Below are positions 1 through 32,362 of a stretch of 32,362 nucleotides of DNA, in pieces. Source of the stretch: a virus. The stretch covers positions 1 through 32,362 of IMG/VR virus record IMGVR_UViG_3300046010_005407. One strand, written 5' to 3'. The position numbers were made by a program, and so were the translations under genes. The notes beneath the pieces are model-generated. The model was not told where the DNA came from, made no database searches, and saw nothing but the letters and a program-made list of their open reading frames with translations. How positions within the stretch are numbered: the stretch's first letter is position 1; each line of letters starts with the position of its first letter.

Positions 1-22
1 CGCAGCAACCGCAACTTTGATC

Positions 23-346
23 CTATGTGTTCGTGGCAGAATCCGGATCATCTTCCTGCCCCGTAATTGATTCTCGGTCGGCCATCATCTCGATGACCTT
101 CACAAGACTGGCCTGACCCATTGCAAATCCCGAGGAGTATTGCAAATGGTTTCGGTCTGTTATAGCAGAAGCGTTCTGCATCAGAACCGTGTTCAGGAGA
201 GCGTCCTTGAACTTCTTCCCGGTATCGCTCTTGAAAAAGCTATTAAGCGCGGTGGCGTCCTCGCGTGTCCAAGGAAGCGGATCCACCCATCGCTGGTGCC
301 GCGTAAAAGCCCACGCGGCTCGGAGCTTGGCGAAGGTGCTGATCAT
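23..346 (-). CDS. Hypothetical small phage protein (107 aa)
   Basis: A 107-residue soluble protein of unknown function. It starts at an ATG whose first bases overlap the stop of the preceding 52-residue gene (ATGA junction), which fixes the start and suggests translational coupling. The N-terminal half is basic and tryptophan-rich (two Trp within the first 26 residues); the C-terminal end is acidic (EDDPDSAT). A central stretch with SGFAMGQASLVKVIEMM looks helical. It is the last complete gene of a run of small genes downstream of the portal gene, a place where head-maturation or scaffold-related proteins often sit, but nothing in the protein identifies such a role. No signal peptide or membrane segment is visible. 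The 22 bases left of it contain no start codon and nothing recognisable. Confidence 0.7.
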   Translation of the reverse strand: MISTFAKLRAAWAFTRHQRWVDPLPWTREDATALNSFFKSDTGKKFKDALLNTVLMQNASAITDRNHLQYSSGFAMGQASLVKVIEMMADRESITGQEDDPDSATNT

Positions 347-501
347 TTGGCAGCTTTCTTCCGACCCGCCGCCTGACGCCGCATGAACTCCGCGGCCCCG
401 AGCTTCTTGCGCCCGATGTACGCCGCGAGAGCCCGCGGATCATCCGCGCCCTCCTTCTTGAGTTGCGTTGCCAGTTTGCTGAACTTCGATTTCTTCTTCA
501 T
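343..501 (-). CDS. Very small lysine-rich protein (52 aa)
   Basis: A 52-residue, strongly basic protein beginning MKKKSKFSKLATQLKKEG and ending with GRKKAAK. It contains DDPRALAAYIGRKKLGAAEF in the middle. This pattern (a lysine-rich start, then DDP.ALAA.IGR.K.G) is familiar from tiny conserved phage proteins found between portal and capsid genes; their function is not known to me. It overlaps the next gene by ATGA and starts four bases after the 81-residue gene ends, so it sits in a tight operon. Its high charge could suit nucleic-acid contact, but that is inference. The context and the paired overlaps support it as a real gene. Confidence 0.75.
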   Translation of the reverse strand: MKKKSKFSKLATQLKKEGADDPRALAAYIGRKKLGAAEFMRRQAAGRKKAAK

Positions 502-504
502 AAA

Positions 505-750
505 TTACCAAGCCTTACATGACCAGTGCCTCGGCGTCGTCTTATCCGTCGCAGTATCGCAGTTATGCCGTGCGCGGAAGTTCTTCCGCCGCTCCGGATC
601 GTCCTTCTTGATCTCCATCTTCGGATCGCCGAAGCGAACCTTGATCACAGTCCCCTTGGGGTTGCGAACATAAACAGCTTTCTTCTTCGCCTCGCCCGGA
701 GTGTAGAACGGCTTGTTGAGCGTGACCTTCTTTCCCTGGTACTCGGCCAT
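505..750 (-). CDS. Conserved small phage protein with FRARHNCD signature
   Basis: An 81-residue basic protein. Its C-terminal half contains KVRFGDPKMEIKKDDPERRK followed by FRARHNCDTATDKTTPRHW and the end SCKAW. This combination is strongly conserved in many tailed phages, usually as a stand-alone protein near the portal and capsid genes or as a tail on a head-morphogenesis protein. I recognise the pattern but not a settled biochemical function; conserved Cys and His residues suggest metal binding, which is inference. It begins with MAEYQGKKVTLNKP, a typical start for this group. It ends three bases before the 52-residue gene and starts immediately after the 100-residue gene stops, in the same operon as the portal. 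Confidence 0.85.
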   Translation of the reverse strand: MAEYQGKKVTLNKPFYTPGEAKKKAVYVRNPKGTVIKVRFGDPKMEIKKDDPERRKNFRARHNCDTATDKTTPRHWSCKAW

Positions 751-751
751 A

Positions 752-1054
752 TCAAGATTGGAATAGGGGTGATTCTTGGATGTCCTTCATGTTTTCAGGC
801 TTGCGAACCTTCTGGAACCTGATTTTGGGCGCAACACCCTCCACCAATTCCTCAAGCAGGGGGGCATTCTGAGGAATAGGCTGTTGCGGGGTCGGCGGAA
901 TGGGCGGCGGGGGAGCGACAATGGCAATCATGGCTTGAAATTCACCGCACCAATCAAATTCCAGGACAGTAGGCCAACAAGTGGGTCTACTGGTGGGCGG
1001 AAACCTCCGACAAGTGCTGTCAGAGGCCCGATATCGGCAATCTTTGCAGGTCAT
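752..1054 (-). CDS. Small cysteine-rich N-terminus, proline-rich protein (100 aa)
   Basis: A 100-residue protein with two parts. Residues 1-40 carry MTCKDCRYR, Cys15, Cys26 and the end DWCGEF (Cys36), a compact Cys pattern seen in short phage and bacterial proteins and probably a zinc site. Residues 43-65 are a proline-rich linker (APPPPIPPTPQQPIPQNAP), followed by a charged C-terminal tail. Function unknown. It starts eight bases after the portal stop codon, and the short spacing puts it in the packaging operon. One copy of the dispersed GTAGGCCA word lies inside it at 969, encoding Trp-Pro-Thr on the coding strand. Confidence 0.75.
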   Translation of the reverse strand: MTCKDCRYRASDSTCRRFPPTSRPTCWPTVLEFDWCGEFQAMIAIVAPPPPIPPTPQQPIPQNAPLLEELVEGVAPKIRFQKVRKPENMKDIQESPLFQS

Positions 1055-1062
1055 TTGTGTTC

Positions 1063-2952
1063 TTAAACAGGGGCTTGCGCCATCTCAGGGGGCGGAACCG
1101 GCAATTGCTGCTGCTGAGCAGCCAATAAACCGCTTCCCTCCAAGAATTTCTGGATCTCCTTCCGCAGTTTCCGCGCCTCGTTCGTCGCCACCTGCTCGTA
1201 GAACTGCAACAGGCTGTCCAGACGCATCATAAACGCATTCTGGGCCGCCGGACTGAACTGCTGACCCTGCTGGATCGCCCCATTGAGGTACTGCATCAGC
1301 ACCCCAATACGGCCAGCGTAGTTCTGACCCGGTTTCGCCGGCACCGGAATACCCACCAGCAGCGTCGGGATCGTCTTCGTCTCGTCCTCCAGCTCATCCT
1401 GCGCCTTCTGGCCAGGATCCCGGAGCAATCGCTTGATCAGACTTGGGTCATCCAGCTCCATGATACTCTTGTCCAGCTCCACCTGATCCACCCATGGGCT
1501 GTTCATGAACAACTGCTTACGATTGATGGCCTGCTGCACCATCATCTGACGGCTCACCATGTCCATCCCGCCCTTCGGCTCCAGCTCGTACTGGTCGTGC
1601 AGAGCGACCGGATCCGCCTCCAGCGAATCCTCCGCGAACCGGTACCGCAGACTCTTGCTATCATACTGCACATACAGGCTCCACGCCTGCCGGTACAGCT
1701 TACCAAGAGCCATACGGAACAATCTCGCCCGGAGATCACCGCTCTGCATGGCCTGCGCGTTGATGCTCTGGATCTCAGTCGCCGTGCGCCGGTCGCTGCC
1801 CCCGCTCATCACGCTCCCCATCGCATAATCCGGACTCCCGATCCGGTTCTCCGCCACCGCCCGCGTCTGGTTCAGCTCCTGATCAAAGCTCACCGGAGGC
1901 TGCGGCATCTGCACCGGGGCCACCCCGTATGGCAAAATCTGTCCCGGCTGGAACCGCAGGTTGATGGAGTTGGGCAATTCCCGCTCCGCTCGGAACAGCG
2001 GGCGGTTGTACAGGGTCATCGCATCATGCTTGTGGTTCCACATCGAGGTCATGCTCAGCTCGAACGGAGCCAGGATCTCGCACACCCCTCGCGGGCTGAA
2101 CCATCCCTTGTCCTTGATCTCATACGGGAAATCCACGAACGGACATTGGCCATGATCATAGGGCAGCTCCATCGGATCCCGCAGGTCAAGATCCACCGCC
2201 GCGGGGCTATAGAGATAAACCTCCCACACCCCGTCATCCCGCTTCCGGTACACCTCCCAAATGATCACGCCATCCGTGTTCGTCGTGTAGGTAATACCCT
2301 CACGCAACTGCTTGGCATCATTCTCGGACGCCGCTCCCGGAATGTTATCGTCCTCCTGCGGGTTCCCCCGGATCTTCTCGATCGTCTTGTTATCCGCCTT
2401 CCAACCAAACTGGCCGGCCATCCGCTTGTACGCATTGACGCTCATCGGCATCACATGCACCAGCCAGTCCGCATCCTGCAAATCGGTGGTATACGCCGGC
2501 ACCACGATATACATCGGGTCCACCGCCTCGAACCCCACCCGCTTATCACCGGGATTCCAGAAGCACTTCATCACCCCGCGCCCGCTCATCAGGGTGTAAT
2601 CGACCCAGGAGAGTACCTCGTCCACGAAGTTGGTCTTGTCCCGGATCTTATAATTGAACCAGTCCTCAGCCACCCGCGTGTACGCATTCAACTGCTGGCG
2701 CATCGGAACGAAGCTGGCCACTACATCCATACCGAGAGCCTGCTGTAGGAATAGCGGCTTGAGCTTCTCGATCGCCGTATCGATGAGCGGCCAATGCAGA
2801 TCCGCGGCCTTCGGCCAGGGCTTATTGGTCCGGCGCAAACCGTGATGGCGCAACTCATACCACCTCGTCTGCCGCAGCTCCCACGGACTACGTTGGCCAA
2901 CAGCCTCTACTATCTGGCCCTGTAACGAGTTCCGCTGTTTGTCGTTCATCAT
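1063..2952 (-). CDS. Portal protein (head-tail connector)
   Basis: A 629-residue protein that would form the dodecameric portal ring through which DNA enters and leaves the head. The order terminase-large, portal, small head genes supports the call, as do its size and features. These include an N-terminal helical region with WYELRHHGLRR and KPWPKAADLHWPLIDTAIEK, typical of podovirus-type portals. A central alpha/beta region follows (GVMKCFWNPGDKRVGFEAVD, then IIWEVYRKRDDGVWEVYLYS). Then comes a long helical region (GSPDYAMGSVMSGGSDRRTA, followed by EIQSINAQAMQSGDLRARLF), where portals have the wing and stem. The C-terminus is rich in Gln and Pro (AAQQQQLPVPPPEMAQ), as in many barrel ends. It is intact, starts 18 bases after the terminase stop, and no membrane or signal segments are seen. 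Confidence 0.92.
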   Translation of the reverse strand: MMNDKQRNSLQGQIVEAVGQRSPWELRQTRWYELRHHGLRRTNKPWPKAADLHWPLIDTAIEKLKPLFLQQALGMDVVASFVPMRQQLNAYTRVAEDWFNYKIRDKTNFVDEVLSWVDYTLMSGRGVMKCFWNPGDKRVGFEAVDPMYIVVPAYTTDLQDADWLVHVMPMSVNAYKRMAGQFGWKADNKTIEKIRGNPQEDDNIPGAASENDAKQLREGITYTTNTDGVIIWEVYRKRDDGVWEVYLYSPAAVDLDLRDPMELPYDHGQCPFVDFPYEIKDKGWFSPRGVCEILAPFELSMTSMWNHKHDAMTLYNRPLFRAERELPNSINLRFQPGQILPYGVAPVQMPQPPVSFDQELNQTRAVAENRIGSPDYAMGSVMSGGSDRRTATEIQSINAQAMQSGDLRARLFRMALGKLYRQAWSLYVQYDSKSLRYRFAEDSLEADPVALHDQYELEPKGGMDMVSRQMMVQQAINRKQLFMNSPWVDQVELDKSIMELDDPSLIKRLLRDPGQKAQDELEDETKTIPTLLVGIPVPAKPGQNYAGRIGVLMQYLNGAIQQGQQFSPAAQNAFMMRLDSLLQFYEQVATNEARKLRKEIQKFLEGSGLLAAQQQQLPVPPPEMAQAPV

Positions 2953-2970
2953 AAAAATCCTCCCCCTTTC

Positions 2971-4512
2971 CTATCCCCCAACCTCACAACCAGCAAGCGC
3001 AGACCCTTTACCATCCCCCTCAATCGCCCCCAGCTCATCCTCCATCCGCTCCAACAGGCTCCTCCCATCCTCGCCAAGAGCCTTCATGTAATCATCCATC
3101 CGCTTACCCCCGGCTCCGCAGAAGGCCAGCACCACCGCATCCGCCCTATCCGGACTATTCACCCCGCGGGCTCGCAGCTCGTCCTTCCCCTCCAGCGTCA
3201 GCTTCCCCTTCCCATTGGTCCGAACCTTCCGACTCACGAACTGCTGGAGCAGCACCTCGTCCGTACCCACCGGCCCCAGGTTCACCCTACCCTCCTCCAC
3301 CATCCGCCCGAACTCGATCCACATCTCCGCCGCACGGTTCACGAACTGATCATCCCGTATCGCCCGCTCCCCGAAGTTCACCCGCCGCACATCCCACCCC
3401 TCCGCCCTCAGCGCATCGCACATCACCACCCCCATACCACCCACATCCGCGTAGATGTCCTCCGCCTTCAGCTTCCATTTGCGGAACTCGCTGATGAACC
3501 TCCCCACACTCGCCATCGTGTCCTTGTCCCGCCAGCGGATCAGACCCTTCACCGTGTTCCCCTGCCTCACCACCATAACGCTCTCATCCCCGCCGGCGGA
3601 GAAATCGCAACCCGCGGTGAGCCTATGCCCCTCGGTATCCTCCTTGGGTGGGCCACTAACCAGCTTCTGCCAGTCGGCGGTTCGTACAGCCGTCAGACTC
3701 CCATCATCCTCCATGAACTCCGCGTAGATCATCGACCGCACCAGCGGGTGGCCCTCGCCCCACCTGGCAAACTGATCGTCGATCCACTCCTTCCGGATAT
3801 GCGGGCAGTCGAAAGCGGTAACGGTAAAGGTCTTCCACTTGCCATCGTTCCGGCGGAACACATCGTAGAAGTAGCCGCTACTCCCACCGGGGCTGCTCAT
3901 CAGCAGCGTCCGCGTCGGCTGGCACCGCTCCATCGACTGAAATATACCATCTGGAACCGCCTTCGCCTCGTCCACAATGTACATCAAGTCATTGCTCGGA
4001 CCCTGCACATGCCAGCCCTCAGCCTTCTCCGGATTGCTCGCGCTGAACCCGATACAGCGACTCACCAATTGTTGGCCATCAACCAACCTCGGGTATACAT
4101 AGCGGATCTCGCCATCCTTGATCGAGAAACCGTTCTCCTCGCCACCCAAGCCATTGATCATCTTCCGCAGATGCGGCCACAACGCATCCGCCACCTGTCG
4201 GTACACACCAGCCGTACACACCACCAAGCTCCCCGGCCAGCGAAGCATATGCCAGATGACAGCACTCGCCGCCACCATGCTCGTCTTGCCAGAGCCGTTC
4301 GCAGCCTTGAGGGCCACCTTCGAGTGCTTCTCGTTCAGAGCCCCCAACACCGCCTTCTGCCACGCATAGGTATCGCGTAGGCCAAGCATCATCTCAGGGA
4401 AGTTCGAGAGCTGCTGCGCCTCCTCCAAGAGCTTCCGCTGCTTCCAAGCAGGGATATGCGAACCCATTCCGAGTGAAGGGGATTTCTTGCGCTTAATTTG
4501 CTTGACTGCCAT
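2971..4512 (-). CDS. terL: Terminase large subunit
   Basis: A 513-residue DNA-packaging motor and nuclease. The ATPase half has a Walker A-like motif AANGSGKTS (about residues 70-78) and a Walker B LMYIVDEA with Asp181-Glu182. A coupling motif LLMSSPGG lies near 203-210. The nuclease half has an RNase H-like set: Asp303 in AGCDFSAGGDE, Asp356 in DIYADVGGMG, and Asp455/Asp458 in NSPDRADAVVLAF. All expected catalytic acids are present. It would dock on the portal, cut concatemeric DNA and pump it into the head using ATP. The gene lies directly upstream of the portal gene and 148 bases downstream of the small-terminase candidate, separated from it by an unusual G/C-rich hairpin. The start is MAVKQIKRKK, preceded by A-rich sequence. 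Confidence 0.96.
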   Translation of the reverse strand: MAVKQIKRKKSPSLGMGSHIPAWKQRKLLEEAQQLSNFPEMMLGLRDTYAWQKAVLGALNEKHSKVALKAANGSGKTSMVAASAVIWHMLRWPGSLVVCTAGVYRQVADALWPHLRKMINGLGGEENGFSIKDGEIRYVYPRLVDGQQLVSRCIGFSASNPEKAEGWHVQGPSNDLMYIVDEAKAVPDGIFQSMERCQPTRTLLMSSPGGSSGYFYDVFRRNDGKWKTFTVTAFDCPHIRKEWIDDQFARWGEGHPLVRSMIYAEFMEDDGSLTAVRTADWQKLVSGPPKEDTEGHRLTAGCDFSAGGDESVMVVRQGNTVKGLIRWRDKDTMASVGRFISEFRKWKLKAEDIYADVGGMGVVMCDALRAEGWDVRRVNFGERAIRDDQFVNRAAEMWIEFGRMVEEGRVNLGPVGTDEVLLQQFVSRKVRTNGKGKLTLEGKDELRARGVNSPDRADAVVLAFCGAGGKRMDDYMKALGEDGRSLLERMEDELGAIEGDGKGSALAGCEVGG

Positions 4513-4523
4513 AAAATTGATGT

Positions 4524-4584
4524 GGGTAGGGGGAGGGGGGTATCAGGTATAACCCCACCCCCCTCGTGGGGGTCCCCCCTACCC
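4524..4584. other. G/C-run nested hairpin between terminase genes
   Basis: The intergenic DNA between the terminase genes contains two nested perfect inverted repeats. The outer arms GGGTAGGGGG and CCCCCTACCC are at 4524-4533 and 4575-4584. The inner arms GAGGGGGGT and ACCCCCCTC are at 4533-4541 and 4557-4565. The plus strand also carries three closely spaced G-runs, then a fourth GGGGG at 4568-4572, so a G-quadruplex is possible. It could be a packaging-initiation (cos/pac) element or an RNA structure tuning terminase expression; the sequence alone does not decide. Confidence 0.6.
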
Positions 4585-4621
4585 CGTGGTTCTATGCATT
4601 GGACTCCTATCCATGGATCCT

Positions 4622-4636
4622 CTATGTAAATAGCGG
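4622..4636 (-). repeat. 15-bp word CCGCTATTTACATAG, copy 1
   Basis: Read on the minus strand this is CCGCTATTTACATAG, identical to 6914-6928 on the plus strand. Both copies lie in non-coding DNA, on either side of the first plus-strand gene cluster and in opposite orientation. Just left of TerS, it is followed at 4632-4652 by a near-perfect GCGGCT/AGCCGC inverted repeat. Confidence 0.6.
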
Positions 4637-4660
4637 CTACTACAATAGCCGCCTATCCTA

Positions 4661-5071
4661 TTACTTCCCCCCACCGAAAGCCCCTAGTAAACTACCGCTT
4701 ACTGATAGTTCCTTTCCTTTGGTAGTGTGATCGAGTTGAGCGCGAGCGACATAGCCTCGAGTTCTCTCGAGCATCCACCCAGCGGCTTGCCAGTTCTGTT
4801 CTCCGCTCATGATTCGACGTTGAAGCAGCAACTCACCCTGGGCTCGAGCCTGGTCCAACTCCAATTGGAATCCTGGGTTTGCATTGATCCATCGGGACCA
4901 CTGGGTTTGATTGCCAGATGGGAACCCGCAGAGGATCGCGATCCTATCAATTGGCATCCCGTATCGGGCCGCTTCCATCGCTTCATTTTTTGTAGCCTCT
5001 GACAGGATCATTTTAGTCCCTTTCTCCGGTTTCGCCCGGAGCCTAGGCTTTTCCACCTTCACCTTTCCCAT
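4661..5071 (-). CDS. terS: Putative terminase small subunit
   Basis: A 136-residue basic protein placed directly upstream of the large terminase. The first 25 residues are Lys/Arg-rich. Then come ILSEATKNEAMEAARYGMP and IDRIAILCGFPSGNQTQWSR, a helix-turn-helix-like segment. The later segment AAGWMLERTRGYVARAQL resembles the WxLER..P.. pattern seen in many small terminases and DNA-binding packaging proteins. The C-terminus is glycine-rich (SLLGAFGGGK). It would recognise the packaging site and regulate TerL. An in-frame TTG seven codons upstream (5092) is an alternative start; the internal ATG is preferred because GAAGG lies just before it, though the spacing is short. The call rests on position plus HTH-like features, not on a decisive motif. 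Confidence 0.7.
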   Translation of the reverse strand: MGKVKVEKPRLRAKPEKGTKMILSEATKNEAMEAARYGMPIDRIAILCGFPSGNQTQWSRWINANPGFQLELDQARAQGELLLQRRIMSGEQNWQAAGWMLERTRGYVARAQLDHTTKGKELSVSGSLLGAFGGGK

Positions 5072-5146
5072 GCCCTTCACTTTGCCCCGCAAAGTAAACC
5101 TGGCAATTCCTTTGGATTTTTCTTCACTTTAGAGTTGCCGAACGCT

Positions 5147-5167
5147 GCAAAGGGTGTTCTCCTTTGC
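5147..5167. promoter_or_regulatory. Hairpin in divergent intergenic region
   Basis: Perfect 7-bp arms GCAAAGG and CCTTTGC enclose a 7-base loop between the divergent TerS gene and the plus-strand 35-residue gene. No T-run follows on either strand, so it is not a simple terminator. It lies in the leader of the plus-strand cluster and may be regulatory. Confidence 0.4.
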
Positions 5168-5199
5168 GTGCGCCCTCTGAATATGGGCATCCAAAACCA

Positions 5200-5307
5200 A
5201 TGAAACACCGCATCCCCCCAAAACTCCACGGGCCTTTATGCCTGCTTGGATTCCTTGCAATCATCGCAATCGTCGCCCTCATCGAATCGATCGGGGGTTC
5301 CCGATGA
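5200..5307 (+). CDS. Tiny membrane peptide (35 aa) leading the plus-strand cluster
   Basis: A 35-residue peptide, MKHRIPPKLHG followed by one hydrophobic stretch from about residue 12 to 28 (PLCLLGFLAIIAIVALI) and a short polar end. This looks like a single-pass inner-membrane peptide with a basic N-terminus. Its stop overlaps the ATG of the next gene (ATGA), so the two are probably translationally coupled. That overlap, and the matching sequence AAACCAATGAAA around this start and the start at 6075, support it as real. It could be an accessory membrane protein or simply a leader peptide. It does not resemble a holin in length, and no function can be assigned. Confidence 0.65.
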   Translation: MKHRIPPKLHGPLCLLGFLAIIAIVALIESIGGSR

Positions 5308-6008
5308 GCAACGGCTACGTCATTCACGAGGACACCCAGCGGGTTGTCATCGCAACGGGATTCTCAAAAGCTTCAGACAACCGGAAAACGGGCGACATGA
5401 TCCAAATTTGGATCCTTTGCAAAGCGGAGGACCCCGTTACCGCAATCCGAACCGGGCTTGATCGCATCATATGCGGCAATTGCCGCCACCGTGGACACGA
5501 GGTTGACGGAAAACACGGCGTTGAGCGAACCTGCTACGTCAACGAAGGGCAGGCTCCGCTTGGAATCTGGAAAGCTTGGAAAGCGGGACGATACCCTACC
5601 CTTCAATTCATGGACATTTTCTCGGGTCGCAAGGTTCGCTTCGGAGCCTACGGCGATCCCACCCACCTTCCTTTGAGCCTCGCCCTTGCAATTGCTGGTG
5701 TCGCTTCCGGTCACACCGGATACACCCACCAATGGCGCAAGCCTAGTCTCCAAGGGTGGAAAACCCTTTTGATGGCCAGCGTGGACACTACCGCCGAACT
5801 ACTCATCGCCCGTTCTATGGGGTGGAGTACCTTTCGCGTCACACCCGACCACGACCACCACGCATTCGAGACTCTCTGCGCTTCGGAGCGAAATGGAACC
5901 CCGTGTTCGATTTGCCTAGGTTGTCCCGGTTCACGCAACGGGCTCCAATCGGTATTTATCCCGGCCCACGGGAAGGGCAAGCGACACTTCATTGAAGCCC
6001 AAGCTTGA
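5304..6008 (+). CDS. Conserved phage protein with two cysteine clusters (234 aa)
   Basis: I recognise this as a family common in phages and mobile elements (a DUF7227-like group, named from memory) with no established function. Landmarks are SDNRKTGDMIQ near residues 24-34, ICGNC at 56-60 with Cys77 in CYVN, and EGQAPLGIWKAW. Further on are GRKVRFGAYGDPTHLP at 108-123, GHTGYTHQW at 136-144, LLMASVDT near 155, and a second cluster with Cys192 and CSICLGC at 201-207. The two cysteine groups suggest metal binding or a redox or cluster cofactor, which is inference. The start at the ATGA overlap is chosen over an in-frame ATG 66 bases upstream, because the upstream part lies inside the 35-residue gene. 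Confidence 0.85.
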   Translation: MSNGYVIHEDTQRVVIATGFSKASDNRKTGDMIQIWILCKAEDPVTAIRTGLDRIICGNCRHRGHEVDGKHGVERTCYVNEGQAPLGIWKAWKAGRYPTLQFMDIFSGRKVRFGAYGDPTHLPLSLALAIAGVASGHTGYTHQWRKPSLQGWKTLLMASVDTTAELLIARSMGWSTFRVTPDHDHHAFETLCASERNGTPCSICLGCPGSRNGLQSVFIPAHGKGKRHFIEAQA

Positions 6009-6022
6009 ATTCTCCGGAGAAT
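6009..6022. promoter_or_regulatory. Perfect 14-bp palindrome after the 234-aa gene
   Basis: ATTCTCCGGAGAAT begins directly after the stop codon and lies 53 bases before the next ATG. A second, weaker inverted repeat (GGGGC at 6028-6032 with GCCCC at 6061-6065) follows it in the same 66-base gap. A protein-binding site or an RNA leader fold are both possible; there is no U-tract typical of a terminator. Confidence 0.45.
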
Positions 6023-6074
6023 CCATGGGGGCGACTCCGTGGGTTCTGCGGGCAATTGATGCCCCTATAAACCA

Positions 6075-6392
6075 ATGAAAACCATAGTAACGCAATATTC
6101 CTTCATCGAATCCTTCCGCGCATACGGTCGGGAAAACCAGTTTTCTTACCCTGCCCTGTGCGCTCTCTTTGAATACCTTGAAAGGTTTGAAGAGGACACG
6201 GACACGGAGCTTGAATTGGACCCTATCGCCCTGTGCTGTGAATGGCAGGAATTTGACACCGCCCTGACAGCCGCGCAGGCCTTTGGTTACCGCGACGGTG
6301 TGGATTCAAAGGAAGAAACGCCTTTGGAATGGCTCCAGAACCGCACGCAGGCCATCGAATTCTCTTTCGGGGTGTTGGTGAACCAATTCTGA
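6075..6392 (+). CDS. Small acidic phage protein (105 aa)
   Basis: A 105-residue acidic protein. The segment YPALCALFEYLERFEEDTD followed by ELELDPIALCCEWQEF matches a pattern common in small phage and plasmid proteins: a helical stretch of YxALxALFxYLE, an acidic linker, then LD.IAL.CEW.E. These proteins are widespread in phage accessory regions and have no settled function. The C-terminus has TPLEWLQNRTQAIEF. The start ATGAAAACC is preceded by ATAAACCA, very like the leader of the 35-residue gene upstream. It sits third in the plus-strand cluster, three bases before the next gene. Confidence 0.8.
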   Translation: MKTIVTQYSFIESFRAYGRENQFSYPALCALFEYLERFEEDTDTELELDPIALCCEWQEFDTALTAAQAFGYRDGVDSKEETPLEWLQNRTQAIEFSFGVLVNQF

Positions 6393-6395
6393 GTT

Positions 6396-6653
6396 ATGAA
6401 AACCGCCTTTGAATCTGAGGTTGAGAAACAGAGCCTGTGCGCGACGGTCGGTCGGGTGATGTTCTGTCCACGGTGCGAAAACCTGATGGATTGGAAGTCC
6501 TCCGTGGAATTCACGGTGTGGGAAATTGAATCCGGAAAGTGCCTTACGGTGCGTGCGATCTGCGCTCCGTGCTGGGATAAGGTTCAATCCATGGTCACGA
6601 AGCCTAGCGTCAAATACCGTGTAGACACGATCGATGGAAGGAAACTCAAGTGA
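6396..6653 (+). CDS. Small putative zinc-ribbon protein (85 aa)
   Basis: An 85-residue protein with two CxxC pairs, CPRC at residues 24-27 and CAPC at about 56-59, about 28 residues apart. This spacing fits a zinc ribbon. Between them lies a beta-rich segment (SVEFTVWEIESGKCLTVRAI). It follows the acidic protein by three bases and its stop overlaps the GTG start of the next gene (GTGA). The function is not known; zinc ribbons in small phage proteins may bind nucleic acid or protein. Codon use and spacing agree with the rest of the cluster. Confidence 0.75.
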   Translation: MKTAFESEVEKQSLCATVGRVMFCPRCENLMDWKSSVEFTVWEIESGKCLTVRAICAPCWDKVQSMVTKPSVKYRVDTIDGRKLK

Positions 6654-6745
6654 AGCCATTACTTCGTGTTCTAGGGTATCTTGCCATGTGTTTGCTGTTT
6701 ACCCTATTGCTCATTCTCTCCGCCCTTGCGGGCAACGGTAGGTAA
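6650..6745 (+). CDS. Tiny membrane peptide (31 aa), end of cluster
   Basis: A 31-residue peptide with a GTG start at a GTGA overlap. It has a basic start (VKPLLR) and one hydrophobic segment, YLAMCLLFTLLLILSALAG, ending NGR. It would be a single-pass membrane peptide. It is the last gene before a strong terminator, so the first plus-strand cluster begins and ends with a tiny membrane peptide. The coupling overlap and the immediate terminator support it, but such a short frame remains uncertain. The function is unknown. Confidence 0.55.
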   Translation: MKPLLRVLGYLAMCLLFTLLLILSALAGNGR

Positions 6746-6762
6746 TCCAAAGCCCCCGCCAA

Positions 6763-6797
6763 AGCCCCTTGGAAGCCCCAAGGGGCTCTTTTCTTTT
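6763..6797 (+). terminator. Rho-independent terminator, plus strand
   Basis: A perfect 10-bp stem (AGCCCCTTGG / CCAAGGGGCT) with loop AAGCC is followed by CTTTTCTTTT. It lies 18 bases after the last gene of the first plus-strand cluster and ends its transcript. Confidence 0.9.
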
Positions 6798-6892
6798 GCC
6801 CCGATAGCACCGACACCCCGCTTACCCGCTTGTCCTTCCTAGTTGGCCAGTCTTCCCCTTCCTTCCTTGTCCCCCTTCCCCAGGTCCCCCCC

Positions 6893-6962
6893 TAGGACAT
6901 CCAATGTCCTACCCCGCTATTTACATAGCACTCCGAGGTAAGACACCCCATGTCCGACCCCG
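6893..6962. promoter_or_regulatory. Pair of 24-bp imperfect repeats, first a palindrome
   Basis: Positions 6893-6911 form TAGGACAT-CCA-ATGTCCTA, a perfect 8-bp inverted repeat with a 3-base centre. The 24 bases 6893-6916 recur as a direct repeat at 6939-6962 with 20 of 24 bases identical, 46 bp (about 4.4 helical turns) away. Two similar dyads in non-coding DNA between terminator and gene are what a dimeric repressor's paired operators look like. The 15-bp word CCGCTATTTACATAG lies between them. Confidence 0.55.
6914..6928 (+). repeat. 15-bp word CCGCTATTTACATAG, copy 2
   Basis: Identical to the complement of 4622-4636. It lies between the two dyads at 6893 and 6939. No third copy was seen by eye. 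Confidence 0.6.
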
Positions 6963-7013
6963 TTACATCCGCCCGCGACCGCCCGCGCCCGCGATCCGCG
7001 GAGCCGTGAGTAC

Positions 7014-7175
7014 ATGGTGCGGTATTCCGGAACTCCCATACGCCATACGGAATTCGGAATTCGGGAATCGGGATTCCGGAACCGGGGTACAGGAAATCTT
7101 CATGGTGCGGTATTTTCCCTCTTGACGCTGATGGATATGGTGCGGTAGGTTGCGCCCATCGCCGCATGGTGCGGT
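7014..7175 (+). repeat. Four direct copies of ATGGTGCGGT upstream of the methyltransferase operon
   Basis: The decamer ATGGTGCGGT occurs at 7014-7023, 7102-7111, 7137-7146 and 7166-7175, all in the same orientation, in non-coding DNA just before the 66-residue gene and the methyltransferase. The first three copies continue with A. A TTGACG hexamer resembling a -35 box lies at 7122-7127 between copies 2 and 3. Between copies 1 and 2 are short repeats of GGAATTC and two copies of ATTCCGGAAC (7024 and 7073). Operator or iteron function is inferred from layout only. Confidence 0.6.
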
Positions 7176-7194
7176 GGTGCAACAACGAACAACT

Positions 7195-7395
7195 ATGACG
7201 TTACAAGAGATCAAAGAAGCGGTCCTCGCTGGCCGCACGGTGCATTGGAAGAGCGGTGGGTACGAGGTGATCCGCGACAGAGTGGGCCAATGGTTCATCC
7301 TATGCCGCTTGAACGGATCGCTTAGCTCGCTGACATGGGCGGACGGGGTGACGATGAGCGAGAAGCCTGAGGACTTCTTCCTTGGTGAGGAGTAG
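7195..7395 (+). CDS. Small conserved phage protein (66 aa)
   Basis: A 66-residue protein reading MTLQEIKEAVLAGRTVHWKS, then GGYEVIRDRVGQWFILC, then SLTWADGVTMSEKPEDFF. This matches a small family common in phages and metagenomic contigs (EIK.A..AG..VHW...GY.VI.D..GQ..I.C....I.LTWADGVTL.G...DFF). The function is unknown. It starts 20 bases after the last ATGGTGCGGT repeat and is followed after 33 bases by the methyltransferase, so the two probably share a transcript and control region. The stop codon TAG lies within a copy of the dispersed word (AGTAGGCCAATC). Confidence 0.8.
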   Translation: MTLQEIKEAVLAGRTVHWKSGGYEVIRDRVGQWFILCRLNGSLSSLTWADGVTMSEKPEDFFLGEE

Positions 7396-7428
7396 GCCAA
7401 TCGACCAACACTGAACCATCATGGGATC

Positions 7429-8361
7429 ATGGATAGTACCCCCACAGTTACGCACCTTAGCCTCTGTACCGGATACGGGGGCATCGACCTTGGACTCGAT
7501 AGGGTTATCCGAGGCATGCGAACTCTTGCTTATGCGGAGATCGATGCGTTCGCGGTCGAGGTGTTACTTGCGCGAATGGAAGATGGGTCGCTTGATGCGG
7601 CTCCGATCTGGACTGATGTACGGGATTTCCCGTGGCATTTTCTTCACGGCAGCGTGGATATCCTCAGTGCGGGATATCCGTGCCAACCGTTCAGCCATGC
7701 CGGACTCCGCAAGGGGGACGATGACGAGCGGCATCTCTGGCCCCACATCAGGCGAGGGATTGAGTCAGTCCGACCTTCCGTTGTCCTTCTTGAGAACGTC
7801 GAGGGCCACATCTCGATGGGACTCCCCAGCGTCATCAGCGATCTGGAGGAGCTGGGTTACGAAGCAGCGTGGGGAATATTCAGCGCGGCTGAAGTTGGTG
7901 CGCCGCATCAGCGCAAGCGAGTCTTCATTGTTGCGACATCTCCCGACGCCCTGCGCGAACGAGGACAGTTTCCGATTGAATGGCTCAAGCCAGCAATCGA
8001 AGACGTTGGAGGCGATGGCACGGCGGGGAGAGCTGAGGACGGCGGCGACTGGGAATGCAAGCAATGTGGATCGCCTGTCTTTGGAGGGTGCGAATGCGAT
8101 CATGGTGAATCTCAATGTCACAACTGCCGCGAGTGGACATATCCATTCTACTATAGCGCAAGCGACGGATGCTCCTATTGTGGAACAAGCTGGCCAAAGT
8201 GGTGGGACACAACAAGCTGGCCCATTGAACCCGTCGTTCGTGGAAGCGATGATGGGACTACCAATCGGGTGGACCGACTGCGCCTCCTCGGCAACGGAGT
8301 CGTCCCCCAGACCGCCGCGCTCGCCTTCCGAACCCTGCTCCGAGAGGTGATCTCCAAGTAG
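7429..8361 (+). CDS. dcm: C5-cytosine DNA methyltransferase (phage orphan type)
   Basis: A 310-residue enzyme that would transfer a methyl group from S-adenosylmethionine to C5 of cytosine in a specific DNA site. Motif I is LSLCTGYGGIDLGL (residues 10-23). Motif IV is SAGYPCQPFSHAGLR with catalytic Cys85, motif VI is LENVEG (121-126), motif VIII is QRKRVFIVA (161-169), and motifs IX/X are RLLGNGVVPQTAALAF (285-300). The region between VIII and IX, where target recognition sits, is short and cysteine-rich: Cys210, 213, 221, 223, 230, 233, 248 and 251 could hold two zinc ions. No restriction endonuclease is adjacent, so self-protection or regulation is more likely than a restriction system. A long alternative frame in the same region lacks any motif. 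Confidence 0.93.
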   Translation: MDSTPTVTHLSLCTGYGGIDLGLDRVIRGMRTLAYAEIDAFAVEVLLARMEDGSLDAAPIWTDVRDFPWHFLHGSVDILSAGYPCQPFSHAGLRKGDDDERHLWPHIRRGIESVRPSVVLLENVEGHISMGLPSVISDLEELGYEAAWGIFSAAEVGAPHQRKRVFIVATSPDALRERGQFPIEWLKPAIEDVGGDGTAGRAEDGGDWECKQCGSPVFGGCECDHGESQCHNCREWTYPFYYSASDGCSYCGTSWPKWWDTTSWPIEPVVRGSDDGTTNRVDRLRLLGNGVVPQTAALAFRTLLREVISK

Positions 8362-8399
8362 GCCAATCATCCCCCCCCCCAAGCGATCCCCCAAGCGAT

Positions 8400-8429
8400 C
8401 CCCGGACCCCCATCCGGGGCTTTTCGTTT
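8400..8429 (+). terminator. Rho-independent terminator after methyltransferase
   Basis: A perfect 7-bp stem CCCCGGA / TCCGGGG with loop CCCCCA is followed by CTTTTCGTTTC. It ends the methyltransferase transcript. Just before it lie a run of ten C (8371-8380) and a tandem duplication of AAGCGATCCCC (8381 and 8393). Confidence 0.85.
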
Positions 8430-8574
8430 CTAAGCGGTCCCACCCCCCATTCCGCATCCAATGTCACTTTCACCATCAAACACGCTCCTAGCCCCCTTTC
8501 CGCTCCAGCAATCGCTATCCTCCATCCACCACCACAACCACCAACACGGGTACTTCGCAATCAGTCGGGGGTTC

Positions 8575-8642
8575 TCAATAAATGCCGCCGCCGCGGGGGG
8601 CCGTTAGAGCCCCCCAGAGCGTAGCGGCGATGCATTTATTGA
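8575..8642. other. Large branched hairpin element (about 68 nt)
   Basis: The outer arms TCAATAAATGC and GCATTTATTGA (8575-8585, 8632-8642) are perfect 11-bp complements. After a 2-base bulge six further pairs form (8586-8591 with 8624-8629). Inside is a separate perfect 7-bp hairpin, GGGGGGC (8595-8601) with GCCCCCC (8609-8615). It is non-coding and lies between the methyltransferase terminator and the next gene. Possible roles are a replication-origin structure, a REP-like element or a structured RNA; none is proven. Confidence 0.65.
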
Positions 8643-8682
8643 CTCCCTTTTAAGGGAGTATTAAGACTCCCTTTTAGGGGAG
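8641..8682. repeat. Tandem palindromic repeat GACTCCCTTTTARGGGAG
   Basis: Two 18-bp units start 24 bp apart at 8641 and 8665. The first contains the perfect inverted repeat ACTCCCTT-TT-AAGGGAGT; the second differs at one base. They abut the large hairpin, giving a compact structured zone of about 110 bp. From 8683 to 8777 no further structure or gene was seen apart from a G-run at 8688-8695. Confidence 0.6.
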
Positions 8683-8777
8683 ATAGCGGGGGGGGTTGGG
8701 AACTTCCTGCTACCACGATTTGAATTTCCTTTTGGATAGTTGACTGGCGTCCTGGGAGAAGCTACCTTGTTCGTCCC

Positions 8778-9386
8778 ATGAGTTACTTGGAGAATGGTTC
8801 CACCCTCCGCGCCATGTTCCGCCTGATGCCGCCGATGAGGCACGATGCCGACCCCACACGGTCTGATGTTGTGAACTACATCCGCGAGAATCTCCGCTGT
8901 GAACTGGGCCGTGCGCTCCGTGCGTTTGATTCGATGCGCCACCTGAAGAGCGCGGTCTTGATATACGATCGTATCCATCGCCAGTGGCGTGGATGTGATT
9001 GGATGCCTATTGATGAGCTGGACAAGATATCTCTATTGATGAGTACTGTTACAGAGCTGAAGCGTGATATATCTTCGTTGAGAACGGAGCTTCGGAAGGT
9101 GAAGCATGAGATGGTCTCCTTGCGCCGGCGCAAGGGTAGCAGGAGGGATGAGGAGGTGGCCGACGATGAGGTGGGAGATGTGGATCCGGAGCCTAAGCCT
9201 AAGCCTGAGCAGCAACAAGCCGCTCCCCCCGAAGAGAAAGCGGCTGATCCGGAGGAATGGTTCCGAGCTATGCGCGTCGCCCTTTACGGGTCTGATACGG
9301 CTTCTCCTTCTTCAACTCCGCCCCCGTCATCATCATCGGATTCCACTTTTCCCATACGATCCCGCTGGGAGCGTGCTGAAGGTTGA
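8778..9386 (+). CDS. Coiled-coil acidic-tail protein (202 aa)
   Basis: A 202-residue protein of unknown function. Residues 1-75 are basic and probably globular (RSDVVNYIRENLRCELGRAL, then a Trp-containing end RQWRGCDW). Residues about 78-115 form a coiled coil (ISLLMSTVTELKRDISSLRT and ELRKVKHEMVSLRRRKG). The rest is disordered: an acidic part with alternating Pro/Lys (EPKPKPEQ), then a Ser/Pro-rich tail. It converges on the primase-helicase gene, and the two overlap by 119 bases at their 3' ends. Either the disordered tail is genuine and the overlap real, or only one C-terminus is used. The coiled coil and ordered N-terminus argue that it is a gene rather than a shadow. No promoter was identified. 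Confidence 0.7.
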   Translation: MSYLENGSTLRAMFRLMPPMRHDADPTRSDVVNYIRENLRCELGRALRAFDSMRHLKSAVLIYDRIHRQWRGCDWMPIDELDKISLLMSTVTELKRDISSLRTELRKVKHEMVSLRRRKGSRRDEEVADDEVGDVDPEPKPKPEQQQAAPPEEKAADPEEWFRAMRVALYGSDTASPSSTPPPSSSSDSTFPIRSRWERAEG

Positions 9387-11082
9387 GTGTGTTGGCCGGG
9401 AGACGCGATCCCCGCTTGCAGAAGGCTAACTGGAAGCGTCTAGGCTTTGATTGGCCTACTTCTGCAAGGACCGCGATCTCCCGCGCCCAATTGGCAAGCT
9501 CGGAGCTTCCGAACCCTGCGTGGGCCAGTTCCATGGTGGTGAGGGGTTCGCCGTCCTTGCGCTGGGTTTTTCCGATGTGGTGCATCCAGATCCAAGCGAC
9601 CTTGGTCTGGTGGAGGATGGGCTGGAGCTTGTTGCGGAGGAACACGCTGACCTCGCCTTGGTCGCTGAGATCGCCGCCGAAGTAGGAGAACAGGGGATCT
9701 CCGATGATAACATCTAGCTTTGAGCGTGTGATGAATCGGCGGGCAAAGGCGAGGAACTGATCTCCGGTGCGAACGGACTCGGTGCGGAAGTGGAGGTTCT
9801 CTTGAAGCATACCGATGTCGCTGACGCCCATGTTGAGTCCTTGGACGACTCCCCGGAAGGATTCAGCGAGGTCGCCCTTGTCATTCTCGGCTTGGACGAT
9901 ACCGATGCGGAGCGGGCGCACAGGAGCGATTCCAAAGAAATCTTTGCCTAGAGCCCAGCGGATGACGATCTGCATCATCATGGATGACTTCCCGATGCCG
10001 GTGCCGCCGCTGATGATCATGGATGAGCCGCGGGTGAGCCAGCGTTTGCCGATGAGGTTGTCCGGATCTTTGGTCGGATCAAAGTTGATGAGGTCTTTAA
10101 CCGTGACCACCGTGGACTGATCATCGTCGGTCTCCCGGTTGGTGAGCCAATCCTCCCAGGATGCGGCCCCGAGGTTGGTGTCCAACAGCCGTTGCTGAGC
10201 GGTGGGGCTACGCCATGCGCCGGGTAGGCGGGAATAGCGGGAGGGGTTCTTGTTCTTGGCATCGATGCCGGGGATTACCCGATAGATCTCATCCCGGCGG
10301 GCGTCCCATTCCTTGCGGTTGGGGGCATCGACCCGGACCCAGCCGTGGATGGATTTGCCTCCGGAGTCGATGAGGACGGTGATGGGCAGGCCAGAGTCAC
10401 GCAGTCGCTTTTCCTGCTCGGGCTTGGGTAGGTCATCGAACTCGACCAGGACATGACGGAACGCACTGACATCGTTGTCGCTGCCGCTGTAGAGGTTGGG
10501 CTTGAAGGGGTTGATGCGGACGAATATTCCCTCGCGCTCCGGTGAGAGGATGCGGGACTGGGGATCATCGAAGCGGTTGAGCCATTCCTCGATCGTGATG
10601 AATGAGCCGGCACTGACTGGCCTACCCTCTTCGACAGCATCGCAGATGCAGACGACCTCAGTCGGGGCGAACGCGGCCTGCATGAACCGCTTGAACTCGC
10701 TGGCTTGGGGATCGGGAATGGCGGGGCTGAGCGATGGAACAGGCACCGGGGCAGCATCGGCCACCGGCTTCTTGAATGTCACCCTGCTGAGATCGAATGG
10801 CCCGGAGGGTGATGATCCCCCGGCATCGAGAAGATGCCCCCTAGGCTTATTGTGAGCGCGGGACGCGGCTTCCCGTAGCTTGTAGGCCAGCTCTGTGGCC
10901 TTCCATGGGGGTTGGCAGGACTTGTTCCAGTCTTCGAGGAGGGTGAGGCTGTCCACATGGGACAGGGCGAAGCCGTGGACGAGGCCGACTGCGGCGGTGT
11001 AGGTGGCGTTGTGGCCACCGGATCCGGAGATGGCTGGCGGAACCTTGGAAAGCCAAAGGGCCGCTCGTTGGAGCGTTGTCAT
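9268..11082 (-). CDS. Primase-helicase fusion (replication protein, RecA-like ATPase)
   Basis: A 604-residue replication protein. Residues about 1-85 form a helical primase-associated domain (RAALWLSKVPPAISGSGGH). Residues about 185-295 look like an archaeo-eukaryotic-type primase core with VLVEFDD (Glu214, Asp216), DSGGKSIHGWVRVD (239-252) and SRYSRLPGAWR (281-291). The C-terminal half is a RecA-fold ATPase of the RepA/AAA_25 type. It has Walker A GGTGIGKSSM (359-368), Walker B DVIIGDP (457-463) and WMHHIGKTQ (499-507). It would prime DNA synthesis and unwind or translocate at the fork. It is the last gene of the minus-strand replication block; the leader CCCCGTAACAAGCAACGAA lacks a Shine-Dalgarno site. 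The last residues overlap the convergent 202-residue gene. Confidence 0.88.
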   Translation of the reverse strand: MTTLQRAALWLSKVPPAISGSGGHNATYTAAVGLVHGFALSHVDSLTLLEDWNKSCQPPWKATELAYKLREAASRAHNKPRGHLLDAGGSSPSGPFDLSRVTFKKPVADAAPVPVPSLSPAIPDPQASEFKRFMQAAFAPTEVVCICDAVEEGRPVSAGSFITIEEWLNRFDDPQSRILSPEREGIFVRINPFKPNLYSGSDNDVSAFRHVLVEFDDLPKPEQEKRLRDSGLPITVLIDSGGKSIHGWVRVDAPNRKEWDARRDEIYRVIPGIDAKNKNPSRYSRLPGAWRSPTAQQRLLDTNLGAASWEDWLTNRETDDDQSTVVTVKDLINFDPTKDPDNLIGKRWLTRGSSMIISGGTGIGKSSMMMQIVIRWALGKDFFGIAPVRPLRIGIVQAENDKGDLAESFRGVVQGLNMGVSDIGMLQENLHFRTESVRTGDQFLAFARRFITRSKLDVIIGDPLFSYFGGDLSDQGEVSVFLRNKLQPILHQTKVAWIWMHHIGKTQRKDGEPLTTMELAHAGFGSSELANWAREIAVLAEVGQSKPRRFQLAFCKRGSRLPANTLNLQHAPSGIVWEKWNPMMMTGAELKKEKPYQTRKGRRA

Positions 11083-11112
11083 GTCGTTGATTCGTTGCTT
11101 GTTACGGGGTTG

Positions 11113-11376
11113 TTAGGATTCTGGCCAGATCATGCTGAGTGGATCTGGTGGTTGGGGACTGGTTGGCGATGGCACCCAGGTCTGGGTTTCGGTCTTTGCC
11201 GGGAAGCTGATCCATCCGCGCTTGACGCCGATGGCAATGATATTGGCCGACTCCTCGATGAGCCGGCGGTTCTCATCGGTGATGCTTGTTCGTTCCTCTT
11301 CGGTGATGGGGCTTGGTTTCTTGTTATTGAGCAGGCGTGATTCGTACCAAGGTTGTTCGTGTCTTGGGGTCTTCAT
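11113..11376 (-). CDS. Hypothetical small protein (87 aa)
   Basis: An 87-residue protein starting MKTPRHEQPWYESRLLNNKK. The start is fixed by an ATGA overlap with the upstream 81-residue gene; a TTG nine codons further up is disfavoured. The middle is helical and acidic (TEEERTSITDENRRLIEESA), then IIAIGVKRGWISFP. The C-terminus is proline-rich (PSPTSPQPPDPLS). The function is unknown. It lies 30 bases upstream of the primase-helicase gene in the same direction, so it is probably co-expressed with it. Confidence 0.65.
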   Translation of the reverse strand: MKTPRHEQPWYESRLLNNKKPSPITEEERTSITDENRRLIEESANIIAIGVKRGWISFPAKTETQTWVPSPTSPQPPDPLSMIWPES

Positions 11377-11618
11377 GTGGGGAGGACTCGCGCCAGGATA
11401 CAATTGCAGTAGGTACCCTTGGTTTTGGAGTTACATCGAGGGTGATGCACAGGATTGGCGAGGATGTGTGCTGTGAGGTCGCTCGTGAGCTGGACCAGCT
11501 CAAGGAGACGTTGAGATGCTTCTGCGCAGAGCGCATTGGGGATTCCATCGGGTGTATCGAGTTCGGATGAAATGATATTGAGCGCGTTGACTAGATCGTG
11601 TGTTGAGGACTGGTGCAT
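11373..11618 (-). CDS. Hypothetical small protein with C-terminal cysteines (81 aa)
   Basis: An 81-residue protein. Residues 1-52 are helical (HDLVNALNIISSELDTPDG, then LELVQLTSDLTAHILANP). The C-terminal part has His58-His59, Cys62, Cys71 and Cys73 (HHPRCNSKTKGTYCNC), a possible small metal site. The ATG is preceded by ACAAACAAAAATAAC, an A/C-rich leader without a Shine-Dalgarno sequence, like several other genes of this block. It overlaps the next gene by ATGA. Unknown function. Confidence 0.65.
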   Translation of the reverse strand: MHQSSTHDLVNALNIISSELDTPDGIPNALCAEASQRLLELVQLTSDLTAHILANPVHHPRCNSKTKGTYCNCILARVLPT

Positions 11619-11619
11619 G

Positions 11620-11883
11620 TTATTTTTGTTTGTGGACTATGATTCCGTTGCCCTTATCGTCGGTGAGTTCGACTGATCGAACGTCTTCGAGGCGGGCCAG
11701 TGTCTTGATCATCTCGATGGGATCGTCGGCGTGAGTGACGCATGTGAGATGGATGTCTCCGTCGCCGTGGATCAGTTTAAGATCCTGCTTGGTACGATCC
11801 CTTGTAATGCGGATGGTCCGCCCCGAGGAGAGACGGACCACCTTGATTGATTCTACGAGTGGGTATTGGTGACGAGCGGTCAT
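11620..11883 (-). CDS. Hypothetical beta-rich small protein (87 aa)
   Basis: An 87-residue protein starting MTARHQYPLVESIKVVRLSS. The start at 11883 is chosen because it overlaps the preceding stop as ATGA; an ATG eight codons upstream lies inside the previous gene. Alternating hydrophobic residues (GRTIRITRDRT, GDIHLTCVTHADDP, VRSVELTDDKGNGIIV) suggest a small beta-sheet domain. The function is unknown. It follows a helix-turn-helix protein in the coupled small-gene chain. Confidence 0.65.
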   Translation of the reverse strand: MTARHQYPLVESIKVVRLSSGRTIRITRDRTKQDLKLIHGDGDIHLTCVTHADDPIEMIKTLARLEDVRSVELTDDKGNGIIVHKQK

Positions 11884-12452
11884 GTTTTGAGTCCGCAGTG
11901 AGGACATTTCCTATCGGGAATTGATTCAAGCGGTTTAACATCGAGCCACTTGCAGAGGTCGGTGTAGGACTTGCGACCGAAGTTGACCCACTTGAGCGGA
12001 GCGATACCACCGGAGAGGACCGCGTTGCGAGCTTCCTCCTTGGATTTGAGTTCGAGTCTATCCATCAGCTTGGAGTTGCGGACGCTGAGTCCGAAGGTCC
12101 ACTTAGCCCGATCCAGATCGCGCTGCCTGCCGGCTTGGATGATCTGATAGACTCGCTGCTTGGACATCTTGAGGTGTTCACCGATGAGCCGGTAGGTGAG
12201 ACCCTCGCCCCGTAGTTTTACAACTGCGTCGATTGATTCATTGAGTTTCATGTATTTTGATTTGAGCAGGATGTTGTTCCTCCTGCTCCTCTTCTTCTTA
12301 CTCTTACTGCTGATGACTGGCTGTTCTACCGGAGCGGTATCTGTATTGCTCGGTACCGCTTCTGTGCTTTGTGGCACTGGACACACAGTCCGTGTTGGAT
12401 TGTGCATCCGCATCCCAAGCAATCGGCCAATTCGTGACATAACTGTTTCCAT
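11880..12452 (-). CDS. Helix-turn-helix DNA-binding protein with C-terminal CPHC (190 aa)
   Basis: A 190-residue putative DNA-binding protein. After a disordered N-terminus and a basic patch (SKSKKKRSRRNN, about residues 47-58) comes a helix-turn-helix: KLNESIDAVVKLRGEGLTYR then LIGEHLKMSKQRVYQIIQAG. This resembles sigma-70 region 4-like and Homeodomain-like folds. The C-terminus has PDRKCPHCGLKT, a single CxxC. The start ATGGAAACAG has GAGGAG about nine bases upstream, a good ribosome site. However, the first 43 codons overlap a convincing cysteine-rich frame (12326-12511). A shorter form starting at the ATG at 12251 (MKLNESID) is possible; AGGAGG lies about 30 bases before it. A regulator of the block is a reasonable guess. 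Confidence 0.75.
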   Translation of the reverse strand: METVMSRIGRLLGMRMHNPTRTVCPVPQSTEAVPSNTDTAPVEQPVISSKSKKKRSRRNNILLKSKYMKLNESIDAVVKLRGEGLTYRLIGEHLKMSKQRVYQIIQAGRQRDLDRAKWTFGLSVRNSKLMDRLELKSKEEARNAVLSGGIAPLKWVNFGRKSYTDLCKWLDVKPLESIPDRKCPHCGLKT

Positions 12453-12511
12453 CGTTGTAGCTCCTCTATTGTTGTTTGTTGGTTTTGTTGTTCCTGATGT
12501 TCCATACGCAT
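12326..12511 (-). CDS. Possible small cysteine-rich protein (61 aa), overlapping frame
   Basis: A 61-residue frame starting MRMEHQEQQNQQTTIEELQR. It continues with WKQLCHELADCLGCGC and GLCVQCHKAQKRYRA. The helix plus closely spaced cysteines (Cys31, 34, 36, 43, 46) looks like a real small phage protein with a zinc site. It overlaps the end of the 81-residue HTH gene by 46 bases and the first 127 bases of the 190-residue gene in another frame. No Shine-Dalgarno site is seen before its ATG. Either both frames are used or one N-terminal stretch is spurious; the cysteine pattern makes this frame hard to dismiss. Confidence 0.5.
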   Translation of the reverse strand: MRMEHQEQQNQQTTIEELQRWKQLCHELADCLGCGCTIQHGLCVQCHKAQKRYRAIQIPLR

Positions 12512-12711
12512 GACAGTGAGATACCGTACTTCTTGGATAGTTCTGGGTAAGTGCGTGACTTGTCCTCCTTGAGGATGGCATCTCGGATCTCGGTTGGAAC
12601 AGCCGGCCACCGCCGGTTGATCCGAGGGTTCGGATCCTTGAACGGAGTGACATGGCCGACCATGCGTGACATGGATTCCTTCGTCAACCCTAATTGTTGG
12701 AGTATTGTCAT
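12466..12711 (-). CDS. Small helix-turn-helix protein (81 aa)
   Basis: An 81-residue protein. Residues about 35-76 read WPAVPTEIRDAILKEDKSRT then YPELSKKYGISLSCVWNIRN. This is a clear helix-turn-helix of the type found in front of HNH nucleases and in small phage regulators (I...L.KY.IS.S.VW.I). No HNH nuclease domain follows, so this is HTH-only. It overlaps the upstream 75-residue gene by ATGA. It probably binds DNA; the target is unknown. Confidence 0.75.
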   Translation of the reverse strand: MTILQQLGLTKESMSRMVGHVTPFKDPNPRINRRWPAVPTEIRDAILKEDKSRTYPELSKKYGISLSCVWNIRNNKTNKQQ

Positions 12712-12935
12712 TTTTCTCTTAGTCTCGTGCTTGCCTTTGCCTTGTCCCAGTCGGCGATGGTCTGGATGAGGTCATGGTACGATTCCTCGGTCCATTGCCT
12801 CTGGGTGCGGTAGGCGTAGACATGGGCGACCAGAGCGTTGCCGTAGTCCTCCAGTCGTTTGATGTGTTGCTTCGCCTCCTCCAACTCCTTCCAAGTCTTG
12901 ACGGCGTCGATGGTTCGCATTTCTTCGATGGTCAT
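12708..12935 (-). CDS. Small coiled-coil protein (75 aa), RLE family member
   Basis: A 75-residue helical protein starting MTIEEMRTIDAVKTWKELEE. It continues AKQHIKRLEDYGNALVAHVY. The IKRLED segment is shared, in protein and partly in DNA, with three neighbouring small genes, suggesting a paralogous coiled-coil family. It overlaps its neighbours on both sides by four bases (ATGA), which fixes the start. The function is unknown. A scaffold or adaptor for other small proteins is possible but unsupported. Confidence 0.7.
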   Translation of the reverse strand: MTIEEMRTIDAVKTWKELEEAKQHIKRLEDYGNALVAHVYAYRTQRQWTEESYHDLIQTIADWDKAKASTRLREK

Positions 12936-13153
12936 GGTTTCTCGCTTAGCTCTTTAATGATCTTGGTCCTAGCTCGACCCTTCGCTGTGACGATGAGTTG
13001 CAGGATGACGATTGGGTTTATCGTTGAAACGTGCTGCCAGTATGGTCTGGCTGCGTCGAGTTCTCTAGCTCTGTCGATGTCCACCACAAGCACCTCGTTG
13101 GTAATCTTGTGCCGGTAAACGAACGCGACTGATAGGTCTGGTGGGGTGTTCAT
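12932..13153 (-). CDS. Hypothetical small protein (73 aa)
   Basis: A 73-residue protein starting MNTPPDLSVAFVYRHKITNE. It continues VLVVDIDRARELDAARPYW and VSTINPIVILQLIVTAKGRA. The alternating beta and helix pattern suggests a small compact domain. No motif was recognised. It is bounded by ATGA overlaps on both sides, so start and stop are well supported by the chain structure. Unlike its neighbours it does not carry the RLEE coiled coil. Confidence 0.65.
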   Translation of the reverse strand: MNTPPDLSVAFVYRHKITNEVLVVDIDRARELDAARPYWQHVSTINPIVILQLIVTAKGRARTKIIKELSEKP

Positions 13154-13467
13154 TTCTTCACCCTCTCTTCCTCCAGAATCTGAAGCATTTGACTCGCAAC
13201 ATGACCGTCCGATCCGTCCCTAAAAAACGCCATGGCGGCTCGGTGAATGCGGTCCTCAAGCCGATGGATGCGGTCAGCTCTGTCCTCGTACAACGCAACG
13301 TCCGCAACCAGAACGCTGTGCTTGTTCTTCACGTCCATAAGCTCCTCCTCCAGCCGCTTGATCCGATCCTCTCGCTTCCTGACTTCGAGAGCGATTGCGC
13401 GGAGTTCGCGGCTATCGTAGTAATTCTGCTTCTCAGCGACATTGATGATTCGTTGTTCGATGGTCAT
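13150..13467 (-). CDS. Coiled-coil protein (105 aa), RLEE family member
   Basis: A 105-residue, almost wholly helical protein. It has MTIEQRIINVAEKQNYYDSR, then EVRKREDRIKRLEEELMDVK and the second heptad run DRADRIHRLEDRIHR. These are strong coiled-coil signatures over about residues 28-80. The DNA coding for the RIKRLEE part matches that in two nearby genes at about 20 bases. It shares its MTIE start with the 75-residue gene at 12708. The ATGA overlaps fix both ends. The function is unknown; oligomerisation is likely. Confidence 0.7.
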   Translation of the reverse strand: MTIEQRIINVAEKQNYYDSRELRAIALEVRKREDRIKRLEEELMDVKNKHSVLVADVALYEDRADRIHRLEDRIHRAAMAFFRDGSDGHVASQMLQILEEERVKK

Positions 13468-13778
13468 GGCTTGGACTCTTTTTTAAGTGCTGCTCTTGCT
13501 GCGATTATCTCTAACTGTTTTTCGACATCCCAAAATCCAGCGTCTCCGCTATCGGCTAGATGAACAATCCATTTAACGGTGCCTTCGAGAGCCTCCTCCA
13601 GCCGCTTGATGCGTTCGTTCGCTGCGTTGAGTTGTCGCTCTAAACACAACAACGAATCGCTTTCAAAATACTGTTTTCCTGCATGAACTTTGGTTCCGTC
13701 AGAAAGCCAATCAAACTCAGATCCGCATCGTTGGCATCGACTTGTTTCCGTGGTCTTGGCGCACATTGTATCGCTCAC
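13464..13778 (-). CDS. Zinc-pair plus coiled-coil protein (104 aa)
   Basis: A 104-residue protein. The GTG start at 13778 is chosen because it overlaps the previous stop (GTGA) and has AAGGAGG seven bases upstream; an ATG four codons in is too far from that site. The N-terminus has CQRCGSEFDW and a later Cys (LLCLERQ), possibly a zinc site. Then comes the coiled coil NERIKRLEEALEGTVK, the shared RLEE motif. The C-terminus is helical with a basic end. The gene belongs to the coupled small-gene chain. The role is unknown. Confidence 0.7.
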   Translation of the reverse strand: MSDTMCAKTTETSRCQRCGSEFDWLSDGTKVHAGKQYFESDSLLCLERQLNAANERIKRLEEALEGTVKWIVHLADSGDAGFWDVEKQLEIIAARAALKKESKP

Positions 13779-14002
13779 GGCTTGGCCTCCTTTGCTCGCG
13801 TCCATTCTCCGTTCGCATCTGCAATCCGAATCTTTCCAGATTTTGTGACTCGGATTTGCAGCAAGTTTCTTCCCTGATGCTTTGGTGTTTCCAGAAGCAG
13901 CCATACCCAGCCCTTCTCTTTGTCGGAGAATCCGCGAATGACTTTTACGGCACCCCAATCGAATCCGTACTGCGTATCTGCGAAGTGGATTTGAGAAGTC
14001 AC
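13775..14002 (-). CDS. Hypothetical small protein (75 aa)
   Basis: A 75-residue protein starting (V)TSQIHFADTQYGFDWGAVKV. It continues IRGFSDKEKGWVWLLLETP and ends with RTKSGKI-like beta strands and EWTRAKEAKP. It looks like a small beta-barrel or sheet. The GTG start overlaps the previous stop and again has AAGGAGG seven bases upstream; this 18-base junction is almost identical to the one at the end of the gene. Longer starts upstream lie inside the previous gene. No motif identifies a function. Confidence 0.65.
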   Translation of the reverse strand: MTSQIHFADTQYGFDWGAVKVIRGFSDKEKGWVWLLLETPKHQGRNLLQIRVTKSGKIRIADANGEWTRAKEAKP

Positions 14003-14292
14003 AGCTTGGCCTCCTTGGCTTTGGCCCATACAACGCACATTCCGCTCCAATCTTGTATAGACCATCCAGACTCAACGATTTTATCCCCCGCCTCCTCCAG
14101 CCGCTTGATGCGGTCTTGCTGCTTGATAAACGCCTTCGCTAGTTCTCCAAGCGCGTACAGCGGAGGAGTGTTTTGGTTGATATGGAACGATCCGTCTGGA
14201 TAGATCGTCAGAAACCGAGTTCCGACATCAGCGTTCCATTCGATTATGGTTTTGTCATCGACCATTTTGTTGGTGTCACCAAGATGGTTCAT
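13999..14292 (-). CDS. Small protein with RLEE coiled coil (97 aa)
   Basis: A 97-residue protein starting MNHLGDTNKMVDDKTIIEW. The first half is beta-rich (GTRFLTIYPDGSFHINQ). The second half is a helix with KQQDRIKRLEEAGDKIVE, the shared coiled-coil motif, and the end WAKAKEAKL. The start is set by an ATGA overlap with GGAGG seven bases upstream. The 23 bases coding for RIKRLEEA are identical to those in the gene at 13464. The function is unknown. Confidence 0.7.
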   Translation of the reverse strand: MNHLGDTNKMVDDKTIIEWNADVGTRFLTIYPDGSFHINQNTPPLYALGELAKAFIKQQDRIKRLEEAGDKIVESGWSIQDWSGMCVVWAKAKEAKL

Positions 14293-14642
14293 TTCGATTC
14301 CTCCACGACCCCACAGGGTTTCCAAGTCACACCGCCGTCGGTGCTGTATTCTCGCTCATCCAGCCACAAGTCTCTGTCAGCTTGGACAGACACCCAGCCG
14401 AGGAGAACTCGGTCCTGCGGGTTGCGCTTGAATCTCATCCACGCCCCCAGCGGCACCTCATCCGCAGTCCACGGGCGAAACTTTGCAGTGGGTTTGATAC
14501 GGTAGTCGTAGTTGAGCCAGTTCCAACTTGGGTTTTTATCGAGTACCCAATCATAAGTGCCAATCAGTTTGGATTCCACTTCCATTCCATTGATAGATGC
14601 ATCCATAACGCGGATGGTTTCTTTGGTTTGTTCGATGTTCAC
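14289..14642 (-). CDS. Conserved small phage protein (117 aa)
   Basis: A 117-residue protein. It contains NPSWNWLNYDYRIKP, then KFRPWTADEVPLGAWMRFK and STDGGVTWKPCG. The pattern PSWNW..(F/Y)DYR(I/V)KP...RPWT..EVP.GA is common in small phage proteins carried in early regions. I know no function for it. The upstream part is helical (KETIRVMDASINGMEV). ATGA overlaps at both ends place it in the coupled chain. Soluble, with no membrane segment. Confidence 0.8.
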   Translation of the reverse strand: MNIEQTKETIRVMDASINGMEVESKLIGTYDWVLDKNPSWNWLNYDYRIKPTAKFRPWTADEVPLGAWMRFKRNPQDRVLLGWVSVQADRDLWLDEREYSTDGGVTWKPCGVVEESK

Positions 14643-14827
14643 TTTGATTCCTTCCTCGCTAGATATTCCGCCACCGCTTCATCGGCGATGTGCTGAGTTT
14701 TATATCCCATCTTCATGGCATAATCTTTCAATCGTTTGTGAGTCTCATCTGATACAACAAGCACCTTAGCTGTTGGTCGCTTGGGTTTGCTTGTTCCTTT
14801 TATTCCTATTCCAATAGCTGATTTCAT
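14639..14827 (-). CDS. Ribbon-helix-helix-like protein (62 aa)
   Basis: A 62-residue protein with a basic start (IKGTSKPKRPTAKV). It continues VLVVSDETHKRLKDYAMKMG and YKTQHIADEAVAEYLARK. A beta strand followed by two helices with this spacing fits a ribbon-helix-helix DNA-binding fold of the CopG type, used by many small phage regulators. The ATG at 14827 overlaps the previous gene by 62 bases. A GTG at 14761 would avoid the overlap but would lose the basic arm. It may act as a repressor of the early block; this is inferred from the fold. Confidence 0.65.
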   Translation of the reverse strand: MKSAIGIGIKGTSKPKRPTAKVLVVSDETHKRLKDYAMKMGYKTQHIADEAVAEYLARKESK

Positions 14828-14933
14828 ATTTCTTCAATTTCTTCGCTGCACGATATATTTCCCCGGCTTGGCTTCTGCTCATCTGGTACACCCCGGTACC
14901 ATCGTTGATCATTCGTTTGGCCTGCTGGCTCAT
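14766..14933 (-). CDS. Very small basic protein (55 aa)
   Basis: A 55-residue basic protein starting MSQQAKRMINDGTGVYQMSR. It continues SQAGEIYRAAKKLKKYEISY and ends with WNRNKRNKQTQATNS. The repeated MSRSQAGEIYRAAKKL segment looks like one or two helices; the tail is highly polar. The start is the ATGA overlap with the resolvase stop, while a longer in-frame reading lies within the resolvase gene. No known function. The basic charge suggests nucleic-acid or membrane contact. Confidence 0.55.
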   Translation of the reverse strand: MSQQAKRMINDGTGVYQMSRSQAGEIYRAAKKLKKYEISYWNRNKRNKQTQATNS

Positions 14934-15388
14934 CGACCGCCTCCGGTTGCGTAGTGGAGAATCAATAAGGCATCGCAGTTCTTCAACGTCACATCGAGGT
15001 GCGGGTACAGTTCCTGGGCTTTGGCCTTCAACTTGCGCTTCCATTCGGGTCCGGTGGCGCAGGAGCGTTTGCCACCGAGTCCAAGCGGATCCTGCCAGAT
15101 TTTGGGTTCCACGCGGTGGAGAGCGTAGCCAAGAGAGTAGGCCAGTCCTTGGATGATGCCGTAGTTCTCATGCAGGGTGGCGACACTGGATGATGGGGTC
15201 AGCTTGCTCACGAACTTGGGAACCTTCTCGATCCAGAGGTGGGAGTTTGCTACCTTAAACCCGGAGAGGAGATAGTGCATGTCGGGTAACGACTCCGGCA
15301 TTGGAAACAGGAGGATTCCATCTGGAGTTTTGATTGCGAACCCGCCGTTCACGCCTGGGTCACAGGCTACGATCGTTTTGTTTGTCAT
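14930..15388 (-). CDS. RuvC-like Holliday-junction resolvase
   Basis: A 152-residue RNase H-fold nuclease that would cut branched DNA made during recombination, replication or packaging. Catalytic acids are visible: Asp10 in IVACDPGVNGGFA, Glu54 in LWIEKVP, and Asp139 in KNCDALLILHYA. The lysine-rich segment EWKRKLKAKAQELYPH lies between the second and third, as in phage RuvC-like enzymes. The length is typical. It lies in the recombination block next to helicase, RecT and exonuclease, which fits. The start overlaps the end of a small membrane-protein gene by 29 bases; its leader is ATCACAACAAACCA without a Shine-Dalgarno site. Confidence 0.88.
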   Translation of the reverse strand: MTNKTIVACDPGVNGGFAIKTPDGILLFPMPESLPDMHYLLSGFKVANSHLWIEKVPKFVSKLTPSSSVATLHENYGIIQGLAYSLGYALHRVEPKIWQDPLGLGGKRSCATGPEWKRKLKAKAQELYPHLDVTLKNCDALLILHYATGGGR

Positions 15389-15494
15389 TGGTTTGTTGTG
15401 ATTTGATGGTGAGAGAGTGGCCTACATAGATCCCGGCGATCACGCAGAGGGGCAGGAGGATGGCCATGGAAATGATTGTAAGAGCGGTGCTCAT
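15360..15494 (-). CDS. Small single-pass membrane protein (44 aa)
   Basis: A 44-residue peptide. MSTALTIISMAILLPLCVIA then GIYVGHSLT forms one membrane-spanning segment over about residues 4-24, followed by a polar tail (KSQQTNDKQNDRSL). The start codon overlaps the helicase stop as ATGA, and the end overlaps the start of the resolvase gene by 29 bases. Without this gene the stretch would be an unexplained 100-base gap in an otherwise gapless operon, which supports it. A copy of GTAGGCCA lies within it. It could anchor something to the membrane; function unknown. Confidence 0.65.
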   Translation of the reverse strand: MSTALTIISMAILLPLCVIAGIYVGHSLTIKSQQTNDKQNDRSL

Positions 15495-16603
15495 AAGATG
15501 TGGCACCCGAGTTCCTTGTAGCACTTGATACGCTTCTTCGAGTGCGCGATCGCCATGGGATGGAAGTTGTCCATGAAGTCGTAGATCATGGCGTGATACT
15601 TTCCCGGAGCGATACGCAGCGCACGGCTGGCCCGCTGGATGGTCTTCTGGGCGCTCCGACCTCCTGACACCATGATCAGGTTCTCGACGTTCGGCAGATC
15701 CAGCCCCTCGTCGGCCAGAGAGGTGGCGATCATCTTCGTGATTCTTCCAGCCCGAAAGTCATCCATGGCCTGCTTACGAAGCGACTTCTTCATCTTGGAA
15801 TGGACGAGCACGGACCCCTCTATCATGCGGGCGTACTCCTCGCCGAGCGTCACTCTGGGAACGAGCACCAGCGTAGGACCGTGTGAGCAGTTGGCGAACA
15901 TGATCGCCGAAGCGTTCCGAGCCATGTTCTCGCAGATGCCGATCTCGGTGATAGCTTCCCAAGCGCACATCGCACGGAGTTCCTCGTGGCGGATCCGCAT
16001 GTACCGCTTGCGCTCGTTGAACAGCTTCTCGATGCGATCATTGATCCGATCCTCCAAGAATCGGTCAGAGGCACTGGACAGATGAACGGTCGCGTGGGCC
16101 AGAACTCCTTGGAGTTCCTCGCGCCTGATCTCGAACTGGGTGTCTCGGAACAGCTTTCGGAGTTCTTCGTTTCGCTCGCTGTCATCGGACCAAGGGGTTG
16201 CGTCGAATCCATATCGCAGTCCACGTGTAGATTCGATGATGCGCTTCCATGTGGTCGCAGGGGCGTGTTTGGCTTCATCAATGATGACCAAATGCTTTCC
16301 GCTAAAATCCACTGACTCGTGTGGGCATCTCACATCGACTCTGGAGTAATCGGCACCAACTGCCTTAAGAGAATCGATCGCTTGCTGACAGGTCTCGCGG
16401 GTCGGAGCGAGCCATCCGAAAGTCCACTCTGGTACTTGAGCAAAGTGCTTGATGATGGATGAGGCGATGACTGTCTTGCCGCATCCAGCAGGGGCGATGA
16501 TGAGTCCATCGCTACTCTTGGCCCACTCGACTGCTCGTTGTTGATAGGGACGAAGCAGAAACGCTTGCGTCGGAACGATTTCGGGATGATTCTTGGTCTG
16601 CAT
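15491..16603 (-). CDS. Superfamily 2 DNA helicase
   Basis: A 370-residue ATP-dependent helicase. Motifs in order are the Q-like segment LRPYQQRAVEWA (17-28), motif I APAGCGKTV (37-45), motif Ia LAPTRE (65-70), motif II IIDEAKHAP (107-115), motif III FDATPWS (133-139), motif IV region LVLVPR (245-250), motif V TSLADEGLDLPN (294-305) and motif VI IQRASRALR (322-330). This is a compact two-domain SF2 helicase like those phages use in replication or recombination-dependent replication. It lies between the ssDNA-binding/exonuclease/RecT group and the resolvase. Its leader CCGTAACAAACAATACAGAG has no Shine-Dalgarno site; 46 bases upstream is a hairpin facing the other way. Confidence 0.93.
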   Translation of the reverse strand: MQTKNHPEIVPTQAFLLRPYQQRAVEWAKSSDGLIIAPAGCGKTVIASSIIKHFAQVPEWTFGWLAPTRETCQQAIDSLKAVGADYSRVDVRCPHESVDFSGKHLVIIDEAKHAPATTWKRIIESTRGLRYGFDATPWSDDSERNEELRKLFRDTQFEIRREELQGVLAHATVHLSSASDRFLEDRINDRIEKLFNERKRYMRIRHEELRAMCAWEAITEIGICENMARNASAIMFANCSHGPTLVLVPRVTLGEEYARMIEGSVLVHSKMKKSLRKQAMDDFRAGRITKMIATSLADEGLDLPNVENLIMVSGGRSAQKTIQRASRALRIAPGKYHAMIYDFMDNFHPMAIAHSKKRIKCYKELGCHIL

Positions 16604-16648
16604 AGCGTGTCGTTGCGCTCTGTATTGTTTGTTACGGACTCGTTGTCA

Positions 16649-16685
16649 CCCCCCGGAGCTTGCACTCTCCGGGGGGCTTTCGTTT
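16649..16685 (+). terminator. Terminator-like hairpin facing against the operon
   Basis: A perfect 10-bp stem CCCCCCGGAG / CTCCGGGGGG with loop CTTGCACT is followed on the plus strand by CTTTCGTTT. The minus strand, where all surrounding genes lie, has no U-tract after the hairpin. The end CCGGGGGGCTTTCGTTTC resembles that of the methyltransferase terminator at 8400. It would stop antisense transcription, or act as an RNA-stabilising hairpin in the operon mRNA. Confidence 0.7.
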
Positions 16686-16691
16686 CAGGGT

Positions 16692-17111
16692 TTAGATGTC
16701 ATCGACATCCACCGGAACCTTCTTCATTCGTTTCACGCGGAGTGTAACCTGTTCGGCTCCGTTCTTGTCAGTGTACTTCTCCTCTTCGATGACGGCCACC
16801 AACTGGAGTCCAACGAACCCCTGAAGGAATCGCAGGAACGCGCCACCGATGGAGAAGTCGTACTGGTCACCGTCATTGATGCTGGCCTCGGTGGCAGCGA
16901 TCAGGGCCTGAAGCCGCCACATCATGGTCTCCTTGAGAACGAAGCGGTCGCTGATGACCTCTCCGTTGCCGCCCTTGTAGCGCAGGGTGCAGACGGGGTT
17001 CCCGTTCTTGTCGAGGCCGTCATCCTTGCAGGAGTTGACGGTGACGATGTATTCGCCGGGGCTGGCGAACGGCTTAACTTCGGCTTGTGAACGATCGACT
17101 GTGAATTTCAT
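16692..17111 (-). CDS. Putative single-stranded DNA-binding protein
   Basis: A 139-residue protein between the RecE-type exonuclease and the helicase, the usual place of a phage SSB of the DUF669-like kind. The pattern fits. An N-terminal beta strand GEYIVTVNSCKDDGL is followed by CTLRYKGGNGEVISDRFVL, a helical stretch MMWRLQALIAATEASI, then GGAFLRFLQGFVGLQLVAVI and a final EQVTLRVKRMKKVPVDVDD. The C-terminus is acidic, as in many SSBs. It would coat single strands and hand them to RecT. No residue-level signature proves it, so the call leans on context. The leader AATAACAAACAACACACAAC is A/C-rich with no Shine-Dalgarno sequence. Confidence 0.75.
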   Translation of the reverse strand: MKFTVDRSQAEVKPFASPGEYIVTVNSCKDDGLDKNGNPVCTLRYKGGNGEVISDRFVLKETMMWRLQALIAATEASINDGDQYDFSIGGAFLRFLQGFVGLQLVAVIEEEKYTDKNGAEQVTLRVKRMKKVPVDVDDI

Positions 17112-17129
17112 GGTGTTGTGTGTTGTTTG

Positions 17130-17906
17130 TTATTCGGACTGACGAGCCGCCCACGCGGGCAGCGAGAGTGTTTGAGTGGTTGAGGAGTAACAAGGCCAAG
17201 AGTTGAGTTCCTGGCATTCGATGAAGGTCTTGAGTTGTTCATCGATGATGGAGTTTCCAAGATCGATGGCCTGCTGATCAAGCTCGTAGCAAGCGACACC
17301 GAACGGTGCCTCCTTCTCGACGGCGATGAAGATGAAGCGGTTGATGCCGGTGATGCGTTGGTACCAAGCGGCTTGGACGTGGTAGCGGAACTGAGCGCAG
17401 GACTTGGCGAACGCGCTTGGCGACGCATCCTGAGTGGTCTTGAGGTCGATGATGTAGTCCTTGCCGATGCCATCGATGCGGGCTTTGACCTCGATGCCGG
17501 ACCAATCGGTGAAGTAGGAGACCTCGGTCTTGATTCCATCCAGTAGGCCAGAAGCAGCAGGATGGGCATGAACCGCGGCGGCGACACCGGTGATGCTGTC
17601 CCACTGCTCTTGGGTGAGCGGGGTGAATCCGTTGTCGATGACGAGTTGGTAGTCCTCCTTACCCTGCTTGGTACGGCGATCGCCGGTGAACTGCTTGTAG
17701 GTGATGACGAACCGCTCCGGTTCCAGGACAGCGCAGTGAGCGGCGGAACCGAACTCCAACGCGGGGCTGGTTTCGTTCTTGGTCCTGCCATCCTGCCAAG
17801 CGCGGAAGTGAGCGGGGGACTTGCGGAACTGATCGAGGCCGGACTTGGAGAGAGCCTTTGCAGCGTGGTAATCCGCGGCGGGCATGTCGTGCATGATATC
17901 AACCAT
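17130..17906 (-). CDS. RecE/DUF3799-type exonuclease (PD-(D/E)XK)
   Basis: A 258-residue nuclease that would resect double-stranded ends to give the single strands RecT anneals. Family marks are DYHAAKALSKSGLDQFRKSP near the N-terminus, FGSAAHCAVLEPERF with His57, Glu128 (KTEVSYF), VKARIDGI with Asp145, and IIDLKTTQDAS with Asp154 and Lys156. After the core comes YHVQAAWYQRITGINRFIF, the conserved Gln/Tyr helix. The length matches phage C-terminal RecE-like nucleases. The start overlaps the RecT stop by eight bases, so the pair is coupled. A long frame in register +1 over the same bases has serine-rich shadow composition and no motifs. Confidence 0.92.
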   Translation of the reverse strand: MVDIMHDMPAADYHAAKALSKSGLDQFRKSPAHFRAWQDGRTKNETSPALEFGSAAHCAVLEPERFVITYKQFTGDRRTKQGKEDYQLVIDNGFTPLTQEQWDSITGVAAAVHAHPAASGLLDGIKTEVSYFTDWSGIEVKARIDGIGKDYIIDLKTTQDASPSAFAKSCAQFRYHVQAAWYQRITGINRFIFIAVEKEAPFGVACYELDQQAIDLGNSIIDEQLKTFIECQELNSWPCYSSTTQTLSLPAWAARQSE

Positions 17907-18681
17907 TGGAAACCTCCGTCTCGATGACCTCGGGGCTGACGATGACCGGCAGCTTGGAGAGGATCAGGTCGGGCTTGGCGATGTACTTGGAAGCGTAAGC
18001 ATCGGAGAGATCGCGGAAGGTCTCACCATCCTGAATACGACCGACCTTGATGAGGAGGGCGTTGACATCTTCCTCGCGGGACTCGAACAGGGCTTCGAGC
18101 TTAGCGGTGATGTCGAAGCTCTTGGTGGGAGCGGCAGCAACCTCGGTGATAGCAGGCTGGAAGTCCTCGGTCTCCTCCGGGGTGTAGATGCCGGCCACAA
18201 CCTCAGGAGCGAGCATGCGAACCGCTTTGGATATGCACCGAGCGCGGAGCATGGCGGAAGGATCCTTGGCCCACCCGGAGCCCGCCTTGGCGGGGAGCAG
18301 GCCAGCGAGCTTGGCGTCCTCGGTGGTGAAGCTGATCTCGCAGGAGTTGCCGTCGTAGGTGAAGAGCGCGGTGGCGGCGCGGCTGTCAAACTGCTTCCAG
18401 AGAACCTTGCCACCACGGGCGCGGTATCCGGCGAGCATGGCATCGGAGCGCATGGAGAGAGAACCATTGATGATGTGGTACTCGCGCTTGAAGTCGAACG
18501 GTGTCTTCTTCTCGGCGGCGCACTGCCACGCGATGAGTTTACCCTGTTCGACCTTGGTGCATCCCAGCATTCCGCTGGCTGCGATCCACTCGCCCATCTT
18601 CTCGATGGCGGTGATGGGGTCCGAGATCTTATCGTACATCTCGGATGATGGCTGTTGCGTTGTCGTTGCGATTGCGTTCAT
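17899..18681 (-). CDS. recT: RecT-family single-strand annealing protein
   Basis: A 260-residue recombinase that would anneal complementary single strands. It has the RecT/Bet-type core. The segment EKKTPFDFKREYHIINGSLS is followed by MRSDAMLAGYRARGG, equivalent to the conserved NGK..LY.DA.L. region. Next is CEISFTTEDAKLAGLL, then GSGWAKDPSAMLRARCISKA with VRMLAPEVVAGIYTPEE (the W...P..ML..RA.....R...PDV..G.Y..EE signature). It is followed directly by its partner exonuclease. The start codon overlaps the stop of the upstream HTH gene (ATGA). The C-terminal third is a helical, variable tail. This is a canonical phage recombination module. Confidence 0.92.
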   Translation of the reverse strand: MNAIATTTQQPSSEMYDKISDPITAIEKMGEWIAASGMLGCTKVEQGKLIAWQCAAEKKTPFDFKREYHIINGSLSMRSDAMLAGYRARGGKVLWKQFDSRAATALFTYDGNSCEISFTTEDAKLAGLLPAKAGSGWAKDPSAMLRARCISKAVRMLAPEVVAGIYTPEETEDFQPAITEVAAAPTKSFDITAKLEALFESREEDVNALLIKVGRIQDGETFRDLSDAYASKYIAKPDLILSKLPVIVSPEVIETEVSNG

Positions 18682-18851
18682 GGATTTTGTTGCCGTAGCA
18701 TTTCTTCGATTACGTCGGAGCGGACACGGATCGTGCGCTTGGTGGCCTTCATGGCCGGTAGCTTACCTCCCCGGATCCAGCGACGAACGGTCTCGGGATG
18801 AGTCCCGAGAGCCGTTGCGATCTCTTTGATTGTCAGGAGTTTCACGCTCAC
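18678..18851 (-). CDS. Excisionase/MerR-like helix-turn-helix protein (57 aa)
   Basis: A 57-residue DNA-binding protein. It reads (V)SVKLLTIKEIATALGTHPE, then TVRRWIRGGKLPAMKATKR and TIRVRSDVIEEML. This is the HTH_17-type winged helix used by excisionases and small phage regulators (L....EVA..LGV....V.RWI..G.LPA.K......RI...DL). The start is GTG at 18851, or GTG at 18845; no ATG is available. Its stop overlaps the RecT start by ATGA. It is the first gene of the replication-recombination block and starts one base after a perfect palindrome, which suggests that it may regulate its own operon. No integrase was found in this window, so an excisionase role has no direct support. Confidence 0.85.
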   Translation of the reverse strand: MSVKLLTIKEIATALGTHPETVRRWIRGGKLPAMKATKRTIRVRSDVIEEMLRQQNP

Positions 18852-18852
18852 G

Positions 18853-18867
18853 AGACGACTGTCGTCT
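18853..18867. promoter_or_regulatory. Operator-like palindrome AGACGAC-T-GTCGTCT
   Basis: A perfect 7-bp inverted repeat around one base, ending one base before the GTG start of the HTH gene that opens the recombination operon. The site covers the place where a promoter or ribosome site would lie. It is well suited to binding a dimeric regulator, perhaps the adjacent HTH protein. No canonical -35/-10 pair could be assigned. Confidence 0.65.
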
Positions 18868-18889
18868 AAAGTCGTAAAACGTGCAAGAG

Positions 18890-18905
18890 AATTCTTGAAA
18901 GAATT
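18890..18905. other. Palindrome overlapping the giant gene's stop
   Basis: AATTCTT-GA-AAGAATT is a perfect 7-bp inverted repeat overlapping the stop codon of the 1712-residue gene. It is A/T-rich and not followed by a U-tract. It may be part of the control region of the downstream operon rather than a terminator. Confidence 0.4.
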
Positions 18906-21900
18906 ATTCGGACGGCTGCTGGAAGCCCCGGCGAGCGGCGAGCGGAGTGAGTGTTTGGCCCGACTGGATCAGCTCCCGAACAAACTGCTTCTTGGCGATG
19001 AGTAGGCCATCGTCATAGGCGCGTTGGAGGAGCTTGAGCTTTCGCTCGTCACCGCCCTGCTGGAAACGGGGTTTCATAAACTCCTGTTCCGCCCGTAATC
19101 TGCGGTAATTTCCCACGAGTTGGGTGTATCGATCGTACTGCTCAGGCGACATCCGATCGTAGGTCTTCTGCTTCCAAGTCAGACTGGGGCTTGGTACCGA
19201 TGGGATCGCGCTGTTGTCAGCGGTCCTGCGCCAGATCGTGTAGATCGAGGTGTTGAGCGGATCGGCATCGATGTCACGCGCTTTCCAAGCGTTGAAGAAC
19301 TGGTACACCCACGGATTGCTTCCCTTCGGGGTCTGTTCCACGGCTTCACCCCAGAGGTCACGGCGCACCGGCATGGCATTGGGATCCTTCGCACCAGGGA
19401 TGGCCAACCCAAGGGCGGCGTATCGCTGATTGAGTTCATCGACCGTATCCTTGATGAAGCTCTGGCCACCGATTGCAGGGAGCTTGTCTCGTTCAGCGCG
19501 GCGCACGGCACCGAGGATGGCTGGAGCCACAGGAGACGCCGCAGTGACCGCCATACTCTTGAGCCAGCGATCCATCGAGTTGGTGGATTCCTGCGACAGG
19601 AGCTTGATGAAATCGCTGGTTCCCTTGAGGAACTGCTGCTCCATCACGAAGTTAAGGCCAGAGGTTGGTACTGCCTTAAACAGCGAGGTTGCGATCTCTT
19701 CGTTGCTGCGGCCCCGCTCCAATTGGCGCAGAGAAGTGCCGGCCATGATCCCCAATGCGCCGGCAGTGCCGAGGGATGAGAGATCGACCACGGTATCTCC
19801 CCCTTGGAATTTCGGATCCTTGCCGTTTACCAGTCGAGTTAGAGCCGAAAGATTGATCGTACCCGGAGGCATGACACCACCAGCCTTGGCCAACTCACGA
19901 GCCTTGTTGGTCTCGCCAGCGGTATCAAGGTTTGGGGTGATGATTCCCTTGCTGTAGAGATAACCGAACGCCGTAGTGACCATCGCTCCTACCGCAATTC
20001 GAGAAGCAGCTATGTTGCGTTCACGAGCGGTCATCTTTCCCCAATCGTTTATCAGCGCACCAGCAGGCGTGAACTGAAGAGCTTCTGCGGCTACGTTGAT
20101 CGGGGTTTTCTGGAACAGCGAGATCAGTCGGTACGGGACGTAAAAGGTAGACCCAAGTTCATTCTTTATGAACCGATTGATTCCGGCCACAGCCTTGGTG
20201 GCTTTGTTATCCTGCTGGAAGATGGCCTTCAGAGACTCGGTCTCGATCGTCGCAAGATCATCTTCGGTGAATCCGCGGCGACCACGTTGAGCCTCTGCAT
20301 CGGTTACGAACGCGAGCTTGGGATCGCGCACGGCGATCTGAATCTGACCTTCTGAGAGTCCCTTCGCTCGACCGATTTCACTGATGATGCGAGCGCGTTC
20401 AGCCTGCCGGAATGGAATATCAGTGGCCTGAGTTAGGCGCAGCATGATGTCGGGCAGGATGCCTATGGTCGCCTCAGTTAGGTTCCGGGGAGACAACGCG
20501 GATCCGATTCTACCAGCAGCCATGTCTTCGGCGATCCGCCGCCATGCTCGCTGAAAGTTGAGCGGATTACCGATGTCGGTTCCAGGTTCATACGGCATCG
20601 CATTGGAACCCTTGAGGACAGTTTTCATCGCAACTGGCAGCGACTTGTAGATCGCATTGATCCGATCAATGGTTCGAGCGCGGATGTTGAACGAGTTGTT
20701 CTTGTCCTTTGAGAACGTCGCGTCGATGGCTGCGGCACCAACATCACCAAGTTCGCGCAGTGGGTAGTTAATCGCATTACCCACCACGTTGCGAATGATT
20801 GAGATCGGACCCATCACCGATCCTTGAACCATCGAGATAAACAGATCCGCGGCGTCGGCTGGATTGATCTTCGCAAGCTGCTCGTTGAGGATGGCATCGA
20901 CCTCGGATCGTTTTGCGTCGGCCAAGTCCAACTGCTTCAGGCTCTTGTTGATCGTATTGAGATCGTTGGAAGCGAACGCATCACGAGCAACACGACCTGC
21001 GGCGATGACTTCATCGTTGGCAAGTTTGAGCTTGCTGCCGGCGTCCAGAAGGATCTGGGACTGCTCGGCTGTCATCGGCTTACGTTTTCTGTTGGCCAAC
21101 GAATTCTGAACCAGCAGGACCAATCCCTCCGGGGTAGAGGAGTTGAGGAGCTTGAACTGGTTGATGAGCTGACCCCAACTGGTTCCGCTTTTCGCAAGTG
21201 CCAGTGCGGTGCTGCTTGCGCCAGCCACATCTCCAGAACGGATCTGGCGTCCAAAGATCTCCATGCCAGAAACAACCCTGGTGTTGGATGAGGTATCAGC
21301 CAGATCAGCATTGAGCTGAGAGAGCGACATGGACGATGCGCGATCAACCACCTCGCCCATATTCTGCTGAGCGTACTGAGCTTCAGGAGACTGGCCTACC
21401 GTCTCGCGGACCTCGGTGGGAAGCTGTTCAGCGGCAGCAACGCGACCTGCAAAAGCTCGGGTCTTCTGTTCTTCAGGACGTTGGAAGCGGAAACTGGTTG
21501 GATCTCCTGTTTGTGCGTTTTTGACGAAAACTGTATTTCCAATTTGAACAGCTTCATCACCCCCTACAACAGGAGTCACTCCATCGGCTCGATCATAAAA
21601 ATAAGAGTGCCTGTCAGGATTAAACCCAACTTGAGTCCAAGTGTTTATGTCGCTTGGAATTGTTTGCGATTCGTGCTTTGTCCCCTTTGCGACAATGGTC
21701 GGTGTCTTTGCGGCACCAGCTCCTATCTTAAGTGACTGAGTTTCCATTCCTTTTGTGGGAACCATTTTGATGTTCCTAACACGAATGAACGGCTCGTATG
21801 TGGTTTTGTCTCCGCTGGTTCCAGTTACAACACCAACACCAAAATCAGTCATAGCAGGAACGTCCTGCCTGAGTGTCATCTCAGATCCAGCGGGTATTTC

Positions 21901-24042
21901 ACTCAGCTTTCCAACATTAGCTTTCTTCCTTGGATCACTGAGCGAGTCTCGAATTGTCTGTAAGTTTGGAAGTGCTTGCGATGAAAACTCGGGAACTTCC
22001 CTGACCGGGATATCGCGGTTGATTGCAGCCTGCAACGCTTCCCTGTCGAGTGTTCCACCAGCTTGAAGAGCTTCAAGTTGCGCCCTGACATCTGGAGAAA
22101 AGATTCGCCCACTCTCCATCATCTCCGCCTGAGACCCTGGGACTGACTCCTTGAACCTTTCAAATGCAGCAGCTCTACGCTCTGAAATGGTTTGAGGTTC
22201 CTCACCCCTCTGTGTCCTCTGCTCCGTCGCCTTCGGTGCAGTCACTCCCTTCCAAGGAACAGACTCGGTGGTCGCGTAGTGCATCCACGCGATGGCATCC
22301 TCGGGCGACACTTTCCCAGTGAGCAACTGCTTGGTAGAAGCCTTGAAGGCGTAGAACCAAGACCGGATATCGCTGCGCTTGATGTTCGGAATCTGCTCGC
22401 CAAACGCCTGAATGAGACCTTCTTCGAGAGCAATCTCTTGGGCCTGCTTTGGGGTCAGTTTTCCTTGCTCAACCTCTGGAGCGCGGGCCAACAGCTCGCT
22501 CTTGTAAGCGGGGGTATCTTGAGCGGATTCTAACAGAGACTTCCGCATCGACGGGTTGGTCACACCGCGGAACACATCGTGACCGATTTCATGGATAGCC
22601 GTGTCCGCTGTAGCCATGAGCGGGTTGACGCGGACGATACGGTTGCCGGTCTTTGGATCGGGAATGTAAATCCCTCGAATCTCAGTAGATCCAGCAAACG
22701 GACGATCCAGTTCGATGGTCAGACCTCGACGAGCAGCAATCTTTGCGGCTGCATCTACGTCGGCTTGGGTAATTTTTGCCGCTTCGCCTTGGCGTTGGAG
22801 ACGACTGTAGAGATTATCGTAGATTTCTTGGGCCGTTTTTACAGCGGATTTTTCAGTTCTAAACTGACTCTCAGTAATAGTTTGGACCTGTTTTTCTTGT
22901 GCTTTTCGTGACCGCTCTTCGGACATGATTGCGCGTTTAGCAGCTTGCTGCTGCTGAACTACTTGTTCGTATGAATCCTCAAGTCCTTCTTGATACTGCC
23001 TTGAGATAAACTCAGGAAGTGTGGTTGGGTCTTTGATGACGCGAACAACATCGGGATCGTTGGCCAACTGCTGTATCCGCTCCTTCGGAATACGAACCTT
23101 GACGCTATTTGCAGCTTCCTTGATGAGCGTTTCAGTCGGCTCAGTCTGAGACTTCCACCAGTTCTCGTACTGCTTGGCAATTTTATCTGCGTTGATCGGA
23201 CGATTTTCTTCGACTACTCGTTCTGGAGCTGGAGGTTGCTCACTAAGAGCGCGAAACCTTTCAGCCTCGACATCCATCTCGGCGACAGTCTTTTCAACTT
23301 CAGCTTTTTCTCGTTCAGCGCGGACTCTAGCCTCTTCAAAATCCAGCTTTTGAACCGGACCTTCTTGCGGCCCCTCGGCCATACCGAGCTTACGTCCCAA
23401 TCGAGTGGGGCGATTGAAAAGCGTACCGAGCGCGATGTCTGCTGCGAGTTGGCCACCAGAGAACTCTCCGCCCTGCGTAACCTCAGCGATCTGCTGACCG
23501 GTGGATTGAGCGACGTTCGCCGCCACATTCATGGCAGGATCAATGAATGCAGGCTTGGTGATCGCTTCGCGGAGCGTGGTCTGCCGAACAAGTGGCCTAC
23601 CAAGCTCGCTGAGGCCCTTGAGAGAAGGGCGAGCGGTCAGAGCGGTCGGAGCAAAGCCACCAATATACGAAGCGACAGGCTGCTCTTCCTGAGCCTGAGA
23701 CAGCTTCTGGAGCGTCTCAGGCGAGTATTTCTCAAGCAGTGCTTCCTGACCTTTGCTGGCAGCGTAAGCAGCCGCAGCACCGGCAGTTAACGCGCCTAGT
23801 CCACCACCTACAAGCATTCCAATAGGACCAAACGGTGCGCCAAGTAATGCTCCACCCTCGCTGCCAGCCATCGCGGCAGGTATTGCAGCCAGAGAGGGAA
23901 CTGCGCTGGCCGCGGCTGAGCGCAAACCAGCTTCAGTCTTACCCATAATTGGGTTCTCAAAGACATTCCCTTCCGCATCTACGTCATAGACCTCCGGATC
24001 GAGTTTGTTTTCGATCAACCAATCACGCTGGGTCTTTGTCAT
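18904..24042 (-). CDS. Giant multidomain virion-type protein with HEIGH metallopeptidase motif (1712 aa)
   Basis: A 1712-residue protein, the largest in the window, last of the structural block. Residues 42-98 are Ala/Gly-rich and hydrophobic (GPIGMLVGGGLGALTAG). A charged coiled region follows at about 225-400. At 484-488 lies HEIGH within DTAIHEIGHDVFRG, a zincin-type metalloprotease site. Around 810-835 is RHSYFYDRADG with DEAVQIGNTVFVKNA, a domain I associate with large polyvalent phage proteins. The last third is helical, with a hydrophobic stretch (AVGAMVTTAFGYLYSKG, about 1350-1370) and FRQAERARIISEIG, as in C-terminal domains of injected phage proteins. It is probably an internal virion protein delivered with the DNA that may process host or phage proteins. 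A third zinc ligand was not assigned. Confidence 0.8.
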   Translation of the reverse strand: MTKTQRDWLIENKLDPEVYDVDAEGNVFENPIMGKTEAGLRSAAASAVPSLAAIPAAMAGSEGGALLGAPFGPIGMLVGGGLGALTAGAAAAYAASKGQEALLEKYSPETLQKLSQAQEEQPVASYIGGFAPTALTARPSLKGLSELGRPLVRQTTLREAITKPAFIDPAMNVAANVAQSTGQQIAEVTQGGEFSGGQLAADIALGTLFNRPTRLGRKLGMAEGPQEGPVQKLDFEEARVRAEREKAEVEKTVAEMDVEAERFRALSEQPPAPERVVEENRPINADKIAKQYENWWKSQTEPTETLIKEAANSVKVRIPKERIQQLANDPDVVRVIKDPTTLPEFISRQYQEGLEDSYEQVVQQQQAAKRAIMSEERSRKAQEKQVQTITESQFRTEKSAVKTAQEIYDNLYSRLQRQGEAAKITQADVDAAAKIAARRGLTIELDRPFAGSTEIRGIYIPDPKTGNRIVRVNPLMATADTAIHEIGHDVFRGVTNPSMRKSLLESAQDTPAYKSELLARAPEVEQGKLTPKQAQEIALEEGLIQAFGEQIPNIKRSDIRSWFYAFKASTKQLLTGKVSPEDAIAWMHYATTESVPWKGVTAPKATEQRTQRGEEPQTISERRAAAFERFKESVPGSQAEMMESGRIFSPDVRAQLEALQAGGTLDREALQAAINRDIPVREVPEFSSQALPNLQTIRDSLSDPRKKANVGKLSEIPAGSEMTLRQDVPAMTDFGVGVVTGTSGDKTTYEPFIRVRNIKMVPTKGMETQSLKIGAGAAKTPTIVAKGTKHESQTIPSDINTWTQVGFNPDRHSYFYDRADGVTPVVGGDEAVQIGNTVFVKNAQTGDPTSFRFQRPEEQKTRAFAGRVAAAEQLPTEVRETVGQSPEAQYAQQNMGEVVDRASSMSLSQLNADLADTSSNTRVVSGMEIFGRQIRSGDVAGASSTALALAKSGTSWGQLINQFKLLNSSTPEGLVLLVQNSLANRKRKPMTAEQSQILLDAGSKLKLANDEVIAAGRVARDAFASNDLNTINKSLKQLDLADAKRSEVDAILNEQLAKINPADAADLFISMVQGSVMGPISIIRNVVGNAINYPLRELGDVGAAAIDATFSKDKNNSFNIRARTIDRINAIYKSLPVAMKTVLKGSNAMPYEPGTDIGNPLNFQRAWRRIAEDMAAGRIGSALSPRNLTEATIGILPDIMLRLTQATDIPFRQAERARIISEIGRAKGLSEGQIQIAVRDPKLAFVTDAEAQRGRRGFTEDDLATIETESLKAIFQQDNKATKAVAGINRFIKNELGSTFYVPYRLISLFQKTPINVAAEALQFTPAGALINDWGKMTARERNIAASRIAVGAMVTTAFGYLYSKGIITPNLDTAGETNKARELAKAGGVMPPGTINLSALTRLVNGKDPKFQGGDTVVDLSSLGTAGALGIMAGTSLRQLERGRSNEEIATSLFKAVPTSGLNFVMEQQFLKGTSDFIKLLSQESTNSMDRWLKSMAVTAASPVAPAILGAVRRAERDKLPAIGGQSFIKDTVDELNQRYAALGLAIPGAKDPNAMPVRRDLWGEAVEQTPKGSNPWVYQFFNAWKARDIDADPLNTSIYTIWRRTADNSAIPSVPSPSLTWKQKTYDRMSPEQYDRYTQLVGNYRRLRAEQEFMKPRFQQGGDERKLKLLQRAYDDGLLIAKKQFVRELIQSGQTLTPLAARRGFQQPSE

Positions 24043-24053
24043 AGCCTTATAAG

Positions 24054-25448
24054 TTAATCTCTTTGATAAGATATATCAGAAAACGGCGATCTATTGTAAC
24101 CTCTACTGGTTTGAGGTTTTGCCATTTCAGCGGCTGATTTATTTAACGCTTCAATATATATTCGATTCTTAACCTCTTGAGGAAGACTATTCCATTGTTC
24201 AGTTGGGAACTCGTTAGCAATAACAGATTTGGCACCTTTAACTAAAACGCTTTCTTGGCCGATACGTTGAGGCTTGGTTCCAAGTTCAGAAGCGACAGAT
24301 TCATAAAATGGATCTGTTAGAGTTTGCGAGGCCCCATATGTATATGCTCCTCCTCGTCCCTCAAGGGCTTTTAATTGTCTTCCTGTTTTAGTAAATTGTT
24401 CGCTTGGGCTGAGTGGTCCGTACATATTGGCGACAGGAGTAGCGGCCATTTCAGATACAACAGCATCAGCGGCAGATCTTGGTTTTCCATCGCTCCTTCC
24501 AACCATCGGTTCACCTTCTCCTCTTGGAGGTGCTTTCGGAAACGCTTTAGTACCTTCGCCACCAGCTCCGCTTAGGTCGTCTTTCAAAGAAGCCCCATAC
24601 GCTTTCTTCATGTCTTCAAGTTGAGGAGCGATGGCTTTTATTTCGTCTGCTGTCATCTCACCAAAATCAACATTGAATGACCTTTGATCTTCGGTCTCTC
24701 GCATCGATACCTTGTATGGCGAATCCTTTTTCTTCTTAAAGAAGTCAGGGTTTAGAGACTGAAACTTTTGAACAAGATCAGAAGGCCCCTGAACACTGAC
24801 ATCACCGGCAGCGTTTCGGCTGACGAACACCTTGCCTTCATCCAACTTGGCTCGACGAGCTTCTTCTTGCTTGCGAAGAGAAACATCTGAAACACCAGCC
24901 ATTCGACGAAGAGTGTTGATATCCAACTGCGAATAATCAGGCATTATTCCGGATTCAATTGCAGCCTTTTCAGTAGCTCCCATTTCTGCGCTAAGTCGGC
25001 CAACAAGCCCTGCTTTTTCAGCCGCTTCCTTTTCACCTGTTGAAAGGCGTTGAAGACGGGCAAGCTCTCGACCAAGTTGCTGCGCTGGCTCAATTGGTCC
25101 AACAAACTCCTTGTCTTGACCACTGAGAACCTCGGCACCTCCCCTAGCTTCAAGAAGTCTTCTGCGCTGTTCTGCTTCAGTTCGTTGAGTCTCAAGCTCA
25201 AGCTGCCTTTTGAGCATCTCATCTTGCTGCGCCTTAAGCCGAGCCATCAACCGCTCCTCCTGCAACGCTGAAAGGTTTTCCTCCATCAACGCCCGCTTGG
25301 CCTGACGCTGCTGCCGGATCTGCTCATTGGTTCCGGTGAACTCGCCAGCGATTCCGCCGGTAAGCATGGACAATCCCTTGAGCAGCGGGTTGACACGTTG
25401 GCCAGCCTGCTTCTTGAGTTCTTCTCTAATTTCGTCTGGAGTAGCCAT
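24054..25448 (-). CDS. Candidate internal virion protein, coiled coil (464 aa)
   Basis: A 464-residue protein. Residues about 40-120 are a long charged coiled coil (QIRQQRQAKRALMEENLSAL and RLKAQQDEMLKRQLELETQR). A hydrophobic-glycine patch KGLSMLTGGIAGEFTG (24-39) lies just before it. The rest is mixed helical, with KEKDSPYKVSMR-like charged parts and a C-terminus SRGYNRSPFSDISYQRD. The position between the giant protein and the two low-complexity proteins, downstream of the tail genes, matches internal or ejection proteins of podoviruses (compare T7 gp14-gp16 by position only). No catalytic motif was seen. The DNA from 24.05 to about 25.1 kb is visibly richer in A/T than the first part of the gene, suggesting mosaic origin. 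Confidence 0.65.
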   Translation of the reverse strand: MATPDEIREELKKQAGQRVNPLLKGLSMLTGGIAGEFTGTNEQIRQQRQAKRALMEENLSALQEERLMARLKAQQDEMLKRQLELETQRTEAEQRRRLLEARGGAEVLSGQDKEFVGPIEPAQQLGRELARLQRLSTGEKEAAEKAGLVGRLSAEMGATEKAAIESGIMPDYSQLDINTLRRMAGVSDVSLRKQEEARRAKLDEGKVFVSRNAAGDVSVQGPSDLVQKFQSLNPDFFKKKKDSPYKVSMRETEDQRSFNVDFGEMTADEIKAIAPQLEDMKKAYGASLKDDLSGAGGEGTKAFPKAPPRGEGEPMVGRSDGKPRSAADAVVSEMAATPVANMYGPLSPSEQFTKTGRQLKALEGRGGAYTYGASQTLTDPFYESVASELGTKPQRIGQESVLVKGAKSVIANEFPTEQWNSLPQEVKNRIYIEALNKSAAEMAKPQTSRGYNRSPFSDISYQRD

Positions 25449-25451
25449 AAA

Positions 25452-26504
25452 TTATCGCATTTCGCTGAGGATTGACCGACGAGCCTGTCTTCCACCCATG
25501 CTCCGCATAGCCGCGGCGAGGATCTCCTCGGGGTCGTAGTTGATGTCCTTGAAGTAGCCGGGGGATATAGCCTCAATCATCCTGCGGGTCGCAACCGGAA
25601 TCGTGGTTGGTTCGATCAGAGGATTGGTAACCGGCTTCCCTTGGTAAGGTATAGCTTGAACTCTTGTAGGAGCAGTTTGAGTTACAGGAGTTGTTACAAT
25701 CGGAAACGTGATCTGAGGCTTATCAAGCGGAACCAGACCCGGAGTGATGGGCTTATCCTCTATAGCAGGACCGGGTACACCAGTATCCTCTATGTAGTAG
25801 GGCTTCTCGTCTCCTTTGATAGGGGTCGTAACAACACCGCTAAAAATGTTGGTATCAACATCTTCGACCTTTGGGATGGAGGTTTCAGGGAGAGGGTTTA
25901 CAACAGTCGATACCGGAGGCTGTTGAAGGTCCATCGTGCCTTCCCTGATGTACCGATCCCTGTTCTCGGGACTAATCAGGCTGATTCCGGAGTCCTCCCC
26001 TTCGCTACTGTAGGTGGCTTCTTGGGGAGCAGGAGTAGGAGTCGGGGTTGGCTGAGGGGCAGGCGTTGAAACCGGAGTGGGAGCCGGCGTGAACGTCTGG
26101 ATGTTGCTCAGGTCTACAGGAGGACGATAAACCTCGGTCCATCGAGTTGGCCCACCAGTGTACGGGGTCGGTTCAGGGGTCGGCTCTGGCGTCGAGTAGT
26201 AGCTCAGCGGATCGACAGGAGGCTGAGCGTATCCGGATGCGGTTACTGGACCGAACTTGGGGGCTGGAGGTGTTGAGAGATCGACTGCTGGCCTATTGTA
26301 TTCCCAGTCATCGATCTGCCAGTCCCAGCGATTCCCAGCGTCATCGACATATTCATCTCCAACTCGGAGTCCGCCAGTGCCAGGAATGATTGCTCCCCAC
26401 GGAAGATATTGGTCGCCGGCAAGATATAGCCTCTCAGACGCCTGATTCGGACTTGATGAATCCGTTCCAGACCCTGACGTATCTGTGCTGGTATCTTTTG
26501 CCAT
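25452..26504 (-). CDS. Proline/threonine-rich virion-associated protein (350 aa)
   Basis: A 350-residue, largely disordered protein. It has a Ser/Thr-rich start (KDTSTDTSGSGTDSSSP), then a short ordered part LYLAGDQYLPWGAIIPGTGG with WDWQIDDWEYN. Then come proline-rich repeats of the form TPEPTPEPTP (about 107-120) and PAPQPTPTPTPAPQ (about 148-162). The C-terminus PEEILAAAMRSMGGRQARR is an ordered helix. The Pro/Thr repeats look like an extended linker. It lies among the candidate internal virion proteins; an injected or structural spacer role is inferred. It is intact and starts four bases from its neighbour. Confidence 0.65.
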   Translation of the reverse strand: MAKDTSTDTSGSGTDSSSPNQASERLYLAGDQYLPWGAIIPGTGGLRVGDEYVDDAGNRWDWQIDDWEYNRPAVDLSTPPAPKFGPVTASGYAQPPVDPLSYYSTPEPTPEPTPYTGGPTRWTEVYRPPVDLSNIQTFTPAPTPVSTPAPQPTPTPTPAPQEATYSSEGEDSGISLISPENRDRYIREGTMDLQQPPVSTVVNPLPETSIPKVEDVDTNIFSGVVTTPIKGDEKPYYIEDTGVPGPAIEDKPITPGLVPLDKPQITFPIVTTPVTQTAPTRVQAIPYQGKPVTNPLIEPTTIPVATRRMIEAISPGYFKDINYDPEEILAAAMRSMGGRQARRSILSEMR

Positions 26505-26507
26505 AGA

Positions 26508-27686
26508 TCAAGGTCCAACAAAACCGCGGAATCCAGTTCCAAGCTGACCGATTCCACCGGCAAGACCACCGATGCCTTGCATGATGGCCAGCGGAGAACC
26601 GGCCTGCGAGGCTTGGAAAGCGTTCTGGGCGTTGGTGAGAGCGAAATTGCTGCCAGTCTGCATGAGCTGACTCGGACTGGCCTGCTGCATTCCTTGGAAC
26701 AACTGAGGAGTGGCGAACGGCGAAGCACCCTGCTGGAGACCGCCAAGCTGAGCGGCCTGTGAGACGATAGGCTGGAGACCCAGAGCGGACTGGATGTTCG
26801 CAATGTTCTGCTGCTGACCACTCTGACGCTGTTGCTGCGAAGCCATCTGGCCTGCGAAGCTCTGCTGCATCGCGGTGTTCCGCTGACCGGTGGCTGCGAG
26901 GATGTTCTGGAAGGCTTCCTGCGCCTGTCGATTGGCGACATCGCTGGTGGTCTGACCGCTCTGGAGTAGGCCAAGAGCCTGCTGACGGCGTTGGACATCG
27001 GCGTTTCCGATCGCTTCGCTGACAGCGCGGGCTTCGCGGAATGCGGAGAGATTACCGAGGACGTTACCGGAAGCGGTACCGCGGGCGCGAACAGCTTGCT
27101 CAGCGGCCCGAATCAAACTGGGATCGAGCGTACCGGCCTGAGCGAGGCCGGCACCGATCTGGCGTTCGAGATCGCTCCGGATCCTCGCGGCCTCACCGGT
27201 ATCCTGGGGGCCAGTAGGCATACCCACACGCTCGTAGGAAGGCGCGGCGATGGTTTCCTCAGCGATGGGGCGACTGCCGATGTCCTTGAGGAACTGGGCG
27301 TAGAGGCCGGGTTCTCCAGGTTTTCCATCAACACTAGGAGTACCGTAACGCTCAGGATCGAGGGCTTGAAGCTCGGCTCGACGCTGCTCAGCGAACTTGG
27401 TGCCGTAAAGTTTTTGCGCCTCAAGCTGTTGTCTGGCCTGCTCAGGGGCCAACGCGGCAAGAGCCTTTCCAATGGCTTCTGTCTGAGCGATGTCGGATAC
27501 AGGTCCAAAATCAACCTCTCTAAACTGACCGGTCTCCTTGCCGTCTTTGTAGATAGGAACCCGAACCTTGGCACCTATACGCGATGCCGCCTCGATCTCA
27601 CGCTGGAGCGGGAAAGTCTCGATGGAGGCCATGACGGCCTCGCGGTTCGCCGCCGCTATATCTGGTGCTTTATAGGTGCCGCCCAT
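26508..27686 (-). CDS. Glutamine-rich candidate internal virion protein (392 aa)
   Basis: A 392-residue protein rich in Gln and Ala. Residues about 60-170 are helical and charged. Residues about 180-300 form a long helix with NRQAQEAFQNILAATGQRNT and SQQQRQSGQQQNIANIQSAL. The C-terminus is Gly-rich (MQGIGGLAGGIGQLGTGFRG), reminiscent of membrane-active ends in injected proteins. This type of Gln/Ala-rich protein with a glycine tail is common downstream of phage tail-tube genes and is often injected. The start MGGTYKAPDIAAANREA overlaps the previous gene's end by 17 bases. No enzymatic motif was found. Confidence 0.7.
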   Translation of the reverse strand: MGGTYKAPDIAAANREAVMASIETFPLQREIEAASRIGAKVRVPIYKDGKETGQFREVDFGPVSDIAQTEAIGKALAALAPEQARQQLEAQKLYGTKFAEQRRAELQALDPERYGTPSVDGKPGEPGLYAQFLKDIGSRPIAEETIAAPSYERVGMPTGPQDTGEAARIRSDLERQIGAGLAQAGTLDPSLIRAAEQAVRARGTASGNVLGNLSAFREARAVSEAIGNADVQRRQQALGLLQSGQTTSDVANRQAQEAFQNILAATGQRNTAMQQSFAGQMASQQQRQSGQQQNIANIQSALGLQPIVSQAAQLGGLQQGASPFATPQLFQGMQQASPSQLMQTGSNFALTNAQNAFQASQAGSPLAIMQGIGGLAGGIGQLGTGFRGFVGP

Positions 27687-28098
27687 AGGAAATCCTTCGG
27701 TTCATCAGTAGTTTGGAGTACCTGTCAAAATCGTACAAACGGGAAATGCCTTTGCGGAACCCACCCAGCTTGGTGACGTTCTTAGAGCATAGCCCCATCA
27801 TGGCCACCCAGAGTGTCTGAACCGCATGAGGCTCAGTACCAATCGCTATCTCGATCCAAGCGATGTGACCATCTGGGAAGTTGTTGTTCAGATCCTCGGA
27901 TTCCTCGATCGAGTTGAGGAATCGCACAGCCCCTACACCAACACACTTCCCCTCATCGTTCTTCACAATCCCGATCAGCTTCTTGGCATTGAAGATTCCG
28001 ATCCAGTTGAGGAGCTGATCATTGTTCCATGTGGAACAAGTAGGCCAATGCTGTCGCAGCAGTTGGGCCGCTTCGATGATGGTGGGATGTGCGGTCAT
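27670..28098 (-). CDS. GNAT-like small protein, gp13-type by position (142 aa)
   Basis: A 142-residue protein starting MTAHPTIIEAAQLLRQHWPT at an ATGA overlap with the nozzle-like gene; longer in-frame readings lie inside that gene. It contains IGIFNAKKLIGIVKNDEGKC, then VGVGAVRFLN, HIAWIEIAIG and LYDFDRYSKLLMNR. The strand order and the LYDFDRYSKLL end resemble the N-acetyltransferase fold, as in the small GNAT-like proteins that podoviruses such as T7 (gp13) encode next to tail-tube genes. The acetyl-CoA loop (R/QxxGxG/A) is not clear, so the protein may be structural or catalytically dead. The next gene's ATG lies 17 bases before its stop. Confidence 0.65.
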   Translation of the reverse strand: MTAHPTIIEAAQLLRQHWPTCSTWNNDQLLNWIGIFNAKKLIGIVKNDEGKCVGVGAVRFLNSIEESEDLNNNFPDGHIAWIEIAIGTEPHAVQTLWVAMMGLCSKNVTKLGGFRKGISRLYDFDRYSKLLMNRRISYGRHL

Positions 28099-30062
28099 TG
28101 CTGAGGACGCACAGAATCGACAAAGCCAGAGAGGATAGTGGATTGAAGCGACAAGCGACCGCCCGAGTTGGGATTGGTCTGAACCCTGAACTGGATCGTG
28201 TTCCAGCGTCCCTTGCTGATGAGGTTGTACGCTTTGAGGAACTTCTGCGAGTTGGTGATCGTCAGGCTCGAATCGAGGTCCGTGAACGTCCCCGACATGT
28301 CGGTCGCGTAAGCGATCGCCGCGTCCGTATTGGAAGTGGTGTACGGGTTGTCGAACGCGAACTGAATGCTGTACCCGATCTTGTCGGGGATGGGCTCGTT
28401 CAGATTGTACGCCTTCGTGATCACCGTAGACTGATAACGAGATCCACCGTCCAGGTACGCGGAGCTTGAGACCGGTGCGAGACGGGTGTTCGGGAGGAAG
28501 TCGTTGAACGACCAGACTTGGCCTGCTCCCTCTGAGATCGAGGTCATGTCGCCCGCGAACATCAGTACGGGTCCGAACGTGGAGAACGAGGTGGCGAAGA
28601 AGTCGCTCACTTGCCAATTGTCCCAGTACCCGAGCCAAGAGCGGGCCAGTGAGTGATAGACGATGACCGCGTTGTTCCGGGGGAAAGCGGCTTCGAGTTC
28701 GAGCAAAGAACCGGATTCGAGGAGAACACCGAACTCGCTCTCCAGTCCAAGTCCGTTTGATTCATCGAGAACGAACGGAACAGCGAGGAGATAGCGGTTG
28801 TTCCAGAACACACCGTCGCAGAGGTCGAGCTTGGTCTTGTCGATCTTGCTGATCAGGTCATTGATCGGGCTGGAGAGCGCGAGGCCGACGCTGGTTTGGG
28901 TACCGGCTTGGATTTGCGCCATCGACCGGATGCCGTCGCGGGAGAGGAAGAATACGTCAGCACCAACCGCAGCGATGGATCGGTGCGAGGAGCAGCCGAT
29001 ATTGCCGCTGATGAGTGATATGGTCCAATCAGCAGGATCCTGCGTAGGATCGGCATCTACGGCCCAAATTGAGCGTTCCTTGAAGACGAGCAGTTTGTAT
29101 CCGAACCACGAGTAGAGACCCTTGATGGGATCGCCGTCGCCGCCGACTCGGATGGAGCCGAGTGGATCCCAAGATTCGCCATCGAGGATATCCGAGAAGT
29201 AGAGGGTATCGGGCTGGATGGTGGTATCACCGGAGACGGCCCATAGCCGGTTGGTATGGGTGGTGAGGTAGAGCGGCTTGTTGGGCGGTGAGAGGGATAC
29301 GAAAGCGACCGCGTGAGACTGGTTGGCCGGCGAGATGGAAACGGTGGGAGCGGTGACGTATCCGCTGCCGGGGTTTGTGATTATGATGGAAAGAATCGCT
29401 CCATCGCCACCAATTCTTGCTTCCGCGGTTGCGGTCACACCACTCGGAGGAGCGGCGATGGTGATTGTCGGGATCGAACTATGGCCACTTCCCTGATTGA
29501 TGACATCGATGCGGCTGATCTTGCCGGCGGCGATCGAGCTATTGAGATTCGCGCTGGAGACGTACTTCAGAGTTCCGTAGCCATCGGAATAGAACAGCTT
29601 GTCATTGAGCTGAGCGAAGTAAACGAAGGTGGCCGAGGCATTGAGTGTCGCGCCGCTGATCGCGTTGTAGGAAACGCCGGGGGAACCAAAGTAGAGGTTC
29701 TTGGTGTTGGCGTTACGATCGCTGACCGCGATGACCAGCCGCTCGGATGCTGCGGTATCGAAGAAAAATCCGGAATAGACCTCCGCATTTGTAGGAAGGT
29801 TACTGCCGTAGTTGGAGGTGGTTAAGTTCCAAGCGGTGAGGATTTCCTCCCAGTTTCTGGATTCGCTGTTACCGGCGAGTGAAACCGATCCGAGACGAGT
29901 GACTAGGTTGCCAAAGTCATCGTAGTCCATGTTGATGGCCGACTCCATGCTCGTAGCAGGGATGGCATCGGGACGAGTAGCAGAGACGACACCGGTACTG
30001 AAGCCGGTGCTTCCATCCAACAGCATCTGATCATCAAGAGCATCTGAGGATTGGAATGGCAT
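28095..30062 (-). CDS. Tail nozzle/tubular-like protein (655 aa)
   Basis: A 655-residue, beta-rich protein that would form the tail tube or nozzle, next to the adaptor gene. It starts MPFQSSDALDDQMLLDGSTG, with SAINMDYDDFGNLVTRLGSV. Propeller-like repeats follow: DKLFYSDGYGTLKYV, NRLWAVSGDT, PDTLYFSDILDGESWDPLGS, YKLLVFKERSIWAVDADP and DVFFLSRDGIRSMAQI. The D..LYFS...D...W......V..GDG.PI.GL pattern is typical of podovirus tail nozzle proteins. Residues 183-244 hold two copies of an NPGSGY..APTV.I unit (the first reads NQGSGHSSIPTITI), a decoration domain seen as an insert in large phage proteins. The start is eight bases after the adaptor's stop. Confidence 0.85.
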   Translation of the reverse strand: MPFQSSDALDDQMLLDGSTGFSTGVVSATRPDAIPATSMESAINMDYDDFGNLVTRLGSVSLAGNSESRNWEEILTAWNLTTSNYGSNLPTNAEVYSGFFFDTAASERLVIAVSDRNANTKNLYFGSPGVSYNAISGATLNASATFVYFAQLNDKLFYSDGYGTLKYVSSANLNSSIAAGKISRIDVINQGSGHSSIPTITIAAPPSGVTATAEARIGGDGAILSIIITNPGSGYVTAPTVSISPANQSHAVAFVSLSPPNKPLYLTTHTNRLWAVSGDTTIQPDTLYFSDILDGESWDPLGSIRVGGDGDPIKGLYSWFGYKLLVFKERSIWAVDADPTQDPADWTISLISGNIGCSSHRSIAAVGADVFFLSRDGIRSMAQIQAGTQTSVGLALSSPINDLISKIDKTKLDLCDGVFWNNRYLLAVPFVLDESNGLGLESEFGVLLESGSLLELEAAFPRNNAVIVYHSLARSWLGYWDNWQVSDFFATSFSTFGPVLMFAGDMTSISEGAGQVWSFNDFLPNTRLAPVSSSAYLDGGSRYQSTVITKAYNLNEPIPDKIGYSIQFAFDNPYTTSNTDAAIAYATDMSGTFTDLDSSLTITNSQKFLKAYNLISKGRWNTIQFRVQTNPNSGGRLSLQSTILSGFVDSVRPQQ

Positions 30063-30068
30063 GGCGGA

Positions 30069-30830
30069 TTACAGGATGTCTTGGAACGTATAATCGTACA
30101 AGCTATCTGGAATGATGCGGCTGATCTGCTGCTGCTGACCGCGTTCCATGTCCTTCATAATGGAGACTTGAGCGGCCCCTTCTTGGAACTTGGCTTGGGC
30201 TTTCCCGTACTGCCGGGAGTATTCGAGGAGATCGCCTTCGGTGTAGGCCATCAGAGCGTTCTCGACACCGCGCAGCTCGAAGTTGCTGTCATTGATGATC
30301 GCTTGGTTCTCGCCGAACTGCCGCATCTGGGACTGCTTCTTCCCGAGGATGAAGAGGTTGCCATCGGTGTTGGGCGTGGGAACGAGCTTGATGCGCGGGA
30401 CGCCGGCTTCTCCGTAGGAGACTCCGATGACTCGGGTCCAGTTGACGAAGTTGCCGGGGGTGGACTTGCGGCTATCGACGTTGTTCCAGGTGTTGGGATC
30501 GAGCTGGAAGAACGAGACCCATTCCGCGGCGGGGACTTCAATGCCATCGGTCTCGCCGTCGATCGTGAATCGGATGGCGACCGGGAAGTCGAGGAACATG
30601 TTGTAGCCGGTACCTGAGGCGTAGGTAGCGGTTACGGTTTGGTCGAGGGTGACCAGTTCGTTGCCTTGGCTGACTGAGCGGGAGATGACGCCGAGGGTAT
30701 CGTTCCAGAGGCACGAATCCCAGATCATGGAGTAGCGGCGGATGCAGAACTTCTTGGCCAACGTGAGGGTGGCCGAGTCCGTGAACGAGAGCTTGTCGCA
30801 GGCCGCTTGGGCTACTTCGGAGGGTTTCAT
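30069..30830 (-). CDS. Head-tail adaptor / tail tubular A-like protein (253 aa)
   Basis: A 253-residue protein directly before the nozzle gene. It begins with MKPSEVAQAACDKLSFTDS followed by TLTLAKKFCIRRYSMIWDSC and LWNDTL, a helical start typical of podovirus adaptors. A beta-rich middle (VAIRFTIDGETDGIEVPAAE, VIGVSYGEAGVPRIKLVP) comes next. The end is helical: LRGVENALMAYTEGDLLEYS then RQYGKAQAKFQEGAAQV. This helix-beta-helix plan matches the ring protein that joins portal to nozzle. Its start overlaps the tail-fibre gene's end by ATGA. One copy of GTAGGCCA lies in it at 30243. Confidence 0.8.
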   Translation of the reverse strand: MKPSEVAQAACDKLSFTDSATLTLAKKFCIRRYSMIWDSCLWNDTLGVISRSVSQGNELVTLDQTVTATYASGTGYNMFLDFPVAIRFTIDGETDGIEVPAAEWVSFFQLDPNTWNNVDSRKSTPGNFVNWTRVIGVSYGEAGVPRIKLVPTPNTDGNLFILGKKQSQMRQFGENQAIINDSNFELRGVENALMAYTEGDLLEYSRQYGKAQAKFQEGAAQVSIMKDMERGQQQQISRIIPDSLYDYTFQDIL

Positions 30831-32185
30831 GCGAAGTATTCTTGGAGCGTCATCGAGGAGCTGACGCGGGCATCACTTGCCGAGTTTGTGTTATTGATTA
30901 CATCTTGATTGGTTCTATTAAGCCACATGCTTGGAACACCTCCTCCAAAAGTTGTTGAATAAAGATGTAATTTGTATGTTACAGCAGATGTGGTTGATGG
31001 TGAATCAAGAATCTGAATGAACTGACTATTGAAGAAATTTGAGCTATATGGAGAAAGCCCAGTGAATGGCGCAATTCCATACAGGCTTGAACCTATGTTA
31101 TTTGATCCAATTTCAACTCCATTACGAGTAATACGCAAAGCTCCCTTCTCTATGTTTGTCCCAGCGTAATTAACTGCTATAGAAACAAGCACTTTTGAAG
31201 AAGATGACCGAGGAGTGATGGTTGTATTGAGAACAGTGATCTCAACCCCTGATCCAGTGTTTGTCCCTACAAATGCAGTCCCTTGAGGCGTTACATCCCT
31301 ATACAGCGTTTGAACACATTGCGGAGCATTGGAAGCTGTGATTCCCAACTGATTGGCTGGAACCACCTTCACCTTGCTCGAATCGCTCGCATCGGTGATC
31401 AGCACCTTGTCGTTGGCCAGATCAACCGTTTCGGAAGTGACGTTGGGAAGCGTGACGACATTGGCGTTAATCGTCAGGAGATCGGTTCCGGCATTTCCGA
31501 TCGTGGTGTTGCCGTTCGCTACAAGATTTCCGGCAACGGTCAGCCCGCCAAGGGTTGTCGCTCCAGTGACATCAAGTGTTCCACCGACAGTTGAGTCACC
31601 AAGGTTATCGAGTTCAGCAACCGTGGTAAGCCCGCTGACATTGAGCGTTGAGATGTTTGCGGTGGTTGCCCCGACGGTTCCCAGCGTAGTCGCTCCCGTG
31701 ACGCCTAGGGTCGTTCCAACCGTCGCCGCGCCGGTAACACCCAAGCTGGCCAACGTAGAGAGTCCCGTGACATTGAGAGTGGTCCCGACGACAGCCGCTC
31801 CGCTGGTGGATACACTTGAGAGCGAGGTAGCTCCGGTTACACCGAGGGTGCTGACGACGCTTGTGGCACCGGTCAGCGTGGAGGTACCGGTCACCGAGAG
31901 GTTGCCGGGGATCGCCAGATTGCCGCTTAGGCTTGTTGCGCCGGTTACGGTGAGGGTACCACCGACGACCGTGTTACCGCTTGCCGCGGCCACCGTGAGC
32001 TTGTTGGACCCGACGCTGAAGTCACCGGTGGTATTGACCGCGGTGGTCGATAACTGGAGCGCGGAATCGATGCCGCTGCCATCTCCAACGGCTTTGAGGA
32101 CGGAGGTCAGCGCGGAGTTGTCGGAGCTTTTTAGTAGGCCAGTGTATGTCGATGCGACGCTACTGCCTGTGAGTGGAGTTCCCAT
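30827..32185 (-). CDS. Tail fibre with repetitive shaft and receptor-binding-like tip (452 aa)
   Basis: A 452-residue protein. The N-terminus (MGTPLTGSSVASTYTGLLKS) resembles fibre attachment ends. Residues about 70-240 are repeats rich in V/T/G/A/S of the type TLGVTGATSL and TVGGTLDVTGATTL, a likely trimeric beta-helix shaft. After a linker (VKVVPANQLGITASNAP) the tip follows (about 285-452). It has QTLYRDVTPQGTAF, TTITPRSSSSKVLVSIAVNY, and the end SSMTLQEYFA, common in phage fibre C-termini that fold as a beta-sandwich. It would bind the host surface. The tip-coding DNA (30.89-31.31 kb) is much richer in A/T than the shaft, suggesting an exchanged domain. Confidence 0.85.
   Translation of the reverse strand: MGTPLTGSSVASTYTGLLKSSDNSALTSVLKAVGDGSGIDSALQLSTTAVNTTGDFSVGSNKLTVAAASGNTVVGGTLTVTGATSLSGNLAIPGNLSVTGTSTLTGATSVVSTLGVTGATSLSSVSTSGAAVVGTTLNVTGLSTLASLGVTGAATVGTTLGVTGATTLGTVGATTANISTLNVSGLTTVAELDNLGDSTVGGTLDVTGATTLGGLTVAGNLVANGNTTIGNAGTDLLTINANVVTLPNVTSETVDLANDKVLITDASDSSKVKVVPANQLGITASNAPQCVQTLYRDVTPQGTAFVGTNTGSGVEITVLNTTITPRSSSSKVLVSIAVNYAGTNIEKGALRITRNGVEIGSNNIGSSLYGIAPFTGLSPYSSNFFNSQFIQILDSPSTTSAVTYKLHLYSTTFGGGVPSMWLNRTNQDVINNTNSASDARVSSSMTLQEYFA
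31465..31975 (-). repeat. Degenerate tandem repeats coding for fibre shaft
   Basis: The DNA repeats short units such as CCGGTTAC and GCTCC(G/A)GT(T/G)AC with spacing of about 30-60 bases, matching the protein repeats GVTGATSL and NVTGLSTL. The units are diverged and in frame. This is internal protein repetition, not a CRISPR array. Confidence 0.7.
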
Positions 32186-32186
32186 A

Positions 32187-32362
32187 TCAGTTCTTCGGTA
32201 GTGCGTACCAACCTGCTGGCAGGACCACGGTCGATGGTCCCACCAGCTTCTTGTTTGAATCGAATCCGTACACGCTGGCCTTGGTAGGCTTCGCGAGCAT
32301 CACGGGATCACCGGAAGGGACCAGGACCACCTTGGTCATCTGGCAACCGAGGCAGTCCAGCA
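32187..32362 (-). CDS. C-terminal part of small, possibly lipoprotein-like protein (5' end outside window)
   Basis: The last 57 residues of a protein whose start lies beyond the right edge. It reads ..LDCLGCQMTKVVLVPSGDP, then VMLAKPTKASVYGFDSNKK and VVLPAGWYALPKN. The end pattern TTKVV.VP.GDPV.L....A.V...........PAGWYALP is familiar from small phage proteins, often with an N-terminal lipoprotein signal. Here LGC could be the end of such a signal, but the preceding residues are cut off and Cys at the -3 position is unusual. The function is unknown; some such proteins sit in lysis regions. It ends two bases before the tail-fibre start. Confidence 0.7.
   Translation of the reverse strand, partial: LDCLGCQMTKVVLVPSGDPVMLAKPTKASVYGFDSNKKLVGPSTVVLPAGWYALPKN

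Follow-up and report, generated by a model that had tools for sequence, protein, structure and literature searches.

Gene layout of the locus

The window analyzed here is a virus record of 32,362 bases (IMGVR_UViG_3300046010_005407). Terminase and portal genes fill roughly the first 5.1 kb on the minus strand, and a plus-strand cluster begins at position 5200, divergent from terS. The initial annotation described two single-span peptides of 35 and 31 aa that open and close this cluster, and all of the open reading frames (ORFs) lie where it placed them. The features of the locus are as follows.

5135–5163, plus strand: candidate promoter TTGCCG-N17-TCTCCT, read by eye and weak in the window
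5172–5188, plus strand: stem-loop GCCC/GGGC ending 11 nt 5' of the leader ATG, based on pairing across the lineage, with only 4 pairs in the window
5200–5307, plus strand: leader (opening) micropeptide, 35 aa, one membrane span, based on conservation and dN/dS
5293–5297, plus strand: embedded Shine-Dalgarno sequence GGGGG in the Gly-Gly codons of the leader; GG[AG]GG in all distinct leaders
5304–6008, plus strand: DUF7227/phrog_2554 protein, 234 aa, with Cys57, 60 and 77 and Cys192, 201, 204 and 207, based on a profile match and a predicted partial beta/alpha barrel
6050–6064, plus strand: possible further stem-loop GGGC/GCCC ending 10 nt 5' of the 105-aa gene, by eye and tentative
6075–6392, plus strand: cargo gene, 105 aa, phrog_9974 (unknown function), E 3.7e-9
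6396–6653, plus strand: cargo gene, 85 aa, CxxC...CxxC, possibly zinc-ribbon-like, from weak Pfam zinc-ribbon matches, all below cut-off
6650–6745, plus strand: closing micropeptide (pep31), 31 aa, one membrane span, GTG start, based on dN/dS and conservation
6763–6787, plus strand: intrinsic terminator-like structure, a 10-pair stem followed by CTTTTCTTTT, at a conserved position

The leader and the 234-aa ORF share an ATGA overlap, and the 85-aa ORF and pep31 share a GTGA overlap. All junctions had been called tight or overlapping, which is not fully accurate, since 66 nt separate the DUF7227 gene from the 105-aa gene. An alternative stem outscores the GGGC/GCCC stem near 6050–6064. No tRNA was found, and an Rfam search returned no family at gathering scores.

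Akkermansia phages are the best-ranked isolated relatives by TerL (31–36% identity), and a 5,073-base contig carrying an 89% identical DUF7227 gene was binned in a Verrucomicrobiota MAG. Given these two relationships, the host of the lineage is probably a verrucomicrobium. By a loose test, Shine-Dalgarno sequences precede only 7 of 38 gene starts in the window, as in hosts with non-canonical initiation (GGGGG did not count as a site, and the terS entry was misplaced relative to its start codon). Elsewhere in the window there is a C5 DNA methylase (7429–8361) with a Cys-rich stretch, noted by eye, after its N-terminal Pfam match (residues 9–174). A 1712-aa protein (18904–24042) has no PHROG match at E 0.01, nor do its neighbors of 464, 350, and 392 aa.

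The DUF7227 family

The 234-aa protein is a full-length homologue of phrog_2554 (E 1.7e-59, residues 10–231). The window protein matches no Pfam family at E up to 1, DUF7227 (PF23872) included; it is assigned to DUF7227 because its relatives match PF23872 (best E 5.5e-8; 102 of the 136 homologues in the alignment reach E up to 1). The initial annotation considered this product conserved and described two cysteine groups (Cys57, 60, and 77; Cys201, 204, and 207). We confirm both points and add a seventh cysteine, Cys192. All seven are invariant in 141 of 141 sequences, the window protein included. This set was drawn from 284 of 321 profile-hit loci and kept at <75% identity; the loci dropped had no usable start or a length outside 190–330. 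Also invariant are Asn26, Lys28, Thr29, Pro44, Tyr78, Arg112, Asp118, Tyr140, Ser159, and His222, in the 136 sequences of an alignment (A5) that excludes loci from annotated records. Starts were set by hand for two loci (L045 and L052), and one copy with an internal stop (L065) was excluded from protein alignments.

Family matches were identified in 147 of 50,697 phage records and 6 of 72,556 plasmids, and in 593 of 598 pattern-matching viral-contig stretches, of which 80 were kept. Carriers include mycobacterial, Klebsiella, roseobacter, and cyanobacterial phages and a few plasmids. Among the longest upstream neighbors at 129 diverse loci (L083–L327), the eight most-matched PHROGs are all terminase families, with 13 members at most for one family and the phages unrelated. 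No conserved neighbor at these 129 loci gives DUF7227 a pathway. The gene is near the genome end in several isolates (44.8 of 46.7 kb, 43.8 of 45.7 kb, and 40.2 of 41.1 kb) and away from it in Microcystis phage LMM01 and Klebsiella phage KNP2; its position fits with expression early in infection. Two candidate roles were rejected. A known defense protein is not indicated (none of 9 proteins matched a PADLOC model at E up to 0.01), and long stop-to-stop readings that could have pointed to a fusion module look like non-coding read-through. Our literature search found DUF7227, PF23872, and phrog_2554 in no paper.

Predicted fold of DUF7227

AlphaFold (AF2) models have pLDDT 96.6 for the window protein and 93.8 for a member of another clade, and DUF7227 is confidently predicted to be a partial (beta/alpha) barrel. 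The predicted core has six strands (33–39, 110–116, 136–141, 157–160, 176–180, and 216–220) alternating with helices, after two N-terminal strands. In the model, the first three cysteines lie between core strands one and two and the other four between strands five and six.

Using VIA-align with model 1, ranks 1 to 6 are all radical-SAM enzymes (Z 3.8–4.4). The best are QueE (Z 4.4, rmsd 5.2, 150 aligned) and a viperin-like protein (4.1, 4.5, 140), with further matches to QueE (4.1, 4.5, 132) and TYW1 (4.0, 6.2, 143); rank 7 is an unrelated TIM barrel at Z 3.3. With model 2, radical-SAM enzymes hold ranks 1, 2, 5, and 6 (Z 2.8–3.1), led by RlmN (3.1, 5.1, 143) and SkfB (3.1, 5.4, 147), and two hydrolases at ranks 3 and 4 (Z 2.9) are tied with them. 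All of these Z-scores are below 5 and may reflect the common barrel. Foldseek against the PDB gave no significant match (best E 0.27, limited to the folds present there), and a sequence search of solved structures gave none for DUF7227.

Sequence profiles were also compared. The radical-SAM motif CX3CX2C is absent, and DUF7227 has Cys57-x2-Cys60...Cys77 instead. PF04055 gave no match in the window protein at E up to 1 and is not among the 25 of 48 families listed for 136 homologues. Alignment of the DUF7227 profile with radical-SAM by hhalign was not significant, and a comparison with DUF5131, made with the wrong DUF5131 frame, gave no support. Against GP88 (PF17338), hhalign returned P 0.015 and 0.033 (prob 3.0 and 1.5%) over non-corresponding segments, the first GP88 profile being narrow; the best alignment scores 21.2 vs a maximum of 19.3 in 30 column-shuffled controls. 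By fold, GP88 was matched at E 7.5e-3 (prob 0.96) with model 2 and at E 0.37 with model 1. Because sequence profiles give no support and fold Z-scores are low, DUF7227 is not classed here as a radical-SAM enzyme. That it nonetheless works like one is tentative, at somewhat less than even odds on the predicted structures.

The cysteines could have another role. C-x2-C...C, CxxCxxC, and the invariant His222 could all bind Zn, and DUF7227 would then be a Zn protein with two structural sites rather than any Fe-S or radical-type enzyme, as the missing radical-SAM sequence match might suggest. We give this reading a substantial minority chance. Weighing against it, a CxxCxxC motif paired with a distant Cys is the more typical arrangement for a [4Fe-4S] cluster, and the predicted model places the invariant Gly117-Asp118, Tyr140, Ser159, and His222 at or just past the strand ends of the beta/alpha core. 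The likeliest reading of the protein is that of an Fe-S (or other metal) enzyme built on a partial radical-SAM-like barrel, perhaps acting early in infection.

The leader peptide and its embedded Shine-Dalgarno sequence

The leader was identified in 144 of 145 testable loci by a search that required a Gly-Gly ending, one span, and 30–40 aa, with a distance limit of 800 nt. An earlier search with a short distance limit recovered 107 of 149. All 144 leaders join the following gene by NTGA. In each of 87 distinct leaders the Gly-Gly codons read GG[AG]GG (65 GGAGG and 22 GGGGG), and for background, GGA and GGG together make up 37% of the Gly codons in DUF7227 genes of the lineage. Given the overlapping start, GG[AG]GG is taken as a putative Shine-Dalgarno sequence for the next gene. 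The leader is itself without a Shine-Dalgarno sequence in 55 of 69 contexts.

We applied identical criteria inside and outside the lineage (30–40 aa, ATG, one span, ≤450 nt upstream, NTGA end, and Gly-Gly near the end). A leader precedes DUF7227 in 75 of 75 testable lineage loci vs 0 of 132 outside. Among the latter, a 30–40-aa membrane ORF lies within 450 nt upstream in 6 of 132 (opposite strand, 1); four of these six end in NTGA and none additionally in Gly-Gly. Under looser limits (25–60 aa, any start), the outside counts are 17 of 132 upstream vs 14 on the opposite strand, and 35 of 100 downstream vs 38. A first outside test (upstream 3 of 100, control strand 0; downstream 24 of 100, control 5) was unfair because it demanded a Shine-Dalgarno sequence, which lineage leaders mostly lack. 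At two outside loci (L232 and L305), a 32–35-aa membrane ORF without the Gly-Gly ending stops at the DUF7227 start; these are possibly independent cases.

If the leader ORF were a mere ribosome-delivery device with a functionless product, a constant embedded Shine-Dalgarno sequence and stop/start overlap in a sequence that varies by type would be expected, and both are found. Two observations argue that the product also matters: dN/dS is 0.27–0.39 within four leader types (by simple pairwise counts without a tree), and a membrane span is present in all 83 distinct leader proteins, although the span was itself a search criterion. We consider delivery without a functional product unlikely, though it has an appreciable chance.

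A fixed slot with exchangeable cargo

Two sets of loci were surveyed. The first comprises 81 loci (80 viral-contig loci found via DUF7227 and one MAG locus) and is biased because it was fetched through DUF7227. The second comprises 80 loci fetched by TerL alone, free of selection on DUF7227. The joint set of 161 loci includes some contigs twice, so counts were redone on the 80 TerL loci alone.

In the TerL set, DUF7227, which is the most frequent cargo, is present in 41 of 54 loci with at least 2500 nt beyond TerL. The leader is present in 68 of 69 testable loci (53 distinct leaders), and the stop codon of each of the 68 overlaps the start codon of an ORF 60 or more codons long. The closing peptide is present in 33 of 35 testable loci with DUF7227 and 11 of 11 without it (44 of 46 overall). 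By tblastn, the 105-aa gene of the window was matched in 13 of the 81 loci of the first set and the 85-aa gene in 31. Overall, the 77 distinct islands of both sets, as automatically picked ORFs, have 31 gene orders and 27 cargo families, 10 of which are single ORFs.

We inspected ten loci that lack DUF7227. At the same place in each there is a 36–37-aa membrane peptide, and it overlaps the start of a different gene; several cargo types are represented. Three of the ten (L356, L363, and L388) encode a protein of 352 aa and, after it, one of about 296 aa. In the domain scan, which covered L356 (4183–6164), the 352-aa protein matches Amidoligase_2 (PF12224, E 9.9e-9) and the ~296-aa protein falls just under the cut-off for a class-II glutamine amidotransferase model (E 5.6e-5). 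At another locus (L065, 5998–6177), the DUF7227 copy has an in-frame stop right after CGNC, and the leader and closing peptide are retained.

The initial annotation had expected the peptides to co-occur with the 234-aa protein in other phages. We rejected a partnership of this kind: both peptides persist in the 11 testable lineage loci without DUF7227, and no such opener precedes any of the 132 DUF7227 genes outside the lineage. The initial annotation also saw a self-contained accessory unit inserted against the packaging genes. The comparisons support a self-contained unit, with its hairpin, leader, cargo, closing peptide, and terminator, that diverges from terS. "Inserted" does not apply, as the frame is resident in the lineage and only the cargo changes. 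From these comparisons of loci, the peptides mark the two ends of a slot that is fixed within one phage lineage and whose cargo is exchangeable. The anatomy of the unit, its conservation, the exchange of cargo, and selection on both peptides can be read directly from the sequences.

Upstream hairpin and candidate promoter

At least five of six stem pairs form in 58 of 86 distinct upstream regions, vs a mean of 13.15 and a maximum of 19 in shuffles. Across 24 distinct hairpins, every one of the six positions shows three or more pair types, so the sequence changes while the pairing is kept. The 3' edge of the best stem lies 10–12 nt before the leader ATG in 69 of 86 regions. A covarying hairpin thus precedes the opener.

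Evidence for a promoter comes from the lineage. A promoter scan of the window found none at 5135–5163. Among the 86 distinct upstream regions, a sigma-70-like signal (at least 9 of 12 matches, 16–18 nt spacing) occurs in 20 (5% in shuffles), and TTGAC, TTGCA, or TTGCC occurs at -80 to -45 in 55, vs 13.8 when shuffled.

The closing peptide and terminator-like structure

Of 83 loci that extend 3300 nt or more past the leader, 76 matched a regular expression for pep31. Counted pairwise in the same simple, tree-free way, the dN/dS of pep31 is 0.06 in one type (50 distinct) and 0.09 in another (24 distinct), and 0.15 when the two are taken together. Shifting the frame in the first type gave control values of 1.23 and 12.96. 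Both micropeptides are under purifying selection by these counts. The initial annotation would have been refuted by tiny frames that lack conservation and ribosome footprints; both frames proved to be conserved. A Shine-Dalgarno sequence is missing in 17 of 58 closer contexts. The NTGA at the closer is forced by the regular expression (the second-residue codon nearly always starts with A), so support there comes from the upstream ORF, which has at least 40 codons in 114 of 126 cases.

A terminator-like structure follows pep31 in 66 of 79 distinct downstream regions vs 1 of 79 when shuffled, in agreement with the terminator that had been noted after the cluster. The terminator scan of the window overall found no more sites than its shuffles, and the 10-pair stem at 6763–6787 is backed by its conserved position. 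At 7014–7175, between this structure and the next gene, there are four exact plus-strand copies of ATGGTGCGGT. Allowing one mismatch, the window has 8 matches vs 1.81 expected. In all 45 TerL-set loci tested, 1–4 copies of ATGG[TA]GCGGT lie within 700 nt of the closing peptide. These repeats are a possible operator or origin.

Small single-span peptides in a phage raise the question of lysis. The two micropeptides could act in lysis or membrane stress, like holins or type I toxins, with the genes between them incidental; each is a short single-span peptide, pep31 shows strong conservation, and a PHROGs scan of 16 window proteins (part of the genes of the window) named no holin. However, the peptides frame cargo that changes and are divergent from the packaging genes, and the leader sequence is highly variable and has a ribosome site for the following gene built into it. 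We regard a lysis role as improbable. An ordinary phage operon with chance short ORFs, which the frequency of NTGA overlaps and the variable gene content might suggest, is very improbable, as it is contradicted by selection on both frames (frame-specific for pep31) and by their constancy across exchanged cargo.

A proposed expression socket

We propose, with a probability of roughly 0.7, that the unit, which diverges from the terminase genes, serves as a resident socket from which exchangeable accessory genes are expressed by natural bicistronic coupling. A single transcript would start near the conserved 5' stem-loop. Ribosomes would initiate on the leader, mostly without a Shine-Dalgarno sequence of its own, and produce a membrane peptide of 33–38 aa. 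Translation of the leader would terminate at a TGA that overlaps the next start, just past the Shine-Dalgarno sequence formed by the Gly-Gly codons. This combination of overlap and embedded Shine-Dalgarno sequence would let ribosomes re-initiate on whichever gene occupies the slot. The last cargo gene would be joined similarly to the second membrane micropeptide, and the terminator would end the unit. Recombination would swap the cargo while both ends stay. We infer three points: translation of the cargo is truly coupled to that of the leader, the hairpin works at the mRNA level, and the two peptides have their function in the membrane.

A further-reaching version of the socket is speculative, and we consider it rather improbable. 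Specifically, the membrane leader would both supply ribosomes to acquired genes and bring their translation to the membrane, and the closer would complete a membrane-bound unit. DUF7227 would be the first recognized member of a new and very widespread family of radical-SAM-like phage metalloenzymes used at the start of infection.

Immediate expression of a newly arrived gene is rarely visible, and here a candidate device for it is readable from sequence. The slot also offers a way to list accessory genes, namely whatever sits between the two peptides.

Comparison with known systems

The best structural neighbors of DUF7227 are the radical-SAM enzymes QueE, viperin, TYW1, and RlmN, all at Z <5. 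By eye, it shares with the radical-SAM layout three cysteines that follow core strand one and a conserved Gly-Asp loop that follows core strand two. It differs from these enzymes in lacking both their cysteine motif and a sequence match. GP88 comes next among named viral families in fold similarity, and its motif order is similar by eye, but its profile comparison with DUF7227 is not significant.

Phages often swap accessory genes at fixed places, and in this respect the slot resembles other variable accessory loci, with a fixed place and changing cargo. It is unlike them in that a micropeptide forms each edge and is linked to the cargo through a stop/start overlap. A limited literature search, covering small membrane proteins and coupling in variable regions of phages as well as bicistronic leaders, found no such slot.

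The closest parallels are bicistronic designs (BCD) and short-ORF coupling. Each junction alone is ordinary, because NTGA is given in a review as the commonest spacing in prokaryotes (PMC12548453). The same review describes ribosome-delivering short ORFs as proposed in nature and used in biotechnology, and names mycobacterial MIRUs as a possible natural case of such coupling (PMC12548453). Engineered designs are described with a second Shine-Dalgarno sequence inside a first cistron of <20 aa (PMC5995908). As these sources present such systems, the phage unit shares with them a short first cistron, an internal Shine-Dalgarno sequence for the downstream gene, a stop near or overlapping the next start, and varied second genes (PMC5995908, PMC12548453). 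Features of a bicistronic leader found here are the embedded Shine-Dalgarno sequence (87 of 87), the stop/start overlap (144 of 144), and unrelated downstream genes. Unlike the engineered designs as described there, the phage unit is natural and its coupling is one that we infer; its leader is longer (33–38 aa), hydrophobic, and under selection, and a second micropeptide stands at the far end.
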